From assembly GCF_900096995.1 (NCBI RefSeq), contig NZ_OANT01000002.1, positions 310,001 to 374,000 of the forward strand: a stretch of DNA of 64,000 nt. Reading direction: 5' to 3'. Made by a program: the position numbers and the translations under genes. Below are positions 1 through 64,000 of the stretch, in pieces (position 1 is the first letter of the stretch; the number at the start of each line of letters is the position of its first letter). The notes beneath the pieces were generated by a model that was given only the letters and a program-made list of their open reading frames with translations, was not told the DNA's origin and searched no databases. The DNA comes from Acinetobacter puyangensis (GTDB lineage: Bacteria > Pseudomonadota > Gammaproteobacteria > Pseudomonadales > Moraxellaceae).

Positions 1-606
1 CAAATCCGTGAGGATTCACAGTTTTTAACGCTGGAACACCCATTTGTAGAAAGCGTGATGGAACTGATCAACACCCAGTCTTTTGGAAGTGCCAATGTTG
101 CTTTACTAAAAAGTAATGCCATCAAACAGGGTTCGATTTTACTTGAGCTATGGTTTAAGGTTGAGGTGATTGCACCAAAGGTATTGAATGTACAGGCCAG
201 CCTGCCAAAACAGTTGATTCGTGTGCTGTTGACGGAAAATGGTCAGGATTTAACAGAAAAAGTGGCTGCACATGTATTGCAACCGTATATCCATCATCTC
301 GATGGTAATAATTCTCGTCAGGTGATTAAAGCTCGTCGGGAAATCATAGAAGAGCGCTATCAACAGGCATTTGATCTGGCAAAAGCAAAACTGCCGGAAA
401 TTAGTAAGGAAGCTCAAAATCAGTACCAGCAACGCTGGCAGCGTGAGATTGACCGTTTAAATTATCTTAAACAGCACAATCCAAGTATCCGTCAGGATGA
501 AATTGATCGTTTGGAAAAGTTAAAGCAAGAAGGCTTGGATGCGCTAGATCAGGTGGCGATTACGCCGGAAGCGATACGTGTGTTGGTGGTCGTGAAAGCG
601 AATTAA
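1..606 (+). CDS. rapA: RNA polymerase-associated helicase RapA, C-terminal part (5' truncated by window)
   Basis: The frame is open from base 1 and ends in TAA, so the start lies outside the window. The visible 201 residues match the C-terminal RapA/HepA domain, with the hallmark REDSQFLTLEHPFV at the left edge and a charged coiled-coil-like stretch near the end. RapA is a SWI/SNF-type ATPase that recycles RNA polymerase. The ATPase motifs are not in view, so the identification rests on this domain alone. A bidirectional-type hairpin follows the stop codon. Confidence 0.85.
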   Translation, partial: QIREDSQFLTLEHPFVESVMELINTQSFGSANVALLKSNAIKQGSILLELWFKVEVIAPKVLNVQASLPKQLIRVLLTENGQDLTEKVAAHVLQPYIHHLDGNNSRQVIKARREIIEERYQQAFDLAKAKLPEISKEAQNQYQQRWQREIDRLNYLKQHNPSIRQDEIDRLEKLKQEGLDALDQVAITPEAIRVLVVVKAN

Positions 607-640
607 TATGCTGTTTTTTGATCTACATTAAAAGCAAACA

Positions 641-677
641 AAAACGCATGCTGTGCAATACAACATGCGTTTTTTTA
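641..677. terminator. Bidirectional terminator between rapA and the OmpW-like gene
   Basis: AAAACGCATG pairs with CATGCGTTTT around a 13-base loop. An A-run on the left and a T-run on the right make it usable in both directions between the convergent genes. Confidence 0.85.
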
Positions 678-699
678 TACTTGGAAAATTAAATGTCTA

Positions 700-1779
700 T
701 TAAAAACGATAGCCAAGCCCTGCGTAGGTGATAATAGGATCAATATCAATGGTGGTACTGGCTTTAATTAAGCTTTCGCCAGTATTTTCATTTTTGACGG
801 TAATGGTTGTATCATTGCTGAGTTTGGCATAAGACACTGAGCCAACCGCAAACCATTTGTCATTAAAGTCATAGGTTGCACCTAATGTAACAATCGGGGC
901 AAAAGCATCATCAGTTTTCACCTTGACTTTCATGTTAGCGCTAGACTCGCGGCCTTCCAATGCACCACCAGCTTGGCCATCTTTAATATTTTGGATCTTA
1001 TGGCCGGCATTTTCCAGATCCTTGATAATCCCTGAATTTATTTTGATGTCATTGAAATAAGCATACAATACGCCAGCTCCGACATAAGGGCGGAACTTGT
1101 TAATACCGGACTTGCCAAACTGATAATGGATTTCTGCCGCAGGTAACCATGCTCTTGCGGTGGCAGCCGTGTCGCTTTGTTCCAGATTGGTAATTGAAAT
1201 ATCTTTTTTTAACTTGATATCGCCCAATACAGTGCCAATACCATCGGGTTTGACGGTACCACTAAATGGTGCATAGACTTGTCCTTTTCCCATGATATCC
1301 ACTTTAGGCGGAATACCAGCTTTTAATTCTACCGCCCAGTTGTCATTAATATGATAATTCATCATGATGCCAAGCGTATCTACATCTTTGGCTTCCAGTC
1401 CGGTATTGGCACTTTCCCAGTTTTGCAGGCCATTGATTGTGCTTGTGCCTGAAACACTGCTTAAATCAGAATCATCATTTGGGAAAAAAAAGTTGATCGC
1501 ACCGAGTTTCCAGTTTTCTAGTGGATAGTCGGGATCAACTGCATTCAGAAACTCCTTTTTGCTGATACTGCCATTTTCTGCTGTGGTGCCATCTACAATA
1601 ACAGTACTGTTTTTCATATTATTGGCTTTGCCTTGTGGCATGGCATGTAACCAACCTGCGGATACCGAAAAACGTTTAAAATTACCGTCACTTTTAAAAA
1701 AATCATATCCTGCATAGGTGATTTGACTCATCAATAAGGGGCCAGATATTGTGCAGGCGAGCACTATTATTTTTCTCAT
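700..1779 (-). CDS. OmpW/AlkL-like outer membrane protein, enlarged
   Basis: It has an N-terminal signal peptide ending near TYAG. The mature part contains beta-barrel features typical of OmpW: a GIMMNYHINDNWAVEL strand, the FRPYVGAGVLYAYF strand, the YDFNDKWFAVGSVSY strand and a terminal aromatic residue (YRF) for BAM recognition. OmpW proteins are eight-stranded barrels that pass small hydrophobic compounds. At 359 residues it is clearly longer than the usual 200-230, with the extra length in loop-like segments around residues 45-115 and 160-200. It stands alone; it is transcribed toward rapA and stops at the shared terminator. The family call is firm, the substrate unknown. Confidence 0.8.
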   Translation of the reverse strand: MRKIIVLACTISGPLLMSQITYAGYDFFKSDGNFKRFSVSAGWLHAMPQGKANNMKNSTVIVDGTTAENGSISKKEFLNAVDPDYPLENWKLGAINFFFPNDDSDLSSVSGTSTINGLQNWESANTGLEAKDVDTLGIMMNYHINDNWAVELKAGIPPKVDIMGKGQVYAPFSGTVKPDGIGTVLGDIKLKKDISITNLEQSDTAATARAWLPAAEIHYQFGKSGINKFRPYVGAGVLYAYFNDIKINSGIIKDLENAGHKIQNIKDGQAGGALEGRESSANMKVKVKTDDAFAPIVTLGATYDFNDKWFAVGSVSYAKLSNDTTITVKNENTGESLIKASTTIDIDPIITYAGLGYRF

Positions 1780-2010
1780 CCATTTACTCCATGTCCATTG
1801 GATTTTCCTTGCGCTGCTAGTGTTATCGAGATGACTGACTTTACGAAAGCTAATTTTTATTAAATAAGTATAGGCTGAATATGCTTTTTACATAAAAATG
1901 TAAAGGTGAAGATGAAAATGTAGTTTTTAGGTGAATTTAGTCGACATTGTGTGAGATTTTTTAAAGCAATTTAAGTTTTATGTTGTCGATAGGCTTGTTG
2001 CCATAACAAT

Positions 2011-2625
2011 TTAACCCAAAAATGGCTGAAGCTGGTGTTTTTGATTAATCCAGTAAGCATGTGTCGCCACTTTCAGCATATGGATATCTTCATGGCTATT
2101 ACCATAGGCATAAATTTTGGTGAATGTATTCAGATCATAATGCTGTTTTAAACGACAGACTTTTTCCTTGCAACTGCAATCTGCACTACGATACGCACCT
2201 GTTAGCACGTGATGATCGGCATCGACCTGAGTGCAGATCAATTCGACATTTAATAACTTAGCCACAGGCTGTAAATATAAATTGAGAGAAGCAGAAACAA
2301 TGACCACATCATGCTGTTGCTGCTGATGCCATTTTAAACGTGCTAAAACTTCCGGATTTAAGCAGTGTTCGACCAGATATTTGGCATAATTCTGACCAAT
2401 TAAATGAACCTTATGCGCATTTTCATCCTTAAATACGGTTTTAAATAATAATGGTCGCATTCGATTTGCTGGATAAAGTTTAAGATAATATGCTGCAATT
2501 TGTGGGCTGATCTTGAGACATTTGCGGTAAAAAGAATGTTTGGGCAATGCACTTTGCATAAACCCTGTAAAACTATCCTGTTTACATAATGTGCCATCGA
2601 AATCAAACAGGGCGAGTGCAGTCAT
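2011..2625 (-). CDS. HAD-superfamily phosphatase (SerB-like, HAD-IB)
   Basis: The N-terminal nucleophile motif FDFDGTL is followed by a helical cap, the motif II serine in VIVSAS, and a C-terminal motif III/IV segment AYGNSHEDIHML. This is the layout of HAD-IB hydrolases such as SerB-like phosphatases. I chose the ATG at 2625. The longer ATG at 2643 lies inside an inserted element and adds only MPTDPN. Before that insertion the ATG at 2625 followed the stop codon of the upstream DUF1615 gene by one base, implying translational coupling that is now broken. The substrate cannot be read from sequence. Confidence 0.8.
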   Translation of the reverse strand: MTALALFDFDGTLCKQDSFTGFMQSALPKHSFYRKCLKISPQIAAYYLKLYPANRMRPLLFKTVFKDENAHKVHLIGQNYAKYLVEHCLNPEVLARLKWHQQQQHDVVIVSASLNLYLQPVAKLLNVELICTQVDADHHVLTGAYRSADCSCKEKVCRLKQHYDLNTFTKIYAYGNSHEDIHMLKVATHAYWINQKHQLQPFLG

Positions 2626-2629
2626 ATTA

Positions 2630-2911
2630 GGGTCTGTTGGCATTTCGTCTATGATTGCGACAATGGTTGTTTTTTAGGCAATACAAGGCATGAATAGTGA
2701 AATTTAGTTATTCTAAATAAACTATTCATAACGCAGTATGAGGCGCACTGCGCCGCAAGGAAAACAACCCAGTCCCAAAGGGTTGTGGCTAAAATTCCCC
2801 CATACGTCGTTACAAAGCTCGACAAGGGAATAGCCATTGCCTTCGCTTTGTGCCTAGTCTGAAGAAATTTTAGCCTACAACGCAATCTATTTATCAAATG
2901 TCAACAGACCC
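2630..2911. mobile_element. MITE-like element, 282 bp, flanked by TA
   Basis: Imperfect 16-bp inverted ends (GGGTCTGTTGGCATTT on the left, AAATGTCAACAGACCC on the right, one mismatch) bound the element. It is flanked by TA on both sides, as expected of a TA target duplication (IS630/Tc1-type or some IS5-group transposons). The interior carries no recognisable transposase, only an 82-codon open stretch with no family resemblance, so it is non-autonomous. It sits between two formerly adjoining genes and supplies the stop codon context of one and a spurious start for the other. Confidence 0.75.
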
Positions 2912-4086
2912 TAGGTTAACTTTAAATGTTTGGCTCGGGACATACATTGCGTATAACGACCATTAACACGCTCGGCAAACCAGTTGGTATTATAGTCTCG
3001 GCTTAATTTCGGCCCGGAAATAACCACTTTTGGCATCACTGCATAAGGGGCGGTCTGTCCAGTTTTTGCTTCATATTGTTTGACGATATATTGATAAGTT
3101 ACGCTGTCCTCAAAGGCCTGAGATTTCTCATCCTTGAGATCACTACGAATCGTGCGTGCTGAAGGCGCAGTGGGATCGGTAGAGAAATATTGAATCAATG
3201 CGACTTCGGTACTGCTTTTTTGTAGTTTGGCGTCACCGTCTTTATTATAAAGTAATAAATCGCCATCCAAATCTAATTTCGTATCGGCCAATTTATTGAT
3301 CATTTTTTGAAATGCAGCATTGCGACTAGAATACATGCCAGAGTTGTAATCGGCAAAACGATACAGGGGTTTATCATATTTTGCCGGATACATCATTAAA
3401 CGGTGAATACCATAATATAAACCACCATTTTGCGTGTAGAGGTTATCCCGCAGCTGATTAATTGTCATAAAGCTACGCTTATGCGCTTTGGCATAATGAA
3501 TATGTACCTGCATTGAGCCTAGTGTAGTGATCGGGTTGAAATTCTCGGCTACATCTTGCCCAACCAGTTTGGCCGCGCCTGCCAATAGGCTGACATGATA
3601 TTGTTTGCTGTAATAATCAAACATTTCCCGATACAGTTGATCCAACTCACGTTCGGTTTTGACTTTACGAATCTGATTTAAATAATTATCTTCAGGGGTG
3701 GGTTTGGTTTTGAGCATGGTCTCAAAATATCCAGCCATTTTTGTGCCAAGTTTGTCTTCCAGACGCTGGTTAATTTCTTTAGCAGCTTTATCTCCCAATC
3801 CCGGTACAACAGGATCGGCAATAAAATTGGATTCTTGATCTACCACAGCAATAATCGTACAGATATTTTGCGCATCCTGCGTGATTTTTAATTCATCAGT
3901 GATCTGAATAATATCATTTGCCCATGAATCACGATCCTTGACCCGGGCAGGAATGAGCTTACTGACGTGTTCAGCACTGAGTTTTGAATCTTTTTCTGTG
4001 TTAAAAAATTTGCCATCACAGGCTGTGATAGACAAAGATAAGGCACAAATCAGGGGGATATGAATTTGGCGATAGCGATGATTCAT
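2911..4086 (-). CDS. DUF1615 family lipoprotein
   Basis: The lipobox SITAC (Cys at about residue 23) follows a hydrophobic signal segment. Family-typical blocks follow: AVVDQESNFIADPVVPGLG, TLGSMQVHIHYA, GGLYYGIHRLMMYPAKY, YRFADYNSGMYSSRNAAFQ and the C-terminal NWFAERVNGRYTQC. DUF1615 proteins are predicted outer-membrane-anchored lipoproteins that look lysozyme/transglycosylase-like, but their activity is not proven. The ATG at 4086 is preferred; GTG at 4092 is possible. The gene now ends in TAG at the edge of the inserted element; removing the insert would give TAA. Confidence 0.85.
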   Translation of the reverse strand: MNHRYRQIHIPLICALSLSITACDGKFFNTEKDSKLSAEHVSKLIPARVKDRDSWANDIIQITDELKITQDAQNICTIIAVVDQESNFIADPVVPGLGDKAAKEINQRLEDKLGTKMAGYFETMLKTKPTPEDNYLNQIRKVKTERELDQLYREMFDYYSKQYHVSLLAGAAKLVGQDVAENFNPITTLGSMQVHIHYAKAHKRSFMTINQLRDNLYTQNGGLYYGIHRLMMYPAKYDKPLYRFADYNSGMYSSRNAAFQKMINKLADTKLDLDGDLLLYNKDGDAKLQKSSTEVALIQYFSTDPTAPSARTIRSDLKDEKSQAFEDSVTYQYIVKQYEAKTGQTAPYAVMPKVVISGPKLSRDYNTNWFAERVNGRYTQCMSRAKHLKLT

Positions 4087-4354
4087 AGGCACATCTATAC
4101 AAAATACGCAAAAGCGCAGTTGAGGGATTGGACTTCAATCTGCTATGTTAGGGTATCTTGAAAAAATTTGCTATGTATATTGATCTTTATCTTATAGAAA
4201 ATACATAGAATATACATCTGGTATTTCCGCTGAATAAAACGCGAAATTTCATAAAGAAAGTAAGTTAATCGATGAACATAATAAAACTTAATGATCTCTA
4301 TTAAACGCATCAAAAATATGTTTAGGCTGATTCAAAATATTATTGTTTGTTATC
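4087..4354. other. AT-rich intergenic region with no gene
   Basis: Together with the adjoining terminator this separates the DUF1615 gene from the small hypothetical gene at 4423. I see no open frame with a ribosome site; it probably holds the leftward DUF1615 promoter. Confidence 0.5.
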
Positions 4355-4394
4355 GGAAAAAATTAAGCCTATAACATTCGGAAATGTTATAGGC
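4355..4394 (-). terminator. Rho-independent terminator of the small gene at 4423-4602
   Basis: A perfect 12-bp stem GCCTATAACATT / AATGTTATAGGC with a 4-base loop. On the minus strand it is followed by TTAATTTTTT. Confidence 0.85.
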
Positions 4395-4422
4395 CAGATC
4401 AAATTGTAGCGTATATTAAAAT

Positions 4423-4602
4423 TTATTGCGGTTTTGCTGTATTGTGGTTTGGTTGTACTGCTTTATCCGATTGATCGCTAACCGCTGGTTTTCCAGGAAC
4501 TTCAACTGGTTTGACTTCGCTATGTTCATCCGCTTTTGATGTGTTATTCAGATGACTGGTCTGGTTGGCGAAAGCCTTAAAGCCTTTATTTTCGGTCGTC
4601 AT
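4423..4602 (-). CDS. Small hydrophilic hypothetical protein, 59 aa
   Basis: The ATG at 4602 has AAGGAC 8 bases upstream, a better ribosome site than the in-frame ATG at 4623. The product is rich in Lys, Glu, Pro, Ser and Asn with no hydrophobic core, so it is probably disordered. Its own terminator lies downstream. I do not recognise a family. Low-complexity small proteins of this type are often stationary-phase or stress products, but that is only a guess. Confidence 0.6.
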   Translation of the reverse strand: MTTENKGFKAFANQTSHLNNTSKADEHSEVKPVEVPGKPAVSDQSDKAVQPNHNTAKPQ

Positions 4603-4623
4603 GTTGATGTCCTTTGATTTCAT

Positions 4624-5092
4624 TATTGAGTTGCTATCATAGGCGGTTAATCAACTTATACTAAGGGTGTTGTGAGCGTAATATGTACCGATATGTATAT
4701 TAAGCCATGATAAATTTTCCATTTTATCGATAAATAATGTCTATTTCATTGTAAGCTATCACTTAATTAAAATAGATCGCTGATATTTAATCTACATAAA
4801 AGCAACATTGAAATTGTAAATTATTTTAAGTAAGTTTAAATGCATTTTAAAAGATAAGAATTTTAATATATCTAAAACAGATTAGCTTATTTATTTTAGA
4901 TTGATTTAAATATGTAATGATGGTTTTGATATTTAAATATTAAATAACAGTAGATTACTTAAAATTAATAATTTTTGACTTACACTAATTACCTCAGCCA
5001 CACATCTAAATGCTATCTATTTTATTTTTAAAAGCCTATGCTGAATTTAGTGGTAGAGAATGATCTCCACATCATTATACAGGAAGACTCTC
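4624..5092. other. Very AT-rich intergenic region without a gene
   Basis: It separates two divergently transcribed small genes, so promoters for both are expected here. I see no RNA gene or supported open frame. Confidence 0.5.
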
Positions 5093-5254
5093 ATGTCTCA
5101 GAATCAAGGTAATACCAATACATCTCAGGATAAATCGAAACAGCAACAACAACAGCAAAATGATGGTAAAGAGTTTCGCCCATCTCCGGGTCAAAATGAA
5201 CCAAAACAACCGAACCAAAACCAACCGCAACAAAATAATGAACAACCTAAATAA
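5093..5254 (+). CDS. Gln/Asn/Pro-rich small protein, 53 aa
   Basis: The ATG at 5093 has AGGAAG 7 bases before it, favouring it over the upstream ATG at 5060. The product is almost entirely Gln, Asn, Pro, Lys and Ser with a polyglutamine run, hence disordered. A strong terminator follows at 5273-5303. It faces the other small hydrophilic gene (4423-4602) across the AT-rich spacer. Function unknown. Confidence 0.6.
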   Translation: MSQNQGNTNTSQDKSKQQQQQQNDGKEFRPSPGQNEPKQPNQNQPQQNNEQPK

Positions 5255-5272
5255 TTAGGTTATAAATTAAAT

Positions 5273-5303
5273 CTGGAAGGGGCGAAAGCACCTTCCATTT
5301 TTT
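5273..5303 (+). terminator. Rho-independent terminator
   Basis: GGAAGG pairs with CCTTCC around GGCGAAAGCA, followed by A and seven T. Confidence 0.8.
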
Positions 5304-5315
5304 GGATGTGATAAT

Positions 5316-5534
5316 ATGAGCATACATGTTGTACAAGCCCATCAAATGTATCATGAATATCGAAGCAACGAGAAAATTATATTTGTCGGTATATATTTGG
5401 ATCATCAATTGATGGAGTTATTTAATAATTATAATCAGCAATTATTTAGAATATTGGGTACTTATCAATGGTCTTTGCCAAATGCTGAAGAGGTTTATTT
5501 TGTTCAGGACGAATTTGAACAGAGTAAATTATAA
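5316..5534 (+). CDS. Hypothetical protein, 72 aa
   Basis: A short open frame with ATG start and mixed alpha/beta composition (KIIFVGIYLDHQLMELF). No membrane segment or motif is seen and no family is recognised. It begins 12 bases after the preceding terminator and has no strong ribosome site, so expression is uncertain. Confidence 0.4.
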   Translation: MSIHVVQAHQMYHEYRSNEKIIFVGIYLDHQLMELFNNYNQQLFRILGTYQWSLPNAEEVYFVQDEFEQSKL

Positions 5535-5789
5535 TTTAATATATGTGGTTTGCTAAATAAAAAATATAGTATAAAAATATTTAAAATATAATTGCATGGT
5601 AGTTAATATTAATATTGAAACTTGAAGTTTCTATAAAAATTTAGCGTGTTGCTTTATAAGATTTAAATCTAATCTCTAATTTTTATCTAAAATTAATTTT
5701 ATAGTTAAAAATGCAACGATGTGTTGATTTATTCAGGGTTTAAATCTGTAAGAGAAGGCCCCATAATTTTGATCAGATAAGGGGGCAAT

Positions 5790-6641
5790 ATGAATAATTT
5801 AAATCATTTACAGGACTTATCGGCATGGACAAAATCTTTGCCGAATAGTAGCACGATGCCGGTAATTTTTGTCGGACATGGCACACCCATGAATGCTATT
5901 GAAGATAATGAGTTTGCACAAAAATGGCAGAGTATTGGAAAAAATTTACAGCCACAACCCGCTGCAATTTTATGTATTTCTGCACATTGGTTGACACAAG
6001 GTGGTACAGCCATTACCGCCATGCCAGCACCAAAAACCATTCATGATTTTGGTGGATTCCCGCAAGCATTGTTTGATGTGCAATATCCGGCATCTGGCAA
6101 TCAGGATTTGGTCAAAGAAACAATGACTGCCATACACAGTACTGAAGTACAGCCCGATTTAAGTTGGGGGCTGGATCATGGCACTTGGGGTGTATTAATT
6201 CATATGTTTCCAGATGCCAATATTCCGGTGGTGCAGTTGAGTGTGGATTATAGTCAGGATGCCACCTATCACTATGCACTGGCAAAAGAGCTGTCAGCAT
6301 TGCGACAAAAAGGTGTATTGATCATTGCCAGTGGTAATTTAATTCATAATTTGCGTATGGTTGCATGGTATGAAACTGGTGATTTACATTATGGCTATGA
6401 CTGGGCACTGGAGGCAGATGCAACAATGCAAAACATGTTGCTAGCGCATCAACATGATGCCTTGATTGATTGGGATAAGCAGGGGCCGGCATTTAAACTG
6501 GCAATTCCAACGCCCGATCATTATTATCCTATGCTATATGCGCTAGGTTTGCAGACCGATCAGGATCAGTTGTCGCTCTTTAATGCGCATACTACGATGG
6601 GCTCTTTAAGTATGACCTCATTTATTTTAAATGCCGCTTAA
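5790..6641 (+). CDS. ygiD: Extradiol ring-cleavage dioxygenase, YgiD/DODA family
   Basis: A LigB-type class III extradiol dioxygenase, closest in layout to 4,5-DOPA dioxygenase YgiD. Motifs in order: VIFVGHGTPMNA (metal-ligand His), CISAHWLTQGG (second His), a central WGLDHGTWGVLIHMFP, VQLSVDY, and IIASGNLIHNLR with the late conserved His. The 283-residue length fits the family. AAGGGGGC precedes the ATG. These enzymes use Fe(II) or Zn(II) to open catechol rings; the physiological substrate here is unknown. Monocistronic. Confidence 0.88.
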   Translation: MNNLNHLQDLSAWTKSLPNSSTMPVIFVGHGTPMNAIEDNEFAQKWQSIGKNLQPQPAAILCISAHWLTQGGTAITAMPAPKTIHDFGGFPQALFDVQYPASGNQDLVKETMTAIHSTEVQPDLSWGLDHGTWGVLIHMFPDANIPVVQLSVDYSQDATYHYALAKELSALRQKGVLIIASGNLIHNLRMVAWYETGDLHYGYDWALEADATMQNMLLAHQHDALIDWDKQGPAFKLAIPTPDHYYPMLYALGLQTDQDQLSLFNAHTTMGSLSMTSFILNAA

Positions 6642-6690
6642 AGATCATGTGCAACAGATACACAATTCAGAGCATAAGTATTAAAAAATA

Positions 6691-6727
6691 AAAATGCCTC
6701 ACTTGAATCAATCGAGTGAGGCATTTT
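6691..6727. terminator. Bidirectional terminator between ygiD and the HIT gene
   Basis: AAAATGCCTCACT pairs with AGTGAGGCATTTT around an 11-base loop, between convergent genes. Confidence 0.9.
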
Positions 6728-6772
6728 CGTATGTCGCAGTGTCTATAAATAGATCATCTAAGACCCAAAGCT

Positions 6773-7192
6773 TTAAGCGTCAAGCACCGCTTTAATTTGT
6801 TCAGCAAAGGCTTTGATTTTGTCTTGATCACCCATTTGTGCAGCATGCTTACCCAATTGATGCACATTGCTAGGAATCAGGTGGAAGTGCACATGGGGAA
6901 CAGTTTGGCCTGCTGCTTCACCAGACAGTTGCATCAGAATGATGCCTTGTTTATCCAGTGCTTTTTCAATGGCACGAGCAACTTTTTGCACGATCTGAAT
7001 CGTATAGGCTGCATCGTCACCCGGCAAATCCAATAAAGTAACCGCTGATGTTTTGGGGATCACCAATGCATGACCATCTGCCTGTGGCATGATGTCCATA
7101 AACGCCAGTGTTTTATCATCTTCATAAATTTTAATGACAGGCAGTTCACCACGAATAATTTTGGCAAAAATATTCTGATCGTTATACATCAT
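6773..7192 (-). CDS. HIT family nucleotide hydrolase/transferase
   Basis: A Hint-like protein of 139 residues. The N-terminal FAKIIRGELP and LAFMDIMPQADGHALVIPK blocks and the catalytic histidine triad in TVPHVHFHLIP (about residues 97-107) are intact. HIT proteins hydrolyse purine nucleoside phosphoramidates and related substrates. It lies 10 bases downstream of the small secreted protein gene at 7203 and is probably co-transcribed with it. Confidence 0.88.
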   Translation of the reverse strand: MMYNDQNIFAKIIRGELPVIKIYEDDKTLAFMDIMPQADGHALVIPKTSAVTLLDLPGDDAAYTIQIVQKVARAIEKALDKQGIILMQLSGEAAGQTVPHVHFHLIPSNVHQLGKHAAQMGDQDKIKAFAEQIKAVLDA

Positions 7193-7202
7193 AAAACTTT
7201 CC

Positions 7203-7475
7203 TTAATCCTTTTTAGGGCAGTTCAACGATTTTTGACTGTCTTCGATTTGTGCCAGACGTTTGCTTTCTGCATCGCTGAATTTAGGTTTTTTGGTATGGC
7301 AATCTGCACCATACTGTTTTTGCGCATCTGGATCTTTAAAACAGTAACCATGTGCTGCATAGATCAGATTTTTTTGATCTTGTAGCTGTTTGCATTTTGC
7401 ATCATCTGCATAGGCTGATGTTAAACCTGTTAGTAACAGACCGAAGATAGAGCATTTTACAATTAATTTCATCAT
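7203..7475 (-). CDS. Small periplasmic YARHG-like protein, 90 aa
   Basis: A signal peptide (hydrophobic GLLLTGLTSAYA) precedes a mature part with NLIYAAHGYCFKDPDAQKQYG, which matches the short YARHG motif of secreted bacterial proteins. Four cysteines in the mature part could form disulfides. It precedes the HIT gene by 10 bases. The function of the YARHG motif is not established. Confidence 0.65.
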   Translation of the reverse strand: MMKLIVKCSIFGLLLTGLTSAYADDAKCKQLQDQKNLIYAAHGYCFKDPDAQKQYGADCHTKKPKFSDAESKRLAQIEDSQKSLNCPKKD

Positions 7476-7556
7476 TGGGTTTCCTTTTTCAGGTATGAAC
7501 CTAGTGCGATTATATGATATACATGGGGATAACCACTATTAAAAACAATCAAATTG

Positions 7557-8429
7557 TTATTGTATGGTAATTTTAGTCCAGTCCTCATACAGTTTCACTG
7601 CTGCCGAAAAGTCACTATCCGGTGCTGCGGTTAAATTTGCCGCCTGAATTAAATTCTGGATGAGGCTAAGTAGTGGCGTTGGCAGTTTGGCCTGTTGTGC
7701 CAGATTTAAGGCGATGCCTGTATCTTTGGCCAGTAAAGGCAGCGCAAAGGTCAAAGGAAAACTACGATTTAAAATCCGTTGCGGTAATGTAGTTTCGGTT
7801 ACACCGCTTTTTCCGCTGGATGCGTTGATACATTCCAGTGCACTGTTTAAATCGACCCCACTGGCTTTAAGCGCGGTAAAGCCTTCTGCGGCAGCCCATA
7901 GATGCACAGCCAGTAACATATTATTGACAGCTTTTACTGCAAAACCTGCACCAGCGTCACCGACATGCTTGATCAATCCGCCAAAGGTTTCAATGGCAGG
8001 ATAAGCACGTTCAAAGGCAGCCTGATCACCACCAATCATTACGGTGAGCGTGCCTTTTTCTGCGCCAATGGTTTGTCCCGAAACCGGCGCGTCAAGAAAG
8101 TCCGCCTGATATGTTTTTAAAAACTCTACCATGCGTTTGGCAGATTCTGGTTCGCCACTGGTGCAGTCCACCCAGATTGCGCCTGCTTTGGGTGGATGGG
8201 CTTGAATGATGTCTTCAACCTGCCGACTGGTTGGTAAACATGAAAAAATAATGTCTGCCTGTGTTGCCTGTTCTATGGATACAGCTTGTGTGCCGTAGGT
8301 TTTGGCATGTTGTTCGGCTTTTTCAAAGCTGCGATTCCAGACCCATACCGATTGAAATGCTTTAGGCAAATGGGCTGCCATACGATAACCCATTGCACCC
8401 AAACCAATAAAAGCAACAGACACAGACAT
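7557..8429 (-). CDS. NAD(P)-dependent oxidoreductase, 3-hydroxyisobutyrate dehydrogenase family
   Basis: The Rossmann motif [14 protein letters not shown] is at the N-terminus, [22 protein letters not shown] is the substrate-binding signature near residue 120, and the catalytic lysine lies in [15 protein letters not shown]. Length (290) is normal. Members include MmsB, GarR and related beta-hydroxyacid dehydrogenases; the exact substrate is not decidable. It lies 16 bases downstream of the PhaC-like hydrolase gene, so the two may form an operon. Confidence 0.85.
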
Positions 8430-8445
8430 ATTAAAATCCTTAAAC

Positions 8446-9555
8446 TTAATGGTGTTGGCTGATCATAGAACGCTGTTCTAGCCAATTTGTCAAGAATGGC
8501 CAGAATTGTATGCTACTGGCCTGACTACACATCAAGCCCATATGTCCGCCGGGAATCAGTTTAAAGCATACATCTTGACTCGAGGTTAAATGTGTTAAGG
8601 GTTGTACTGATGCTGGTGTGACCATGCCATCACTGTCACCGGCACCGATTAATAATGAAGATTTGATGTTGTTAATATCTAGTGTGCGGCCCTTATACGA
8701 AAATTTACCTTGATTTAGGGGGTTCTTTAGCCAGATCCATAGCAACATATCGCGATTGATGGCGCCCGGATAATCAATCATATCATTTAAAAAATCACCG
8801 AGCGTGGCATGGGATTTGACATCTTCCAGATTGGATAGTCGTTTAAGAAGTTGTAAATGTCCTTGCAGAATTCCCAGTGGATTAAGAAGTTTAAAGCCCA
8901 GTGCATTGAGTTTGCCTGGAGAGTGAATGATGCGATTGGGAAGATGCTTGAGCAGCAGGATTTGTTGTAGCGATAATGGACTTTGTTCGATCAAACGATT
9001 GGCAAGTTGATATCCCAAACCAATACGACCTGATGCATAGGCATCAATTGGACTGGCGAAAATTAATAAATTGCGGATACCCTGATCCAGACCCGATGCC
9101 GCATATAGCAAACAAAAAATACCAGCCATACTCCAGCCCTGTAAAGAAATCTCATCACAATCGGTATATTGTTTGATGTCCTTGATTAGGGCGGGCAATG
9201 CTTGAAAGACAAAATAATTAAAATCTAGATCGGCATCGTTTCGATTCAGTTGTCCCCAGTCAATCAGATAAATGTCAAAACCACTATCCGTCAGGTAACG
9301 TACCAGCGAGCGATAGGGGAATAAATCATAAATCGCCATTTTTACAGCCAGTGGTGCAACCAGTACCAAAGGAATGCGTTGCTGCTGATGGTGTTTGGCC
9401 GGATAATGGCGCACTGTGGCTTTATCAAAATGTGCAATTACCTGATAAGGCAATTGCTCAGAAAGAATCAGGCTTTTACGATCAAAAAGACGGCGTTTAA
9501 GATGTTGATAGCTTTGTTTTACCAAAGGTTGAGGTTTCAAATATTTTGTTTTCAC
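8446..9555 (-). CDS. PhaC-like alpha/beta hydrolase
   Basis: The protein follows PHA synthase class III architecture: LVLVAPLAVKMAIYDL near residue 88, FDIYLIDWGQ, the nucleophile elbow LQGWSMAG, a C-terminal Asp in LLIGAGDSDGMV and a His in IPGGHMGLM. True polyhydroxyalkanoate synthases carry Cys in the elbow (G-x-C-x-G); here it is Ser, so hydrolase rather than polymerase activity is expected. At 369 residues it matches class III PhaC in length. No PhaE, PhaA or PhaB gene is nearby, which also argues against a PHA operon. Confidence 0.7.
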   Translation of the reverse strand: MKTKYLKPQPLVKQSYQHLKRRLFDRKSLILSEQLPYQVIAHFDKATVRHYPAKHHQQQRIPLVLVAPLAVKMAIYDLFPYRSLVRYLTDSGFDIYLIDWGQLNRNDADLDFNYFVFQALPALIKDIKQYTDCDEISLQGWSMAGIFCLLYAASGLDQGIRNLLIFASPIDAYASGRIGLGYQLANRLIEQSPLSLQQILLLKHLPNRIIHSPGKLNALGFKLLNPLGILQGHLQLLKRLSNLEDVKSHATLGDFLNDMIDYPGAINRDMLLWIWLKNPLNQGKFSYKGRTLDINNIKSSLLIGAGDSDGMVTPASVQPLTHLTSSQDVCFKLIPGGHMGLMCSQASSIQFWPFLTNWLEQRSMISQHH

Positions 9556-9690
9556 AGCCTTTGCTCAGAAAATAACAAACTAATTGATAATTTTAGGGGA
9601 TAAACCCTGATTTTGCCTTGACCAAAAAACCCATGACTAGCAAAATGTGGTCAGGTTTTTAGATAGGGCAGTTTTCGGACTGAAAATAGT

Positions 9691-10899
9691 ATGAGTCAGC
9701 ACACTGACCAGCAAGATGATTTGCAGCATGAGTACCAATTAGCAACTTTGGCCATTCGTACCGGACATGATCGAACCCATGAAGGTGAGCATAGTGAGCC
9801 CATTTTCCTGACCTCATCATTTGTCTATGAAAATGCCGCAGAAGCTGCGGCCAAGTTTTCTGGTGCAGAGCCGGGTAATATTTATTCGCGCTTTACCAAT
9901 CCGACAGTGGCCATGTTTGAAAAACGTTTGGCAGCACTTGATGGTGCAGAACGTGCAGTGGCCACCAGTTCCGGTATGGCGGCAATTATCTCAATCGTGC
10001 TGGCATTTCTTAAAACCGGTGATCATGTGGTATGTTCCCGTGCCATGTTCGGTTCTAGTGTGTCCCTGTTTGATAAATATGTGCGTAAGTTTGGCGTAGA
10101 CATCGATTTTGTTGATCTGGAAGATTTAAATGCTTGGCAGCAGGCGATTCAACCCGGACGGACCAAATTATTGTTCCTTGAATCACCGTCCAATCCTTTG
10201 TCTGAAATTGCCGATATTCGTGCATTAGCAGAATTAGCACATCAGCATGATGCTTTACTTGCGGTAGACAACAGTTTTTGTACACCGATTTTACAGCGTC
10301 CAATTGCATTGGGTGCCGATCTGGCGATTTACTCTGCGACCAAATATATTGATGGTCAGGGACGTGCACTGGGTGGTGCAGTGGTCGGTTCACATCAATT
10401 GCTGGAAGAAGTGTTTGGTGTGGTGCGTACCTTGGGTCCAAGCATGAGTCCATTTAATGCATGGATTTTCCTTAAAGGTCTGGAAACGCTGAAACTCCGT
10501 ATGTATGCCCACTGTGATAATGCACAGAAACTGGCTGAATGGCTGGATCAGCATCCAAACGTCAATAAAGTATTTTATACAGGCTTGCCAGCGCATAAAG
10601 GACATGAACTGGCAAAATCGCAACAGGCCGGCTTTGGTGGTATTGTCACCTTTGAAGTTAAAGGCGAACGAGATGGCGCATGGAAAGTGATTGATTCGAC
10701 CCGTTTTATTTCCATTACCGGAAATTTGGGCGATGTGAAATCAACCATTACCCATCCGGCAACCACCACACACGGTAAGTTGTCGCCTGAAGCCAAAGCT
10801 GCGGCAGGGATTAGCGAAGGTTTAATTCGTGTTTCTGTTGGACTTGAAGATATTGATGATATTATTGCCGATCTGAAACGTGGTTTAGATCAGATTTGA
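9691..10899 (+). CDS. metZ: O-succinylhomoserine sulfhydrylase MetZ
   Basis: A Cys/Met-metabolism PLP enzyme of 402 residues. The PLP lysine is at about residue 218 in YSATKYIDGQGRALGG. YSRFTNPTVAMFEKRLAALDG and the C-terminal RVSVGLEDIDDIIADL are typical of MetZ rather than MetB. It catalyses homocysteine formation from O-succinylhomoserine and sulfide in direct-sulfhydrylation methionine synthesis. The ribosome site before the ATG is weak. The next genes (ybaB, recR) are on the same strand, 59 bases away. Confidence 0.88.
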   Translation: MSQHTDQQDDLQHEYQLATLAIRTGHDRTHEGEHSEPIFLTSSFVYENAAEAAAKFSGAEPGNIYSRFTNPTVAMFEKRLAALDGAERAVATSSGMAAIISIVLAFLKTGDHVVCSRAMFGSSVSLFDKYVRKFGVDIDFVDLEDLNAWQQAIQPGRTKLLFLESPSNPLSEIADIRALAELAHQHDALLAVDNSFCTPILQRPIALGADLAIYSATKYIDGQGRALGGAVVGSHQLLEEVFGVVRTLGPSMSPFNAWIFLKGLETLKLRMYAHCDNAQKLAEWLDQHPNVNKVFYTGLPAHKGHELAKSQQAGFGGIVTFEVKGERDGAWKVIDSTRFISITGNLGDVKSTITHPATTTHGKLSPEAKAAAGISEGLIRVSVGLEDIDDIIADLKRGLDQI

Positions 10900-10958
10900 T
10901 TGGCTTAAGGGCAGTTGTATGATGGCAACTGCCACAGATTGTTTAGAAGGATAGCCTT

Positions 10959-11288
10959 ATGAATATTAATATGTTGATGCAACAAGCACAGCGTATGCAA
11001 AAAGATATGGAAGAAAACGTCAAAAAAACCAAGGCGCAGTTGGGACAAACAGAAGTCCAGGCAGAAGCGGGTGGTGGTTTGGTCAAAGTGACCATGACTT
11101 GTCGTTTTGTGGTTAAACGCATCGAAATCAGTCCTGAATTATTGCAGGACGAACCGGATATGATCGAAGACCTGATTGCTGCTGCGGTTAATGATGCTGT
11201 ACGTCAGGCCGAAGCGATTGCCGATGAGCGTTTAAAAACTGCCAATAGCGGCATGGGATTACCACCAGGTTTGTCTGGCTTATTCTAA
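10959..11288 (+). CDS. ybaB: YbaB/EbfC nucleoid-associated protein
   Basis: A 109-residue protein with the family layout: N-terminal helix [16 protein letters not shown], then [19 protein letters not shown] and a C-terminal Gly/Pro-rich tail [19 protein letters not shown] precedes the ATG. YbaB dimers bind DNA. The ybaB-recR pairing is conserved across bacteria and supports both calls. Confidence 0.93.
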
Positions 11289-11382
11289 TTTTGTTTTTAT
11301 GAAAACGGTTCAGTTTTTCTTTCACCTACTCATTGTTTGGTGCCGAAGAATTGAATCGAATTAAAATTTGAGGTTGTAAAGC

Positions 11383-11985
11383 GTGTATAGTGACCGCTTC
11401 AATATACTGGTACAAAAGTTACGCTTACTACCAAGTGTGGGTTCAAAATCTGCTCAGCGTATGGCATTACATTTATTGATGCGACAACGCACTGGGGCGC
11501 TTGAACTTGCTCAGGCCATACAGGATGCAGTTGAACATATTCATGAATGTTCGGTGTGCCATGCGTTAACCGAGCTTGAGGTCTGTGAAATTTGTCAGGA
11601 CAGTGAGCGTGATGATGCCCTGTTGTGTGTGGTGGAATCACCAGCCGATGTATTTGCCATAGAACACAGTGGCAGCTTTAAAGGTAAGTACCATGTTTTG
11701 CATGGTCATTTGTCACCACTTGATGGTATTGGACCGGAAGAAGTCGGTATTCCACATCTATTGCAGCGCTTATCTCAAGGTCAGATTAAAGAAGTGATTT
11801 TGGCAACCAATGCCACCGTTGAAGGGCAGGCAACTGCGCATTATCTGGTTGAAGCTTGTAAACATTTGCCGATTCGAATTACCCGTATTGCACAGGGCGT
11901 ACCACAAGGCGGCGAATTGGAATATGTCGATAGCCATACCTTACATCAGGCATTAACACACCGATTATTGTTAAATCAGGACTAA
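11383..11985 (+). CDS. recR: Recombination mediator RecR
   Basis: A 200-residue protein with N-terminal HhH LRLLPSVGSKSAQRMALHLL, a four-cysteine zinc finger CSVCHALTELEVCEIC (about residues 57-72), and a Toprim domain beginning LLCVVESPADVFAIE. The C-terminal Walker-B-like region lies near residue 170. It works with RecO/RecF to load RecA at gaps. The start is GTG. It follows ybaB by 94 bases. Confidence 0.95.
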   Translation: MYSDRFNILVQKLRLLPSVGSKSAQRMALHLLMRQRTGALELAQAIQDAVEHIHECSVCHALTELEVCEICQDSERDDALLCVVESPADVFAIEHSGSFKGKYHVLHGHLSPLDGIGPEEVGIPHLLQRLSQGQIKEVILATNATVEGQATAHYLVEACKHLPIRITRIAQGVPQGGELEYVDSHTLHQALTHRLLLNQD

Positions 11986-12024
11986 TTGCCAGACAAAACT
12001 GCTGGTTAGTCTTCAGGAAATCTT

Positions 12025-13143
12025 ATGCATTATCAATGGATCGCCCAACAAGCACAATTACAGCCCATTGTTGAACAATTACAGCACAGTCCGGCGAATG
12101 CACTAGACACCGAATTTATCAAGGTTGATACGCTTTATCCAAAACTGGGTGTGTTACAGGTCAATGTGAATCAGCAGGTGTATTTGATTGATGGCGTGCT
12201 GGAACTATCAGCAGTGTGGGATAGTCTATTTCAAGCCAAACTCAACATATTTCACGCCTGTGGTGAGGATATTGATTTAATTTATCATTACTCCAAACAG
12301 AATGCCTTGAATAATGTATTAGATACACAAGTTGCTATGGCATTTTTAGGTCACGGCATGCAGATCAGTTATCAATCTGCGATTGAGAAGATTTTGGGAA
12401 TCCATGTTGATAAGGACCAAACCCGTTCAGATTGGCTGGCACGGCCACTGAGTGAAGAGCAGGTTCGTTATGCGGCTTCGGATGTTTATTATCTTCAGGA
12501 TTTGGCAGATCATTTAATTGAACAGCTTAAAAACAAAAATTTATATGCCTATGTTTTAGAAGATTGCCGTAACTATTGTGCTTCTTTGGCCGAGCAATTA
12601 CCTCTTAATGATGTTTATTTGGATATTGCCAATTATCGGCATACTTCCCGGCAATTAATGCAGTTAAAACAAATCGCCACGTGGAGGGAACAGCTTGCCA
12701 TTGCACAGAACAAACCACGCAGTTATATTATAAAAAACAATAGCATTAACAAACTGATTGAACGTACACCCAAAACCATGCAGCAACTGGCAAACACCCA
12801 CGAGCTAAAACCAGCCGTATTACGCGAGCATGGTAAGGAAATTCTAAGATTATTAAATGAATTACCTGAGCAGACCGTGTGGCCGCAACGTCTGGAACGA
12901 CCTTATCGTTATCTCGACGGGACCAAGGAACGGATTGAGCAAAAAATTGCTGATCTCAGTCAAACATGGCAGATTCCTGGTGAAGTATTAATGCGTAAAA
13001 AATGGTTAACCCAATTAAATACCTTTGTGTTTCATGATATGCAGGATATCAATCAATTAAACCCATATTTGCGTGGTTGGCGTTATCAGGAAGTCACTTT
13101 GCCATTGATCGATATTCTGCAACAGGATAAAGCTCGTCGTTAA
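12025..13143 (+). CDS. rnd: Ribonuclease D
   Basis: The DEDD exonuclease motifs are visible: ALDTEFIKVDTLYP (Exo I), NIFHACGEDIDLIYHY (Exo II) and RYAASDVYYLQDL (Exo III, Y-type). HRDC-like helical segments follow residue 200. The length of 372 is standard. It trims tRNA and other stable RNA 3' ends. The ATG at 12025 has AGGAAA upstream. A YcgL gene follows 178 bases downstream, a common neighbour. Confidence 0.93.
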   Translation: MHYQWIAQQAQLQPIVEQLQHSPANALDTEFIKVDTLYPKLGVLQVNVNQQVYLIDGVLELSAVWDSLFQAKLNIFHACGEDIDLIYHYSKQNALNNVLDTQVAMAFLGHGMQISYQSAIEKILGIHVDKDQTRSDWLARPLSEEQVRYAASDVYYLQDLADHLIEQLKNKNLYAYVLEDCRNYCASLAEQLPLNDVYLDIANYRHTSRQLMQLKQIATWREQLAIAQNKPRSYIIKNNSINKLIERTPKTMQQLANTHELKPAVLREHGKEILRLLNELPEQTVWPQRLERPYRYLDGTKERIEQKIADLSQTWQIPGEVLMRKKWLTQLNTFVFHDMQDINQLNPYLRGWRYQEVTLPLIDILQQDKARR

Positions 13144-13321
13144 AATAAGTTTAGCCTTAACAAAGCCAAATAGTACAGTTGAGCAGACATTGATTTTTTT
13201 CATTGTCTAGAATATTTATTTTTGCAATAAAATAACCCGCAAGTTTCGCATCAGCAGATAAAATTGTGTATGCTAAATGCAAACTGCCAAGCAAGTGTAA
13301 GCCTAAACAAGGTGTAAGAAT

Positions 13322-13624
13322 ATGCATTGTGACATTTATAGATCGAGTAAAAAGGATGAAATGTATCTTTACGTTGCTCGCCCTGATTACCCAAATGATG
13401 AAGCCAAAGAACCTTTTGCCGATGTGCCGGATTTATTACAGGTCGCCTTTGGCCGCCCGACATTTGTGATGCATCTTGAATTACATGAAACACGTAAACT
13501 TGCCCGTGTATCGGTATTGCATGTTCTCGATGCATTAACAACCAAAGGCTATTTTATGCAGTTGCCACCGGAAGGATTAATTAATCCCAATGCAACTGCG
13601 CCAGAGGGTTTAAGAGGTGCTTGA
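13322..13624 (+). CDS. YcgL domain protein
   Basis: A 100-residue protein matching the YcgL family: [19 protein letters not shown] at the N-terminus, [16 protein letters not shown] in the middle and [14 protein letters not shown] near the end. The family has a known fold but no established activity. The stop codon overlaps the GTG start of the next gene, implying translational coupling. Confidence 0.9.
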
Positions 13625-14009
13625 TCAATTAACAGTATGGTGGCACAGCTTCCTAAGTATCTTTGATGCCATTCCGGAAGACTCAATCGCAGTGACTGTC
13701 TATATTGGCGGAACGCTGATCGCTTTATGGGCATGGTACGGAATTGCCAAACGCTTGCCGAGTCCATTCGGTGGAATCAGCTGGATTATTCTGTTTGCGC
13801 TTTTGGCGACACCCACAGTTTCTGAAGGTGACAATGCAGGTATTGCACCTGCAATCATTGGCCTAATCTTCGGGGTATTAACCAAGGAAGAGCCATTGAT
13901 TTTATCCAATCTTCTGTACATCTTGGTGGTTGCTGGGCTTGGTTTCTTTATTGGTTATTGCTGGTCAAAGTATCAAGCCAATAAAGAAGACCAGACGGTT
14001 TCTTCATAA
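13617..14009 (+). CDS. Conserved membrane protein, 130 aa
   Basis: GTG start at 13617 overlaps the YcgL stop. Three hydrophobic segments, about residues 25-45, 55-70 and 95-118, predict an inner-membrane protein; the middle contains a Gly/Pro/Asp-rich loop ([15 protein letters not shown]). No catalytic motif is seen and the function is unknown. The last segment is followed by a short charged tail. Confidence 0.7.
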
Positions 14010-14077
14010 ACATAGCAAGTATCTAAAAATGATTGGTAAATGCTGAGAATGATTTTGGATTCACATTAGGAAGATGT

Positions 14078-14929
14078 ATGTCTACTCAAGAAAATAAGTT
14101 TGAAAGTACCTCTCAATATATTGCAACAGAGGGTTTAAAACTTGCAGTTCATGCTGCAAGAATTTTACAAAAGCCATTGTTGGTTAAAGGTGAACCCGGC
14201 ACAGGGAAAACCTTATTGGCCGAGCAAGTTGCACAAAGTCTTGGGCTCAAACTGATTACCTGGCATATAAAATCAACCACCAAAGCCCAACAGGGTTTGT
14301 ATGAATATGATGCAGTATCCCGACTGCGTGATAGTCAGCTAGGTGATGATCGTGTCTATGAGATTGCCAACTATATTAAGCCGGGCAAGCTCTGGGAGGC
14401 ATTTACCAGTGAAGAGCGCTGTGTATTATTGATTGATGAAATTGATAAGGCAGATATCGAGTTTCCGAATGACTTATTACATGAACTCGATAAAATGGCA
14501 TTTTATGTCTATGAAACTGGTGAAACCATTTCGGCTACTCAGCGTCCGATTGTGATTATTACCTCAAATAATGAAAAAGAATTACCTGATGCATTTTTAC
14601 GCCGCTGCTTCTTTCACTACATCGAATTTCCTGATGAAGCCACCATGCGACAAATCATCGATGTGCATTTTCCCAATATTAATCACATGCTTGTTTCGGA
14701 AGCCTTACAAATATTCTTTAAACTGCGCGATATTCCGGGATTAAAAAAACCGCCTTCTACCAGTGAATTGATTGACTGGTTACGTTTACTGATGGCAGAT
14801 GAAGTACCGGAAGATATCTTGCGTAATCGTGACCGGACTGCGGCTATTCCACCGATGTATGGTGCACTGATTAAGAATGAACAAGATGTACAGTTATTGG
14901 AGCGTTTAGCCTTTATGTCCCGTCGATAG
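14078..14929 (+). CDS. MoxR-family AAA+ ATPase
   Basis: Starting at ATG 14078 (AGGAAG 4 bases upstream), the product has Walker A GEPGTGKT at residues 38-45, Walker B CVLLIDEIDKAD, sensor 1 IVIITSNN and the arginine-finger region DAFLRRCFFHYIEFP. MoxR ATPases act as chaperones that insert cofactors or remodel partners with von Willebrand factor A domains. The VWA partner gene follows after 11 bases, so the pair is an operon. Confidence 0.92.
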   Translation: MSTQENKFESTSQYIATEGLKLAVHAARILQKPLLVKGEPGTGKTLLAEQVAQSLGLKLITWHIKSTTKAQQGLYEYDAVSRLRDSQLGDDRVYEIANYIKPGKLWEAFTSEERCVLLIDEIDKADIEFPNDLLHELDKMAFYVYETGETISATQRPIVIITSNNEKELPDAFLRRCFFHYIEFPDEATMRQIIDVHFPNINHMLVSEALQIFFKLRDIPGLKKPPSTSELIDWLRLLMADEVPEDILRNRDRTAAIPPMYGALIKNEQDVQLLERLAFMSRR

Positions 14930-14940
14930 GGAGCAGCTAA

Positions 14941-16128
14941 ATGTTTATCCGTTTATTTTACACGCTGCGAAAATATGGCGTTCCTGTGACAACCAGAGAA
15001 TTGATAGATCTCAATCAGGCAGTAGCTTCCGGTGTGGTGTTTGCCGATCAGGAACAGTTTTATCAGCTGGCACGTACTGTCATGGTCAAAGATGAACGAT
15101 ACTTTGATAAATTTGATCGTGCGTTCAAGGACTATTTTGAAGGAATAGAAAGCTTCGATATTGATGATTTACTTAATCAGGTCAAGCATTTACCAAAAGA
15201 CTGGTTCGATCTGGAATTGCTGGAAAAGCATCTTAGCCCGGAACAGCGTGAAGCATTACAAAAAGCAGGTTCACTGGAAGAACTGATGAAAATGCTGGAA
15301 GAACGTTTACGTGAACAGCATAAAAAGCATCAGGGTGGTAATCGCATGGTCGGTACCGGTGGGACTTCGCCGTTTGGTGCTTTTGGTGATCATCCGGAAG
15401 GTGTGCGTATTGGTGGTCCCGGCCGTAAAAAATCTGCGGTCAAAGTATGGGAACAGCGTAAGTATCAAAATCTCGATGATGATCAGATGTTGGGCACCCG
15501 TCAAATGCAAATGGCATTGCGTCGGCTGAGAAAATTTGCCAGACAAGGTGCTGCCGAAGAACTGGACATTGGTACAACCATTCAAAAAACTGCCCAAAAA
15601 GGCATATTGGATGTACAAATGGTGCCAGAGCGACGTAACCGTATCAAAGTATTAATGCTGTTTGATGTGGGCGGCTCGATGGATGCCTATATAGCCCAAT
15701 GTCAAAAGTTATTTACTGCGGCAAAGTTTGAGTTTAAAACACTGGAATATTTTTATTTCCATAATTGCCTGTACGATTATGTCTGGAAAGATAATCACCG
15801 TCGTCAAAACACCCGAATGGAAACTTTCGATCTTTTTCATAAATATGGCAAGGATTATCGGGTGATCATTGTCGGTGATGCCAGTATGGCACCATATGAG
15901 CTGACATCGGTCGGTGGTTCGGTAGAATATATGAATGACGAAGCGGGTATCGTCTGGCTGCAACGTCTAAGGCAGCACTTTGATAAAGTGGCATGGCTAA
16001 ATCCTGAAGAACAAGGATATTGGCAATACACCCAAACGATTCAAGTGATCAAACAAGTTTTTGAAGATCACATGTATCCGATGAGCTTAAAGGGCATCGA
16101 GGATTTGACGCGTTATTTATCCCGATAA
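14941..16128 (+). CDS. VWA-domain (CoxE-like) partner of MoxR
   Basis: The 395-residue protein has an N-terminal helical domain, a Gly-rich linker near residues 135-160, and a C-terminal VWA-like domain with LMLFDVGGSMDAYIAQC, a MIDAS motif of the DxxxS type written D-V-G-G-S-M. IIVGDASMAPYEL supplies a later MIDAS Asp. It is the metal-binding partner of the adjacent MoxR ATPase; the client is unknown. AGGGAG precedes the ATG. Confidence 0.88.
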   Translation: MFIRLFYTLRKYGVPVTTRELIDLNQAVASGVVFADQEQFYQLARTVMVKDERYFDKFDRAFKDYFEGIESFDIDDLLNQVKHLPKDWFDLELLEKHLSPEQREALQKAGSLEELMKMLEERLREQHKKHQGGNRMVGTGGTSPFGAFGDHPEGVRIGGPGRKKSAVKVWEQRKYQNLDDDQMLGTRQMQMALRRLRKFARQGAAEELDIGTTIQKTAQKGILDVQMVPERRNRIKVLMLFDVGGSMDAYIAQCQKLFTAAKFEFKTLEYFYFHNCLYDYVWKDNHRRQNTRMETFDLFHKYGKDYRVIIVGDASMAPYELTSVGGSVEYMNDEAGIVWLQRLRQHFDKVAWLNPEEQGYWQYTQTIQVIKQVFEDHMYPMSLKGIEDLTRYLSR

Positions 16129-16191
16129 GGTGTCAATCGACCTTATATTTACTGTTGTTTTTATTCAGTCTTTTATCATCAGGGCATTGCC

Positions 16192-17400
16192 ATGACAGAA
16201 TATCATTTAAATGGAGTTGCACTCCCAAACGAACAGGGCTTTTTTGGTGAATATGGTGGTCAGTTTATTCCGCCACATTTAAAGAAAGCCATGGATGACA
16301 TTAATGTAGCTTATGAGGAAATTCGCCAACAACCGGAATTTCAGCAAGAACTACAAGATTTATTCACCTATTATGTGGGTCGTCCGAGCCCTTTGTTTCA
16401 TGCTAGACGGCTATCCGAGCAACTGGGTGGGGCACAGATCTATTTAAAACGTGAAGATTTAAACCATACCGGTGCACATAAAATCAATCATTGTTTGGGT
16501 GAAGCTTTACTGGCCAAATATATGGGCAAAACCAAAGTGATTGCCGAAACAGGTGCAGGACAGCATGGTGTTGCACTGGCAACAGCCTGTGCATTGGTCG
16601 GTATTCCCTGTGAAATTCATATGGGACAAGTTGATATTGAAAAAGAACATCCAAATGTCGTCAAAATGAAAATTTTGGGCGCTACTCTGATTACGGTAAC
16701 GCGCGGGACTGCAACTTTAAAAGATGCGGTTGACAGTGCGTTTGAGGAATATCTCAAAGACCCTGAAAATTATATTTATGCCATTGGTTCGGTGGTTGGT
16801 CCGCATCCTTTTCCAAAAATGGTCCGTGACTTCCAAGCCATTATTGGCAAGGAAATTAGACAACAAGCACAAACACAATTTAAGCAGTTACCGGATTACA
16901 TCGTGGCTTGTGTGGGTGGTGGTTCTAATGCCATGGGGGCATTTAGTGAGTTTCTGGCGGATGATCAGGTGAAGCTGATCGGTGTCGAACCGGCAGGTCA
17001 TGGTCTACAAACCACACAACACTCTGCAACTTTAACCTTGGGTAAACCGGGTCAGATTCATGGTATGGCATGTTATGTGTTGGAAGATGAGAAAGGTGAA
17101 CCTCTGCCTGTTCATTCAATTGCTTCAGGGCTGGATTATCCGGGTGTGGGTCCACAACATAGCTATTTAAAGGATATTGGTCGGGTGCAGTATGAAACAG
17201 CGACCGATCAGGAATGTCTGGACGCTTTTATGACATTATCCCGTGTAGAAGGGATTATTCCGGCATTGGAAAGTTCACATGCTGTGGCATGGGCGATTCG
17301 TGAAGCAGGAAAATTACCTAAAAATATTAACATTGTGGTAAATGTATCGGGTCGTGGGGATAAAGATGCAGATTATGTGGCTGAAAAATTAGGTTTATAA
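16192..17400 (+). CDS. trpB: Stand-alone tryptophan synthase beta-chain paralogue
   Basis: A complete PLP beta-chain of 402 residues. It shows [11 protein letters not shown] with the Schiff-base lysine at residue 97, [13 protein letters not shown] with the catalytic Glu, [18 protein letters not shown], the phosphate-binding GGGSNAMG and the C-terminal VSGRGDKD. It converts indole and serine to tryptophan. No trpA adjoins it, and the segment [20 protein letters not shown] differs from the usual alpha-contacting sequence. It may therefore be a second TrpB that salvages indole. Confidence 0.88.
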
Positions 17401-17421
17401 TCCATCGCAATATAGAAAGAG

Positions 17422-17450
17422 AAAAGCGCATCAATTTGGATGCGCTTTTT
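17422..17450. terminator. Bidirectional terminator after trpB
   Basis: AAAAGCGCATC pairs with GATGCGCTTTTT around a 6-base loop, between convergent trpB and the nitroreductase gene. Confidence 0.92.
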
Positions 17451-17468
17451 CGATAAAGAAACTGAAAA

Positions 17469-18062
17469 TTAGTTAAATGTTTTAAAACGTTCGCTGTCGG
17501 CAATAAAGGTTTTTTCACCAGCCGGAGCTTCAATTGAACCAATCACAAGTTGTGCACGTAATTTCCAGGTTGCTGGAATATCAAAGGTTTGTGCCACTTC
17601 TTCATCGATAATCGGATTGTAGTGTTGCAATGATGCACCTACACCAATTTCAGACAGGGCAGTCCAAACTGCAAATTGTGCAATTGCTGTGGAATGTTCG
17701 GACCAAACCGGGAAGTTATCGGCATAAGCAGGGAATTGATTTTGTAAGCCTTCAATTACTGCCTGATCTTCATAGAACAAAACTGTGGCATAGCCCGCAG
17801 AAAAGCTATCAATTTTTGCATTGGTTGCAGCAAAAGCTTCGGCTGGTACGATTTTTCTTAAGGTTTCACGTACAATTTCCCAGAATTTATGGTGGGAGTC
17901 ACCAAATAATGAAACCACACGAGAGGATTGCGAGTTAAATGAAGAAGGCGCATATTTAACAGCCGTCTGAATAACTTCATTTAATTGATCCGGAGTTTGT
18001 TGAATATTTTTACCGATTGCATAGATTGTACGACGTTTTTTAATATGATCAATAAATGACAT
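17469..18062 (-). CDS. Nitroreductase family oxidoreductase
   Basis: The ATG at 18062 has GAGGAAAT upstream. The 197-residue product begins IDHIKKRRTIYAIGK and has the FMN-contact segment YAPSSFNSQSSRVV, then WTALSEIGVGASLQHYNP. It belongs to the Frm2/HBN1-like branch of nitroreductases, single-domain FMN enzymes that reduce nitroaromatics or lipid-derived substrates. A LysR gene on the same strand lies upstream, but no coupling is visible. Confidence 0.88.
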   Translation of the reverse strand: MSFIDHIKKRRTIYAIGKNIQQTPDQLNEVIQTAVKYAPSSFNSQSSRVVSLFGDSHHKFWEIVRETLRKIVPAEAFAATNAKIDSFSAGYATVLFYEDQAVIEGLQNQFPAYADNFPVWSEHSTAIAQFAVWTALSEIGVGASLQHYNPIIDEEVAQTFDIPATWKLRAQLVIGSIEAPAGEKTFIADSERFKTFN

Positions 18063-18283
18063 GTTGATTTCCTCTTTTCGAAATTTTTGTAAAGTTAAAT
18101 AAAGGCTTATGAATATACGATCATAAAATGATAGTCCCGTACATGCATAAGTTTTCAATCTTGTGGTTCAGTATAATTAAAACTTAAAAGCAGTGTTAGC
18201 CTTAGATTTAAGATGGATTGTTCTAAAATTGAAACGAAAATCGATGACTTGAAATTGAGCCACATTCTAAATCATATACAGGT

Positions 18284-19195
18284 TTAAATGATGTGATCGG
18301 TTTCGGTTAATTGCTCAACCAGATAATCGATAAAAACTTTTACTGCGGGTAATATACCTTGCCGACTTGGGTAAACCATGTGGAAAATACCATGTGGAGC
18401 ATGCCATTCTGGTAATACATAAACCAGTTCACCCGATTGAATGGCATCTGCACTGATGGAATCGGGCAGTAATACGATTCCACAGTCCTCTTTGGCCAGT
18501 TGATTCAGCATCACAAAATCCAGACCTAATACATGTGGTTCAATTTTAATTTTAAAGGATTCACCATGATTTGAATTGAGTTCCAGATCATGCCGGATCA
18601 CATGTTCCATCATGCTTAATAAACGATGTTGTGCTAATTCATCTGGATGACGAGGCGTACCGAATTGATTGAGATAGGCTTGACTGGCACAAAGATGTTG
18701 TTGAATTTTGGCAAATCGTCGTACGATCAGTCCGGTATCGTTGTCAAGTTGACTACGTACTCGCAATGCAATATCAATTCCCTCATTAATAACATCATAT
18801 CTGCGATTGCTAATGAATAACTGAATCTGAATTTCTGGATATTGTTTTAAAAAATTGGGCAGTATTTTTGCCAGTTCATGTTGTGCAATCGAGGTTGGTG
18901 TACTGATTTTTACCGTTCCGCGAGGTGTTTCACTAAGTTTATGTACGATGTCCTGTGCAGCTTGTGCTGCATTCAACATGATTTTTGCTTGTTCGTAGAT
19001 TTTCATTCCCATATCAGTGACAGAAAACTGCCGGGAATTGCGATGAATTAAGCGAACGCCTAGATATTGCTCCAGATTTAGTATTCGACGACTAAGTTTG
19101 GATTTTGGAATATCTGTTGCGCGTTCTGCTGCACTAAAGCCACCATGTTCAACCACGACAGCAAAGCAATAAAAATCATCAAAATGTGAAATCAT
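18284..19195 (-). CDS. LysR-type transcriptional regulator
   Basis: A 303-residue protein with N-terminal winged HTH (FAVVVEHGGFSAAERATDIPKSKLSRRILNLE) and a periplasmic-binding-like effector domain from about residue 90 (TVKISTPTSIAQHELAKIL). It most likely controls the nitroreductase gene 221 bases downstream or itself. The inducer cannot be predicted. Confidence 0.92.
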   Translation of the reverse strand: MISHFDDFYCFAVVVEHGGFSAAERATDIPKSKLSRRILNLEQYLGVRLIHRNSRQFSVTDMGMKIYEQAKIMLNAAQAAQDIVHKLSETPRGTVKISTPTSIAQHELAKILPNFLKQYPEIQIQLFISNRRYDVINEGIDIALRVRSQLDNDTGLIVRRFAKIQQHLCASQAYLNQFGTPRHPDELAQHRLLSMMEHVIRHDLELNSNHGESFKIKIEPHVLGLDFVMLNQLAKEDCGIVLLPDSISADAIQSGELVYVLPEWHAPHGIFHMVYPSRQGILPAVKVFIDYLVEQLTETDHII

Positions 19196-19281
19196 TTAAG
19201 AAAAATAGATCTGGGCAGGAAATTAATTGTAACTGAAATTTAAAAAAAATAAAGGAAGAAGCGCTGATGCAAAGCAGATGA

Positions 19282-19357
19282 TGGCGTCCCTACGGGGATT
19301 CGAACCCCGGTTACCGCCGTGAAAGGGCGATGTCCTAGGCCTCTAGACGATAGGGAC
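19282..19357 (-). tRNA. tRNA-Glu (TTC anticodon)
   Basis: On the minus strand the acceptor stem GTCCCTA pairs with TAGGGAC. The anticodon arm displays CCCTTTCACGG, giving anticodon TTC. The T arm is CGGGGTTCGAATCCCCG. The 3' CCA is encoded. Confidence 0.97.
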
Positions 19358-19541
19358 GTTGCGAGGTGTGCGTATAGTACAGAGAGTGAAATTTATTGTC
19401 AATTAAAATATTAATATATGCTGCAAGTGGGTCAGTTGTATCAAGATAATAGATAAGGTTATGAAAAATTCCTTAAAAAAATAAGTATCAATCTTTGAAG
19501 TAGCGTGTTAAGCTAAGATTGTAATGTACGGATTTATACAA

Positions 19542-19728
19542 TTGTTGCTTTAATTCTAGGGCATAATATATAAATCAAAATTACTAATGGATGTGGATAG
19601 GTTGATGTTGAAAGTTTTTCAGAATGACAACGATAGATAAGAAAACAACACTGTTTTTGTTTCGTGTTTCTCTGCTGTTAGCAACACCTGTGCCTCCTTA
19701 TTTATTAAAAAATCGATGAGGAATTGTT
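19542..19728 (+). promoter_or_regulatory. cspA-type promoter and long cold-shock leader
   Basis: A -35-like TTGTTG (19542-19547), 16-base spacer and TAATAT (19564-19569) place transcription start near 19576, giving a leader of about 150 nt before the ATG at 19729. The leader contains a short hairpin AAAACA/TGTTTT near 19640. Long leaders of this kind act as RNA thermosensors in cold-shock genes. GAGGAA precedes the start codon. Confidence 0.55.
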
Positions 19729-19941
19729 ATGTCAGCACGTGAACAAGGTGTTGTAAAGTGGTTTAACGATACTAAAGGCTTTGGTTTTATCCAACGCAGC
19801 AACGGTGAAGATGTATTCGTACATTTCCGTGCGATTCAATCTGATGGTCACCGTTCTTTACGTGACGGTCAACGTGTAGAATTTACAGTTGCACAAGGTC
19901 AAAAAGGTTTACAAGCAGAAGAAGTTCGCGCTGTAGATTAA
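19729..19941 (+). CDS. Cold-shock protein, CspA family
   Basis: A 70-residue single cold-shock domain: [15 protein letters not shown] (RNP1) and [10 protein letters not shown] (RNP2), ending in a short acidic tail. It binds single-stranded RNA and DNA and acts as an RNA chaperone. It has its own leader and terminator, so it is monocistronic. Confidence 0.95.
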
Positions 19942-19962
19942 TTTTTGAAATTGAGTAATGAG

Positions 19963-19997
19963 AAAACGCCTTGATAGCTCTTATTGAGGCGTTTTTT
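19963..19997 (+). terminator. Terminator of the cold-shock gene
   Basis: AAAACGCCT pairs with AGGCGTTTT across a 15-base loop, followed by further T. Confidence 0.85.
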
Positions 19998-20057
19998 GTA
20001 TGTATATTAGTTTTATATATAATATTATTTTCGTATTTTGGATAGACAATCAACATT

Positions 20058-21209
20058 ATGGTTTGTGACTTTGATGCTTTAAATTTGCACCCCGAGCTTC
20101 AGCAGGCAATTGATGCTTTAGGTTACACGCAAATGACCCCTATACAGCAAAAGGTTTTAACATTTACTTTGGCTGGGCATGATGCAATAGGAAGGGCGCA
20201 AACAGGAACAGGTAAAACAGCTGCTTTCCTGATTAGTGTGATTAATGATTTATTGAATAATCCTATTCAGACACAACGCTACCGGGGTGAACCGAGAGCA
20301 TTGATTCTTGCACCGACACGAGAGCTTGCCTTACAAATTGAGGCAGATGCGAAGTCTCTGACAAAATTTTCAAATCTGCATCTTGTGACCTTGTTGGGTG
20401 GTGTGGACTTTGACAAACAAAAACAGCAATTGGCCAGCGATTATGTCGATATTGTGGTTGCAACACCAGGGCGTTTAATCGATTTTGTTGAACAAAAAGA
20501 AATCTGGCTGGATCAACTTGAATTTCTAGTGATTGATGAAGCAGATCGATTGCTGGATATGGGTTTTATTCCTGCAATCAAGCGCATTATTCGTTATGCA
20601 CCGCCTAAAGAATCTCGTCAGACCTTATTCTTTTCTGCAACATTTAATATTGATGTATTGAATCTGGCGTATCAATGGCTGCATCAGCCGATTACTGTTG
20701 AAATTGAACCAGAAAAGAAAACCAATGCCGATGTGGAACAGCGGATTTACATGGTGTCCAATCAGGATAAATATCGCTTGCTCGAAGATGTGCTGAAAAA
20801 TGAACCGATCGAAAAAGTCATGATTTTTGCCAATCGTCGTGATCAGGTCAGAAAATTATATGATCGTTTAAAAGCAGATGGCTATCAAGTTGGCATGCTG
20901 TCAGGTGAGATTACACAAGACAAGCGTCTGAAAATGCTGGATAATTTTAAAAAAGGTAAAGTGACCATCATGATTGCAACCGATGTTGCGGGTCGAGGCA
21001 TTCATGTGGATGGCGTATCCCATGTGATTAATTTTACTTTGCCTGAACAATCAGATGATTATGTGCATCGTATTGGCCGTACAGGTCGTGCTGGCGCACA
21101 AGGCATCAGTATCAGTTTTCTATCTGAAGATGATGGATTTAATTTGCCAAATATTGAAAAAGCAATTGGACAAAAATTGCCTCTTACTCGGATTGAAGGC
21201 TATTGCTAG
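20058..21209 (+). CDS. rhlB: DEAD-box RNA helicase RhlB-like
   Basis: 383 residues with the full helicase set: Q motif near TPIQ, Walker A AQTGTGKT (47-54), PTREL, VIDEADRLLDMG, the SAT motif in LFFSATF, VMIFANRR, and HRIGRTGR. The compact length without a basic tail fits RhlB, a helicase linked with RNase E in RNA decay. A perfect stem-loop overlaps the stop codon. Confidence 0.88.
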   Translation: MVCDFDALNLHPELQQAIDALGYTQMTPIQQKVLTFTLAGHDAIGRAQTGTGKTAAFLISVINDLLNNPIQTQRYRGEPRALILAPTRELALQIEADAKSLTKFSNLHLVTLLGGVDFDKQKQQLASDYVDIVVATPGRLIDFVEQKEIWLDQLEFLVIDEADRLLDMGFIPAIKRIIRYAPPKESRQTLFFSATFNIDVLNLAYQWLHQPITVEIEPEKKTNADVEQRIYMVSNQDKYRLLEDVLKNEPIEKVMIFANRRDQVRKLYDRLKADGYQVGMLSGEITQDKRLKMLDNFKKGKVTIMIATDVAGRGIHVDGVSHVINFTLPEQSDDYVHRIGRTGRAGAQGISISFLSEDDGFNLPNIEKAIGQKLPLTRIEGYC

Positions 21210-21217
21210 CCTTCAAT
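21192..21217 (+). terminator. Perfect stem-loop overlapping the rhlB stop codon
   Basis: An 11-bp perfect stem ATTGAAGGCTA / TAGCCTTCAAT with loop TTGC includes the last codons and the TAG. There is no T-run, so it is a weak terminator or an mRNA 3'-end stabiliser. Confidence 0.55.
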
Positions 21218-21233
21218 GTGTTGTTATAACTGC

Positions 21234-21605
21234 TTATTTACAATAAAAATCCAAAGTAACATTATAGTCGGTATCCTGACTAATATTGACGTCTTTGCCT
21301 AAAATTGCACCGGCAATTGAGCCAGCCTGATTAATGATTTTGCCTGTGCTTTCATCGACCACACCATTATATTGAGTTGATTCATTGCTGACCACCGGTG
21401 CAGTTCCTCGTTTACACGTATTTTGTGCTGCTTTGACGGCATTGTTTTGTGCGGTAATTTTATTTTTGCCAATACCTGTCACTTGGTATTGATTATTTTC
21501 TTTTTGAATAGCAAGGCTTGATGTGGGTTGTGTTGCACAGGCGGTCAATCCGATGGCCGCACAGATTGATAAAGTGATCATTATCGGTTTAATCGTATTT
21601 TTCAT
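21234..21605 (-). CDS. Small lipoprotein, 123 aa
   Basis: The N-terminal signal segment ends in a lipobox-like LTACA (Cys at about 23), predicting an outer-membrane lipoprotein. The rest is a compact domain with one Cys in NTCKRGTAPVV and a terminal FYCK. No family is recognised with confidence. It is convergent with rhlB. Confidence 0.7.
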   Translation of the reverse strand: MKNTIKPIMITLSICAAIGLTACATQPTSSLAIQKENNQYQVTGIGKNKITAQNNAVKAAQNTCKRGTAPVVSNESTQYNGVVDESTGKIINQAGSIAGAILGKDVNISQDTDYNVTLDFYCK

Positions 21606-21803
21606 TTTCTCATCTCAGCTGTAAATTCATTTTCTTGATACTTGTTTATCATAGCCTGAGCATAAAAATAAAATATGGAAAAACTGTAACTTATCTGTTT
21701 TGAAATTTTTCTGTTTAGACAAAATCAGACACACTTATCTTGTGTTCTTCATATTTTTGCTATGATACATTGCACAGGGAATCATTTATGAAAGATATAT
21801 AAG

Positions 21804-22379
21804 ATGCAGGATTTAACCACCGAACAGGTTGTACAATTCATTAACAGTCGCCAGTCAATTGGCCATCTTGTCGAACCGGCACCGACACCAGCACAATTGG
21901 AACTCGCAATTGAGGCAGCCTTAACAGCACCTGATCATCATCGTTTGCATCCATGGCGCTTTATTGTGGTTCAGGGAGAGCAGCGCGCAGCTTTTGGAGA
22001 GCTACTTGCGCATAGTTTGCGTGAAGATGGTGAAACTGATGAGAATCAACTTGAGCGTGTCAAACACCATCCTTTAAGAGCACCGTTATTACTGGTTTGT
22101 GTCATGCAATATCATCCACATCCGAAAGTGCCACACTATGAGCAGGTATTAAGTTGTGGTGCAGCCATTCAAAATCTACTTCTGGTGTTACAAGCACAGG
22201 GCTTTGCAAGCATGTGGCGTTCTGGAGCAGTGGCTGAGTCTGCGCATTTTAAAAGAATTTTAGGCTGTAATGTCACAGATGAAATTGCCGGTTTGGTGTA
22301 TATTGGTACCTCGCCCAAAGCAATTGCGCCCCGTCAAAAACTTGCTGTATCAGAATTTTTAACTCAATGGCAGGCATAA
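21804..22379 (+). CDS. Nitroreductase, YdjA-like
   Basis: 191 residues with FMN-contact sequence INSRQSIGHLVEPAP, ALTAPDHHRLHPWRF and SMWRSGAVAES, as in the YdjA/NfnB-like small nitroreductases. AAGATATATAAG precedes the ATG. It is separate from the other nitroreductase at 17.5 kb and belongs to a different subgroup. Confidence 0.85.
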   Translation: MQDLTTEQVVQFINSRQSIGHLVEPAPTPAQLELAIEAALTAPDHHRLHPWRFIVVQGEQRAAFGELLAHSLREDGETDENQLERVKHHPLRAPLLLVCVMQYHPHPKVPHYEQVLSCGAAIQNLLLVLQAQGFASMWRSGAVAESAHFKRILGCNVTDEIAGLVYIGTSPKAIAPRQKLAVSEFLTQWQA

Positions 22380-22498
22380 TGTCTGTTCATGTACTTATTT
22401 TTCACAAAGTCATCTGTCAGTGTGTGGATTTTTAAGCATTGTGTTGTTGGCGAGATGGTGCAAGTTTTATTATTTAATGATTTTGGAAAGGTTGACTC

Positions 22499-23581
22499 GT
22501 GTCTCAAGCAAATTTTACAGAAATTGTTCAGGAACAAGGATTGGAGCCAGAGGCAAAACCGCATTTGCGTGTGACTGTACTTGGCGGCGGCAGTTTTGGT
22601 ACTGCAATGGCAAATTTAGCCGCTCGTAATGGTTGCGATACCATGATGTGGATTCGTGATGCTGCTTCTGCAACAGAAATTCAGAACAGTCGGGTCAATA
22701 AACGCTATTTACCAGATTTCACGCTTGAGCAAAGTTTAAAGGTGGTTTCTGATCTTGAACTGGCCATTCGGGATCGTGACATTATCCTGATTGCAATTCC
22801 TAGTCATGCCTTTCGACATGTGGTGCAGCAAATTGCGCCAATGATCACTGCGCAGGTTGTGGTGTCATTAACCAAAGGCATTGAGAAAGATACCTTTTAC
22901 TTTATGAGTGATATTATTCGTCAGGAATTGCCTGAAGTGCCTTACGGTGTATTGTCAGGTCCAAATCTTGCCAAGGAAATCATGCAGGGTATGCCGGCAG
23001 GAACGGTCATCGCCAGTCATTCCGAACAATTGCGTGTCGCAGTGCAACATGCTTTGCATAGTGCATTATTCCGGGTTTTCGCCAGTGATGATGTGCATGG
23101 TGTGGAGCTGGGCGGGGCATTAAAAAATATTTATGCGGTTGCCATGGGCATGGGGGCTGCATATAACGTCGGTGAAAACAGTAAAAGTATGTTGATTACC
23201 CGTGCTTTGGCAGAAATGAGTCGTTTTGCGGTAAAACTGGGTGCCAATCCGCTAACATTCCTAGGCTTATCTGGTGTTGGTGATTTATTTGCAACCTGCA
23301 ATAGTCCCTTAAGTCGTAATTATCAGGTCGGTTATGCATTGGGGCAGGGTAAATCGCTACAACAGGCAGTTGAGGAATTGGGGCAAACAGCGGAAGGAAT
23401 TAATACCATTGTTCAAGTCCGTGCCCGTGCCGAGGAACTGGATGTGTATATGCCGATTACCTGTGCATTATATGAAGTGATTTTTGAACACGCGCCGCCG
23501 CTTAATGTCGCTTTATCCTTGATGAAAAATGGTAATCGCAGTGATGTGGAATTTGTTTTGCCACATCAACAATTGTCATAA
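22499..23581 (+). CDS. gpsA: Glycerol-3-phosphate dehydrogenase [NAD(P)+]
   Basis: The GTG start at 22499 is preceded by GGAAAGG. The Rossmann motif VTVLGGGSFGTAMA is near residue 26. VVSLTKGIE, LSGPNLAKEI, GGALKNIYAVAMGM with the catalytic Lys, and SGVGDLFATCNSPLSRNYQVG are typical. It makes sn-glycerol 3-phosphate for phospholipid synthesis. The extended N-terminus of about 20 residues before the Rossmann fold is slightly unusual. Confidence 0.95.
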   Translation: MSQANFTEIVQEQGLEPEAKPHLRVTVLGGGSFGTAMANLAARNGCDTMMWIRDAASATEIQNSRVNKRYLPDFTLEQSLKVVSDLELAIRDRDIILIAIPSHAFRHVVQQIAPMITAQVVVSLTKGIEKDTFYFMSDIIRQELPEVPYGVLSGPNLAKEIMQGMPAGTVIASHSEQLRVAVQHALHSALFRVFASDDVHGVELGGALKNIYAVAMGMGAAYNVGENSKSMLITRALAEMSRFAVKLGANPLTFLGLSGVGDLFATCNSPLSRNYQVGYALGQGKSLQQAVEELGQTAEGINTIVQVRARAEELDVYMPITCALYEVIFEHAPPLNVALSLMKNGNRSDVEFVLPHQQLS

Positions 23582-23623
23582 TTATTTGTTAAAATAAAAT
23601 ATTATTGGAGAGTTTGATCATTT

Positions 23624-24085
23624 ATGCGCTTGATATTGGTACGTCATGGGGAAGCAGATCCAAACCGAAGTGGTCTGGATTCTGCTCGGCAATTAACAGA
23701 CAAAGGTCATCAACAGGCAGCGTTGACTGCACAGTATATTGCCGAGAATTTTCAGCCGGATTTGTTTGTGGTCAGTCCCTATATCCGGGCGCAACAGACA
23801 CTGGCCCATATACAACAAAAATTCCCAAATGTGCCGATGCAAGTCTATAAGGATATTACGCCTGATGATCCTGCTGCGCCTGCGCTACAATGGCTCTCAA
23901 ATTTAACCCAGGAAACAGTGGTTGTGGTTTGTCATATGAATATTGTGGCCTATATCGCAGCATTATTAACCGAAGATGTTCCAGAAGGCTTTGCATTGGC
24001 AGAAGCCAGAGTTTTTGAACATCCTGTGATTATGGTTGGACTTTCTCAGGAAAAAGCACGTTTTGTACCGCATGTTCAAAATTAA
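23624..24085 (+). CDS. sixA: Phosphohistidine phosphatase SixA
   Basis: 153 residues with the RHG catalytic motif LILVRHGEADP at the N-terminus, SPYIRAQQTL with the second Arg, and VVVVCHMNIVAYI with the acceptor-side His. It dephosphorylates phosphohistidine on phosphotransfer proteins. GGAGAG precedes the ATG by 11 bases. It sits between gpsA and gspL on the same strand with short gaps. Confidence 0.88.
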   Translation: MRLILVRHGEADPNRSGLDSARQLTDKGHQQAALTAQYIAENFQPDLFVVSPYIRAQQTLAHIQQKFPNVPMQVYKDITPDDPAAPALQWLSNLTQETVVVVCHMNIVAYIAALLTEDVPEGFALAEARVFEHPVIMVGLSQEKARFVPHVQN

Positions 24086-24103
24086 AAAAACGAAGGAATT
24101 AAA

Positions 24104-25252
24104 ATGTTATATCTAGCGATGCCTGAGGGACAAGGACAGTGGTTATGGCAACTGGATGACGGGGCATGGCAAGTTGCGGACTCTATAGATCAACTCATTC
24201 AAACTGTGCAAATTTTATATAAAGGCATCGATTGTGTGGTATTTTTCCCGAGTCAAAGCGCACAATTTTTTACCCAGGCGCTGCCACGGGCACAGTATAA
24301 ACAGTTGGGACAGCAGGGTGTTGCTTATTTAATTGAAGAATACACTATCGATCCGATTGATCATCTGGCGATTTTTCATGATTTTCATGATGATCAGGTC
24401 AATTTTATGGCCATGTCACAAATGACACGGGAAACCTATCAAAAAAGTCTGGCATTGTTGCCATGGCATGTATTGGCATTATTACCGGATTTTCTGCTTG
24501 TGCCTGTTCCCGATAAAGACAATTGTAATATTGCACAGATTTTTGATCGAAAATTAGTACGTTGGTCGCTTTATCGTGGCTGGTCTTTTGATGATGTCAC
24601 CTTACTTGCACAGTTGCCAGTGACAGTAAATATCGCCAATTTATATCAGCTAGATGACGGTTTGACTGCTTCAGTCAAAGCCATTATAGGTGATGATGTG
24701 GATTATCGTGTACTTGCACTGGATAAAATCAACATTTCACGTTTTAAACAACATCCCTTCAATGCTTTGTTAAAAACCAAACGTAAACAGAATTCCGGGG
24801 CGAATTACTGGAAGGCTTGTGCTGCAATATTGTGTCTGGCTGTGATTGCGCAAGTGACTTATGATACTTTGCAATGGTGGAAATATCAGTCCATTGCCAA
24901 TCAAACTGCACAATTGGCAATTGATCAATATAAACAGTGGTTTCCCAATGAAAGCCGTATCAATGAGCAAAATTTAAACAGTAATTTTAAGTCCAAATTA
25001 AGTAGCAATGCTGCGGCCGATCGTCAGGTATTGCAGTTAATTAGCAGGGTTGGACCCATTTTACAACAAGCCAATATTGCAGCAGAACAAGTCACTTATC
25101 AGGACAATGTCCTAAATTTAAGTTTAATCGCCCGTAATAGTGATGTGTTAACTCGCTTGACAGAGCAATTCAAACAGCAAGGTTTTGCAGTGGAATTGGG
25201 TGCAATACGTAATCAGGGCAGCAATGTCATTGGTTTGGTAAAGGTGCAATAA
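24104..25252 (+). CDS. gspL: Type II secretion inner-membrane protein GspL
   Basis: The cytoplasmic actin-like domain spans about residues 1-225, one membrane segment follows (YWKACAAILCLAVIAQVTY, about 238-256), and a periplasmic ferredoxin-like domain completes the protein. This is the GspL plan. It links the GspE ATPase to the envelope. The stop is 2 bases from gspM, so the two are coupled. The other gsp genes are not in view; scattered gsp loci are usual in Acinetobacter. Confidence 0.85.
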   Translation: MLYLAMPEGQGQWLWQLDDGAWQVADSIDQLIQTVQILYKGIDCVVFFPSQSAQFFTQALPRAQYKQLGQQGVAYLIEEYTIDPIDHLAIFHDFHDDQVNFMAMSQMTRETYQKSLALLPWHVLALLPDFLLVPVPDKDNCNIAQIFDRKLVRWSLYRGWSFDDVTLLAQLPVTVNIANLYQLDDGLTASVKAIIGDDVDYRVLALDKINISRFKQHPFNALLKTKRKQNSGANYWKACAAILCLAVIAQVTYDTLQWWKYQSIANQTAQLAIDQYKQWFPNESRINEQNLNSNFKSKLSSNAAADRQVLQLISRVGPILQQANIAAEQVTYQDNVLNLSLIARNSDVLTRLTEQFKQQGFAVELGAIRNQGSNVIGLVKVQ

Positions 25253-25254
25253 CG

Positions 25255-25752
25255 ATGGCAAATCGCATAACAAATATGTTGAATGGTCTGAGTGGGCGTT
25301 TGAATACGCTTGTGGTTTTTGTGGAAGACTATCTGGATCAATTGCAGCCGCGTGAACGCATTGCAGTCATTGTTCTGGCACTTTTTCTCAGTGTTGCAGC
25401 AATCGTATCTTTGTTATGGTTTCCCCATCAGGCTGCCCTGAAACAACAACAGAGAGTAACCGAGTTAAAAGATACTATTCATTGGATGCAAACCAATGCC
25501 GTACAACTGTCGACAGAAAGTACCGATGCATTAACAGCAGCTGAAAAAGTCCAGCGTGTTGCCCAGCAACAAGGACTAAGTGTACAAAGTCAGGATAATC
25601 AAAATCAGATTAAACTCACCACTTCTCATCAGAATTATGCAGTGCTGGCAAATTTTTTGACCCAGCTTGCACAGCAAGGACTGAGCATTGTTTCCATGGA
25701 TATGCAGAAGCAAAGTGATGGGGTCATTAAACTAATTGCAACAATTCAATAG
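25255..25752 (+). CDS. gspM: Type II secretion protein GspM
   Basis: 165 residues with a cytoplasmic N-terminus, one membrane segment (IAVIVLALFLSVAAIVSLLW, about 40-59), a coiled-coil stretch and a small periplasmic domain. It partners with GspL in the inner-membrane platform. It follows gspL by 2 bases. Confidence 0.85.
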   Translation: MANRITNMLNGLSGRLNTLVVFVEDYLDQLQPRERIAVIVLALFLSVAAIVSLLWFPHQAALKQQQRVTELKDTIHWMQTNAVQLSTESTDALTAAEKVQRVAQQQGLSVQSQDNQNQIKLTTSHQNYAVLANFLTQLAQQGLSIVSMDMQKQSDGVIKLIATIQ

Positions 25753-25848
25753 ATTCGTTGTCCTGAATATTGATGAATAGGCATACCTTTTAGCATTCGC
25801 CTAGCGTATAATTAAAGCATTGACGCCAAAAATTATTGATTAAACGGT

Positions 25849-26865
25849 ATGTTATATTCTTTAGCTCGTCCTATTTTATTTAAACTTGAAGCGGAACGTG
25901 CCCATGAGGTGACGTTGTCTGCATTAAAAACGTCCTATAAATTAGGCTTCATTCAAACCACCTACAAACAATATCTTAAACCCTTGATTTGTATGGGTAT
26001 TACTTTTCCGAATCCAGTGGGATTGGCAGCCGGATTGGATAAAAACGGTGATTATATTGATGCCTTGGCTGCGTTAGGCTTTGGTTTTATCGAGATTGGT
26101 ACCATTACACCACGTCCACAACCGGGTAATCCGCATCCTCGCTTATTCCGTTTGCCTGAAGCAAAAGCAATCATTAATCGTATGGGGTTTAATAATGATG
26201 GCGTTGACAAACTGGTGGAAAATGTAAAAGCTGCCCAATACAAAGGCGTATTAGGGATTAATATTGGTAAAAATGCCGATACACCAGTTGAAAATGCCAC
26301 TCAAGATTATCTGATTTGTCTTGATAAAGTCTATCAATATGCTTCTTATGTAACGGTAAATATTTCCTCACCAAATACCAAAGGTTTGCGCAGTTTACAA
26401 AGTGGTCATGCATTAACTGAATTGCTTGACACCTTAAAGAATAGACAGCTGGAACTGGCTGAAAAATATGGTTTTTATGTACCATTGGTGTTGAAAGTCG
26501 CGCCTGATCTGGAACATGAAGACATTGAGTTTATTGCGGGCGAATTATTAAGATTCCAGATTGACGGATTGATTGTGACCAATACCACCTTAAGTCGTGA
26601 AGGGGTTGAAGGTTTAAAACATGCTGAAGAACAGGGTGGTCTATCCGGCGAACCAGTCTTCAAAAAAAGTACGCATTGCCTGACACAATTCTCCAAAATC
26701 TTGCAGGACCGCATTCCCTTAATTGGTGTTGGCGGGATTTTATCCGGTGATCAGGCTGCCTTGAAACAGGCCTCTGGCGCAAGTTTGGTGCAGTTATATA
26801 GTGGATTGATTTATACAGGTCCTAATTTGATTGCAGACTGTGTAAAAACCATGCATTCCGTCTAA
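25849..26865 (+). CDS. pyrD: Dihydroorotate dehydrogenase (quinone), class 2
   Basis: 338 residues with an N-terminal amphipathic region ([19 protein letters not shown]) for membrane contact, [54 protein letters not shown] with the catalytic Ser, and [13 protein letters not shown]. It catalyses the quinone-linked step of pyrimidine synthesis at the inner membrane. Confidence 0.96.
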
Positions 26866-26880
26866 TGCACATATTAAACG

Positions 26881-27465
26881 ATGAATAACATTGATCTCGT
26901 CATTTTGGTATTGTTACTGTTGAGCAGTATAAACGGTTTAAGACAGGGCTTAATTCATGCGCTGGCGAATTTGATCGGCTGGGTTTTGGCGCTGATTCTG
27001 GCAATTCGTTATAATGAACAAGTACAGCCCTGGATGGCATTGTTAACCGATGATATTACGGTACAAAAAATTGCGGCTTTTGCTGTCATAGTTATGCTGG
27101 TGATTTTCCTAACTTGGATTGCCGGCTATTTTCTGCATCAGGTGTTTAAAAAATTAAAATTATCATGGCTGAATCGTCTGGCAGGTGGCAGTTTTGGCCT
27201 GGCAAAAAGTCTGGTGGTATTTCTGGTATTAATTCATACGCTGGATCCATGGTTTGCCGAAAGTAAAACTTGGAAAAGTTCAAAAATGATTGCTTTATTG
27301 ATGCCTTATGCAGCACCTGCTACAGCTTACTCTAAAGAATTTGTACAAATAACGACTGACAAGCTCGAAAATCAACAATCTGATAAGAATAATCACAGTC
27401 AAGGTGTTATAATGCAAAACTCAACGACTGACAACAAAAGTCAGGTTGATAATCCATTTCAGTAA
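26881..27465 (+). CDS. cvpA: CvpA family membrane protein
   Basis: A 194-residue protein with an N-terminal four-helix membrane region matching CvpA (IDLVILVLLLLSSINGLRQG, GWVLALILAI, further segments near 60-80 and 100-120) and a hydrophilic C-terminal tail. The cvpA-purF order is conserved; purF follows after 27 bases. CvpA is implicated in colicin V production and envelope stress tolerance. Confidence 0.9.
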   Translation: MNNIDLVILVLLLLSSINGLRQGLIHALANLIGWVLALILAIRYNEQVQPWMALLTDDITVQKIAAFAVIVMLVIFLTWIAGYFLHQVFKKLKLSWLNRLAGGSFGLAKSLVVFLVLIHTLDPWFAESKTWKSSKMIALLMPYAAPATAYSKEFVQITTDKLENQQSDKNNHSQGVIMQNSTTDNKSQVDNPFQ

Positions 27466-27492
27466 ACTCCCTAGCTGGTCTGCGAGGTCATT

Positions 27493-29037
27493 ATGTGTGG
27501 TGTGGTTGGTATCGCTGGTAAATCACCTGTAAACCAATTGTTGTACGATGCTTTAACGATGTTACAACATCGTGGGCAAGATGCGGCAGGGATTATTACT
27601 TGTCACGAAGGTCGCCTGTATTTACGTAAGGATAATGGTATGGTACGTGATGTATTCCATACCCGTCATATGCGTGCATTACTCGGTAATTATGGTATTG
27701 GCCATGTGCGTTATCCGACAGCAGGATCTTCAAGTAGTGCAGAAGCACAACCTTTTTATGTCAATTCTCCTTACGGTATTTCTTTGGCGCATAATGGTAA
27801 TTTGACCAATGCAGCTGAAATCCATAAGGATTTATTTAATGCTGATTTTCGTCATATCAATACAGATTCTGATTCTGAAGTCTTGTTAAATGTGTTTGCC
27901 CATGAAATGCAAAAATGTGGCAGGGTTGATCCAAGTGAACATGATGTATTTGGTGCCGTAACCCGTGTGCATGAGCGTTGTAAAGGTGCTTATGGTGTGG
28001 TGTCATTAATCACTGGACATGGTCTGGTAGGTTTTCGTGATCCGAATGGAATTCGTCCATTGATTTATGGTTCACGTACCACCGAAGCTGGCGAAAAAGA
28101 ATATATTATTGCATCAGAATCTGTTGCAATTACAGCACTAGGCTTTAAAGTCGAACGTGATATCGAACCTGGTGAAGCCATTTTTATTAATGCCAATGGC
28201 AAGCTATTTACCAAGCAATGTGCCGAACATCCGAAATATCGCCCATGTATTTTTGAATATGTATATTTTGCCCGTCCGGATGCTACACTTGATGGTATCT
28301 CAGTGTATAAAGCCCGCCTGAAAATGGGTGAAAAACTTGCACATAAAATTTTGCGTGACTGGGGCAAACAACATAATATTGATGTGGTGATTCCGATTCC
28401 GGATACCAGTCGTACCTCTGCTTTGGAATTGGCCAATACGCTGGGTGTTAAATTCCGTGAAGGCTTTATGAAAAATCGCTATATCGGTCGTACCTTTATT
28501 ATGCCGGGACAGCAGCAACGTAAAAAATCAGTACGTCAGAAATTAAACCCAGTTGAACTGGAGTTTAAAGGCAAAAATGTCTTGCTGGTAGATGACTCAA
28601 TTGTACGCGGTACCACTTGTGAAGAAATTATTCAGATGGCGCGTGATTCGGGTGCAAAACAGGTGTATTTTGCTTCGGCAGCACCCATGGTCAAATATCC
28701 GAATGTTTATGGTATTGATATGCCGGCCAAATCTGAATTAATTGCCTCAGGCAGAACTGTCGAAGAAGTTCGTCAGATTATTGGTGCAGATCGTTTGATT
28801 TTTCAGGATTTGGAAGATCTAAAAGAGGCTGTTCGTACCGTTAAAGTTCCTGATATTACTGAGTTTGATTGTGCAGTTTTTGATGGTGTGTATGTAACTG
28901 AAGGGATCGATGCCAATTATCTGGCACGTCTTGAGAAAAATCGAAATGATATTGCGAAAAAGTCTAAAGATAACTATATTGATGTCAATGTCGATGCAGC
29001 TTCTGTAGATTTAACCGGTATTCGTGAAGATGCATAA
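27493..29037 (+). CDS. purF: Amidophosphoribosyltransferase
   Basis: 514 residues. The Met is followed by catalytic Cys2 (MCGVVGIAG), then the glutaminase motifs [20 protein letters not shown] and [10 protein letters not shown]. The PRPP-binding motif is [13 protein letters not shown]. It makes phosphoribosylamine, the first committed step of purine synthesis. A stem-loop follows the stop. Confidence 0.97.
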
Positions 29038-29046
29038 TCTTTGTTT

Positions 29047-29077
29047 TAAGATGAAGTGATTGATTCACTTCATCTTA
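29047..29077 (+). terminator. Stem-loop after purF
   Basis: A 12-bp stem AAGATGAAGTGA / TCACTTCATCTT with a 5-base loop lies 11 bases after the purF stop. The T-run is poor, so termination may be partial. Confidence 0.65.
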
Positions 29078-29134
29078 TTGACAAAAAATTAAAGGAAATG
29101 GAGTAAAATATTTTAAAAGAAATTTAGGATCGTA

Positions 29135-31015
29135 ATGCCCAAAAAAAATATCACAATATTATTTCTTTCCTTCTTGATTGTTACTCTGGCAGTAACAGCT
29201 ATTCTTAATTTAATTTTTGGTTTAATCGTTCATTTCTTTGATCAGACACAATCCATCTGGTGGCATATACTCAGTCCGATTGTTGTGATCTTGATGCTGA
29301 TTCTTATTTTAGGTTCTGCTTTATTTAAATCGTGGTCTTATCAAAAAAATGGACAACGCATTGCAAAATATCATCAGGCAAAAAAAATTGAACTTGTGAA
29401 TTGTGTACCAGAAGAAGCTTTGGCATTTAAAATTAATCTGGAACTCGCAGAAAGTTGTAATGTCTATCCTGCACATCTTTATGTCTTTGATCGAGAACTG
29501 GGGATTAATGCCTTAACTGTGGGTTATGCAGAAAAAGATGTCAGCATTATTTTGACATGGGGTGCTTTACAATCCATGAATCAGAATGAATTAAAGGGTA
29601 TGCTGGCGCATGAATATAGCCATATTATAGCAAAGGACTATATCGAACATACCCAACTTGAAGTGTTTTTAGCAGGATTTTTACTGATTAGTCAATTAGG
29701 TAGCTATTTTATTGTACGGGGCACACAACATAAAACCTTATTGATTGATAGCATCTTTGCTGCAATCTATGTAGCACTAGGTGGCTTTATCTGGCTACTT
29801 GGCAGTTTAGGGGTAATTGCCAGCCGGATTTTAAAATTTATTATTTTTTATCATCGTGAATTCAAAACCGATTTAGCTGCATGTGAACTGGTTGATCAGC
29901 AATATTTATTGCATGCGCTGACAAGGATATACGTACACGATCAAGGTTCACATATCTATCGTACTGATGGTGAATCGATTGCACATTATTGCTTTGCGAA
30001 TGCCTTGAGTGAACAAAGCTGGTTTAAGATTCATCCATCTTTAAGCCGCCGCATTAATTATTTACATCCAAATTTTAGCCGGATTGCAGTGGGAGAAAGT
30101 AAACCTTCGGAAATAAACTGGCAAAATCTGATTTCAAAATTATTGTTGCCAACCAATGAAGAGGTTTTACTCGATGCATTAGATGCACAGCATTGGCAAC
30201 TGCCTCAGCAACGTCCTTATTTAAGGCTATCTCCGATTAGCTTTACAACAAAAGATGCCGTAAGGGCATTAAGTCCGGAAATTCGACAATCAATGGAACG
30301 TCCGGAACTGTTATTAAGAGCCATGCAAACTGCAACAGGGTGTCGTGAGGTCATTGTTGCGATCTTTATGATTCGACAATATCGAGAGTTTATCCCCGAA
30401 GATGCACAGGTCAGTCAAGCCATTATAGAGGCTTTATTAAAACTGGATGGACGGGTGCATATACAGGTTTTCTATGAAGCACTTAGACATATCGATAATA
30501 TGCCAACCATTGCCAGTCGACAATTTCTAAATCGTATTTCACAAATTATTCAGGCAGATGGTGAGATTGGTTTACTCGATTGCTTGTTACTGGAACGCGT
30601 AAAGGCGACACAAAATATGCTGGACGATGCCTTAATTGTTTCCAGAAAGCACTGTACCGAAGCAATTGTGCATCTGGTTGATGCGATCTTGCATGTACAG
30701 CAAATCAATAGTCATAATCAATTAAGAATTCATCATAATATACTTAAACGTATATTGATGCATGATGAGCTGCAACATTATACTGCAATTACAGATCAAC
30801 CACTGGATCTTTCTAATAGTTTACGTTTGATTTCAGGCTTGCTAGTCCGAGAAAAACTATATTTATTAAGTGTAATTGAACATGAACTTTGGTCTGAGAG
30901 AGTAATTACGCAAGATGAATTAGATGTATTGGAGTTACTGTATTGGCGCTTAGGTTTTGAAACACAGGAAGTGGTCAATCGAATGTTAAAACAAAGTAGT
31001 TTATTGATTTTATGA
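29135..31015 (+). CDS. M48-family membrane metallopeptidase
   Basis: Two N-terminal membrane segments (about residues 7-35 and 43-62) are followed by an HtpX/Ste24-like peptidase domain with zinc motif HEYSH at residues 159-163 and a further hydrophobic pair near 185-230. The downstream Glu ligand is probably in FKTDLAACELVDQQY. The remaining 350 residues are helical and of unknown role, making it longer than HtpX (about 290). It stands alone before the prophage. Confidence 0.82.
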   Translation: MPKKNITILFLSFLIVTLAVTAILNLIFGLIVHFFDQTQSIWWHILSPIVVILMLILILGSALFKSWSYQKNGQRIAKYHQAKKIELVNCVPEEALAFKINLELAESCNVYPAHLYVFDRELGINALTVGYAEKDVSIILTWGALQSMNQNELKGMLAHEYSHIIAKDYIEHTQLEVFLAGFLLISQLGSYFIVRGTQHKTLLIDSIFAAIYVALGGFIWLLGSLGVIASRILKFIIFYHREFKTDLAACELVDQQYLLHALTRIYVHDQGSHIYRTDGESIAHYCFANALSEQSWFKIHPSLSRRINYLHPNFSRIAVGESKPSEINWQNLISKLLLPTNEEVLLDALDAQHWQLPQQRPYLRLSPISFTTKDAVRALSPEIRQSMERPELLLRAMQTATGCREVIVAIFMIRQYREFIPEDAQVSQAIIEALLKLDGRVHIQVFYEALRHIDNMPTIASRQFLNRISQIIQADGEIGLLDCLLLERVKATQNMLDDALIVSRKHCTEAIVHLVDAILHVQQINSHNQLRIHHNILKRILMHDELQHYTAITDQPLDLSNSLRLISGLLVREKLYLLSVIEHELWSERVITQDELDVLELLYWRLGFETQEVVNRMLKQSSLLIL

Positions 31016-31104
31016 TGATTAATTAAGCATTTGATTTTTTGGTACTTGCCAGACTAAAGTTTTGATGGTATCTTTCGCATCAGCTTAACAAGCAACATAG
31101 AAAT

Positions 31105-31178
31105 AGAGGATTGGTGTAATGGTAGCATGACGGTCTCCAAAACCGTTCGTCAAGGTTCGAGTCCTTGATCCTCTGCCA
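31105..31178 (+). tRNA. tRNA-Trp-like gene (CCA anticodon), prophage-adjacent
   Basis: AGAGGAT pairs with ATCCTCT. The anticodon stem ACGGT/ACCGT encloses CTCCAAA, giving anticodon CCA. The T arm is CAAGGTTCGAGTCCTTG and the CCA end is encoded. The D-loop region is short (74 nt in all). All arms pair, so it looks functional. The integrase gene ends 119 bases downstream, so this is the probable attachment gene. Confidence 0.88.
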
Positions 31179-31223
31179 CTTTTTAATAATAAAAACAAAG
31201 ACTTAAAAATTTATATATTTTTC

Positions 31224-31241
31224 TGACAGGTTTTTGACAGG
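31224..31241. repeat. Tandem TGACAGG sites near the left prophage junction
   Basis: Two direct copies of TGACAGG, 11 bp apart start to start, lie between the tRNA and the integrase terminator. They may be integrase arm-type binding sites of attL; this is inference from position. Confidence 0.4.
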
Positions 31242-31261
31242 ATTTCAATTTTAAACTCTTC

Positions 31262-31289
31262 AAAAGAAAGGCTGCATTTCGCAACCCTT
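31262..31289 (-). terminator. Terminator of the integrase operon
   Basis: On the minus strand GGTTGC pairs with GCAGCC (one G-U) around GAAAT, followed by TTTCTTTT, just past the integrase stop. Confidence 0.7.
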
Positions 31290-31297
31290 CATTAAAT

Positions 31298-32446
31298 CTA
31301 ATTTGTATTCAGCTTTGACATCTCGATTTTGTTTTTATCGCCATTCATCCACTTAGCGTATCTTTTCATTAACATCTCTAAGCTATGACCAAGCTGCGAG
31401 GCGACAAATACCGGATTAAGCCCATCCATCAGCATCATTGTGGCATACGTGTGCCTGGTATTGTATGCAGGGCGGTGCCGGATAAAACAGCCTTGCATGG
31501 CTTCAACCAAACGATCACGTGCGGGTTGTTCACTATAAAAAGGCTCACCAGTTTCAGGGCAATACATTACATAGTTAGGATGAAGTCTGAGATTGCGTAT
31601 TTCTGTCAAGGCTTGTTTAGATCTCTCATTCAGACATACATCCCTGATGGTATGTGTTTTCGTCACAGGTTTTTCAATACCTCTTACTCGGCTTTTACTG
31701 ATCCGGACTGTACTGTTAAACCAATCTATATCATTCCATTTTAAGGCGAGCATTTCTGACGGCCTACAACCGGACCAGAATGCGAACTCGAAATACCAAT
31801 AGTAAAATCGATCCTCACTGATCATATTTTTATCAAGCCAATCCAGAAGGGCATTCATTTCTTCACGGCTGAATGGATCGGGAATGCCTATTTGTACTTT
31901 CTTATTTTCGATACCAGCCATTGGATTCTCAGTAATAATCTTACTTTTCATGGCTGTTTCAAAAACACCACGGAGGGGAATCAAGCAGTTATTTAAAGTT
32001 TTGGCGGTAGTGAACTCTTTAGATACGATTAATTCCCTAAGGTCGTCGTGAGATATGGTGTGAATAGGTACTAGTGCAAGGTGAGGCATCCAGTGAAAAT
32101 TTAGAGTATTTACATATCCTTTTTTGGTATTAAGGTCGCCATCCCATAAACGTAAATATTTTTGAGCAACCTCTTGAAATAAAACGCCACTACCTACGAT
32201 AACGCTCTCTTTTTCTACAGTAATACCTTTTGCTTTAGCAATGTCTTCATCAGTCAAAATACCCCATTCAGCCTTAGTAATTAGGTCGCTTCTAATTTTA
32301 CTGGCTGCGCTAATACCTTCCGCAGTCGTGGGGTGCGGGAGTGTGATGTTGTATTCTTTTCCTTTACGTTCAAAGTAGATTTGGATTGATCCATTGCGTA
32401 TCCGGACGCCTGTTGGTAACGCTTTTGGGCTTGTTCTGTCAGCCAT
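31298..32446 (-). CDS. int: Phage tyrosine integrase
   Basis: 382 residues. The N-terminal arm-type DNA-binding domain resembles PF12167 (PTGVRIRNGSIQIYFERKGK), followed by a SAM-like core-binding domain. The catalytic domain shows SGCRPSEMLALKW (Arg), YNTRHTYATMM (the HxxR-box region), QLGH and the nucleophile in KRYAKW. It ends 119 bases from the tRNA-Trp-like gene. Its N-terminal 55 codons overlap the excisionase-like gene in another frame; the arm-binding domain within the overlap argues that the ATG at 32446 is real. Confidence 0.93.
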   Translation of the reverse strand: MADRTSPKALPTGVRIRNGSIQIYFERKGKEYNITLPHPTTAEGISAASKIRSDLITKAEWGILTDEDIAKAKGITVEKESVIVGSGVLFQEVAQKYLRLWDGDLNTKKGYVNTLNFHWMPHLALVPIHTISHDDLRELIVSKEFTTAKTLNNCLIPLRGVFETAMKSKIITENPMAGIENKKVQIGIPDPFSREEMNALLDWLDKNMISEDRFYYWYFEFAFWSGCRPSEMLALKWNDIDWFNSTVRISKSRVRGIEKPVTKTHTIRDVCLNERSKQALTEIRNLRLHPNYVMYCPETGEPFYSEQPARDRLVEAMQGCFIRHRPAYNTRHTYATMMLMDGLNPVFVASQLGHSLEMLMKRYAKWMNGDKNKIEMSKLNTN

Positions 32447-32640
32447 TGATTATAACCCTTTATCGAAAAATATATATTTCCGTCTTGTTTTGACCAGACT
32501 ATATCTTGTGGCCATTTTTTGCGACGATGATTAAGTTTTTCCTCGGCAATGCCAGTGAGTTTAGAAAATTGACTTGCATCAACCCAGTCAATAGGTGTTA
32601 GACCCAACTCAAGCAATGCTTCTAAAATTTCATTTGGCAT
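32281..32640 (-). CDS. Excisionase-like DNA-binding protein
   Basis: 119 residues from ATG 32640 (GAGGTG 5 bases upstream). The core WVDASQFSKLTGIAEEKLNHRRKKWPQDIVW followed by DGNIYFSIKGYNQWL has the winged-helix pattern of phage excisionases: HTH, then a beta hairpin, then Y-x-x-W. The C-terminal 40 residues are basic and overlap the int start by 166 bases. Position directly upstream of int supports an Xis role. Confidence 0.6.
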   Translation of the reverse strand: MPNEILEALLELGLTPIDWVDASQFSKLTGIAEEKLNHRRKKWPQDIVWSKQDGNIYFSIKGYNQWLTEQAQKRYQQASGYAMDQSKSTLNVKEKNTTSHSRTPRLRKVLAQPVKLEAT

Positions 32641-32660
32641 CACAGCACCTCAAAAAATAA

Positions 32661-32942
32661 TTAATTTTTTAACTCGCCACGCTCTTTTTTGAGTATTCCT
32701 ACTACAGTGTCGCGTGTTGTTGTCACAAATCTTTCAAAAGACTTTGTTGGTAAAGTATCAGCCAGCATTGAAGTGCTTAACCCGAAAATATGCATCGCAA
32801 ATAATCTGGCCTGTTCTGGATCTTCTTTATCCATTGCCTCTACCATTGGACCAATAATTCGATGATAAATCTGTTTCGCAACCTGATCCGGTGTACCGCT
32901 GATTTCACCAATTTGGAGATATTCTGTTTTTACTTTAGGCAT
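32661..32942 (-). CDS. Hypothetical phage protein, 93 aa
   Basis: The ATG at 32942 has GAGGGA 7 bases upstream, preferred over GTG 32957. The protein is helical, with QVAKQIYHRIIGPMVEAMDKED and a charged C-terminus (KKERGELKN). No family is recognised. It lies between the Fis-like gene and the excisionase-like gene in the same leftward operon, so a role in the recombination switch is possible. Confidence 0.6.
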   Translation of the reverse strand: MPKVKTEYLQIGEISGTPDQVAKQIYHRIIGPMVEAMDKEDPEQARLFAMHIFGLSTSMLADTLPTKSFERFVTTTRDTVVGILKKERGELKN

Positions 32943-32953
32943 CTGTATTTCCC

Positions 32954-33169
32954 TCACTTCAACATGCCAAGTTTTTTCATTTTTTGGCGCATGGTGCCTC
33001 GGTTTAAACCAAGAATTTCAGCGGCGGCAGTTTGATTGCCACGGCATCGAATAAGAACGCTCTCAATTACGGGTTTTTCGATAATTGCAAGAACATCGCG
33101 AAAAAGGTTTTTACTATCTGATTGAATCAGTTCATCAATCTTTGCATGAGTTAAAATTGCTTCTTTCAT
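32954..33169 (-). CDS. Fis-like HTH protein (NinH type), 71 aa
   Basis: The C-terminal half, IESVLIRCRGNQTAAAEILGLNRGTMRQKMKKLGM, aligns along its whole length with the Fis DNA-binding region (GNQTRAA..MGINRGTLRKKLKKYGM). The N-terminus is shorter than Fis, as in NinH. Fis bends DNA and stimulates excision in lambda. Location in the int-xis operon suggests a phage-supplied accessory factor. Confidence 0.8.
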   Translation of the reverse strand: MKEAILTHAKIDELIQSDSKNLFRDVLAIIEKPVIESVLIRCRGNQTAAAEILGLNRGTMRQKMKKLGMLK

Positions 33170-33371
33170 TTTTAATACCTATCTATTTAAATTAATCTGT
33201 TACCCCGTATCGCCACAGTGGGGCATGCTGCAATATGAATGCTTGGCTAACCGTTGTTCCACCTCGTTACTCTTTGCTTGCACCATTGCAGTGGTGGGCT
33301 TGGTCAGGATCACCTTTCACGATTCCTACACGGCCTAGATAGAGCCAACATCCTTTCTGGCTAACGTGGAA
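33170..33371. other. Gene-free gap in the leftward operon with a palindrome
   Basis: 202 bases, richer in GC than its neighbours, without a supported open frame. It contains CACCATTGCAGTGGTG (two mismatches to a perfect palindrome) and CCCC/GGGG pairing further left. A processing site or small RNA is possible; nothing is certain. Confidence 0.4.
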
Positions 33372-34877
33372 TTACTCGACCAATTCAGGGTTAAGTTTCT
33401 GAATCTTGGTACCACCAATAATTTTGAACAACGGATTTAGAGCCGTAATATCAAGCTGTTTTTTAGCTCTGGTTGCAGCGACATATAAAAGTCTTGCTTC
33501 ATCGTCCGTTAAGACTTTCTCACCATCACTAGCGGATTCTTTATAGAAGAAGTCATCACCAAGTTTGACCTTGTTAAATTCCAGACCCTTAGATTTGTGG
33601 GCTGTGGTGACAATGCAGTCATAATCGCTAGAGTTGCTTTTGAGCAATGCTTCAATTAATGCATTTTCACCTACTGAATTAATCAGACTGACCAGCGGTT
33701 TAAGATCATTTCCGGTAACTTCGTTTGTGTACTCAGTGATTTCTTCCCAATTACTAAAGCCTTCAAACACGCTACCATCATGTACTTTGATACCAGATTT
33801 AACTTTTTTGGCATCTTCAATATTTTTTAATAATGATGTTGTATCAACTTCAAGACGTGGTTCACGTCCAATTTTGACCAGCTCAACCATGTTGGAGAGG
33901 GCAGCGGCATTGGTGCGATAGATAAATGCATCGGCAATTTCATTGCCAATTTCACAAACATGGGAATCGATCTGCTTAAAACCACGTAGTGGAATTTCCT
34001 CATCCAGCACATTGAACAAAATTTTGTTGGCAAGGTCGGCAATGTTTTGACCAAAACGGAATGACTGACTTAAACGTGTTTCAGCAATTTCCAGTGATTG
34101 CATTGCATTGACAGCACCACGAAACGCATAGATTTGCTGGTGACGATCACCTACATAGATGACTTGAGCACGTTGCTTGCTCAAAACATTCAACATGATT
34201 GGATCAGCATCCTGTGCCTCGTCAAATAAAATGAAGTCGGCATTAATCACTGGATTGCTCAATGCCCAATATTTTAGGTAATGGTCATGTTCGAGACGAT
34301 TAATGCCAGCAGGATTTAAAATGTCATTCCAGTAATCATTAGCCTTAGGTAAAAGAATGTTGGCAAGTTCAGCACGGTATGTATCATCCATCCAGTCGGG
34401 TAGTGCAGCATAGACCTGTGCTAACTGGATCTCCACATGGTTGGAACGGCAGAAATATCCCACAGCGTTCATCATTGCGGTAGCCATATGTTTAGAATTA
34501 AATAAACGCTTCCGGTCATCCTCACCACGTTGTTTGACCAATGCCACTGGCACCTGATAATTTTCAAGATCATGACGAGATGCCAATTGGTTTGACATCA
34601 AGCGACGATTCTTTAATTTATTGGTCAACCATCTTGGAACTGAATTATAAGCAAGGCTATGAAAAGTTCTGCATTTTACATTTTGGTTAAACTTTGCCTG
34701 TGCTTCAGTTGCGATAGCTTTGTTAAATGCCAGGTACATGCCTGCCTGACCGGTTTTAGCATTCCCGATAAGTTTAAGCGTAGATGTTTTACCGGCACCT
34801 GCATAGGCAGTCACTTTGCATGATTGTCCACGTAATGCCATATCTATGGCATTTTGTTGTTCAATAGTTGGGTTCAT
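33372..34877 (-). CDS. UvrD/Rep-type phage helicase
   Basis: 501 residues, superfamily 1A: Q-motif TIEQQNAID, Walker A AGAGKT (26-31), Walker B FILFDEAQDADPIM, motif III VGDRHQQIYAFRGA, motif V TTAHKSKGLEFNKV and motif VI LLYVAATRAKKQL. It is shorter than host UvrD (about 720), lacking part of the 2B region. It probably works with the RecT/exonuclease pair encoded upstream. Confidence 0.9.
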   Translation of the reverse strand: MNPTIEQQNAIDMALRGQSCKVTAYAGAGKTSTLKLIGNAKTGQAGMYLAFNKAIATEAQAKFNQNVKCRTFHSLAYNSVPRWLTNKLKNRRLMSNQLASRHDLENYQVPVALVKQRGEDDRKRLFNSKHMATAMMNAVGYFCRSNHVEIQLAQVYAALPDWMDDTYRAELANILLPKANDYWNDILNPAGINRLEHDHYLKYWALSNPVINADFILFDEAQDADPIMLNVLSKQRAQVIYVGDRHQQIYAFRGAVNAMQSLEIAETRLSQSFRFGQNIADLANKILFNVLDEEIPLRGFKQIDSHVCEIGNEIADAFIYRTNAAALSNMVELVKIGREPRLEVDTTSLLKNIEDAKKVKSGIKVHDGSVFEGFSNWEEITEYTNEVTGNDLKPLVSLINSVGENALIEALLKSNSSDYDCIVTTAHKSKGLEFNKVKLGDDFFYKESASDGEKVLTDDEARLLYVAATRAKKQLDITALNPLFKIIGGTKIQKLNPELVE

Positions 34878-34893
34878 ATTCCTATCTTCCTAT

Positions 34894-34922
34894 TGGCACC
34901 CTCAAAACTGAGGGCACCGCAT
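34894..34922. promoter_or_regulatory. Hairpin between recT and the helicase gene
   Basis: CACCCTCA / TGAGGGCA-type stem around AAAC, nested in a TGGCA...TGCCA pair. It lies between co-directional genes without a T-run, so it may be an mRNA processing or attenuation structure. Confidence 0.45.
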
Positions 34923-34930
34923 GCCAATGA

Positions 34931-35965
34931 TTAAGCCGTTAAAGCTGCTTGTTTTTGCTCATAACTCAAATTAATCGCATTAGTCTGAGGATCATTAAAG
35001 TTTGCGGAATGTGGTTCAAAGCTTTTAGCCATAACTCCATCCAATGCTTCAAGTGATTTTGCAGCTTCGATACCATCAAGCACCTGAACAAAGCGATATT
35101 GTGTACTGTATGTTTCTTTAATTTTGGCTTGTTGATCTTCTGCAATATCGCTAGGAATTGCTTTTGAGAACTCTTTGAGTTCGGCAATGGTATTCAATTT
35201 TTTAATGTGATCTATTGCACCATCTACATCATAAGGTGCACTATCATGTGCCTGAGATTCCATATCAATGACAGTAGCTTCCTGTTGCTGCTCACGTTCA
35301 GCCATCTGAGCCTTGAGACCACCCGCACCTTGATGTTTTTTTACTTGTGATTGAGCAGGTGTAACATCTACTTCTTCACGTTCAACGATTTCATCAGGGG
35401 TGTAAACACCTAGGATTACATCCGGTGTATATAAACGAGACCAACGCTTAATAGCTAAATAAGCAAGTTGTTGGCGTGGATCAGCAAGCCATAATGGTGA
35501 GTTGCGAACAGGACCTACTTGTCCCATTGATAGAGTGATTTCGCGTGGTGTTGTCTCACCTTTTAATGTTGCCCAGACCTTTACACCTTTATCCCACGAC
35601 TTATCTTCTTTCCCATTAATTTTTGCCCAATCGCCGTACCACTCAAATTGCAAGCGACCTGTGACTGGTGCACGGTTAATGATTACAGCATTTACAAGCT
35701 GCGCTTCATAACCAAGGGTGCCATTGATTTGATGTGTTTTTTGCGCTACTGCAAATGGGTCCATTTGCCATTGTACGGACTGCATAATTACTGCAAGACA
35801 GTCACTTGGGTTATTCTGAAGGTGCTTTGGTACAGAAAACTTAGACGATGCCATCGTTTCAGCCAACTTCTCGAAACGAGACATCATTTCGGGATTCATC
35901 ATAATATCGAAAGCTGTGATAGGTGCTGGCATAGTATTGTTTGGTACGCTTACTGCTGTATTCAT
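34931..35965 (-). CDS. RecT-family single-strand annealing recombinase
   Basis: 344 residues. The region PKHLQNNPSDCLAVIMQSVQWQMDPFAVAQKTHQINGTLGYEAQLV matches the RecT family signature, followed by WAKINGKEDKSW and WATLKGE. The C-terminal third is acidic and Gln-rich. RecT-type proteins anneal complementary strands after exonuclease resection. The partner YqaJ exonuclease gene ends 11 bases upstream, a classical pair. Confidence 0.88.
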   Translation of the reverse strand: MNTAVSVPNNTMPAPITAFDIMMNPEMMSRFEKLAETMASSKFSVPKHLQNNPSDCLAVIMQSVQWQMDPFAVAQKTHQINGTLGYEAQLVNAVIINRAPVTGRLQFEWYGDWAKINGKEDKSWDKGVKVWATLKGETTPREITLSMGQVGPVRNSPLWLADPRQQLAYLAIKRWSRLYTPDVILGVYTPDEIVEREEVDVTPAQSQVKKHQGAGGLKAQMAEREQQQEATVIDMESQAHDSAPYDVDGAIDHIKKLNTIAELKEFSKAIPSDIAEDQQAKIKETYSTQYRFVQVLDGIEAAKSLEALDGVMAKSFEPHSANFNDPQTNAINLSYEQKQAALTA

Positions 35966-35976
35966 AATAAAATTCC

Positions 35977-36957
35977 TTAAATTGTTTCTTTAAATTTGTT
36001 TGAGATACGGAAAACACGGGTACTGGATGTTTTGCTGTATTTCGCAAATAAATCTGGTTCTTCCTTTTTCAACAGCGTGCTGTCAATACGGGTAGAGGAT
36101 TGTTCTTTATAGGTGAATAGGGTTTTGCCTTGACTAATCATCATTTCAGCATCTTGCATGGTGGAGACGATCTTTAATTTAATTTCATCTTCACGTGCTT
36201 TATCTGCTTTTTGGCGACTTTGAACTGCAACAAATTCTTCGCCAAGTTTGATATGCTCAAAATCGGCTTCAACCTGTTTGCCGGTTATATGCTTTGACCA
36301 ACGATGTAAAACATCATCAAAACAAGTCGGGTCGGGTGGTACATCAGCAATAACATGGTTGAACCAGAATGCCTTTACTTGGCTGAAAATTGACTGAATC
36401 AAATCTTCATCACGTTCAATGCGATACATACGAAATTTGTTGCCACCAATCAGTGTAGCAAGATGAATTTCTTTACAACCTGTAATGAGCAAATACCAAA
36501 GGCATTGTGTAAGGTAATAATCCGGAACCTGATCCGTACCTTCCTCTCCAAAAAGTTTGCTCATATATTCGCTTGCAGTCTTACATTCGAGCAGCTTGTC
36601 AGTGGTCAGTTCTCCATTTTTAAACCGTACATTGCCAGCAATTTCAGGATTAATAATTGCTCGATCAATATTTCCCAAAGCCCACGGATGCTCATCTAAA
36701 GATAATTGCTGAGTAACACGTTGAACTTTCATGCCAGTACGACGTGAAAATTCCTTGGCTACCACATCTTCGAGCAAGTTGCCAAAATGCGCTGACTCGC
36801 TTTGAGATTCTTTCTTTTCAGATCGTCCGGTCTTATCCAACCACAGGGCGTAAGGGGATTTATACGGGCTAAAACCCAGAATTGCCGCGACATCAGAACC
36901 ACCGATGCCTTTTTTACGACCTGCAAGAAATTGGTCACGATCTACTTGTGTATTCAT
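35977..36957 (-). CDS. YqaJ-family phage exonuclease (lambda Exo-like)
   Basis: 326 residues. The N-terminal IGGSDVAAILGFSPYKSPYALW is diagnostic of YqaJ nucleases; the PD-(D/E)XK core shows the E-x-K element in DKLLECKTAS near residue 120. It resects double-strand ends for RecT. Its ATG overlaps the stop of the upstream gene. Confidence 0.9.
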   Translation of the reverse strand: MNTQVDRDQFLAGRKKGIGGSDVAAILGFSPYKSPYALWLDKTGRSEKKESQSESAHFGNLLEDVVAKEFSRRTGMKVQRVTQQLSLDEHPWALGNIDRAIINPEIAGNVRFKNGELTTDKLLECKTASEYMSKLFGEEGTDQVPDYYLTQCLWYLLITGCKEIHLATLIGGNKFRMYRIERDEDLIQSIFSQVKAFWFNHVIADVPPDPTCFDDVLHRWSKHITGKQVEADFEHIKLGEEFVAVQSRQKADKAREDEIKLKIVSTMQDAEMMISQGKTLFTYKEQSSTRIDSTLLKKEEPDLFAKYSKTSSTRVFRISNKFKETI

Positions 36958-37277
36958 CGTTCAACTCCTTTTGAAATAGAGTGAGTTCTTGTTAGTTTGC
37001 AAATAACAAGATTTTTGGCGAATTTTTCATAATTTCGCTGTGCGTCTTCTATACGATATTCAGGATGATCATCGGCTTTAGCAGCTTCCGCTTCCTTGCT
37101 TGTAAAAAATACACGGATGGTTTCAATTGCATCTTCTGCACATTCATGTGTTTGAAAGCATTTAGCAGCAGTAAGTAAACGTGTGAAAGAGGATTTATGA
37201 TTATCAGACCCAACACTGCAAACAAACTGCCCAGTCTTTAGATTCTTGATAACAAAAAATTGTTCTTTGATTTTCAT
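36954..37277 (-). CDS. Hypothetical phage protein, 107 aa
   Basis: The ATG at 37277 has GGAGAG 7 bases upstream and is preferred to the longer start at 37298. MKIKEQFFVIKNLKTGQFVCSVGSD suggests a small beta-rich domain; two cysteines follow. No family is recognised. It overlaps the YqaJ start by 4 bases, so it is translationally coupled. Confidence 0.6.
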   Translation of the reverse strand: MKIKEQFFVIKNLKTGQFVCSVGSDNHKSSFTRLLTAAKCFQTHECAEDAIETIRVFFTSKEAEAAKADDHPEYRIEDAQRNYEKFAKNLVICKLTRTHSISKGVER

Positions 37278-37279
37278 GT

Positions 37280-37639
37280 TTAAACTCTCCGGAACCAAGC
37301 CGTACGACGATCATCAAAGTACGCAATCAACTCATTGTTGATCTGCTTTTCGATGACTGCATCGCCGGGATATTCGATCAGCACATACTCAACGCTTACG
37401 TCCGTCAAATATGTGTAATCCACTGATTCAATAAGTGCTTGATATTCTTTACCCGCAATTGATATATAGGCAGTGCAAGTCACGTGATTAAGCTTGGTGT
37501 AATCCACTTGACACGGCTCTACATAGAGAGAATTTTGCGGATTGTTTGGTTCTTCGGATTTGACTTGAACAAATCCGAGCATGCACATCAACGCTATTGC
37601 GCCTAGTGCGAGCTTGAATTGAGGTTTTATTTGTGACAT
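37280..37639 (-). CDS. Hypothetical exported or membrane-anchored protein, 119 aa
   Basis: The N-terminus has a basic start and a hydrophobic segment (ALGAIALMCMLGFVQV), then a soluble domain with two Cys (VEPCQVDYTKLNHVTC). An export signal in a phage early operon is unusual; it could act at the envelope. No family recognised. It precedes the 107-aa gene by 2 bases. Confidence 0.6.
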   Translation of the reverse strand: MSQIKPQFKLALGAIALMCMLGFVQVKSEEPNNPQNSLYVEPCQVDYTKLNHVTCTAYISIAGKEYQALIESVDYTYLTDVSVEYVLIEYPGDAVIEKQINNELIAYFDDRRTAWFRRV

Positions 37640-37657
37640 ATTAGAGTCCTTGTTGTG

Positions 37658-37696
37658 AAAAGCCCCTTCAGATTTAGCCGTTCAGAGGGGCTTTTT
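37658..37696 (-). terminator. Intra-operon terminator-like hairpin
   Basis: AAAAGCCCCT pairs with AGGGGCTTTTT. It lies between the DUF2303 gene and the recombination genes, so it probably attenuates the leftward transcript and could be a target of antitermination. Confidence 0.75.
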
Positions 37697-37715
37697 ACTG
37701 CTTAAAAATTAAGAA

Positions 37716-38525
37716 TTACGCTTGGAATGTGCCGATCAGAACTTGTTGTTCTGGCAGTAAATCAATTACTTTTTGCTTAAATTCCTGGATAATTTCATTT
37801 ACCAAGATTTCTTCTTTCACAATCTGGATTGCGAAAATAGGCTCACCGCTACCGCCATTTACGATTAGGCGCAATTCGATTTCTTTTTTATCAAGACCCA
37901 CATAAGCGGTATCAGAAATTTTGAATTTTGCAGGGAGTTGGCCAAGTTTTGCTTTAGCAGCGATAGCAGTTTGTGCGGTGCGGACTTCACGGGTGTTTTC
38001 AACTTCTGCATCAGTCGATAAGTTGACATCTACTTTCATATTACGAACAGCAGTAATCGCATCTTTAATATCGATTTTATTGTCATCTGCATCAATCGCA
38101 GTCAACACAGTTGCCCAGTCTTCCAAAAAGGTTGCAAAGCGTTTTTGATCAAGCTTGGTGTCTTTAAGACCGGTTAATTTTTTCCAAACTACTGTTGGAT
38201 CGAGTTGTAAAGTTGCAGTGTGGTCGCAATGGCCTTGGTCATAACCAACTTCGATGTAATTCAGCACAGCGACGGCTTTGACATCATCACGAGATACAAA
38301 AACTGGTGTAGGTTGGTTTACTTTCGGATGATCAATGTATTGTGCAAAGTCTGCAAAAATTGGAGTGGCGAATTTGCCACGGATACGGTTACGGCCATTT
38401 TGATACTGTTCTGCGTCCAAAATTTTGTAGTTTTGATGAACCGCTTGCAGGCTACCGCGCTCTACTTCCAGAACTGGATTGCAATGTTCAACAACTGCTG
38501 CAACTTCACTATTTTCTAATGACAT
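37716..38525 (-). CDS. DUF2303 (YfdQ-like) phage protein
   Basis: 269 residues with family features: VLNYIEVGYDQGHCDHTATLQLDPTVVWKKL and LDQKRFATFLEDWATVL. DUF2303 proteins are common in the recombination region of siphophages, but their activity is not known. AAGGTAAAT precedes the ATG. First large gene of the leftward operon after the 107-aa gene. Confidence 0.8.
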   Translation of the reverse strand: MSLENSEVAAVVEHCNPVLEVERGSLQAVHQNYKILDAEQYQNGRNRIRGKFATPIFADFAQYIDHPKVNQPTPVFVSRDDVKAVAVLNYIEVGYDQGHCDHTATLQLDPTVVWKKLTGLKDTKLDQKRFATFLEDWATVLTAIDADDNKIDIKDAITAVRNMKVDVNLSTDAEVENTREVRTAQTAIAAKAKLGQLPAKFKISDTAYVGLDKKEIELRLIVNGGSGEPIFAIQIVKEEILVNEIIQEFKQKVIDLLPEQQVLIGTFQA

Positions 38526-38568
38526 GATATTTACCTTCTAGGTTGGGTTGGTCTTGAAAACGCCTGAT

Positions 38569-38892
38569 TTAAGCGTTTTCTTCAAAAAGCTGGGCAGTGT
38601 GGTTTGCAAACAAGGTGACATCACCGTCTTTATTGACGTACATAGATGTTTTTGCACCGTGATCTTCTAATTTGCGACCATCGGCAAGTGGGGCAATAGA
38701 TGTCAGTTTGTGGTCGATAGTTACGCTGTTTGCACCCACACCTTTTGTTAATTTCAATTTGATTGTGATTTCTCCAGCTTTGTCGTTGTCTACGACAGCC
38801 GATGCAACTTCACTAATTGCATAGCCGAGCTGCTGTGCAAATACACCGCCGTCGATGTCGTCAATAAACTGGGTATGGTCTGTGGATTTCAT
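38569..38892 (-). CDS. Hypothetical phage protein, 107 aa, first gene of the leftward operon
   Basis: It contains a central ITIKLKLTKGVGANSVTIDHKLTSIAP strand-rich region and a C-terminal VNKDGDVTLFANHTAQLFEENA. The pattern is reminiscent of small beta proteins found next to DUF2303 in phages. AGGACT lies 6 bases before the ATG. Both left-operator palindromes are just upstream. Confidence 0.65.
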   Translation of the reverse strand: MKSTDHTQFIDDIDGGVFAQQLGYAISEVASAVVDNDKAGEITIKLKLTKGVGANSVTIDHKLTSIAPLADGRKLEDHGAKTSMYVNKDGDVTLFANHTAQLFEENA

Positions 38893-38932
38893 GGTTAAGT
38901 CCTCTTGTGGGGGTAAGACTGGTTTTTGCTTT

Positions 38933-38992
38933 GTTCAATAAATTTAACTCATAAAGAATTTTTGGTTAATTATTTTGTTCAATAAATTTAAC
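38933..38992 (-). promoter_or_regulatory. Left operator region with two repressor palindromes
   Basis: Two identical copies of GTTCAATAAATTTAAC at 38933-38948 and 38977-38992 match the palindromes in the cI-cro region. On the minus strand TTGTTA, a 16-base spacer and TAATTA give a plausible leftward promoter overlapping the distal copy. This is the expected PL/OL of the phage. Confidence 0.75.
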
Positions 38993-39062
38993 AATAATTT
39001 ATTTTTATGTTTTAATAGACAAAAGAAAACCCATCACAAGGATGGGTGGATTGGAGTTTATT

Positions 39063-39383
39063 ATGCTTGCTATTAAAAGTAATGGTCACATTGTTGAGAT
39101 AACAGCATCTCAACCAGTATCCGACAAAGACAAAAAGTCAAACTATGTCGCCTTTATCTTATACAAAGGTGAGACAATGCCAGATTGGGCGACTATAGTT
39201 CATCCTCACGAGTCAATGTACCCTCAACTTCCTCCTTATCTCCAAGGCGTTTTATATAAATCTCTACAGACTCTCCGTTCCTCCACAAAGGATATGAAAT
39301 CTGTACTATTTCATAAACAACTTCCGTTTCATCATCGATTAAAGACAGCCATTGACCTATTAAAGGGATATAAGCAGCGCTAG
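39063..39383 (+). CDS. Small open frame, possibly truncated, 106 aa
   Basis: ATG 39063 follows GGAG by 6 bases. The first 45 residues (MLAIKSNGHIVEITA...) look protein-like; the rest is antisense to the better-supported gene at 39193-39459, so only the head may be genuine. The leader, with a hairpin ACCCATC/GATGGGT, resembles that before 39573. Confidence 0.35.
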   Translation: MLAIKSNGHIVEITASQPVSDKDKKSNYVAFILYKGETMPDWATIVHPHESMYPQLPPYLQGVLYKSLQTLRSSTKDMKSVLFHKQLPFHHRLKTAIDLLKGYKQR

Positions 39384-39459
39384 TTTCCTCTCGCCTTTTA
39401 ACTAGAATGCCATCTGTTTCATTATTTTCAATAATTTCACGCAAGATTATTGAGTACAT
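39193..39459 (-). CDS. Hypothetical phage protein, 88 aa
   Basis: AAGGAA 6 bases before the ATG at 39459 supports translation. The product is acidic, with an IYSI start and a YIPLIGQWLSLIDDETEVVYEIV core suggesting a beta-rich domain. No family known. It overlaps the plus-strand frame at 39063 in its 3' two thirds. Confidence 0.55.
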   Translation of the reverse strand: MYSIILREIIENNETDGILVKRREETSAAYIPLIGQWLSLIDDETEVVYEIVQISYPLWRNGESVEIYIKRLGDKEEVEGTLTREDEL

Positions 39460-39572
39460 AAATTGTTCCTTATAAGTGATTTAAACAATTGAAAATGCAA
39501 CTTGAGTTTAAATCACAGGATTTTGATTGGTAAAAGAAAAACCTGTAAATAGCAGGGTAATAGGAGTTTAAA

Positions 39573-39902
39573 TTGAAAATAGATAATATTATATTTATCT
39601 CTGATCGACTTTATAAAAATTCAACCCAAATCTATATTGAGGAAATTGATATTGAGGGTGATCAGTTTTTTGTGCCTGTAGGGGATTATGTCAAACCTAT
39701 TGGGTATTTAAAATTTCAACGCATAGCAAAAGGCGTTAAGAAAGGCTGCTTTGAATTATCCGAATTAGTGAACCTACATTATCCCAACCCAAATCCACAA
39801 TTTTCGTTGTCAGGTGTTTTACACTCTCGGCAGAAAGCGATCGAAGCCCATCGAGTAATTTGTGCTTATCAGCAGGAGGTAAATCAGCTGCCAAGATTTT
39901 AG
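39573..39902 (+). CDS. Small open frame with repeated leader, probably truncated, 109 aa
   Basis: TTG start at 39573 follows GGAG by about 8 bases. The first 55 residues, to about 39735, look genuine (FISDRLYKNSTQIYIEEID); the remainder is antisense to the 3' end of the gene at 39736. It shares leader features with 39063: aaaagaaaa, a short hairpin, then GGAGTTTA. Confidence 0.35.
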   Translation: MKIDNIIFISDRLYKNSTQIYIEEIDIEGDQFFVPVGDYVKPIGYLKFQRIAKGVKKGCFELSELVNLHYPNPNPQFSLSGVLHSRQKAIEAHRVICAYQQEVNQLPRF

Positions 39903-40236
39903 ATTCAAGAATAGCTTTTAGTTGATCAGCCTCAAATTTTACAGTTATAACTCCAAGTATTGCAGAAAGTCCACCATCATCTGCTAAAAAATCTAAACCA
40001 ATTTGATTAATAGTGGGTGTACCAAACTGTAAACGCTTTAAACCATCAAATGCATTTGATCTTAAGACACTTCCTGTTTCCACTAAATCATGTTGTAGTA
40101 AATAGTATAAATTTGCTACAGCTTTATTATACTCATTAGTGCCATGTGAATATTCGTGATTGAAATCATAAAATTCTGGATAAGTGGAAGCCATTTTATT
40201 AAGCAGTTCAAGCTGTAATTTACGATCTAAAATCAT
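39736..40236 (-). CDS. Conserved hypothetical protein, 166 aa
   Basis: It contains FGTPTINQIGLDFLADDGGLSAILGVITVKFEADQLKAIL, a pattern (DFLxDDGGLSAILxVxTVK) I have seen in a family of mobile-element proteins of unknown function, and a helical N-terminus with LYYLLQHDLVETG that could be a winged helix. No catalytic site is visible. It lies 82 bases downstream of the nuclease gene on the same strand and may act with it. Confidence 0.6.
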   Translation of the reverse strand: MILDRKLQLELLNKMASTYPEFYDFNHEYSHGTNEYNKAVANLYYLLQHDLVETGSVLRSNAFDGLKRLQFGTPTINQIGLDFLADDGGLSAILGVITVKFEADQLKAILESKILAADLPPADKHKLLDGLRSLSAESVKHLTTKIVDLGWDNVGSLIRIIQSSLS

Positions 40237-40318
40237 ATGTAATTACCTATATTGCAATTGTAAATTTAGTGCAAGAATAAACAACTATTAGGAATTGATC
40301 ACATTGTCCATGTCATCA

Positions 40319-41239
40319 TTATAGTGCTCCCCAAAATTCATTATCTACAGTTGGTAAATTATTATTTTTCAACACAGTATTCAAAAAGTTAACAGCTTCC
40401 TCTCTCAATTTGTTAAGCTTAATTGCTATTTCTGGATCCCTAATTTCAATTACACTGTGATGCTCTTGAATTATTCCTTCTTTAATAGCATTTGTTGCAA
40501 TTATTCGAGCTTTTTGCAAGCATTTTTTTGCATGTTTTAATTCATTCGGCAGTGGTGAAGGAACTCTTGCTTGATCGATAGTTTTATTGCCCGAATCTTT
40601 TAGGCAACCTGTTGATATGGCAGCTTGAGTTGCAGCTAAAGCATCTATGAAATCAGTGGCTCTATTTTCTAAATGGAATGGCGTTCTGATTGATGGTCGA
40701 TCAAAAGCCATGGAAAGTAATCTTAAGTAATGTTCATCAGAATTATATGAACTGCGATACTTTAATATATTTTCATAATAACGATACATTAAATCTGGGT
40801 AATCATTTAAATATTCAACATAATCTTCCCAAAACCATATTGTAATTTTAATTGATGGATTCGTATCATTAATTTTTCTAACATGTTCTTGTAAATCTTT
40901 ATCTCTTGGTCCCGTGGTTGCAATAATGAATCTATCTAATTTAGGTGAGAATTCTTTTACTGCCAAATATTCATTATCTATCTCTTTATTAGTTAATGTG
41001 TTACAAGGACTATCAGCCCCAGGCTTTAACGTCCATGTACGTTTTTTACATTGGATTCCAGTGAATTCCTTAGAGGTTTTATTACAACCATAAACATCTA
41101 CACCAGCCTGTTTTTGTCCTGATCTGCCGTTTCTTTGGGCATAGTCATCATCCCATCTTTTTTTACATATATCTAATGTGAGCTTTTCAAAATCTTGCCA
41201 ATATGCTGGAGGCATAATATCAACAGCAATACTACCCAT
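40319..41239 (-). CDS. PD-(D/E)XK (Mrr-like) nuclease-domain protein
   Basis: 306 residues. The N-terminal domain has FEKLTLDICKKRW, GVDVYG with the catalytic Asp at 48, and GIQCKK (Q63-x-K65), the layout of restriction-type PD-(D/E)XK nucleases such as Mrr. A second domain from about residue 175 begins AFDRPSIRTPFHLENRATDFIDALAATQ, a segment found in other defence-like proteins. Located in the accessory block beside the repressor, it is a good candidate for a prophage-borne exclusion system. Confidence 0.75.
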   Translation of the reverse strand: MGSIAVDIMPPAYWQDFEKLTLDICKKRWDDDYAQRNGRSGQKQAGVDVYGCNKTSKEFTGIQCKKRTWTLKPGADSPCNTLTNKEIDNEYLAVKEFSPKLDRFIIATTGPRDKDLQEHVRKINDTNPSIKITIWFWEDYVEYLNDYPDLMYRYYENILKYRSSYNSDEHYLRLLSMAFDRPSIRTPFHLENRATDFIDALAATQAAISTGCLKDSGNKTIDQARVPSPLPNELKHAKKCLQKARIIATNAIKEGIIQEHHSVIEIRDPEIAIKLNKLREEAVNFLNTVLKNNNLPTVDNEFWGAL

Positions 41240-41377
41240 AATTAACTCCTTATAACTTTAATATTCTAAAAATCAAATATTTTTTGCAATTGAAACTTAT
41301 TTACATTTGACTAGAGTGCATATACGAAAATCTATTCCAACACCTTGAACTTAAGCCGTTTTTGGAACCTGTTAAAA

Positions 41378-41848
41378 TCAATAATCTTTATCATGGTAAC
41401 CTCTTGTTGAAAAGGGCATAGGTAATTCCTTATCTTCATCAGTTGGATTTATTACATAGTATTTTTTGCATGCATTGCACCACCAATAATTTGCATCATA
41501 ATAATCTGGCAACTGGTGGGTCATTAATGTTTTGCATGTAGGGCAGAACGCATTGCCATCCTGATCATAATAGACGCAGTTTTTAATAGTGAGATTATTT
41601 AATGGTTCATATTTGGGTTGCACTTTTTGGATATCTAATAAGTCTTTATCTTTGTTTTCACCTCGCTTCTTCAAAAGAAGAAGGAGAGTCTTTGCGAGAA
41701 GAAGTAATGATATCAACCATAATGCTAATAACCCTTTGTACGATAGCCAATGCGATAGTGCCACTACTGTGGAATCCTGATCCAAGCCAAAACCCCATAC
41801 AAGTAATCCGACAACAAAACCTGATAATCCAAGGTCTTTTAATGACAT
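41378..41848 (-). CDS. Membrane protein with C-terminal zinc ribbon, 156 aa
   Basis: Two membrane segments (about residues 8-22 and 38-59) are followed by a Lys-rich linker and a zinc ribbon CPTC...CNAC with 24 residues between the pairs. An inner-membrane anchor with a cytoplasmic zinc ribbon is compatible with a superinfection-exclusion or sensor role, but no family is recognised. It lies between the repressor and the nuclease gene. Confidence 0.6.
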   Translation of the reverse strand: MSLKDLGLSGFVVGLLVWGFGLDQDSTVVALSHWLSYKGLLALWLISLLLLAKTLLLLLKKRGENKDKDLLDIQKVQPKYEPLNNLTIKNCVYYDQDGNAFCPTCKTLMTHQLPDYYDANYWWCNACKKYYVINPTDEDKELPMPFSTRGYHDKDY

Positions 41849-41945
41849 TATTCACTCCTATGGTGTTAATACTTTTAAAGAAAAATAAAAATTAATCACA
41901 AATTAATTTTTAAAAAGTCAACCAATTTATTGATGTAGAACTTTA

Positions 41946-41967
41946 ATCATACTGAAAATAGTATGAT
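41946..41967. promoter_or_regulatory. Palindrome downstream of the repressor gene
   Basis: ATCATACT and AGTATGAT form a perfect 8-bp inverted repeat around GAAAAT. It may be a weak transcription stop or a binding site of another regulator; it does not match the repressor palindrome. Confidence 0.4.
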
Positions 41968-42034
41968 ATTTATTGCAATTGATTTGCATTTACAAATTTA
42001 CATAATATCTTAGACTTAATCTAAAACTTTGAAG

Positions 42035-42421
42035 TTACGCCGTTTTTTGTGCTTCATCATCTGATGAATTTAATTTCTCAAACTTAGAAATGGAAAATTC
42101 AATAAAGCCTGTAGCTTCCGAGTCTAGTTTTTGGATTTGATCCATGGATATTTTTTTTTCATGAATCAAACTATCCAATTTTCTTAAAGTTTCTTTTGTT
42201 TTTTTCATGTAAGTATCCTCGTAGCCAAAAAGAAGATAATCAGCAGATACATTATAGTAGCGAGCAAGTAAGCTTAAAGCTTTGGCTTTTGGTTCGCTAT
42301 AATCTGTTTCCCAGTAATGCACAGTCGCTTTGGAAGAGTTGTCAGCAATTTTACCTACTTGTTGTAGTGTCAGTTTTTGCTCGTCTCTCAACCGTTTTAA
42401 TCTAGTTCCTAATGTTTCCAT
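42035..42421 (-). CDS. CI-like repressor lacking a peptidase domain, 128 aa
   Basis: An XRE-type HTH (GTRLKRLRDEQKLTLQQVGKIADNSSKATVHYWE) with SADYLLFGYED at its end, then 60 helical residues. The LexA/S24 self-cleavage domain of lambda CI is missing, so induction should not depend on RecA-driven autocleavage. ATG 42421 is chosen over the upstream TTG at 42451, which lies inside an operator. Confidence 0.85.
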   Translation of the reverse strand: METLGTRLKRLRDEQKLTLQQVGKIADNSSKATVHYWETDYSEPKAKALSLLARYYNVSADYLLFGYEDTYMKKTKETLRKLDSLIHEKKISMDQIQKLDSEATGFIEFSISKFEKLNSSDDEAQKTA

Positions 42422-42445
42422 TGTTAATTCAACTTTATTTTTTAG

Positions 42446-42511
42446 GTTCAATTATTTTAACTATTGACTAGTTCAATGTATTTAAACTAATATTGGTTCA
42501 ATATATTGAAC
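42446..42511. promoter_or_regulatory. Right operator: three palindromes and the cro promoter
   Basis: Copies at 42446 (GTTCAATTATTTTAAC), 42471 (GTTCAATGTATTTAAAC) and 42496 (GTTCAATATATTGAAC, perfect) start exactly 25 bp apart. The rightward promoter has -35 TTGACT (42464-42469), 18-base spacer and -10 TAATAT (42488-42493); the middle site fills the spacer and the right site covers the start point. Confidence 0.85.
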
Positions 42512-42524
42512 ATGTGGCGACTAA

Positions 42525-42707
42525 ATGGACATTGCAGCAATTTGTCTAAAGCTAGGGTGCAATCAAACCGAATTGGCCCTAAAACTTGGTGTAGAAAAAT
42601 CTCTAATTAGTATGTGGAAAACAGGACGAATAGAAGTTTCGTTATCTCGCCAATACCAAATTCGAGATCTTCTAGATGGTAAAGAACCTATCAAAAAATC
42701 AAACTGA
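42525..42707 (+). CDS. Cro-like HTH protein, 60 aa
   Basis: A single HTH: ICLKLGCNQTELALKLGVEKSLISMWKTGRIEVSLSRQYQI. It is divergent from the repressor and begins 32 bases after the -10 box, so the leader is short with no clear ribosome site. It is expected to compete with the repressor at the shared palindromes. Confidence 0.82.
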   Translation: MDIAAICLKLGCNQTELALKLGVEKSLISMWKTGRIEVSLSRQYQIRDLLDGKEPIKKSN

Positions 42708-42809
42708 CTTATTTTAAGTATTTTTTTATTAGCCAAATTTTTGTACTGCATTCCATGGATACAGAGCAAATCTAAAAAGCAGCTATCAATTCCTTTAGGA
42801 AAAAATCTA

Positions 42810-43142
42810 ATGTCCGAAAAACTAACCGAGAGCATTACACATAAGTGTACTGATGAAGAAAAACGAAAACTTGAAGCGATAGCACGATCAAGAAAAATGT
42901 CGTTATCTGAATTGGTGCGGTTTGTATGCATTGAAGAAATCTCCGAGGTAGAAGCGTTACTCAATTGTCTACAAACTGAGTTCGATCTTACCAGAGATAC
43001 CGTAGATACCTGTATTGATGTGACACCTGAATTTGCACTGGAATTAGTATCAAATCCAGAACCACACTTTTCACAAGCACAAAAAAAGCTCAGTTGTTAC
43101 GACCAACTGAGCATTTTTGTCCCATCAACTAAAAGCCAATGA
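42810..43142 (+). CDS. Ribbon-helix-helix-like regulator, 110 aa
   Basis: ATG 42810 has AGGAAA upstream; the longer frame from 42741 lacks a ribosome site. The segment HKCTDEEKRKLEAIARSRKMSLSELVRFVCIEEI resembles a ribbon-helix-helix (Arc/MetJ type) DNA-binding domain. The C-terminal half is acidic then polar. Second gene after cro, consistent with an early regulator. Confidence 0.6.
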   Translation: MSEKLTESITHKCTDEEKRKLEAIARSRKMSLSELVRFVCIEEISEVEALLNCLQTEFDLTRDTVDTCIDVTPEFALELVSNPEPHFSQAQKKLSCYDQLSIFVPSTKSQ

Positions 43143-43154
43143 GAGATAACGAAC

Positions 43155-43481
43155 ATGACTAATTTAACAGAACATAAAAGTGCAGGCAAGTGCCCTGAAT
43201 ATCGTGATGAGCAATGCAAGCATTGTTTAATTGATCATTCCGTGCAACAGCACGAGATGATCACAGATAGTCCATTGGATAGAATAGAAGCTTGTTACAT
43301 TCAGAAGAAAAAACAAGTTGAACTACTGCAAACGGAAGTTACTCGTCTTAATGACAAAATTATGCAACTCGAAGATGAAAATGCACGATTGCAAAAAATC
43401 ATCGCATTACATCATGAATCTGCAATACAAGAAGCTGAACGAGTCCAAGAAATCCATGCTTTGTTTGTGGAGAATTTATGA
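43155..43481 (+). CDS. Coiled-coil hypothetical protein, 108 aa
   Basis: The N-terminus has a CPEYRDEQCKHC cluster that may bind metal. Residues 50-100 are a strong coiled coil (VELLQTEVTRLNDKIMQLED). GAGAGA precedes the ATG. It overlaps the next gene by 4 bases. Unknown function. Confidence 0.6.
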   Translation: MTNLTEHKSAGKCPEYRDEQCKHCLIDHSVQQHEMITDSPLDRIEACYIQKKKQVELLQTEVTRLNDKIMQLEDENARLQKIIALHHESAIQEAERVQEIHALFVENL

Positions 43482-44047
43482 TGGAAAAATTCTCTCTCAA
43501 AAATATTGGCAAGTACCAGGACGATTGGGCGTTAGTTTATCTTGATCCAGATAATACTTATTCGGACTGTGGTGGTCGCATTACAGTGATATTAGGTGAT
43601 TACGTTGGTACAGCTTTCTTTGGCCACTGTGGAACCAAAACATTTAAAGAGTTTATAGCTCAAACTAATCCATCTTATCTGATTAACAAAATGTTTAATG
43701 GTCATAACAGTATTGATGAAGATGTATTTATTGAAAGTGGAGATGAAATTCTTAAGCGCATCTACATTAAAAAAGATGTCATTAAAGAGTTGCGCGAATA
43801 TAGAGACGAAAGGGTATCAAAAGATGCTTTAAGAAGCTTGTATAACGCACTTTTTGATCAAGAGTTTAATCACCTTGAAGGACTATATCGTCACTTGGAT
43901 TCAGGTGAACAAAACACATTAGATGCTTTATATGGTGAGGAGTGGAGTTGGGGTGATTCGTTAAAGAAATCTAACCCATGCTACGAATATGTCGAATCAA
44001 TGATTCAGGCTGTGATTAATCATTTTAAAGATGAGGTGGCAGCATGA
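43478..44047 (+). CDS. Hypothetical phage protein, 189 aa
   Basis: The N-terminal half reads WALVYLDPDNTYSDCGGRITVILGDYVGTAFFGHCG, a beta-rich domain with conserved-looking Cys; the C-terminal half is helical and acidic. Starts and stops overlap both neighbours by 4 bases. No family recognised. Confidence 0.6.
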   Translation: MMEKFSLKNIGKYQDDWALVYLDPDNTYSDCGGRITVILGDYVGTAFFGHCGTKTFKEFIAQTNPSYLINKMFNGHNSIDEDVFIESGDEILKRIYIKKDVIKELREYRDERVSKDALRSLYNALFDQEFNHLEGLYRHLDSGEQNTLDALYGEEWSWGDSLKKSNPCYEYVESMIQAVINHFKDEVAA

Positions 44048-44646
44048 AAGAACGCCCAATCCTTTTTTCTACACCGATGGTCAGAGCGATTTTAGAAGGT
44101 CGTAAGACGCAGACTAGGCGAGTTTTAAATTGTGATCATCCTGTGGTTACAGGTTTTATCCCAAATGGAACACATTATTGGCAAGGTACAGCAATAAGTA
44201 AAGCGGTTGAACAGCAATACATATCAACATTTCCAAGAGTAGTGAAATGTCCATTCGGGGCGGTTGGAGATCGCTTATATGTTAGGGAGACATGGTCTAC
44301 TCACGCTTGCTTTGATGATATTTTACCAAGAAATATACCTGTACGTTCAATCCATTACTGGGCTGACGGCGAAGTTAAAACTGGGAAGAAACGCTCGTCA
44401 ATCCACATGCCACAATGGGCATCCCGCATTCTTTTAGAAATCACAAATATTCGTGTTGAACGATTGAATGATATTTCAGAAGCGGATGCGGTGGCTGAGG
44501 GCATGATTGCTGATGATGATTACTGTGCCGAAGAATATTTTTCAATGCTTTGGAACGAAATAAATGGGTGGAAAGAAAAAGGTTGGAATGCAAACCCATG
44601 GGTTTGGTGCATCACATTCAAAGTGATTGAAGGCGGTGCAACATGA
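44044..44646 (+). CDS. ASCH/PUA-like phage protein, 200 aa
   Basis: KERPILFSTPMVRAILEGRKTQTRRVL at the N-terminus, GDRLYVRETW, MPQWASRILLEITNIRVERL and SEADAVAEGM are the hallmarks of a very common phage family that resembles the ASCH superfamily (RNA-binding PUA-like fold). Activity is unproven; modified-base or RNA binding is suspected. Coupled by 4-base overlaps to both neighbours. Confidence 0.75.
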   Translation: MKERPILFSTPMVRAILEGRKTQTRRVLNCDHPVVTGFIPNGTHYWQGTAISKAVEQQYISTFPRVVKCPFGAVGDRLYVRETWSTHACFDDILPRNIPVRSIHYWADGEVKTGKKRSSIHMPQWASRILLEITNIRVERLNDISEADAVAEGMIADDDYCAEEYFSMLWNEINGWKEKGWNANPWVWCITFKVIEGGAT

Positions 44647-45029
44647 TCACTCTCAATACTTTAAAAAATCCGCTTGACTGGGACATAACAAATTTTCCAA
44701 TTACCGAACTTGAAGGTTTTTCAGAAGTCAAACCACGGCCAGTTATAAAGCCAGTCCTGCGAAAGAAAAAAATTCATCGGCTCAATTCATATGATATTCA
44801 TCGTCTGAATGTCATTAAACAATTTTGTGATGCAAAACCAGAACGGGCGCAAAAACTTTCATTTGCCTTGGGTAGACCAGGCTATATCGAAAGTTTGCTT
44901 AAACATCAAAAATCCATAGATCTTGCCTCATGGAACATCATAAGAGATGAGATGAAGGTCATTGAGCGTTCAGAAAAACTTAAATCAATTGTTGAAAAAC
45001 ACTGCGGAGATAACTATGTCGAAGCTTAA
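44643..45029 (+). CDS. Hypothetical phage protein, 128 aa
   Basis: A basic protein, with a Pro/Lys-rich middle (KPRPVIKPVLRKKKIHRL) and a helical C-terminus. It may bind nucleic acid. The preceding gene overlaps its start by 4 bases and the next gene starts inside its end. No family recognised. Confidence 0.6.
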   Translation: MITLNTLKNPLDWDITNFPITELEGFSEVKPRPVIKPVLRKKKIHRLNSYDIHRLNVIKQFCDAKPERAQKLSFALGRPGYIESLLKHQKSIDLASWNIIRDEMKVIERSEKLKSIVEKHCGDNYVEA

Positions 45030-45744
45030 AAAACGTAATAAAAAATTTAATCCAAACAAATTAGCACCGAGTAAAGTACGCGAGTTACAGCAACTTGCTG
45101 AATATCGCAAAGATATTAAATACTCATATGAAATGAGTATGAAATTTATTTCTGTAGATGTAAGGGATTATATCGAAGATAAAAAAATTCAGGAAAAGGC
45201 TTTAGTTGATCGTTTTCCTGAGGCTGGGACATTACCACATCATTTTGTAATCGGTGCTTATGGTTATCAAGATCTTGCTATTGCGTTGGTACTGGGACAT
45301 TTGAAAGATCCGGAACAGTGGAATATTGATCTTTCTATCACTTTGTATGATACGACAGGGATTGATGATCGAATATTTACTGTAAATATTCCATTTACTG
45401 CACCTTGCATGTCTCATTACGAGCTATGGAAAGGTAAAAAGGATTGTTATATCAGCCGTGGTAATGGCCTAAAAACTAAAGGTTGGGATGGTTTGGATAA
45501 TGAAATTATAAAACAACTCGAAGATACCAAAGAAATCCCGGACAGTTTTGGCATTGAAAAAATTGAAGTCGAAATAAAGGTTGATGCCAAATTTTCAAAA
45601 GTAGCAGCATATCGTGAGTTCCTCGCAGTAGCTGAATGGGTCAATACCGGTGTTGCTGAAGATCAATTAAGGAAACTTTGGATTGCTGAACAAGTTGTGG
45701 ACTCTCAGGCTAAAAGCTTTGGTATTGGGGAGGAAGCGGCATGA
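45016..45744 (+). CDS. Hypothetical phage protein, 242 aa
   Basis: The ATG at 45016, with GGAG nearby, is preferred to 44962. The N-terminus is Lys-rich (SKLKKRNKKFNPNKL), with a central ITLYDTTGIDDRIFTVNIPF beta region. No motif or family is recognised. Overlaps both neighbours. Confidence 0.6.
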   Translation: MSKLKKRNKKFNPNKLAPSKVRELQQLAEYRKDIKYSYEMSMKFISVDVRDYIEDKKIQEKALVDRFPEAGTLPHHFVIGAYGYQDLAIALVLGHLKDPEQWNIDLSITLYDTTGIDDRIFTVNIPFTAPCMSHYELWKGKKDCYISRGNGLKTKGWDGLDNEIIKQLEDTKEIPDSFGIEKIEVEIKVDAKFSKVAAYREFLAVAEWVNTGVAEDQLRKLWIAEQVVDSQAKSFGIGEEAA

Positions 45745-46604
45745 AATGGAAACATAATGAACTTGCACACGACCTCGCACAGCATTTGCAAAACTCAACT
45801 GATCGAGTTGTATGGGAAGATATGCAACTTGGACCAGCGGGTTCTCCACGTCCAGATGTGTACACAATTCCAAAGTCATACACAAAATTTTGTCCTATAG
45901 CTTATGAGTGCAAAATTTCTGTATCTGATTTTAGGTCTGACATCACAAAAGGCAAGTGGTCAAGCTATTTAAAATATTCTAGTGGTGTGATTTTTGCTGT
46001 ACCCAAAGGTTTAATCACAAAAGATGATGTGTCAAAAGGCTGTGGGTTGATTGTTCGTAGTGAAAATGTGTGGCGAATGGTCAAGGGCCCTACATTATTA
46101 CCCTTACAGGACTTACCACGGGAAGCATGGCTGAAACTTGTTATTGATGGTGTGGATCGGTCGATTCGTGAATATAACACCAATCGTTTTTATCAAAATG
46201 ATGTTCATGACAAAATTGCGAAAGAATATGGTGAGCAATTAGCAATCGCTCTGGCTAATCGTGATACTGCACAACGTCATTTAGAACAAAAAACAGATAA
46301 CTTAAAGCAGAAAAATAAAGAACTTGATTTGGTGCGTGCTATCGAAGATGCACGTGAAGAAAAAGAGTATTTATTAAAACTTCGGACTGAGTTATGTGAA
46401 CAACTTGGGTTGAAGCCTAATTCTCATCAATATGCAATTCAAACTGCATTGCGTAACAAGCTGAACCTACTTAACAGTGATGAAAATTATCTGAGAAGCC
46501 AACATGTTGTTGGAAACCTTTTAAGAGATATGGAACAGCAGGTCAAAAGCTTAAAAGAAGTTGCGGCTCCTTTGTTTGAGATAAAACAGGGGGATTTGGC
46601 ATGA
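45741..46604 (+). CDS. MmcB-like PD-(D/E)XK nuclease-related phage protein
   Basis: The N-terminal 120 residues include SPRPDVYTIPKSY, IAYECKISVSDFRSD and WSSYLKYSSGVIFAVPKGL, with D...E-x-K as in PD-(D/E)XK enzymes and close to MmcB-like proteins. The C-terminal half is coiled coil. MmcB is a DNA-repair-associated protein; a DNA-processing role fits this replication-linked operon. Confidence 0.68.
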   Translation: MKWKHNELAHDLAQHLQNSTDRVVWEDMQLGPAGSPRPDVYTIPKSYTKFCPIAYECKISVSDFRSDITKGKWSSYLKYSSGVIFAVPKGLITKDDVSKGCGLIVRSENVWRMVKGPTLLPLQDLPREAWLKLVIDGVDRSIREYNTNRFYQNDVHDKIAKEYGEQLAIALANRDTAQRHLEQKTDNLKQKNKELDLVRAIEDAREEKEYLLKLRTELCEQLGLKPNSHQYAIQTALRNKLNLLNSDENYLRSQHVVGNLLRDMEQQVKSLKEVAAPLFEIKQGDLA

Positions 46605-47644
46605 ATCAAATTTATTTTGGCGACTGCCGCCAGACCATGCAACAGCTTATTGAACAGGGCACCAAGGTTCAGATGTGTGTCACATCACCTCCATATTTTG
46701 GCTTACGTGACTACGGTGTTAATGGTCAACTCGGTTTAGAAGATACAATTGATGAATATATCCAGAACATGGTTGAAGTTTTTCGTCTAGTACGAGAGCT
46801 GCTGCATGATGATGGGACACTTTGGTTAAATCTTGGTGACAGTTATGCTGGTTCTGGTCGTGGCATGACTCGGACAGGCTTAAATGATGGTAAAAATCCA
46901 AAAACGAAGGGATTAATTTTACCCAAACAAAATGCTAGCCAATCTAATTTAAAACCAAAAGATTTGATAGGCATTCCTTGGCGTGTGGCATTCGCATTGC
47001 AAGCCGATGGCTGGTACCTGCGCCAAGACATTATCTGGCACAAACCCAATCCCATGCCTGAAAGCATCACAGATCGATGCACAAAAGCACATGAATATAT
47101 TTTCTTATTCAGTAAATCTCGTCGTTATTATTTTGATCATGAAGCGATTAAAGAACCTGTTGCTGAAAGTTCGCTAAAACGTTTGTCTCAAGACCTTGAA
47201 GAACAAGGAGGTAGTCATATAGCAGTAGGTAAACACAACGGCACGATGAAAGCTGTTTGCTCGAGATCTTCACGAGATAATTTCAAGCGTAAAAACAGTA
47301 AAAGAGCTGCTGTTATACCCAATCAGAGCACTGGTACACATCGATTACAGCGACCAGACAGTGAATATGACCTACTCACCAGAAATAAGCGCAGTGTTTG
47401 GCAAGTAGCGACAAAACCTTATAAGGGCGCACATTTTGCGACTTTCCCGCCTGATCTAATAGAACCATGCATTCTTGCAGGATCTCGAGTCAATGATGTT
47501 GTTTTTGATCCTTTCATGGGATCCGGAACAACTGCTGCAACCGCCCTTAAACATGATCGCAACTATCTAGGATGTGAACTAAATCCAGATTATGAGCATC
47601 TTCAAAAGCTGAGAATTGAGAAAATTTGTGGGGTGAGCGCATGA
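46601..47644 (+). CDS. Type beta DNA methyltransferase (N4-cytosine or N6-adenine)
   Basis: 347 residues with motif IV TSPPYFGLRDYG (28-39) before motif I FDPFMGSGTTAATAL (near 303), the beta order. TSPPY suggests N4-cytosine but does not exclude N6-adenine. No cognate endonuclease adjoins, so it is an orphan modification enzyme, probably protecting phage DNA. It overlaps the C5 methyltransferase by 4 bases. Confidence 0.88.
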   Translation: MNQIYFGDCRQTMQQLIEQGTKVQMCVTSPPYFGLRDYGVNGQLGLEDTIDEYIQNMVEVFRLVRELLHDDGTLWLNLGDSYAGSGRGMTRTGLNDGKNPKTKGLILPKQNASQSNLKPKDLIGIPWRVAFALQADGWYLRQDIIWHKPNPMPESITDRCTKAHEYIFLFSKSRRYYFDHEAIKEPVAESSLKRLSQDLEEQGGSHIAVGKHNGTMKAVCSRSSRDNFKRKNSKRAAVIPNQSTGTHRLQRPDSEYDLLTRNKRSVWQVATKPYKGAHFATFPPDLIEPCILAGSRVNDVVFDPFMGSGTTAATALKHDRNYLGCELNPDYEHLQKLRIEKICGVSA

Positions 47645-49104
47645 ACTTATTACCACACGAATTGATCATAGACAATTTTGCCGGAGGCGGTGGTACATCT
47701 ACTGGACTAGAAAAAGCTTTTGGTCGTGCAGTTGATATTGCCATAAATCATGATCCTAAAGCTCTGGCAATGCATCGAGCAAATCATCCTAATACACATC
47801 ACTATTGCGAGAACGTATGGGATGTAGACCCTATTAAGGTTACAAACAATCAGCCTGTGGGTTTGGTTTGGCTTTCACCTGACTGTAAGCATTTTTCAAA
47901 AGCCAAAGGTGGAAAACCAGTTGAGAAAAAAATCCGTGGATTAGCATGGATTGCGCTTCGTTGGGCGGATTTAACACGTCCACGTGTAATCATGCTTGAA
48001 AATGTTGAAGAATTTAAGACATGGGGACGTGTGGGGCACGACGGAAAACCAGATCCGAAATATAAAGGTGAAACATTTCGTTCATTTATAAGAGCACTAA
48101 GACACCAGGGTTATGACGTTGAATGGCGTGTAATGAAAGCATGTGACTATGGTTCACCGACAATTCGTAGAAGATTTTTCTTGGTTGCTCGTCGTGATGG
48201 TTTAGCTATTCAGTGGCCAAGACCAACACATGCAGATCCACAATCAAAAGCAGTCAAGTCTGGGAAACTTTTACCATGGCGTACTGCCGCTGAATGTGTT
48301 GATTGGTCAATACCATGTCCAAGTATATTTACACGTAAAAAACCTTTAGTTGAGGCAACTTGCCGCCGTATTGCAAATGGGCTCATGCGTTATGTGATTA
48401 ACAATCCAGAACCGTTCATTGTTCCAGTAAGTGCAGCTAATGATGTTGCACCAGTTTTAACAGAGTGTGCAAATACATCATCACCACGATCTATGCCAAT
48501 TGACGAACCGTTACGAACTATTTGTGCTGGAGTAAAGGGTGGTCATCATGCCTTAGTCACAGCATTTATTGCAAAGCACTATACAGGAGTAATTGGTAGC
48601 GATATTCGAGAGCCAATCCATACGATTACTGCAAAAGATCACAATAGCATTGTTGTCGGCAATGTAGTCAAGTTGAGAAATAATAATATCGGTCAAGCTG
48701 AGAATGAGCCATTACATACAATTACATCTAGTGGAGCCCACTTTGCTCAAGTCCAAGCTTTTCTAACTGCGTTCTATGGCAATGAAAAAGATGGTAATGA
48801 CATAGCGCAACCGCTACGCACAATATCTACTCGTGATCGATTTGGATTAGTGATGGTAAAAGGTCAGCTTTATCAAATTAATGACATAGGATTTCGTATG
48901 TGGCAACCGCATGAGTTGTTTGCGGCACAAGGGTTTCCATCAACATACATCATTGAATATGGGATCGACGAAAATGGAAATACCTTCAAACTAACTAAAA
49001 CAGAACAGTGTCGAATGGTAGGTAACTCAGTTCCACCTCAATTCTCAGAATCACTTGTACGTGCCAACTTCAAACACGAATTGAAATTTCAGGGGGCAGC
49101 ATGA
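47641..49104 (+). CDS. C5-cytosine DNA methyltransferase with repeated target region
   Basis: 487 residues from ATG 47641. Motif I is IDNFAGGGGTSTGLEKAF (10-27), motif IV carries the catalytic Cys82 in SPDCKHFS, motif VI is ENV (120-122), motif VIII includes TIRRRFFLVARR, and the C-terminus has GNSVPPQF. The stretch between VIII and IX contains four copies of an E/Q-P-[LI]-[RH]-T-I motif. Orphan enzyme, paired with the N4/N6 methyltransferase. Confidence 0.9.
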   Translation: MNLLPHELIIDNFAGGGGTSTGLEKAFGRAVDIAINHDPKALAMHRANHPNTHHYCENVWDVDPIKVTNNQPVGLVWLSPDCKHFSKAKGGKPVEKKIRGLAWIALRWADLTRPRVIMLENVEEFKTWGRVGHDGKPDPKYKGETFRSFIRALRHQGYDVEWRVMKACDYGSPTIRRRFFLVARRDGLAIQWPRPTHADPQSKAVKSGKLLPWRTAAECVDWSIPCPSIFTRKKPLVEATCRRIANGLMRYVINNPEPFIVPVSAANDVAPVLTECANTSSPRSMPIDEPLRTICAGVKGGHHALVTAFIAKHYTGVIGSDIREPIHTITAKDHNSIVVGNVVKLRNNNIGQAENEPLHTITSSGAHFAQVQAFLTAFYGNEKDGNDIAQPLRTISTRDRFGLVMVKGQLYQINDIGFRMWQPHELFAAQGFPSTYIIEYGIDENGNTFKLTKTEQCRMVGNSVPPQFSESLVRANFKHELKFQGAA

Positions 49105-49406
49105 TCACCGGTGTAGCAGTGAAAGCCGGGGAGCTGATGGTTGCTCTCCCACGACCCAATCGCCATACAGATTGTATCAATATCATTCTGTCACTTGGTT
49201 TGGTACCAGATATTCAAAACCAGTGGGGAAAATCACTTCATCAGGGTTTCTATGATGAAAACGGCAAATTCTATACCCGTCCAGAAGCAGCATTACATGC
49301 AATTGAATGCGGTCAGGATAAATGGACTGAAAATGATTTAGAACTCATAGCACTGGGCGAGATGAAATTTTCTCGCTTGGGGATATGCAGTGAAGATTTG
49401 TGGTGA
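49101..49406 (+). CDS. Hypothetical phage protein, 101 aa
   Basis: A small mixed protein with MVALPRPNRHTDCINIILSLGL near the N-terminus. The pattern occurs in small phage proteins of unknown function next to replication genes. Overlaps the methyltransferase stop by 4 bases. Confidence 0.6.
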   Translation: MITGVAVKAGELMVALPRPNRHTDCINIILSLGLVPDIQNQWGKSLHQGFYDENGKFYTRPEAALHAIECGQDKWTENDLELIALGEMKFSRLGICSEDLW

Positions 49407-49412
49407 GGTGGT

Positions 49413-50456
49413 ATGAGTAATTTAATAGGTCCACTTACACCTAAGGAGTGTGATGTTTCTAATTTCCCATTTATGCCATTAGATATAGATAGGTTATTAA
49501 ATTCTGAAACATGGATTCTTGGTGATGATTCAGAAAAAGTTGCATCAATGACTTTGTGGCTTAAAAGCTGGCATCAGATTCCTGCTGCTAGTATTCCTAA
49601 TAATGACAAGATGCTTGCTCATTTATCTGGAATGGGGACGAAGTGGAAAAAGGTTAAGGAACATGCATTGCGTGGCTGGGTTGATGGTGGAGATGGTCGT
49701 TTATACCATCCGGTTGTTGCAGAGAAAGCATTGGAAGCATGGATTGAAAAGCTTGCCAGTGCAATATCTGGCGCACAAGGTAATGCTAAACGCTGGCAAA
49801 TAGAGATCAATACTTCTGATTTGCAAAATCAGCTATGCGATGCAGTTTACAGACTAAAAAATATCGCCCCCCAATCCAAAGCACTAACAAAGAAAATTGC
49901 CAAAATTATCGAATCCCAATCGCAACCCGTATCGGGGGGCGATAGCAACCCCAATCAGGTCGGGATCGCAACAGATAAGACACAGAATAGAATAGATAAT
50001 AGTAGTAGTGGTAGTAATGCGGGCGAGGAAAATTTCACACCGCAGCAAGACGTGATTGCTGGATATGCTGTTTACCAGATGCAAGATCACGGTTTGTACT
50101 CACTGATGGAGCTTGAGCAAAAATATCCTGCATTGCAGCAGAATTTTATTGATCAAGCCAAAGCATCGTATAAATCACATACGTTGAATATGAATCAATA
50201 TCTTGAATTATTTACAGAATTACGAAAATGGTCGCTTACAAAATCAATCGGTCAAACACCGCAGAAATGGATTAATTCATGGTTAACCATTGTGAAAAAC
50301 AATGCTCATGAATTTGATAAATCTACTGAAAAACCATCACATTTCAAAAACTCTCGACAACCTGAAAAACCAAAGCATAAATACGGCACAGGCGTTGTAA
50401 CCTCAGCACCTGATCAAAATCAAATGCGTGATGTAAGTGAGGTGGATCATGAGTAA
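49413..50456 (+). CDS. DUF1376 (YdaU-like) replication protein
   Basis: 347 residues. The N-terminal FPFMPLDIDRLLNSETWILGDDSEKVASMTLWLKSWHQ matches DUF1376; KMLAHLSGMGTKWKKVKEHALRGW continues it as a winged-helix-like region. A Ser/Gly-rich linker near 190-205 precedes a helical C-terminal domain. DUF1376 genes occupy the phage replication-initiator position, before the helicase-loader gene. Confidence 0.75.
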   Translation: MSNLIGPLTPKECDVSNFPFMPLDIDRLLNSETWILGDDSEKVASMTLWLKSWHQIPAASIPNNDKMLAHLSGMGTKWKKVKEHALRGWVDGGDGRLYHPVVAEKALEAWIEKLASAISGAQGNAKRWQIEINTSDLQNQLCDAVYRLKNIAPQSKALTKKIAKIIESQSQPVSGGDSNPNQVGIATDKTQNRIDNSSSGSNAGEENFTPQQDVIAGYAVYQMQDHGLYSLMELEQKYPALQQNFIDQAKASYKSHTLNMNQYLELFTELRKWSLTKSIGQTPQKWINSWLTIVKNNAHEFDKSTEKPSHFKNSRQPEKPKHKYGTGVVTSAPDQNQMRDVSEVDHE

Positions 50457-51057
50457 TTTACAAATTTTTGGAAATTTATTTCAAGTTGATTTTCCGGTTG
50501 AAATTGCCGATGGTGTCTTGGGGCGTATGCAAGCTTTGTATGGCGATGGCTTTGAAAAACACTACGGGAACATGTCACCGGCTGAGTTACAGAATCTAGC
50601 TTGTAGCGTACTGAATGGCTTGACACAGCAAGACATTGCACGTGGTTTGCTTCGCATGAACAATGAAAAGTGGTGTCCGAAATTACCAGAGTTTCGCTCA
50701 TGGTGTGTTTCAGGCGGTGAATGGTGGACGGCAGACCATGCTTGGGCTAGAGCTATGATTTTTATGAATGACAGGTCAAAACCAATTACCACAATTGCCA
50801 AAGATTCACTTGATGAAGTTCGGTTGATTTTGGAAAACGAAGGCCAGAAAGCCGCTCATTTTGCATTTCGTGATATTTATCATGACTATCTTCAACGTGC
50901 AAAATTGGCAGGTGAATCACAGCAATTTTGGGAAAAAGCTAAAAAGAAAGATCAGAAAACTATCGAAAATAATCCTGAAAAGCATCATTCACCAGAACAA
51001 AAAGTTGATGTGCATTCAATGATGGAACAGGCATACGCCAAGGTGGGTAAAGTATGA
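50449..51057 (+). CDS. Replication partner protein (lambda P position), 202 aa
   Basis: ATG 50449 is chosen; it overlaps the upstream stop by 8 bases. The region VDFPVEIADGVLGRMQALYGDGFEKHYG and ARGLLRMNNEKWCPKLPEFRSWC resemble P-like helicase-loader proteins of siphophages. No ATPase motif is present. Position next to DUF1376 supports the call. Confidence 0.55.
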   Translation: MSNLQIFGNLFQVDFPVEIADGVLGRMQALYGDGFEKHYGNMSPAELQNLACSVLNGLTQQDIARGLLRMNNEKWCPKLPEFRSWCVSGGEWWTADHAWARAMIFMNDRSKPITTIAKDSLDEVRLILENEGQKAAHFAFRDIYHDYLQRAKLAGESQQFWEKAKKKDQKTIENNPEKHHSPEQKVDVHSMMEQAYAKVGKV

Positions 51058-51455
51058 ATAGTCTGGAAGCTTGTCTATCAGAAATAGAGAAAATTGATAC
51101 TCAAAATAATTTGAGTATCAAAATGAATAGCCTATGTCAGGAAGCATTTGAACGATATGAAGCAAAAAAATGTAATGTGCCATATGAGGAACTAAAGCAA
51201 AAACTTGATGAAGCAGAAAACTTTTTTGGTTACAGATATATCCCTTCAAGCCCTCACAATAACGATTGGTTGATTTGGTTGGCATCATGGCAGACAAGGC
51301 AAAAACTTTTTGAAAAAGCCTATGAGGAAATTGATTGCAAGATTTCAACTGATTCTCAACTTGTTACTAACTCATGTGCAGATGAATTTTTGGGAGTAGA
51401 TGCAAATGAGACGGCAGAATTTATTAAAAAAATCATGCTGAGTGAGGAAGAATGA
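51054..51455 (+). CDS. Hypothetical phage protein, 133 aa
   Basis: An acidic helical protein with KNCVPYEELKQKLDEAENFF-like features and WLIWLASWQTRQKLFEKAYEE. No family recognised. It overlaps neighbours at both ends by 4 bases. Confidence 0.6.
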   Translation: MNSLEACLSEIEKIDTQNNLSIKMNSLCQEAFERYEAKKCNVPYEELKQKLDEAENFFGYRYIPSSPHNNDWLIWLASWQTRQKLFEKAYEEIDCKISTDSQLVTNSCADEFLGVDANETAEFIKKIMLSEEE

Positions 51456-51643
51456 AACGAAAACTCAAACAACGTGCGAACCAGCAACGGCGGCAACAGC
51501 GTAGCATTCAGGCAATGATGAACAAAACTCATAAAACTCATTGCCCACATGGATTTGACATTGCTTGTCTCATTTGCGGCTTTGGTGAGCAAGAAGATAA
51601 ACGGGTTTGGCATCACCAATATCGAGAGGTTGAAGTTGAGTAG
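51452..51643 (+). CDS. Small basic zinc-finger-like protein, 63 aa
   Basis: A basic N-terminal helix (KRKLKQRANQQRRQQRSIQ) and a metal-site-like HCPHGFDIACLICG. Such small proteins precede RusA genes in many phages. It overlaps the upstream gene by 4 and the RusA start by 8 bases. Confidence 0.65.
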   Translation: MKRKLKQRANQQRRQQRSIQAMMNKTHKTHCPHGFDIACLICGFGEQEDKRVWHHQYREVEVE

Positions 51644-52307
51644 AACACGGCACAATTGGACCAACTTTTTTAAATCAAAAGGCAAATCTTTGGAAGATCC
51701 TTTTGCTGTACCCAAAACCAAACGGAATGCTCGCCAAAAAAATGCATTGAATATTAAACGGATTGTACCTTTTGAATGCACAAGTCAAGTGATAGACGGT
51801 GATACGCACTATGTCTCTAACAACGATGCACATTTAATTTTAGGTGATAGTTTTATCATTCTCAAATTACCTTATGGTTTAAGCGTAAATGAAATCTGGC
51901 GGGCCACTATCGATGAACGAGGTGTACAACGAAACAGTTTGAGTTTATCTGCCCGTAATTATAAGCGTAATGTCCATAATATTTATAAGCCGCTACTTGA
52001 TCATATTGAATTTAAGAAAATCAATGAATTATGCGAGGTACGTTTAATAGCCCAACCACCAGTTAAGACAAAGAATTACTCTGCAAAGACGTATCCACGT
52101 TATGACATCGACAACTATCCAAAGTTGATCATAGATTCATTAAAGGATTTGGTCTTTAAAGATGACAATATTTTTATTCATGAACAAATTCAATTGGCCA
52201 AACCCATAGAAAACGGCTGTGTATGGGTTTCATGTGTATTTATGCAAGAACAATCACAGGACTGGTTAAACCGTTCTGTTGATTTCAGTTGGTTAGCGGG
52301 GCGATAA
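51636..52307 (+). CDS. RusA-family Holliday junction resolvase
   Basis: The C-terminal RYDIDNYPKLIIDSLKDLVFKDDNIFIHEQIQLAKP contains the RusA signature Asp, Asn, Lys and paired Asp residues for metal binding. The TTG at 51636, preceded by GAGAGG, is the likely start; it overlaps the small gene upstream. About 70 residues of extra N-terminus precede the RusA core. It resolves branched DNA before packaging. Confidence 0.82.
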   Translation: MSRTRHNWTNFFKSKGKSLEDPFAVPKTKRNARQKNALNIKRIVPFECTSQVIDGDTHYVSNNDAHLILGDSFIILKLPYGLSVNEIWRATIDERGVQRNSLSLSARNYKRNVHNIYKPLLDHIEFKKINELCEVRLIAQPPVKTKNYSAKTYPRYDIDNYPKLIIDSLKDLVFKDDNIFIHEQIQLAKPIENGCVWVSCVFMQEQSQDWLNRSVDFSWLAGR

Positions 52308-52309
52308 AA

Positions 52310-52990
52310 ATGGCTTTTAAATCCAGTGATGAACGACGTAGATTAATCGGTTTAAAATTATCTGAGGCGAGAAAACTTGCAAAATATACTCAATCTGAAG
52401 TAATGAAAGAAATCTTTAATACTCGGAACCCAACACAAAAAAATCGGATTAGTGAAATTGAAAATGGAAAGGTTTTACCTGATGCTGAGTTATTGGTAGA
52501 GCTTTGCTTATTGTACGGCGTTTCCTGTGACTGGATTCTTGGTTTTACCGTAGAGCCTGAAATTGATATCAATGCTAGTCGAGTTGGTATCTTATACAAC
52601 GGTACACATCGTATGCTATCTGAAAGTATTCAACGCATTGTAGAGGCATTTTCTGAGATTGGTGCGGCCCATATGTCGAAATTACCTAATTCGTGTTTTC
52701 TTGAATTGGTTGAACAAGCAAGAAATGTAGTAACACAGGTCCGGACTGGGAAATTTAGAAAGGAAGATTTTGATAATTTTGCAGCACTGGTAAAAGAGTG
52801 TGACATTAAACTCGCTCAACAAGTTTCAGCCAATCTCAAGTTACTGGATAATCTGGTTGAGCGTAGTGATGAAATCGTAACGGAATCTCTTGAAGCCGGC
52901 TGTGATGCAGCAATGAAAAAAACCACTTCAAAATCTAAAGTAACTCATGAGTATGTGCAGCAATTAGACGTGTTTGAGGAAATTAATTAA
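52310..52990 (+). CDS. XRE-type regulator, 226 aa
   Basis: ATG 52310 is preferred over 52289. The N-terminal HTH (GLKLSEARKLAKYTQSEVMKEI...NRISEIENG) is followed by DWILGFTVEPE and a long helical C-terminal region. At the end of the early operon it is well placed to control late genes, but there is no direct evidence. It overlaps the next ATG by 1 base. Confidence 0.72.
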   Translation: MAFKSSDERRRLIGLKLSEARKLAKYTQSEVMKEIFNTRNPTQKNRISEIENGKVLPDAELLVELCLLYGVSCDWILGFTVEPEIDINASRVGILYNGTHRMLSESIQRIVEAFSEIGAAHMSKLPNSCFLELVEQARNVVTQVRTGKFRKEDFDNFAALVKECDIKLAQQVSANLKLLDNLVERSDEIVTESLEAGCDAAMKKTTSKSKVTHEYVQQLDVFEEIN

Positions 52991-53856
52991 TGGCCTCAAA
53001 AAAAAGTTATTCTGATGAAGTTTGGAACATGCTTCACTTGGTATGGGAGTCATCACCTAAAATCACATGGCAGGCTCTTGCTGATCAGGTAAGTGAAAAA
53101 CTTGGTCGTGAAGTCCCTGCATCTTCTGTAATTCGTCGCCGTGCGATTTCAGAGGGCTGGAAGAAAAATATCTCATCTTTGGTTGGCAAAGATGCTCAAT
53201 CCCTTAATGATGAAATTGAAAAACAGGGTGGTCATAAAAACTCTCATGACAATGACCCTGTCAAATCTGACACTTCAAAAAATGACAGTGAATGTCAAAA
53301 TGACATTAAAAATGACAATCAAAAGTCAAAAAAATCAAAAACAAAAGATAATGACATTATCGTATTTGATAAAGAATCTGCTGGCCGGGAAAAATTAATC
53401 CACGATATCAAAGAAAGAAAACTCACAGCGGCAAAGGTCGTTCGTAAAACCCGTAATAATTTGGCAAAATTAAGCCATTTCATTACAGATACTTTAGATA
53501 GTCTTGGGGGTGTCAGAGATGAATTGCAGTCTATGGATGTGATGACCGCTGGTGAAGCAGAGATCAATGCGATTAAATTTAAAATGTCCGTTACTTCACA
53601 GATGATCGAGCAAAACCTTAAACAGAGTATTACCATTGCCAATGTTGCTAGAACCGAGGCCATGTTCTGGGGGCTTGAAGTTGAGGACCTAAAAGATCAG
53701 AGCGAGCAGGAAGCCAAGCGCACGGCTGTTATGAATCAATCTACTGCCAAGTTGGAAGAAGCCAAACGACAAATGAAAGAGAAGAAGAAAGAAGCATTCA
53801 AAAGGCAGCTTGAATACATTGAAATGGGCAAGGAAATCGAGGAAAATGGACAGTAG
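52990..53856 (+). CDS. HTH and coiled-coil phage protein, possible small terminase
   Basis: 288 residues. An N-terminal HTH (WNMLHLVWESSPKITWQALADQVSEKLGREVPASSVIRRRA) leads to a polar, repeat-rich linker (about 85-120) and a long coiled coil (about 130-285). Small terminases often pair an HTH with a helical oligomerisation region, and the position after the late regulator is right. The expected large terminase does not follow. Confidence 0.45.
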   Translation: MASKKSYSDEVWNMLHLVWESSPKITWQALADQVSEKLGREVPASSVIRRRAISEGWKKNISSLVGKDAQSLNDEIEKQGGHKNSHDNDPVKSDTSKNDSECQNDIKNDNQKSKKSKTKDNDIIVFDKESAGREKLIHDIKERKLTAAKVVRKTRNNLAKLSHFITDTLDSLGGVRDELQSMDVMTAGEAEINAIKFKMSVTSQMIEQNLKQSITIANVARTEAMFWGLEVEDLKDQSEQEAKRTAVMNQSTAKLEEAKRQMKEKKKEAFKRQLEYIEMGKEIEENGQ

Positions 53857-54054
53857 ATTAAGTAATAACCATATGTTAAGTACATTATCAAAAATAGTTA
53901 TCAACTTTGATAAATTTGATTTCTAAAGATTTCTGATCATAGAATTAAGATTCTAAGACAAGTTCTATAATTATTAAGTTAGGTTGATAGTTCCTTTGAT
54001 AAGTTGATACACATCAATATGTAATAATTAATTTAAATTTATGGAGTATTTACT

Positions 54055-54699
54055 GTGATAGTCGAGAAAATAAAACAAGCAAGCATGGTAGACTTAATAT
54101 CAATAATTACACCTATAATACTTATTATTGGTTTAATGAATAAAATTGGTATTTATACTTCTAATGAGATTAATTCAAGTTGGATTTTATCTTTTTTTTC
54201 GCCTATTGAATTTATGATTTCCGATCTCGAGGTGTACATATATTATGCTATAGCAATATTTTATTTAGAAAAAGTTATATTTACAACCGATAGAAGTTTT
54301 ATGGTTGAGTTTTTAAATGCAAATCTTATGTTGATTTCCTCATTTGGTGGACTTTCTTTATTATATTTTTTTCAAGAAAAATCAATTAGTACAATATTTA
54401 ATACTTATTTGTATATTGCATTAAGCTTAAATGGAATAGGAATACTATTTCTCAGCAAAAAATTCGGTAAAATAATTGGCTTAATTTTAATACTTATTGT
54501 TCCATACAAATTGGGTGTTGCACATGCACATAAACTATCAACTAAAAGTTTGCCAATAGTTGAGATTACAGACTCACATCAATGGTTCTTACTGGATAAA
54601 TATTCTGACAATGTAATTCTTATAAATAAATCTGATAAAGAAAATAGATTTAAATTTATTGATATAAAAGATATAGACTCTGTTAAACAAGTATTTTAG
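54055..54699 (+). CDS. AT-rich membrane protein, 214 aa
   Basis: At least four membrane segments in the first 150 residues (LISIITPIILIIGLM, YYAIAIFYLEKVIF, LMLISSFGGLSLLYFF, IGLILILIVPYKLG), then a soluble tail. The gene and surroundings are far richer in A+T than neighbouring phage genes, suggesting recent acquisition. GTG start. No family known. Confidence 0.6.
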   Translation: MIVEKIKQASMVDLISIITPIILIIGLMNKIGIYTSNEINSSWILSFFSPIEFMISDLEVYIYYAIAIFYLEKVIFTTDRSFMVEFLNANLMLISSFGGLSLLYFFQEKSISTIFNTYLYIALSLNGIGILFLSKKFGKIIGLILILIVPYKLGVAHAHKLSTKSLPIVEITDSHQWFLLDKYSDNVILINKSDKENRFKFIDIKDIDSVKQVF

Positions 54700-54708
54700 A
54701 TTTTAATA

Positions 54709-54808
54709 GACCTCTTGCGTAAATCAAATCTTGACCAGTAAGATTCTATGTTCTATGAGAGATTGTGAAAGTTGAAAATCGATTGAAATAACACTTTCGC
54801 AAGAGGTC
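54709..54808. mobile_element. 100-bp MITE-like element flanked by TA
   Basis: Perfect 11-bp inverted ends GACCTCTTGCG / CGCAAGAGGTC with near-continuation, flanked by TA on both sides. There is no coding capacity. The ends differ from those of the element at 2630, so a different transposon family mobilised it. It lies at the edge of the exonuclease VII cassette. Confidence 0.7.
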
Positions 54809-54901
54809 TAATTTATTTTATTAAATCAGAATTTATTAAGTACAGATTCAGTTTGATTTTAATTTAAAATAAGAGTTAAGTTATAATATTAATTGTCGTT
54901 T

Positions 54902-55096
54902 CTATTCCTTAAACGTCTCATACAAAGCCTGTTGAACAGCATCAACCCTTGATTTGCAGGCTTTATATGCTTGCATGGATTCTTCAACGATTTTCATCAG
55001 GTTATCAATGTCTGGTTCTTCCTGAGATTCAAGTAGGGCAGCATTTTTCTTTAAAATTTCGTAGCCTTCTTTAAAAGTAAGTTCTTTATTGGTCAT
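54902..55096 (-). CDS. xseB: Exonuclease VII small subunit, XseB
   Basis: 64 residues: FKEGYEILKKNAALLESQEEPDIDNLMKIVEESMQAYKACKSRVDAVQQAL matches the XseB two-helix pattern. It overlaps the upstream xseA gene by 11 bases. XseB binds XseA to form the exonuclease. Its sequence is divergent from textbook XseB, though the pattern is clear. Confidence 0.82.
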   Translation of the reverse strand: MTNKELTFKEGYEILKKNAALLESQEEPDIDNLMKIVEESMQAYKACKSRVDAVQQALYETFKE

Positions 55097-56366
55097 TGTC
55101 GATTACCTTGTTAACTGTTGCTTGGATCTGACCATCTTGCATTTCAATTGAAATATCAGTGCCAGAAATTTGGTGAATTGATCTGATAGCTTTGCCGTTA
55201 CTGCGTACGATTCCATAGCCTTTTGCCAGTACATTTCTAGGATTCTGTAGTAGTGTTTCACGCATTAAGGATTCTACGTTGCTATTAGCGATTTTGATCT
55301 GTTGCTGGGCAAAATAATGTGTCGTACCTTTCATCAACTCCAGGTTTTTGGTTGCCATTGAAATTTGATTTTGGACCACGGTTTTGATTGTACCGATCAA
55401 TTGCTCATTCTTATTCTGGTAATTGGCAATATGATGCTGGGAAAGTAACTTTATGGACTGTATGAAAGTAATGACTTCCTGAGCACGATCAGCGATTTGA
55501 TTGCGTATACCGGCAATTACCTTGCTGGGCGTGTCGAAAGAGCGATGTGCAATTTCATCTAATATTGTCCGGTCTTTCTCATGACCAATGCCGACCCAGA
55601 TTGGCACAGTTCGTTTGCACAATAAAGCGGCAAGGTCATAGTCATTCAGATACGCCAAATCATTGACTGCACCGCCTCCGCGAATAATCACAATCAGGTC
55701 TGGTGGTGTACCATCATAATCTTTTACCCATTGGCGCAAGCCCGAGCTTAAGGACTCAATAATGCTGACAGCAGCTGTATTGCCTTGAAATGTGGCGGAA
55801 TGATATACGAAATGACACACACCGGCTTTATCTAAAGCATCAGCATCTTTTTTGAAATCACCCAAGCCGGCGGCATTTTGTGGAGCAATGACCAAGACAT
55901 TTTGAATATCAAATGGGACAGGGAGAAGCTTATTTTTATTAATTAAACCTTCTTCCGTCAATCGAGCGACAATTTGCTGGTATCGTTTTGCAATATCGCC
56001 GAGTGTAAAACTGGAATCGATGTCCTCAATATTAAGTGAAAATCCATATTGTGGGTCAAATCGTGCTTTGACTTTAATGAGAACGTTCAAATCTTTGGAT
56101 AATTCAATACCGCTTTCACGTTGAAATCTTAAAACAATCTTACTTGTATGTTTCCAGATCGTTGCCCTACAACTTGCAATAACCTTATCTGTATCTTCTT
56201 CTTTTTCTGCTAATTCCAGATAATAATGTCCACCTTTTACACTTAGATTCCGGATCTCGGCTTTAACCCATACAGCTTCATCAAATGAAATCTGAATGAC
56301 TTCCTTAATCGCGCTAAGGTATTCAGTTAATGAGAGTTGTTGATCTGGCATGTGTGTTGATGGCAT
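55086..56366 (-). CDS. xseA: Exonuclease VII large subunit, XseA
   Basis: 426 residues. N-terminal OB-fold (SLTEYLSAIKEVIQISFDEAVWVKAEIRNLSVKGGHYYLEL), then the nuclease domain with IIRGGGAVNDLAYLND, GIGHEKDRTILDEIAHRSFDTPSKVIAG and the C-terminal coiled coil ending in GYGIVRSNG. The RGGG, N-D and GHE-x-D catalytic elements are intact. It digests single-stranded DNA processively from both ends. It is encoded against the phage late strand, with its own promoter region and partner xseB. Confidence 0.92.
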   Translation of the reverse strand: MPSTHMPDQQLSLTEYLSAIKEVIQISFDEAVWVKAEIRNLSVKGGHYYLELAEKEEDTDKVIASCRATIWKHTSKIVLRFQRESGIELSKDLNVLIKVKARFDPQYGFSLNIEDIDSSFTLGDIAKRYQQIVARLTEEGLINKNKLLPVPFDIQNVLVIAPQNAAGLGDFKKDADALDKAGVCHFVYHSATFQGNTAAVSIIESLSSGLRQWVKDYDGTPPDLIVIIRGGGAVNDLAYLNDYDLAALLCKRTVPIWVGIGHEKDRTILDEIAHRSFDTPSKVIAGIRNQIADRAQEVITFIQSIKLLSQHHIANYQNKNEQLIGTIKTVVQNQISMATKNLELMKGTTHYFAQQQIKIANSNVESLMRETLLQNPRNVLAKGYGIVRSNGKAIRSIHQISGTDISIEMQDGQIQATVNKVIDNDQ

Positions 56367-56493
56367 ATAAATAATTTATCAATAGTATAAGACCTGAAAA
56401 TCAGTTACAAGGATTTTGAAATAATGGGATGGAACTGGCAACATTTTTCATTAAATCCATGGCTTAACCTATACCTAATTTAAACGTAGGGTA

Positions 56494-58557
56494 GTGCCTT
56501 TTATGGCTATAGGTGATAGTGGTTTACAATATGATAACCAAGGCTTTCTGATTGGTGCGGTTCAGCAAAAAGTTGAAACTATTGATAAGAATATTCTGGA
56601 AATCTTAAAGCTGCTTAGGCATGACACAGTAGAACAAACACAGCGATTTAAGATTAGCCGGTTGCAGCGTGCGATGTATGAAGCTAACTCGGCTAAGAAC
56701 ATTGAAGATATTATAAAAGATGCAACACAAATATTAGAAAATCAGTCTAAACAACAGATCAAAGCCATTTCTAATATGGACTCATCTAAATCTGATCAAA
56801 TTGATCCAGTCCGAAATAATACTAATCAAACTAAACCTGTGGAATCAACAAGAGACAATACTCAACAGTCTGATAGAAAAAGGGACAGTAACGGTCGTTT
56901 TGTTGCTGGTGATGTTCCTGAGAGTGATGAAACTGTAGACAAACGCAATCGTGATGATAAAGGGCGATTTGTCCCTGGCACCTCAACAACAATTTCAAAG
57001 TTTGGCGATATAGTTGGGAAATTTGGACAGGCAGTATCTGGATTAGGTACAGATGCACAAGGTTTTGATCCAACGGTTGATGCAATAAATGAACTAGGTA
57101 CCGTTTTGTCGCCAGTTAAACGAATGGCTGGAATAGTATTTAAGCCTTTGACCGGTTTGGCGAAGATGCGTAAACGTTCTGAACCATTGCCGAAAGAGCA
57201 AACTGATCATAATAAGAAACAACTTAAGATTTTGCAGCGTATCGCAGATCGCACGGGCAATAATCAGGGTGGCTTATTATCCAAACTATTGGGATCGGGT
57301 GGTGGTTTACTTGGCGGATTGTTGGGTAAAGGAGGAAAAGTATTATCCAAGATATTAAAGTTTGGTAAAGGATTACCAATTGTTGGTGGATTGCTCAGTG
57401 CCATAAGTTTGATGGATTGGGGGGATAAATCTACTGAACAGAAAGGAGGTGCAATAGGCTCTATTGGGGGCGGTGTTGTTGGAGGTGTTTTAGGATCGGT
57501 TCTTGGTCCAGCCGGTACAATTGTAGGTGCTGGTGTTGGTGCTTGGATTGGTGACAAGCTGGGAACAACAGTTGCACCTTATTTCAAGAATTGGACTGAT
57601 TCTTTGATCAAATCAGATTTAGGTCAAAAAATCGTATCTATCTGGGATGGATTTGTAGATACAATTTCTGGGTGGTTTGATAAGGCTTGGGGCGGACTAA
57701 AATCTGGTGCTGGTGCAATTGGAGGTATGTTTAATGGTGCCTGGCAAACTGTTAAAAATATAGGCAATAAAGGACTGGATACCATTGGATTTAATGACTA
57801 TAAGGCTCTAGAGGGAGGAAATGCCCAAGAAAAGACCATGGCTTTATTGAGACAACATGAAGGTTTTCGTGAAAAAGCATATTGGGATGTGAATGCATAT
57901 CGAACTGGTTATGGCAGTGATACTGTAACAGATAAGAATGGAAATGTTCGTAAAGTTACTTCTAATACAAAGGTTTCTAGGGAAGATGCTGAGAGAGACT
58001 TGTTAAGACGTTCAAAAATTTTTGCAGCCCAAGCAAGGCGTAAAGTTGGTGGTGAAAATTGGGATAAGCTACCAGATGATGCGAAAGCAGCTTTGACTTC
58101 GGTTGCCTACAATTACGGAAGTTTGCCAAAAAGTGTTACTAAAGCTGTTCAAACTGGGGACTTAAAAAGAATTTCTAACTCTGTTCAATCTCTAGGTGCA
58201 CATAATAAAGGCATTAATAGAAAAAGACGTAACCACGAGTCTTTATTGATTCATAATGCTAAAGATAGTTCTGTTTCTACATCTCAAGTTCAGCATGGTT
58301 TATTGGCATCGACAAATAAAACAAATACTCCATTTGTTGCAAAGGCAGATACTATGCTTGCGACTGCTAACCCAGTAAATTTGAATAACCATACAGCTAA
58401 AGCAAATACACCTAAGATTGAAACAGCCAAAACTAGATTAAATTCTACCGATCCACAAAAAGTATTGGTGGTAAATCAGTCAGATGGTAGTATTACCCAA
58501 AATTTAGGCGATCGTGCTTTAGCACACGCAATTACAGGGGGAATTGGGGAAAGATGA
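56494..58557 (+). CDS. Large virion-type lysozyme protein, 687 aa
   Basis: The C-terminal region (about 445-590) is a phage lysozyme (GH24-like): LLRQHEGFREKAYWDVNAYRTGYGSD with Glu at about 455 and the downstream D/T set, and ALTSVAYNYG. Ahead lie a coiled-coil N-terminus, two RDxxGRFVxG motifs at about 130 and 153, and Gly-rich hydrophobic stretches (270-360) resembling membrane-penetrating virion proteins. It probably degrades peptidoglycan during DNA entry or as an internal virion enzyme. Confidence 0.75.
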   Translation: MPFMAIGDSGLQYDNQGFLIGAVQQKVETIDKNILEILKLLRHDTVEQTQRFKISRLQRAMYEANSAKNIEDIIKDATQILENQSKQQIKAISNMDSSKSDQIDPVRNNTNQTKPVESTRDNTQQSDRKRDSNGRFVAGDVPESDETVDKRNRDDKGRFVPGTSTTISKFGDIVGKFGQAVSGLGTDAQGFDPTVDAINELGTVLSPVKRMAGIVFKPLTGLAKMRKRSEPLPKEQTDHNKKQLKILQRIADRTGNNQGGLLSKLLGSGGGLLGGLLGKGGKVLSKILKFGKGLPIVGGLLSAISLMDWGDKSTEQKGGAIGSIGGGVVGGVLGSVLGPAGTIVGAGVGAWIGDKLGTTVAPYFKNWTDSLIKSDLGQKIVSIWDGFVDTISGWFDKAWGGLKSGAGAIGGMFNGAWQTVKNIGNKGLDTIGFNDYKALEGGNAQEKTMALLRQHEGFREKAYWDVNAYRTGYGSDTVTDKNGNVRKVTSNTKVSREDAERDLLRRSKIFAAQARRKVGGENWDKLPDDAKAALTSVAYNYGSLPKSVTKAVQTGDLKRISNSVQSLGAHNKGINRKRRNHESLLIHNAKDSSVSTSQVQHGLLASTNKTNTPFVAKADTMLATANPVNLNNHTAKANTPKIETAKTRLNSTDPQKVLVVNQSDGSITQNLGDRALAHAITGGIGER

Positions 58558-59471
58558 ATAAAAAAATACTTTTAGGTTTGATATTGGGTTGCTTAAATTC
58601 ATTTGCGGTTGGGAGCTCAAATGATATTGACCAGAGATTTTATAATAATATTTTATCAAATTTAGATAATCCATATAGAATCATTACAATCAAAAAAGAA
58701 TCTTTAAACAATGTTGAAAGAACTGTAATAAATTATGCTATTCGGAACTTTAAAAAGGATTTTGTAGAGTGTAATGGTAAATCATATATTCGTGGTATAG
58801 ATAAGGTTTATTATGTTGTTGATTATAAGCCAACAATTTTATTTCGAACATTTCCTACAATCAATAAAGCTGATAAGTTGAATGGCGTGGTGTGGCGCGG
58901 GGATATATTAATATTCTTATCAGGTAATAAAGGAGAAGGAGTAGCCCAAGAAGTAAAAGCTACCGATCATCAGTCTTCTAAATGGCAAGATATGAATAGA
59001 CTTAGGTTGAGTCAATTTGGAAATTTTGAAGATGTGTATAGAGGAACCTTAGTTTTTTATAAAAATGAAATACGTACATATTATGGGGATGGGATAGGTA
59101 ACACTAAATCTAATGATAATAATCAGTTGGTATGTTCAGATATTAATCAACTACTGATGCCTGAGCAAAAGCATGAAACTAATATTGAAAGTGAAAAAAA
59201 ATTAAATTTGGATGGTAAAGTCAGCTGGAGAACTTACCCAAAAATAAGGCTTTCTCAGCCAGATTTATTAGGCGTAACAAACAGTAATGTGATAGTTCGT
59301 GTTGATGTTGACGTAAAGGGGCGAATAAGTGCAAAAATTCTTGAAACCAGTGGCGATGATCAGGTTGATAAAAAAATTGTAAAAGCTGTTGAGGCTGCAA
59401 AATTTAATAAATACACTGAAAATGGAGAGCCTGCAGCATTTTATATAGAATTACCATTTAATTTAAGTTAA
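58554..59471 (+). CDS. Exported protein with TonB-C-like C-terminal domain, 305 aa
   Basis: A signal peptide (ILLGLILGCLNSFAVGSS) precedes a domain of unknown type (about 30-200). The C-terminal 80 residues (VNIVRVDVDVKGRISAKILETSGDD...AVEAAKFNKY...FYIELPFNL) follow the TonB C-terminal fold pattern. It overlaps the lysozyme gene by 4 bases. TonB-C domains contact outer-membrane receptors or peptidoglycan-associated proteins; a phage role is unknown. Confidence 0.65.
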   Translation: MNKKILLGLILGCLNSFAVGSSNDIDQRFYNNILSNLDNPYRIITIKKESLNNVERTVINYAIRNFKKDFVECNGKSYIRGIDKVYYVVDYKPTILFRTFPTINKADKLNGVVWRGDILIFLSGNKGEGVAQEVKATDHQSSKWQDMNRLRLSQFGNFEDVYRGTLVFYKNEIRTYYGDGIGNTKSNDNNQLVCSDINQLLMPEQKHETNIESEKKLNLDGKVSWRTYPKIRLSQPDLLGVTNSNVIVRVDVDVKGRISAKILETSGDDQVDKKIVKAVEAAKFNKYTENGEPAAFYIELPFNLS

Positions 59472-59791
59472 GAGATGGCAAAGCAATAACCTAGCTTAAA
59501 ACTGATGTTTGATTGAAGCTGGAAAATCAGTTTCAAGCCAAAATTTCATTGCTAAGAGTGGATATGTTAAATTTGAGGATTCATTTATTAATTAAGAGAA
59601 AGTTATCTTGGTTTAGTCACTCAGAAAACTCTTAGTTTTGTTATAATATAGTAATTTTAAATTTCTAGCTTTATTTTTTCAATTACAAATAAAATAGCAG
59701 GTAGGCAAACCATTCCCGCTTAGTCGCTGTTAAAAAGCTAGAAATTTAAACCTATGGGATATCCACAGGTGCAATTTTGATAGGGTGTTAA
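59472..59791. other. Gene-free 320-bp region holding a 17-bp inverted repeat
   Basis: No supported open frame. A perfect inverted repeat (59656-59672 and 59734-59750) encloses 61 bases. The first 180 bases are AT-rich with no other structure visible. The region probably carries the promoter of the DUF4365 gene. Confidence 0.6.
59656..59750. repeat. Perfect 17-bp inverted repeat upstream of the DUF4365 gene
   Basis: TTTAAATTTCTAGCTTT at 59656-59672 and AAAGCTAGAAATTTAAA at 59734-59750 are exact complements with a 61-base interior. The interior ends in a relatively GC-rich segment (CATTCCCGCTTAGTCGC). It could be transcribed into a folded RNA or act as DNA. Confidence 0.7.
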
Positions 59792-60811
59792 ATGACTTCT
59801 GAAAGCAATAGAACCGGATCTCTTGGAACGAACTATGTGGAGAAAGTCCTACTCAAATGGGGATGGGGATTTCAACCTATTTCACAAGAAAATGATGATG
59901 GATTTGACGGCATTATATATATCCGATCGAAACATTCGAATCCAAAAGATCCTGAGAATCAAAGTAAGCAATCATGGGCTTTCACAGGTGGGTTAATTCA
60001 TGTACAAGTGAAAAGTGGAAATAGCTATATCAGTAGCCAAAATAGAAACGAGATAAAACTTAAGATAAATAAACTAGCTCAAAAGAAAGAAATATGGAAA
60101 AAATCTCCAATTCCATGTGTTCTAATATTTTTTTTTGAAGATGAAAATGAGAATGAATATTCATATTGGGCTGATCTAAAATCAAATGAATCATATTTTG
60201 AGGGTAGTAGTAGCATTATCAGTATCCCCAAAAAAAATAGATTTTCAAAATCACCAGAATGCAAAGGTCCTTTAAGACGCATAGCAAGGAAACAAGGGGA
60301 TTATAGTGATAAACATTTGATTGATATGGTAAAATCAGATACCTTAAATAGTATTTTGCCATCAAGTCTTAAAGGGAATATAAACTCCTCTTTAAAAAGC
60401 AAAGCTATTGAGTTTTACCAAAAATGGAAATTGAATGGTGCAATTAACCCTTACTTTGGTCAAGTAATAATTAACAGGACCGGATGGAGTCATATCACTC
60501 GCAAAGGCCGCCCTATAGCAAGAATTGAAGCCAGTTTTAATTTGTTACCTATTGCAGCTAGAATTATAAATGATGTATCCACATGGCGTATGCTAACGCC
60601 CATGAGAAGATATCAAAATAGAAAGGATGGTTATGTTTGTTATACAGATTTTATTGGATTAACAGCAAAGGTTGTTTTAAGAATGAGAAATTCCACCGAA
60701 GTTATGGTTGTATTAAAAAGAGAAACAAGATTCAAAGAAAGCGAAGGTGAAAATGATCCTGAAACCAGACTCTGGTTTTATACAGTTTACGAGCCAGGAC
60801 GTGGGAAGTAA
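59792..60811 (+). CDS. DUF4365-type nuclease-like protein with C-terminal PBECR-like domain
   Basis: 339 residues. The N-terminal domain has RTGSLGTNYVEKVL, NDDGFDGIIYI (Asp 36/39) and GLIHVQVKSG (Q72-x-K74), the DUF4365/PD-(D/E)XK pattern. After residue 215, NPYFGQVIINRTGWSHITRKG and later VVLKRETRF and WFYTVYEPGRGK resemble phage barnase/EndoU/colicin-type RNase domains (PBECR), though weakly. A fusion of the two suggests a toxin or defence effector. It is flanked by two structured elements and is separate from the phage operon. Confidence 0.6.
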   Translation: MTSESNRTGSLGTNYVEKVLLKWGWGFQPISQENDDGFDGIIYIRSKHSNPKDPENQSKQSWAFTGGLIHVQVKSGNSYISSQNRNEIKLKINKLAQKKEIWKKSPIPCVLIFFFEDENENEYSYWADLKSNESYFEGSSSIISIPKKNRFSKSPECKGPLRRIARKQGDYSDKHLIDMVKSDTLNSILPSSLKGNINSSLKSKAIEFYQKWKLNGAINPYFGQVIINRTGWSHITRKGRPIARIEASFNLLPIAARIINDVSTWRMLTPMRRYQNRKDGYVCYTDFIGLTAKVVLRMRNSTEVMVVLKRETRFKESEGENDPETRLWFYTVYEPGRGK

Positions 60812-60814
60812 ATT

Positions 60815-60909
60815 GCGGCGGTACAATCGCGCTCAGACTGCCCCAGACGTGATATATAATCACCGGTACCAGAAAAGGTCTGGCTCCTCTATTGTGCGTG
60901 TACCGCCTT
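60815..60909. ncRNA. Structured RNA candidate downstream of the DUF4365 gene
   Basis: GGCGGTAC (60817-60824) pairs with GTACCGCC (60900-60907). Inside, CCAGAC pairs with GTCTGG and GTGAT with ATCAC. The GC-rich composition contrasts with the AT-rich surroundings. The layout recalls the C4 antisense RNA of phages P1/P7, but I cannot confirm it. The strand is not decidable. Confidence 0.55.
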
Positions 60910-61200
60910 TGCAAATAATACTATAAAACTCTAAAGTGTCAATGAGTTAATTTGATTATCAAAGGTTTAAGTGGTGGTGAAAATCCACCAACCACACCAA
61001 ATTTAAAGTCCGTACTCATATGCGGGCTTTTTTATTATTGGAAAAAGGAATTTAGGCTTTTAAATGGTTGAAAGATATTTCTTGAGTCCAGTTAAAAACA
61101 TCTAATATTTCGTGTTATTTCACTGAAATTTATATAATATAAAGTTCAAATATTTAGATATTTTACAAATTTTCATTTAAAAACGTATAGTGAGATAGTT
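60910..61200. other. Gene-free region with a hairpin and terminator
   Basis: Contains GGTGG/CCACC hairpin near 60973-60989, the terminator at 61005-61036, and then AT-rich sequence likely holding the promoter of the GIY-YIG gene. No open frame supported. Confidence 0.5.
61005..61036 (+). terminator. Terminator between the DUF4365 and GIY-YIG genes
   Basis: AAAGTCCGTA pairs with TATGCGGGCTTT (G-U pairs included), followed by TTTATTATT. Confidence 0.7.
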
Positions 61201-61665
61201 GTGAAAATAAAATTAGATTGGCAAGAGCCATTGCAATTAGGTTCTTTTACAGATGATGTAAATTACCATGATGAATTGGAGTTAAATGAGATTCCAGAAT
61301 CAGCAGGCATATATATTTTTTATCGTCAGCATGGTGAAACTCAACAAGCATTGTATGTTGGTCAGGCACAAAATTTAAGAAGCCGATTAAAACAACAATT
61401 TAAGTCTTTAGAGTTAATGAAACACATCAAAAATTCTAAAAAAGGTTCAAAACACCTTGTTTTTGCATTATTAAAAACTCGTTCATCAAATTTAGTGCAT
61501 GCTTTAAATCAGGCAGAGCGTGGACTTATTACACATTATATGGAAGAAAATAAACATGATTTATTTAATAAACGTGGTCTTTATGAAGAATATGATTTAG
61601 TAGAATCCATAGGAGAAAATGTACAGCCTCTTATAAACATTGAACTATGGGTCTACGCTAAATAA
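61201..61665 (+). CDS. GIY-YIG nuclease-domain protein, 154 aa
   Basis: GIY-YIG core: ESAGIYIFYRQ (GIY at about residues 36-38), LYVGQAQNLRSRLKQQF (YVG plus catalytic Arg) and a helix with conserved Glu in QAERGLITHY. GTG start with only a weak ribosome site. Single-domain GIY-YIG proteins act as homing-type or structure-specific nucleases. It stands alone with its own upstream region, so it is probably an inserted gene. Confidence 0.8.
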   Translation: MKIKLDWQEPLQLGSFTDDVNYHDELELNEIPESAGIYIFYRQHGETQQALYVGQAQNLRSRLKQQFKSLELMKHIKNSKKGSKHLVFALLKTRSSNLVHALNQAERGLITHYMEENKHDLFNKRGLYEEYDLVESIGENVQPLINIELWVYAK

Positions 61666-61789
61666 CTTTTCAGCAGTTTGACATTTCGTTGTGGAATATT
61701 CTGTAAATGATCAGACTTGGAACTCAACACATTCAATCCAAATCAAAGCCTATAAAGTTAAAACTTCTTTAACGATATAGGCTTTATTA

Positions 61790-62266
61790 ATGTCTAAAAA
61801 CACTGAAAATCAAATTCCAGATACCAGCTATGCTGTAATTGATATTATTGGAGAACCTTCAAATTTATCTGTACAGCATCTTGTTGCAATTTCAGATAAT
61901 GAACTCACCACAGAACAAGAAGATCAATTAAGAAATGGCCAGTCCATTGATAATGTTTTCAGCTATCCACCTGGTTACTACTACACAATCACACCTGATT
62001 TAGAAGCACAGGATTTTGATCATGAGCGTTACTTTGAAACTCATCTGCATTTTCAGGATGGATCGGTACCAGTAGAAGGTATTAACGGTTTGACGAATGA
62101 AGCCTTGCTTGAAGTTTTGATTCACCGGATGAATATTTTGGATGCTAAATTTCCGTGTAAAGAGAATAAAATTGCTTTGAAACATATGCAGTTGGCGTTA
62201 TCAGCGTTCAAAGATCGTTCACTCTCACGTAAACTTCGAGGAGTAGAGGGTAAAAATGTCATCTAA
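61790..62266 (+). CDS. Conserved phage protein, 158 aa
   Basis: The C-terminal segment INGLTNEALLEVLIHRMNILDAKFPCKENKIALKHMQLALSAF...RGVEGKNV matches a pattern common in small phage proteins (GLTNEALL...RGVEGT) of unknown function. The N-terminus is variable and polar. It overlaps the next, disrupted gene by 11 bases. Confidence 0.68.
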   Translation: MSKNTENQIPDTSYAVIDIIGEPSNLSVQHLVAISDNELTTEQEDQLRNGQSIDNVFSYPPGYYYTITPDLEAQDFDHERYFETHLHFQDGSVPVEGINGLTNEALLEVLIHRMNILDAKFPCKENKIALKHMQLALSAFKDRSLSRKLRGVEGKNVI

Positions 62267-62483
62267 AATAGTGAAAATCTATTGCTATAAGCACCACAAT
62301 GATCAGCAAATTGATCTTTAAACTGTTGAGTTCGTTGAAGTAGAAGATACAGAATATTGTGGTGGAATGATTACTGGGCGTGGTAAATATAATAAAGTAA
62401 CCATCGGTTTTCAAAGCGGTAATAGCTTATTAATGATTATAGATAAGATGAAATTGCCTTTGCTGGAACTCAGCTCAAATTAA
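62256..62483 (+). pseudogene. Small gene with an in-frame nonsense codon
   Basis: ATG 62256 with GAGGG upstream overlaps the preceding stop. Codons 1-21 read into TAA at 62319-62321; the same frame then runs on as TVEFVEVEDTEYCGGMITG to TAA at 62481-62483, 75 codons in all. The coherent downstream sequence suggests a point mutation in a real 75-codon gene. It is too short to be an obvious frame, so it is easily missed. Confidence 0.65.
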
Positions 62484-62504
62484 CATTCCAATACAAAGCA
62501 AAAT

Positions 62505-62531
62505 AGCCTCAATACATCGTTGGGGCTTTTT
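62505..62531 (+). terminator. Terminator ending at the next start codon
   Basis: AGCCTCAA pairs with TTGGGGCT (one G-U) and runs into TTTTT. The ATG of the next gene follows within 2 bases, leaving GGGG in the stem as its only ribosome-site candidate. Confidence 0.65.
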
Positions 62532-62532
62532 C

Positions 62533-63453
62533 ATGTCTAAAGGACGAAAAACTAAAGTTTTACAATACAACCTACATAATCGGGGGCGTAAGCATACAGG
62601 TGTGGACAGATCAAACATTGATTTTATGAGCATGATCAATTTGATTAATGCACCAAGCACTCAGGAAATGGTTAAGACAGGGCAATTGATCGGGTTCTAT
62701 GGACATCAGATTCGACAACGTTTTGGTATGGTACCGCCTGAGAGCGTACCGATCAGTGGAAAGATGGTGCACCTTGAGCCTGCTTTCAGGACCATTGAAA
62801 TCAAAGCTGATAAAGATGGTACTGTAAGTCATCGTGCGGAATTTTTGGAAAATGAATCTGGGGAATTTGCTCGCACGCAGTACCTTGCCAAAGTTGGCGG
62901 TTTTAGTACCGCTGTAAACTATCGCAAAACACCACCAAATAAACTTACACCAAGTGGCTTCTTCGGGTTTGATTATGTAACCCAGCCCAACTATGCCACC
63001 AATGTTGGTGATGGTCAGTTATTTGATGGCCTATTTGTCCCTGAAGATCCGTCTAATAATCTGATTGCATGTTTTGATAGTGCAACTGATTTATCAGCAC
63101 TAGAACCTTCACAGGCTTTAATTGCAAATATGCTTGAGCAGCAAATTATCAGCACTTTTGACAGTATCCATGCCCAAATTACCTTGGGGCAAATGAACGA
63201 ACAGGCACTTGATCAAATTGATGCATTGACTCAGCAAATCAGTTTGCATGAACGTAAAAAGCAATTACAGCAGCAACGTCAACAGGATCTTTACACAGGT
63301 ATGGTTGGTGAAATTCGTACATTTGATAGTGCGCTTGCTGAAGCTGAACATTATTTAGAACAACTGGAAGGTAATTTAGTTCAGGACAATACAAAGCAGC
63401 GAGGAACTGGCCTTGTTAAAACTGTCCGTAAATTCTTAACATTCGGGGGATAA
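62533..63453 (+). CDS. Probable virion-associated protein, 306 aa
   Basis: A basic N-terminus (MSKGRKTKVLQYNLHNRGRK), a central beta-rich domain (FRTIEIKADKDGTVSHRAEFLENESGE) and a coiled-coil C-terminus (about 200-285). It lies 4 bases from the next gene. I do not recognise a named head or tail family, but the size and layout fit a scaffold or structural protein. Confidence 0.45.
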   Translation: MSKGRKTKVLQYNLHNRGRKHTGVDRSNIDFMSMINLINAPSTQEMVKTGQLIGFYGHQIRQRFGMVPPESVPISGKMVHLEPAFRTIEIKADKDGTVSHRAEFLENESGEFARTQYLAKVGGFSTAVNYRKTPPNKLTPSGFFGFDYVTQPNYATNVGDGQLFDGLFVPEDPSNNLIACFDSATDLSALEPSQALIANMLEQQIISTFDSIHAQITLGQMNEQALDQIDALTQQISLHERKKQLQQQRQQDLYTGMVGEIRTFDSALAEAEHYLEQLEGNLVQDNTKQRGTGLVKTVRKFLTFGG

Positions 63454-63456
63454 TGT

Positions 63457-64000
63457 ATGGATGCAATGCCACATGATCCCCTCAAAGCGATACAAAATGC
63501 ATGGGTCCTTTTGCTTCTTGATTTTCGAGCATGGACCATGCCAGAGACTTTACAATTAGCTGAATGGAAAAGAAGGGAAGTTGCCAAGGCTATTAGATCC
63601 TGCCGTGCACAGCTTATGGACGATTCTGAAGGTATGCTGGGTGCGTATCGTAAAAATAAAAATGATGGTAGTGAAACTGGTACATCATCTTTTTTCCCCG
63701 TGATGTTAACCGCTACTGCACCTGTCGATATGCCACCGGACACCAGTCAATTACTAGGTGTTCCATATTTTGTGGAAACTATCATTAATGAAAAGCTGGT
63801 TAAGGTTAGAGTTATACCTCAGGCAATTCGTGCGCAAGTCGCTTTTTATGCAACCAATCCTCATGATGCCCGGTCTGTGTGTTCACAATTATGTGCTTAT
63901 TTGTCAGATGATTGGAAACGAAAAATTAATGTTACTTTTAATCTTGGTGGAAATGTATTTGATGAATTTAGATTTATTGTCTTTGAAAATAATTTAATGC
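63457..64000 (+). CDS. Unidentified phage protein, N-terminal 181 residues (3' truncated by window)
   Basis: Open from ATG 63457, right after the preceding stop codon, to the window edge. The visible part shows WTMPETLQLAEWKRREVAKAI, TASFFPVML-like strand and VRVIPQAIRAQVAFYATNPHDARSVCSQLCAYL. No domain family is recognised; a virion component is likely from position. The stop codon is outside the window. Confidence 0.55.
   Translation, partial: MDAMPHDPLKAIQNAWVLLLLDFRAWTMPETLQLAEWKRREVAKAIRSCRAQLMDDSEGMLGAYRKNKNDGSETGTSSFFPVMLTATAPVDMPPDTSQLLGVPYFVETIINEKLVKVRVIPQAIRAQVAFYATNPHDARSVCSQLCAYLSDDWKRKINVTFNLGGNVFDEFRFIVFENNLM

Follow-up and report, generated by a model that had tools for sequence, protein, structure and literature searches.

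Does the prophage region of Acinetobacter puyangensis that we analysed carry a self-contained cargo gene for toxicity or defence, and is the folded sequence behind that gene an RNA partner of its product? The window, by which we mean the whole 64,000-nucleotide stretch, contains an open reading frame (ORF), 59792–60811 on the plus strand, that encodes a protein of 339 amino acids with two recognizable parts:

59792–60811, plus strand: protein-coding gene; DUF4365/PD-(D/E)XK domain (residues about 10–165) and C-terminal GWxHITR domain (about 195–339) with a BECR-like signature.
60371–60808, plus strand: C-terminal domain (146 codons); invariant H234, R237 and R240, Ser/Thr 331 in the last strand, ending in WFYTVYEPGRGK.

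The same protein (100% identity) is encoded by a viral contig in IMG/VR (L005), and another genome of the genus (G127) carries the gene on a 22,210-base contig. Nine of the ten window ORFs scanned match phage families (PHROGs), including replication, methyltransferase, RusA-like, lysin/endolysin and tail fibre families. Among other genes in the region, an ORF with a TonB C-terminal domain (58554–59471, plus strand) sits between the phage lysin and the nuclease gene and has no PHROG match at E ≤ 1e-3, an ORF with a GIY-YIG domain (61201–61665, plus strand; Pfam E 1.2e-5) lies immediately past the terminator-like hairpin described below, and an exonuclease-like ORF (55086–56366, minus strand; phrog_9454, E 5.6e-31) occupies the opposite strand within the phage region.

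The window ORF encodes a DUF4365 nuclease domain of the PD-(D/E)XK type, followed in the same chain by an unclassified C-terminal domain. Residues 10–154 match DUF4365 (PF14280) in Pfam at E 3.6e-22, with 79.3 bits against a gathering cut-off of 24.3, and the profile is matched by all 11 aligned members at E ≤ 1. D35, D36, D39, Q72 and K74 are invariant among the 11 aligned sequences, the window's included, which bears out the original prediction of a DUF4365 nuclease-like domain with D36/D39 and Q72-x-K74; the front half carries the D...D and Q/E-x-K signature of PD-(D/E)XK enzymes on the corresponding fold. For a DUF4365 protein that forms a DNA-degrading complex when activated, Q62 and K64 have been given as potential active-site residues (PMC10810196); the window protein also has this Q-x-K pair. 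A model of the full-length protein (pLDDT 78, pTM 0.53) finds its best structural match in the SPARDA complex (Foldseek E 2.8e-11). The DUF4365 half superposes on the SPARDA nuclease with Z 18.0 and an rmsd of 2.7 Å over 145 aligned residues, and Hjc also matches its fold (Z about 10), so that the structural comparison proposed for this half did return a nuclease fold. The likeness to SPARDA consists of this N-terminal domain, the Q-x-K pair and the superposition at Z 18. Unlike SPARDA, the window protein has no Argonaute or APAZ match in Pfam, no Argonaute-type match was seen among the neighbouring genes scanned by Pfam (five), PADLOC (two) and PHROGs (ten), and the C-terminal domain and the RNA are different. 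The PADLOC match to Aga_REase, an Argonaute-associated nuclease, is limited to residues 3–148. A second PADLOC model, PDC-M02A, matches nine of 11 members (best E 8.9e-10) and shares a DUF4365-like domain with them, but it covers only residues 6–153 of the window protein, and PADLOC output gives no RNA.

The back half is probably a BECR-like RNase, as judged from its motif and from a predicted fold that is weakly BECR-like. Conservation here is strong, with the motifs RxGWxHITRxxR and S..LL and a terminus of the W-F-Y-[ST]-V-Y-E type. The window's C-terminal half matches no Pfam family at E ≤ 10, and no PBECR family appears among the Pfam matches listed at that threshold for 11 C-terminal halves, in a search whose filters remove most matches above about 0.1. 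Modelled alone, the domain is predicted with a pLDDT of 89 and a pTM of 0.82 as helices followed by four strands. Foldseek found no solved structure at E ≤ 1e-3 and at most weak matches among viral models (best E 1.5e-3), and sequence searches of solved structures gave no relative among the matches listed. Among Foldseek's best 1,000 chains, 6cp9_E is the only one to superpose at Z ≥ 5 (Z 5.1, 4.3 Å, 98 residues aligned; the next reaches 3.8), and the superposition tool warns that a Z under 8 may reflect just a common arrangement. 6CP9 is a complex of a CDI toxin that is a BECR tRNase (PMC9086364); chain E is the candidate toxin chain, its residue numbers 143–261 spanning the active-site numbers listed for the toxin. 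BECR RNases have been described as carrying a His in their N-terminal helix and, in strand 4, a Ser or Thr (PMC5512222); H234 and T/S331 fit this description in all 12 aligned sequences. The domain thus resembles BECR/PBECR RNases (CdiA-CT Kp342, phage polyvalent proteins) in its helix with an invariant His, its four C-terminal strands and the Ser/Thr in the last of them, and differs from them in its lack of a Pfam PBECR match, its weak Z of 5.1, its fusion to DUF4365 and its pairing with an RNA. The earlier suggestion of a PBECR-like C-terminus therefore stands as to the motif and a weak fold match, and does not extend to a PBECR family match in Pfam; the broader claim of a nuclease joined to an RNase-like half agrees with both sets of results.

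Behind the gene lies the feature that sets this locus apart, an element of about 100 nucleotides that begins at the stop codon of the nuclease gene:

60813–60912, plus strand: conserved, predicted structured RNA element; 98.3 bits with covariance model R1, the window being among the sequences from which R1 was built.
60817–60907, plus strand: closing stem, arms 60817–60825 and 60899–60907, continued by an inner stem 60828–60832/60894–60898.
60838–60887, plus strand: three inner arms, namely a hairpin 60838–60846 and arms 60849–60863 and 60865–60887, with conserved joints around CTCAGACT and CCAGAC.

A GC-rich multi-stem structure right after the stop had been predicted, and the segment 60809–60920 does fold at -38.7 kcal/mol (z -4.1), a stability reached by none of 200 shuffles. 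In an eight-sequence alignment, 17 of the 32 predicted pairs have changed on both sides, compared to 2–5 when the structure is slid along the alignment as a control, and 92.4% of the cells in the element alignment pair, against an average of 77.5% in shuffles (0 of 500 reach the observed value). The joint columns CTCAG.CT and CCAG.C are invariant. Nine distinct members score 70–98 bits with R1; because eight of the nine were used in building the model, only L099 (69.9 bits) is independent of it. Element identity equals or exceeds gene DNA identity in 11 of the 13 pairs compared, the exceptions being the window with L002 (81 versus 85%) and the window with L099 (45 versus 50%, in an unstructured alignment); for the two pairs that involve L106, only the DNA figures are usable. 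The 150-nucleotide flanks are 13–54% identical, except that the closely related L009 and L011 have 3' flanks 68% identical. A comparison with Rfam 15 gave nothing at the window element up to E 5, and nothing above the gathering score at the elements of 12 related loci. Folding energies leave the strand undecided (plus -32.5, minus -33.8 kcal/mol); the plus strand is suggested by the position of the element and by two G-C pairs that change to G-U. Taken at the level of sequence, a putative RNA family behind the gene is well supported.

Gene and element also occur together. Among the relatives recovered by protein search, all that share about 42% identity or more carry the element directly behind the stop codon. 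The carriers include an Acinetobacter locus (L002), an Escherichia coli prophage (L006/L017), L007/L008, L009/L010 and L011, a Salmonella plasmid (L019), a virus from a metagenome (L099/L078) and a betaproteobacterial metagenome-assembled genome (MAG; L023), the contig of which covers just the last 41 residues of the protein. The 3' element, for which a covariance search had been recommended, recurs behind relatives in Acinetobacter, E. coli, the Salmonella plasmid, the betaproteobacterial MAG and viral contigs. Among 5,426 E. coli genomes, a query of gene plus element (L009, 1290–2420) was found in 21, each time over at least 80% of its length, and the element alone, by blastn, was likewise found in 21; the 20 element genomes listed are all among the 21 that have both. 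One E. coli copy has an ORF annotated as truncated with the same element present. In the Salmonella plasmid copy (L019, 5001–6144) the ORF is interrupted and the RNA element kept, and in the betaproteobacterial MAG a Guanidine-I riboswitch (L023, 1154–1260) lies about 900 nucleotides downstream of the element. An RNA partner for the gene had been proposed from the window alone, and the conservation, covariation and co-occurrence of the 3' element support this proposal.

Relatives were found in 3 of 149 genomes in the genus search (one copy broken by an insertion sequence, IS), in 2 of 293 in the order search, in 2 of 369 in the class search (the other a weak, partial match) and in 6 of 398 in the phylum search (the other five matching in the DUF4365 half alone), each count including the window's own genome, and a search of one family gave 5 of 163, two of them full-length. 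R1 found only the window copy in the 369 class genomes. Two narrow peptide patterns, run against contigs of 84,980 species, returned two loci. A DNA pattern for the element picked out 53 stretches of viral contigs, of which 49 were tested by R1 and yielded the known members and L078, the remaining four being contigs already known. A short-pattern match, L013, was not confirmed as a member by R1. A pattern for the second clade returned L111, a contig known before, and L110, which lacks both an element and an upstream relative and is taken as a chance match. No relative appeared in tblastn of phage records, and blastn of the window DNA against phages and plasmids found nothing.

Examination of the gene neighborhoods places the gene on mobile elements. 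In L007 it runs against the direction of the adjacent genes, with tail-completion/tail-terminator genes on one side and baseplate-assembly genes on the other, which, judged from gene order, is the typical layout of a moron. In L009 and L011 it directly follows an integrase, in E. coli it sits between yfdR and a prophage integrase, the remote type in E. coli belongs to a prophage that also encodes baseplate and tail-fibre proteins, and the Salmonella and Rhizobium copies are plasmid-borne. These prophage, plasmid and integrase-side positions fit a defence or toxin cargo and are in keeping with the self-contained moron that had been proposed.

For the distinct loci, more distant relatives included, we asked whether a perfect stem has its 5' arm near the stop codon and its partner 65–150 nucleotides further on, compared with GC-matched controls from 468 other 3' ends. 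Of the 19 distinct loci, a set that excludes the near-duplicates L008, L010 and L017, 13 have a clear stop-anchored stem, three are ambiguous and three lack a convincing one; the boundary between clear (at most 4/126) and ambiguous was set after the scores were known. The clear loci are the nine model members, each with 0–1 controls as strong out of 117–164, together with L082 (1/164), L106 (1/181), L085 (0/207) and L102 (4/126). L084 (27/212), L003 (4/33) and L101 (45/164) are ambiguous, and L100 (83/199), L103 (67/149) and L083 (159/211) have no support. A first metric, duplex energy with 114 controls, made the close members stand out and the most distant not (2–18 controls as strong); it was replaced because DUF4365 proteins with other C-termini can score equally. 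A similar stop-anchored stem occurs in at least one alphaproteobacterial relative. L082 and L106 share 96% identity in the element, 87% in the gene DNA and 37% in the 3' flank. L101 and L082 have a core in common, with several stem changes that keep pairing and several outer pairs of the L082 stem broken. The relative of L103 type (about 24% identity) is found in 2 of the 5,426 E. coli genomes, where the element is unsupported, and the gene copy in L003/L004 (G096) is split by an IS-like transposase insertion and has no clear 3' element. R1 was run on 15 loci and matched none: nine are remote relatives with an intact gene, one is the IS-broken L003, and in the other five DUF4365 is joined to a different C-terminus. 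These results do not show the RNA to be a single family across all clades.

The window also holds signals on either side of the gene and its element:

59656–59672 and 59734–59750, no strand: perfect 17-bp inverted repeat, arms 61 nucleotides apart, private to the locus.
61005–61030, plus strand: terminator-like hairpin with a T run, at which the transcript may end.

The upstream repeat is present as predicted, and 59640–59765 folds with z -3.7 against dinucleotide shuffles. None of 13 relatives has an inverted repeat of more than 8 bp within 250 nucleotides upstream, and among 29 genomes the stretch matched once, as a single copy in its own genome; the one plasmid match, over 23% of the query at E 2e-3, appears fortuitous. 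We therefore rejected the repeat as a part of the module, and with it the idea of a gene bracketed by two structured elements, the 3' element alone being conserved. As for the predicted terminator further down, a stem with a T run is there, but its count is weak: two terminator-like sites occur in the region, and shuffles give an expectation of 1.0. None lies between ORF and RNA. Promoter-like sites (six on both strands, 6.8 expected) are no more frequent than chance.

What might such a pair do? Our preferred reading, to which we assign a probability of roughly 0.48, is a two-part protein–RNA cargo module: RNA derived from the message's 3' end would bind and restrain a dual nuclease. We infer that the element is transcribed as RNA, and the binding, inhibition, trigger and role in phage defence that follow are likewise inferred. 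One transcript would comprise the nuclease gene and, at its 3' end, the folded RNA of about 100 nucleotides. The C-terminal BECR-like half would release or recognize this RNA, and the RNA, bound to that half, would keep the enzyme, DNase-like in front and RNase-like behind, inactive. Infection by another phage could disturb transcription, translation or RNA stability; a short-lived RNA would then be lost, and the nuclease would attack nucleic acids and stop the infected cell.

Restraint by RNA is preferred by analogy with type III toxin–antitoxin systems and with AbiF/RCd22. In ToxIN and AvcID, a toxic enzyme and a structured RNA that neutralizes it share one locus, often linked to phage defence. 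ToxI lies upstream of its toxin, in repeats, with a terminator before the toxin gene. In the window, by contrast, the RNA is downstream of the stop codon, in single copy, without a terminator-like site in between or a T run of its own behind it, and the protein is a DUF4365–BECR-like fusion; the module would, on our best reading, resemble a type III system turned round. This order also counts against our preference, since a promoter shared with the gene would not make a downstream RNA in excess, unlike the arrangement of type III systems. Also unfavourable are the near-equal folding energies of the two strands, the promoter-like sites at chance level, R1's lack of matches among the remote elements, the six loci without a clear stem and the weak match of the C-terminal fold. 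AbiF of a Clostridioides difficile prophage is a toxic protein neutralized by RCd22, a non-coding RNA of about 100 nucleotides (PMC12373285). Both cases are prophage-borne and pair a protein with an RNA of that size; they differ in that AbiF belongs to the Abi_2/AbiD/F family and RCd22 lies upstream with its own promoter and terminator.

The best of the alternatives is control in cis, in which the protein would bind or cut the 3' structure of its mRNA and so regulate its own message, with no free inhibitory RNA. In the 13 clear loci the start of the closing stem falls at -3 to +5 nucleotides relative to the end of the stop codon; such fixed spacing points to a role linked with the message itself or with processing from it, and in L099, L019 and L023 the stop codon overlaps the stem, so that termination and folding would compete. 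An RNase-like C-terminal half suits such control as well. The conserved internal joints (CTCAG.CT, CCAG.C) nevertheless exceed the needs of a simple stability hairpin, and we consider this reading doubtful, if worth keeping in view.

A bolder form of RNA control builds on the same geometry. A closing stem that starts at the stop codon would have its 5' arm unfolded by finishing ribosomes; the folded state could thus signal whether the gene is being translated, and a phage that arrests translation might act as the trigger. In the best-supported clade the RNA is predicted to be four-way and cloverleaf-like with a long closing stem, and may therefore mimic the tRNA substrate of a BECR tRNase. That the locus represents a new class of RNA-controlled dual nuclease, with DNase and RNase halves held by a tRNA-mimicking RNA cut from the 3' end of their own message and released upon translation arrest, is on the whole unlikely.

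The RNA might instead be an activating cofactor, sensor or guide scaffold, with the protein inactive alone and cutting only in the presence of RNA and target, just as SPARDA requires both a guide and a target. The DUF4365 half resembles the SPARDA nuclease domain, and RNA-guided recognition activates a DUF4365–APAZ/Argonaute complex (PMC10810196). Against this, the Argonaute-associated PADLOC match ends at residue 148, Argonaute and APAZ are missing from the Pfam matches, and inspection by eye of the nine aligned elements revealed no variable guide-like stretch, which leaves a cofactor role with rather poor prospects.

Even less probable is an element that acts as DNA and travels with the gene, such as a single-stranded recombination hairpin of the kind found in gene cassettes, or a replication or binding site. 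It would suit a mobile cargo gene whose similarity to its relatives falls off beyond the element, and folding does not settle the strand. The attC sites of integrons carry the boxes RYYYAAC and GTTRRRY; in the window element (60811–60920) neither GTT nor AAC is found by eye, and hence neither box. No solitary copy of the element was seen in the 5,426 E. coli genomes (blastn) or the 369 class genomes (R1), and the two G-C to G-U changes favour a plus-strand RNA. It is very improbable that the element is an ordinary stability structure in the 3' UTR of an orphan nuclease gene: strong 3' structures are common and this one is directly 3' of an ORF, but its sequence and structure are kept while protein identity drops to about 42–78% and the flanks diverge, and no long T run follows the stem, so that it is not an intrinsic terminator.

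In the open-licence papers searched we found no description of an architecture of DUF4365, a BECR-like domain and an RNA, an earlier account elsewhere being possible, and four protein accessions of the gene's family are absent from them. Our results link an undescribed, putative structured RNA family to a nuclease fusion on prophages and plasmids of gamma- and betaproteobacteria. Annotation based on proteins only misses the RNA partners of toxins and defence nucleases, and the module can be tested with one small locus. That a folded RNA appears to have travelled with its gene between distant bacteria suggests a module for defence or toxicity, previously unrecognized, that is under RNA control. 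Should the RNA hold back or direct the nuclease, ToxIN, AbiF, retrons and CRISPR would be joined by another immunity module controlled by RNA and distinct from all of these types.
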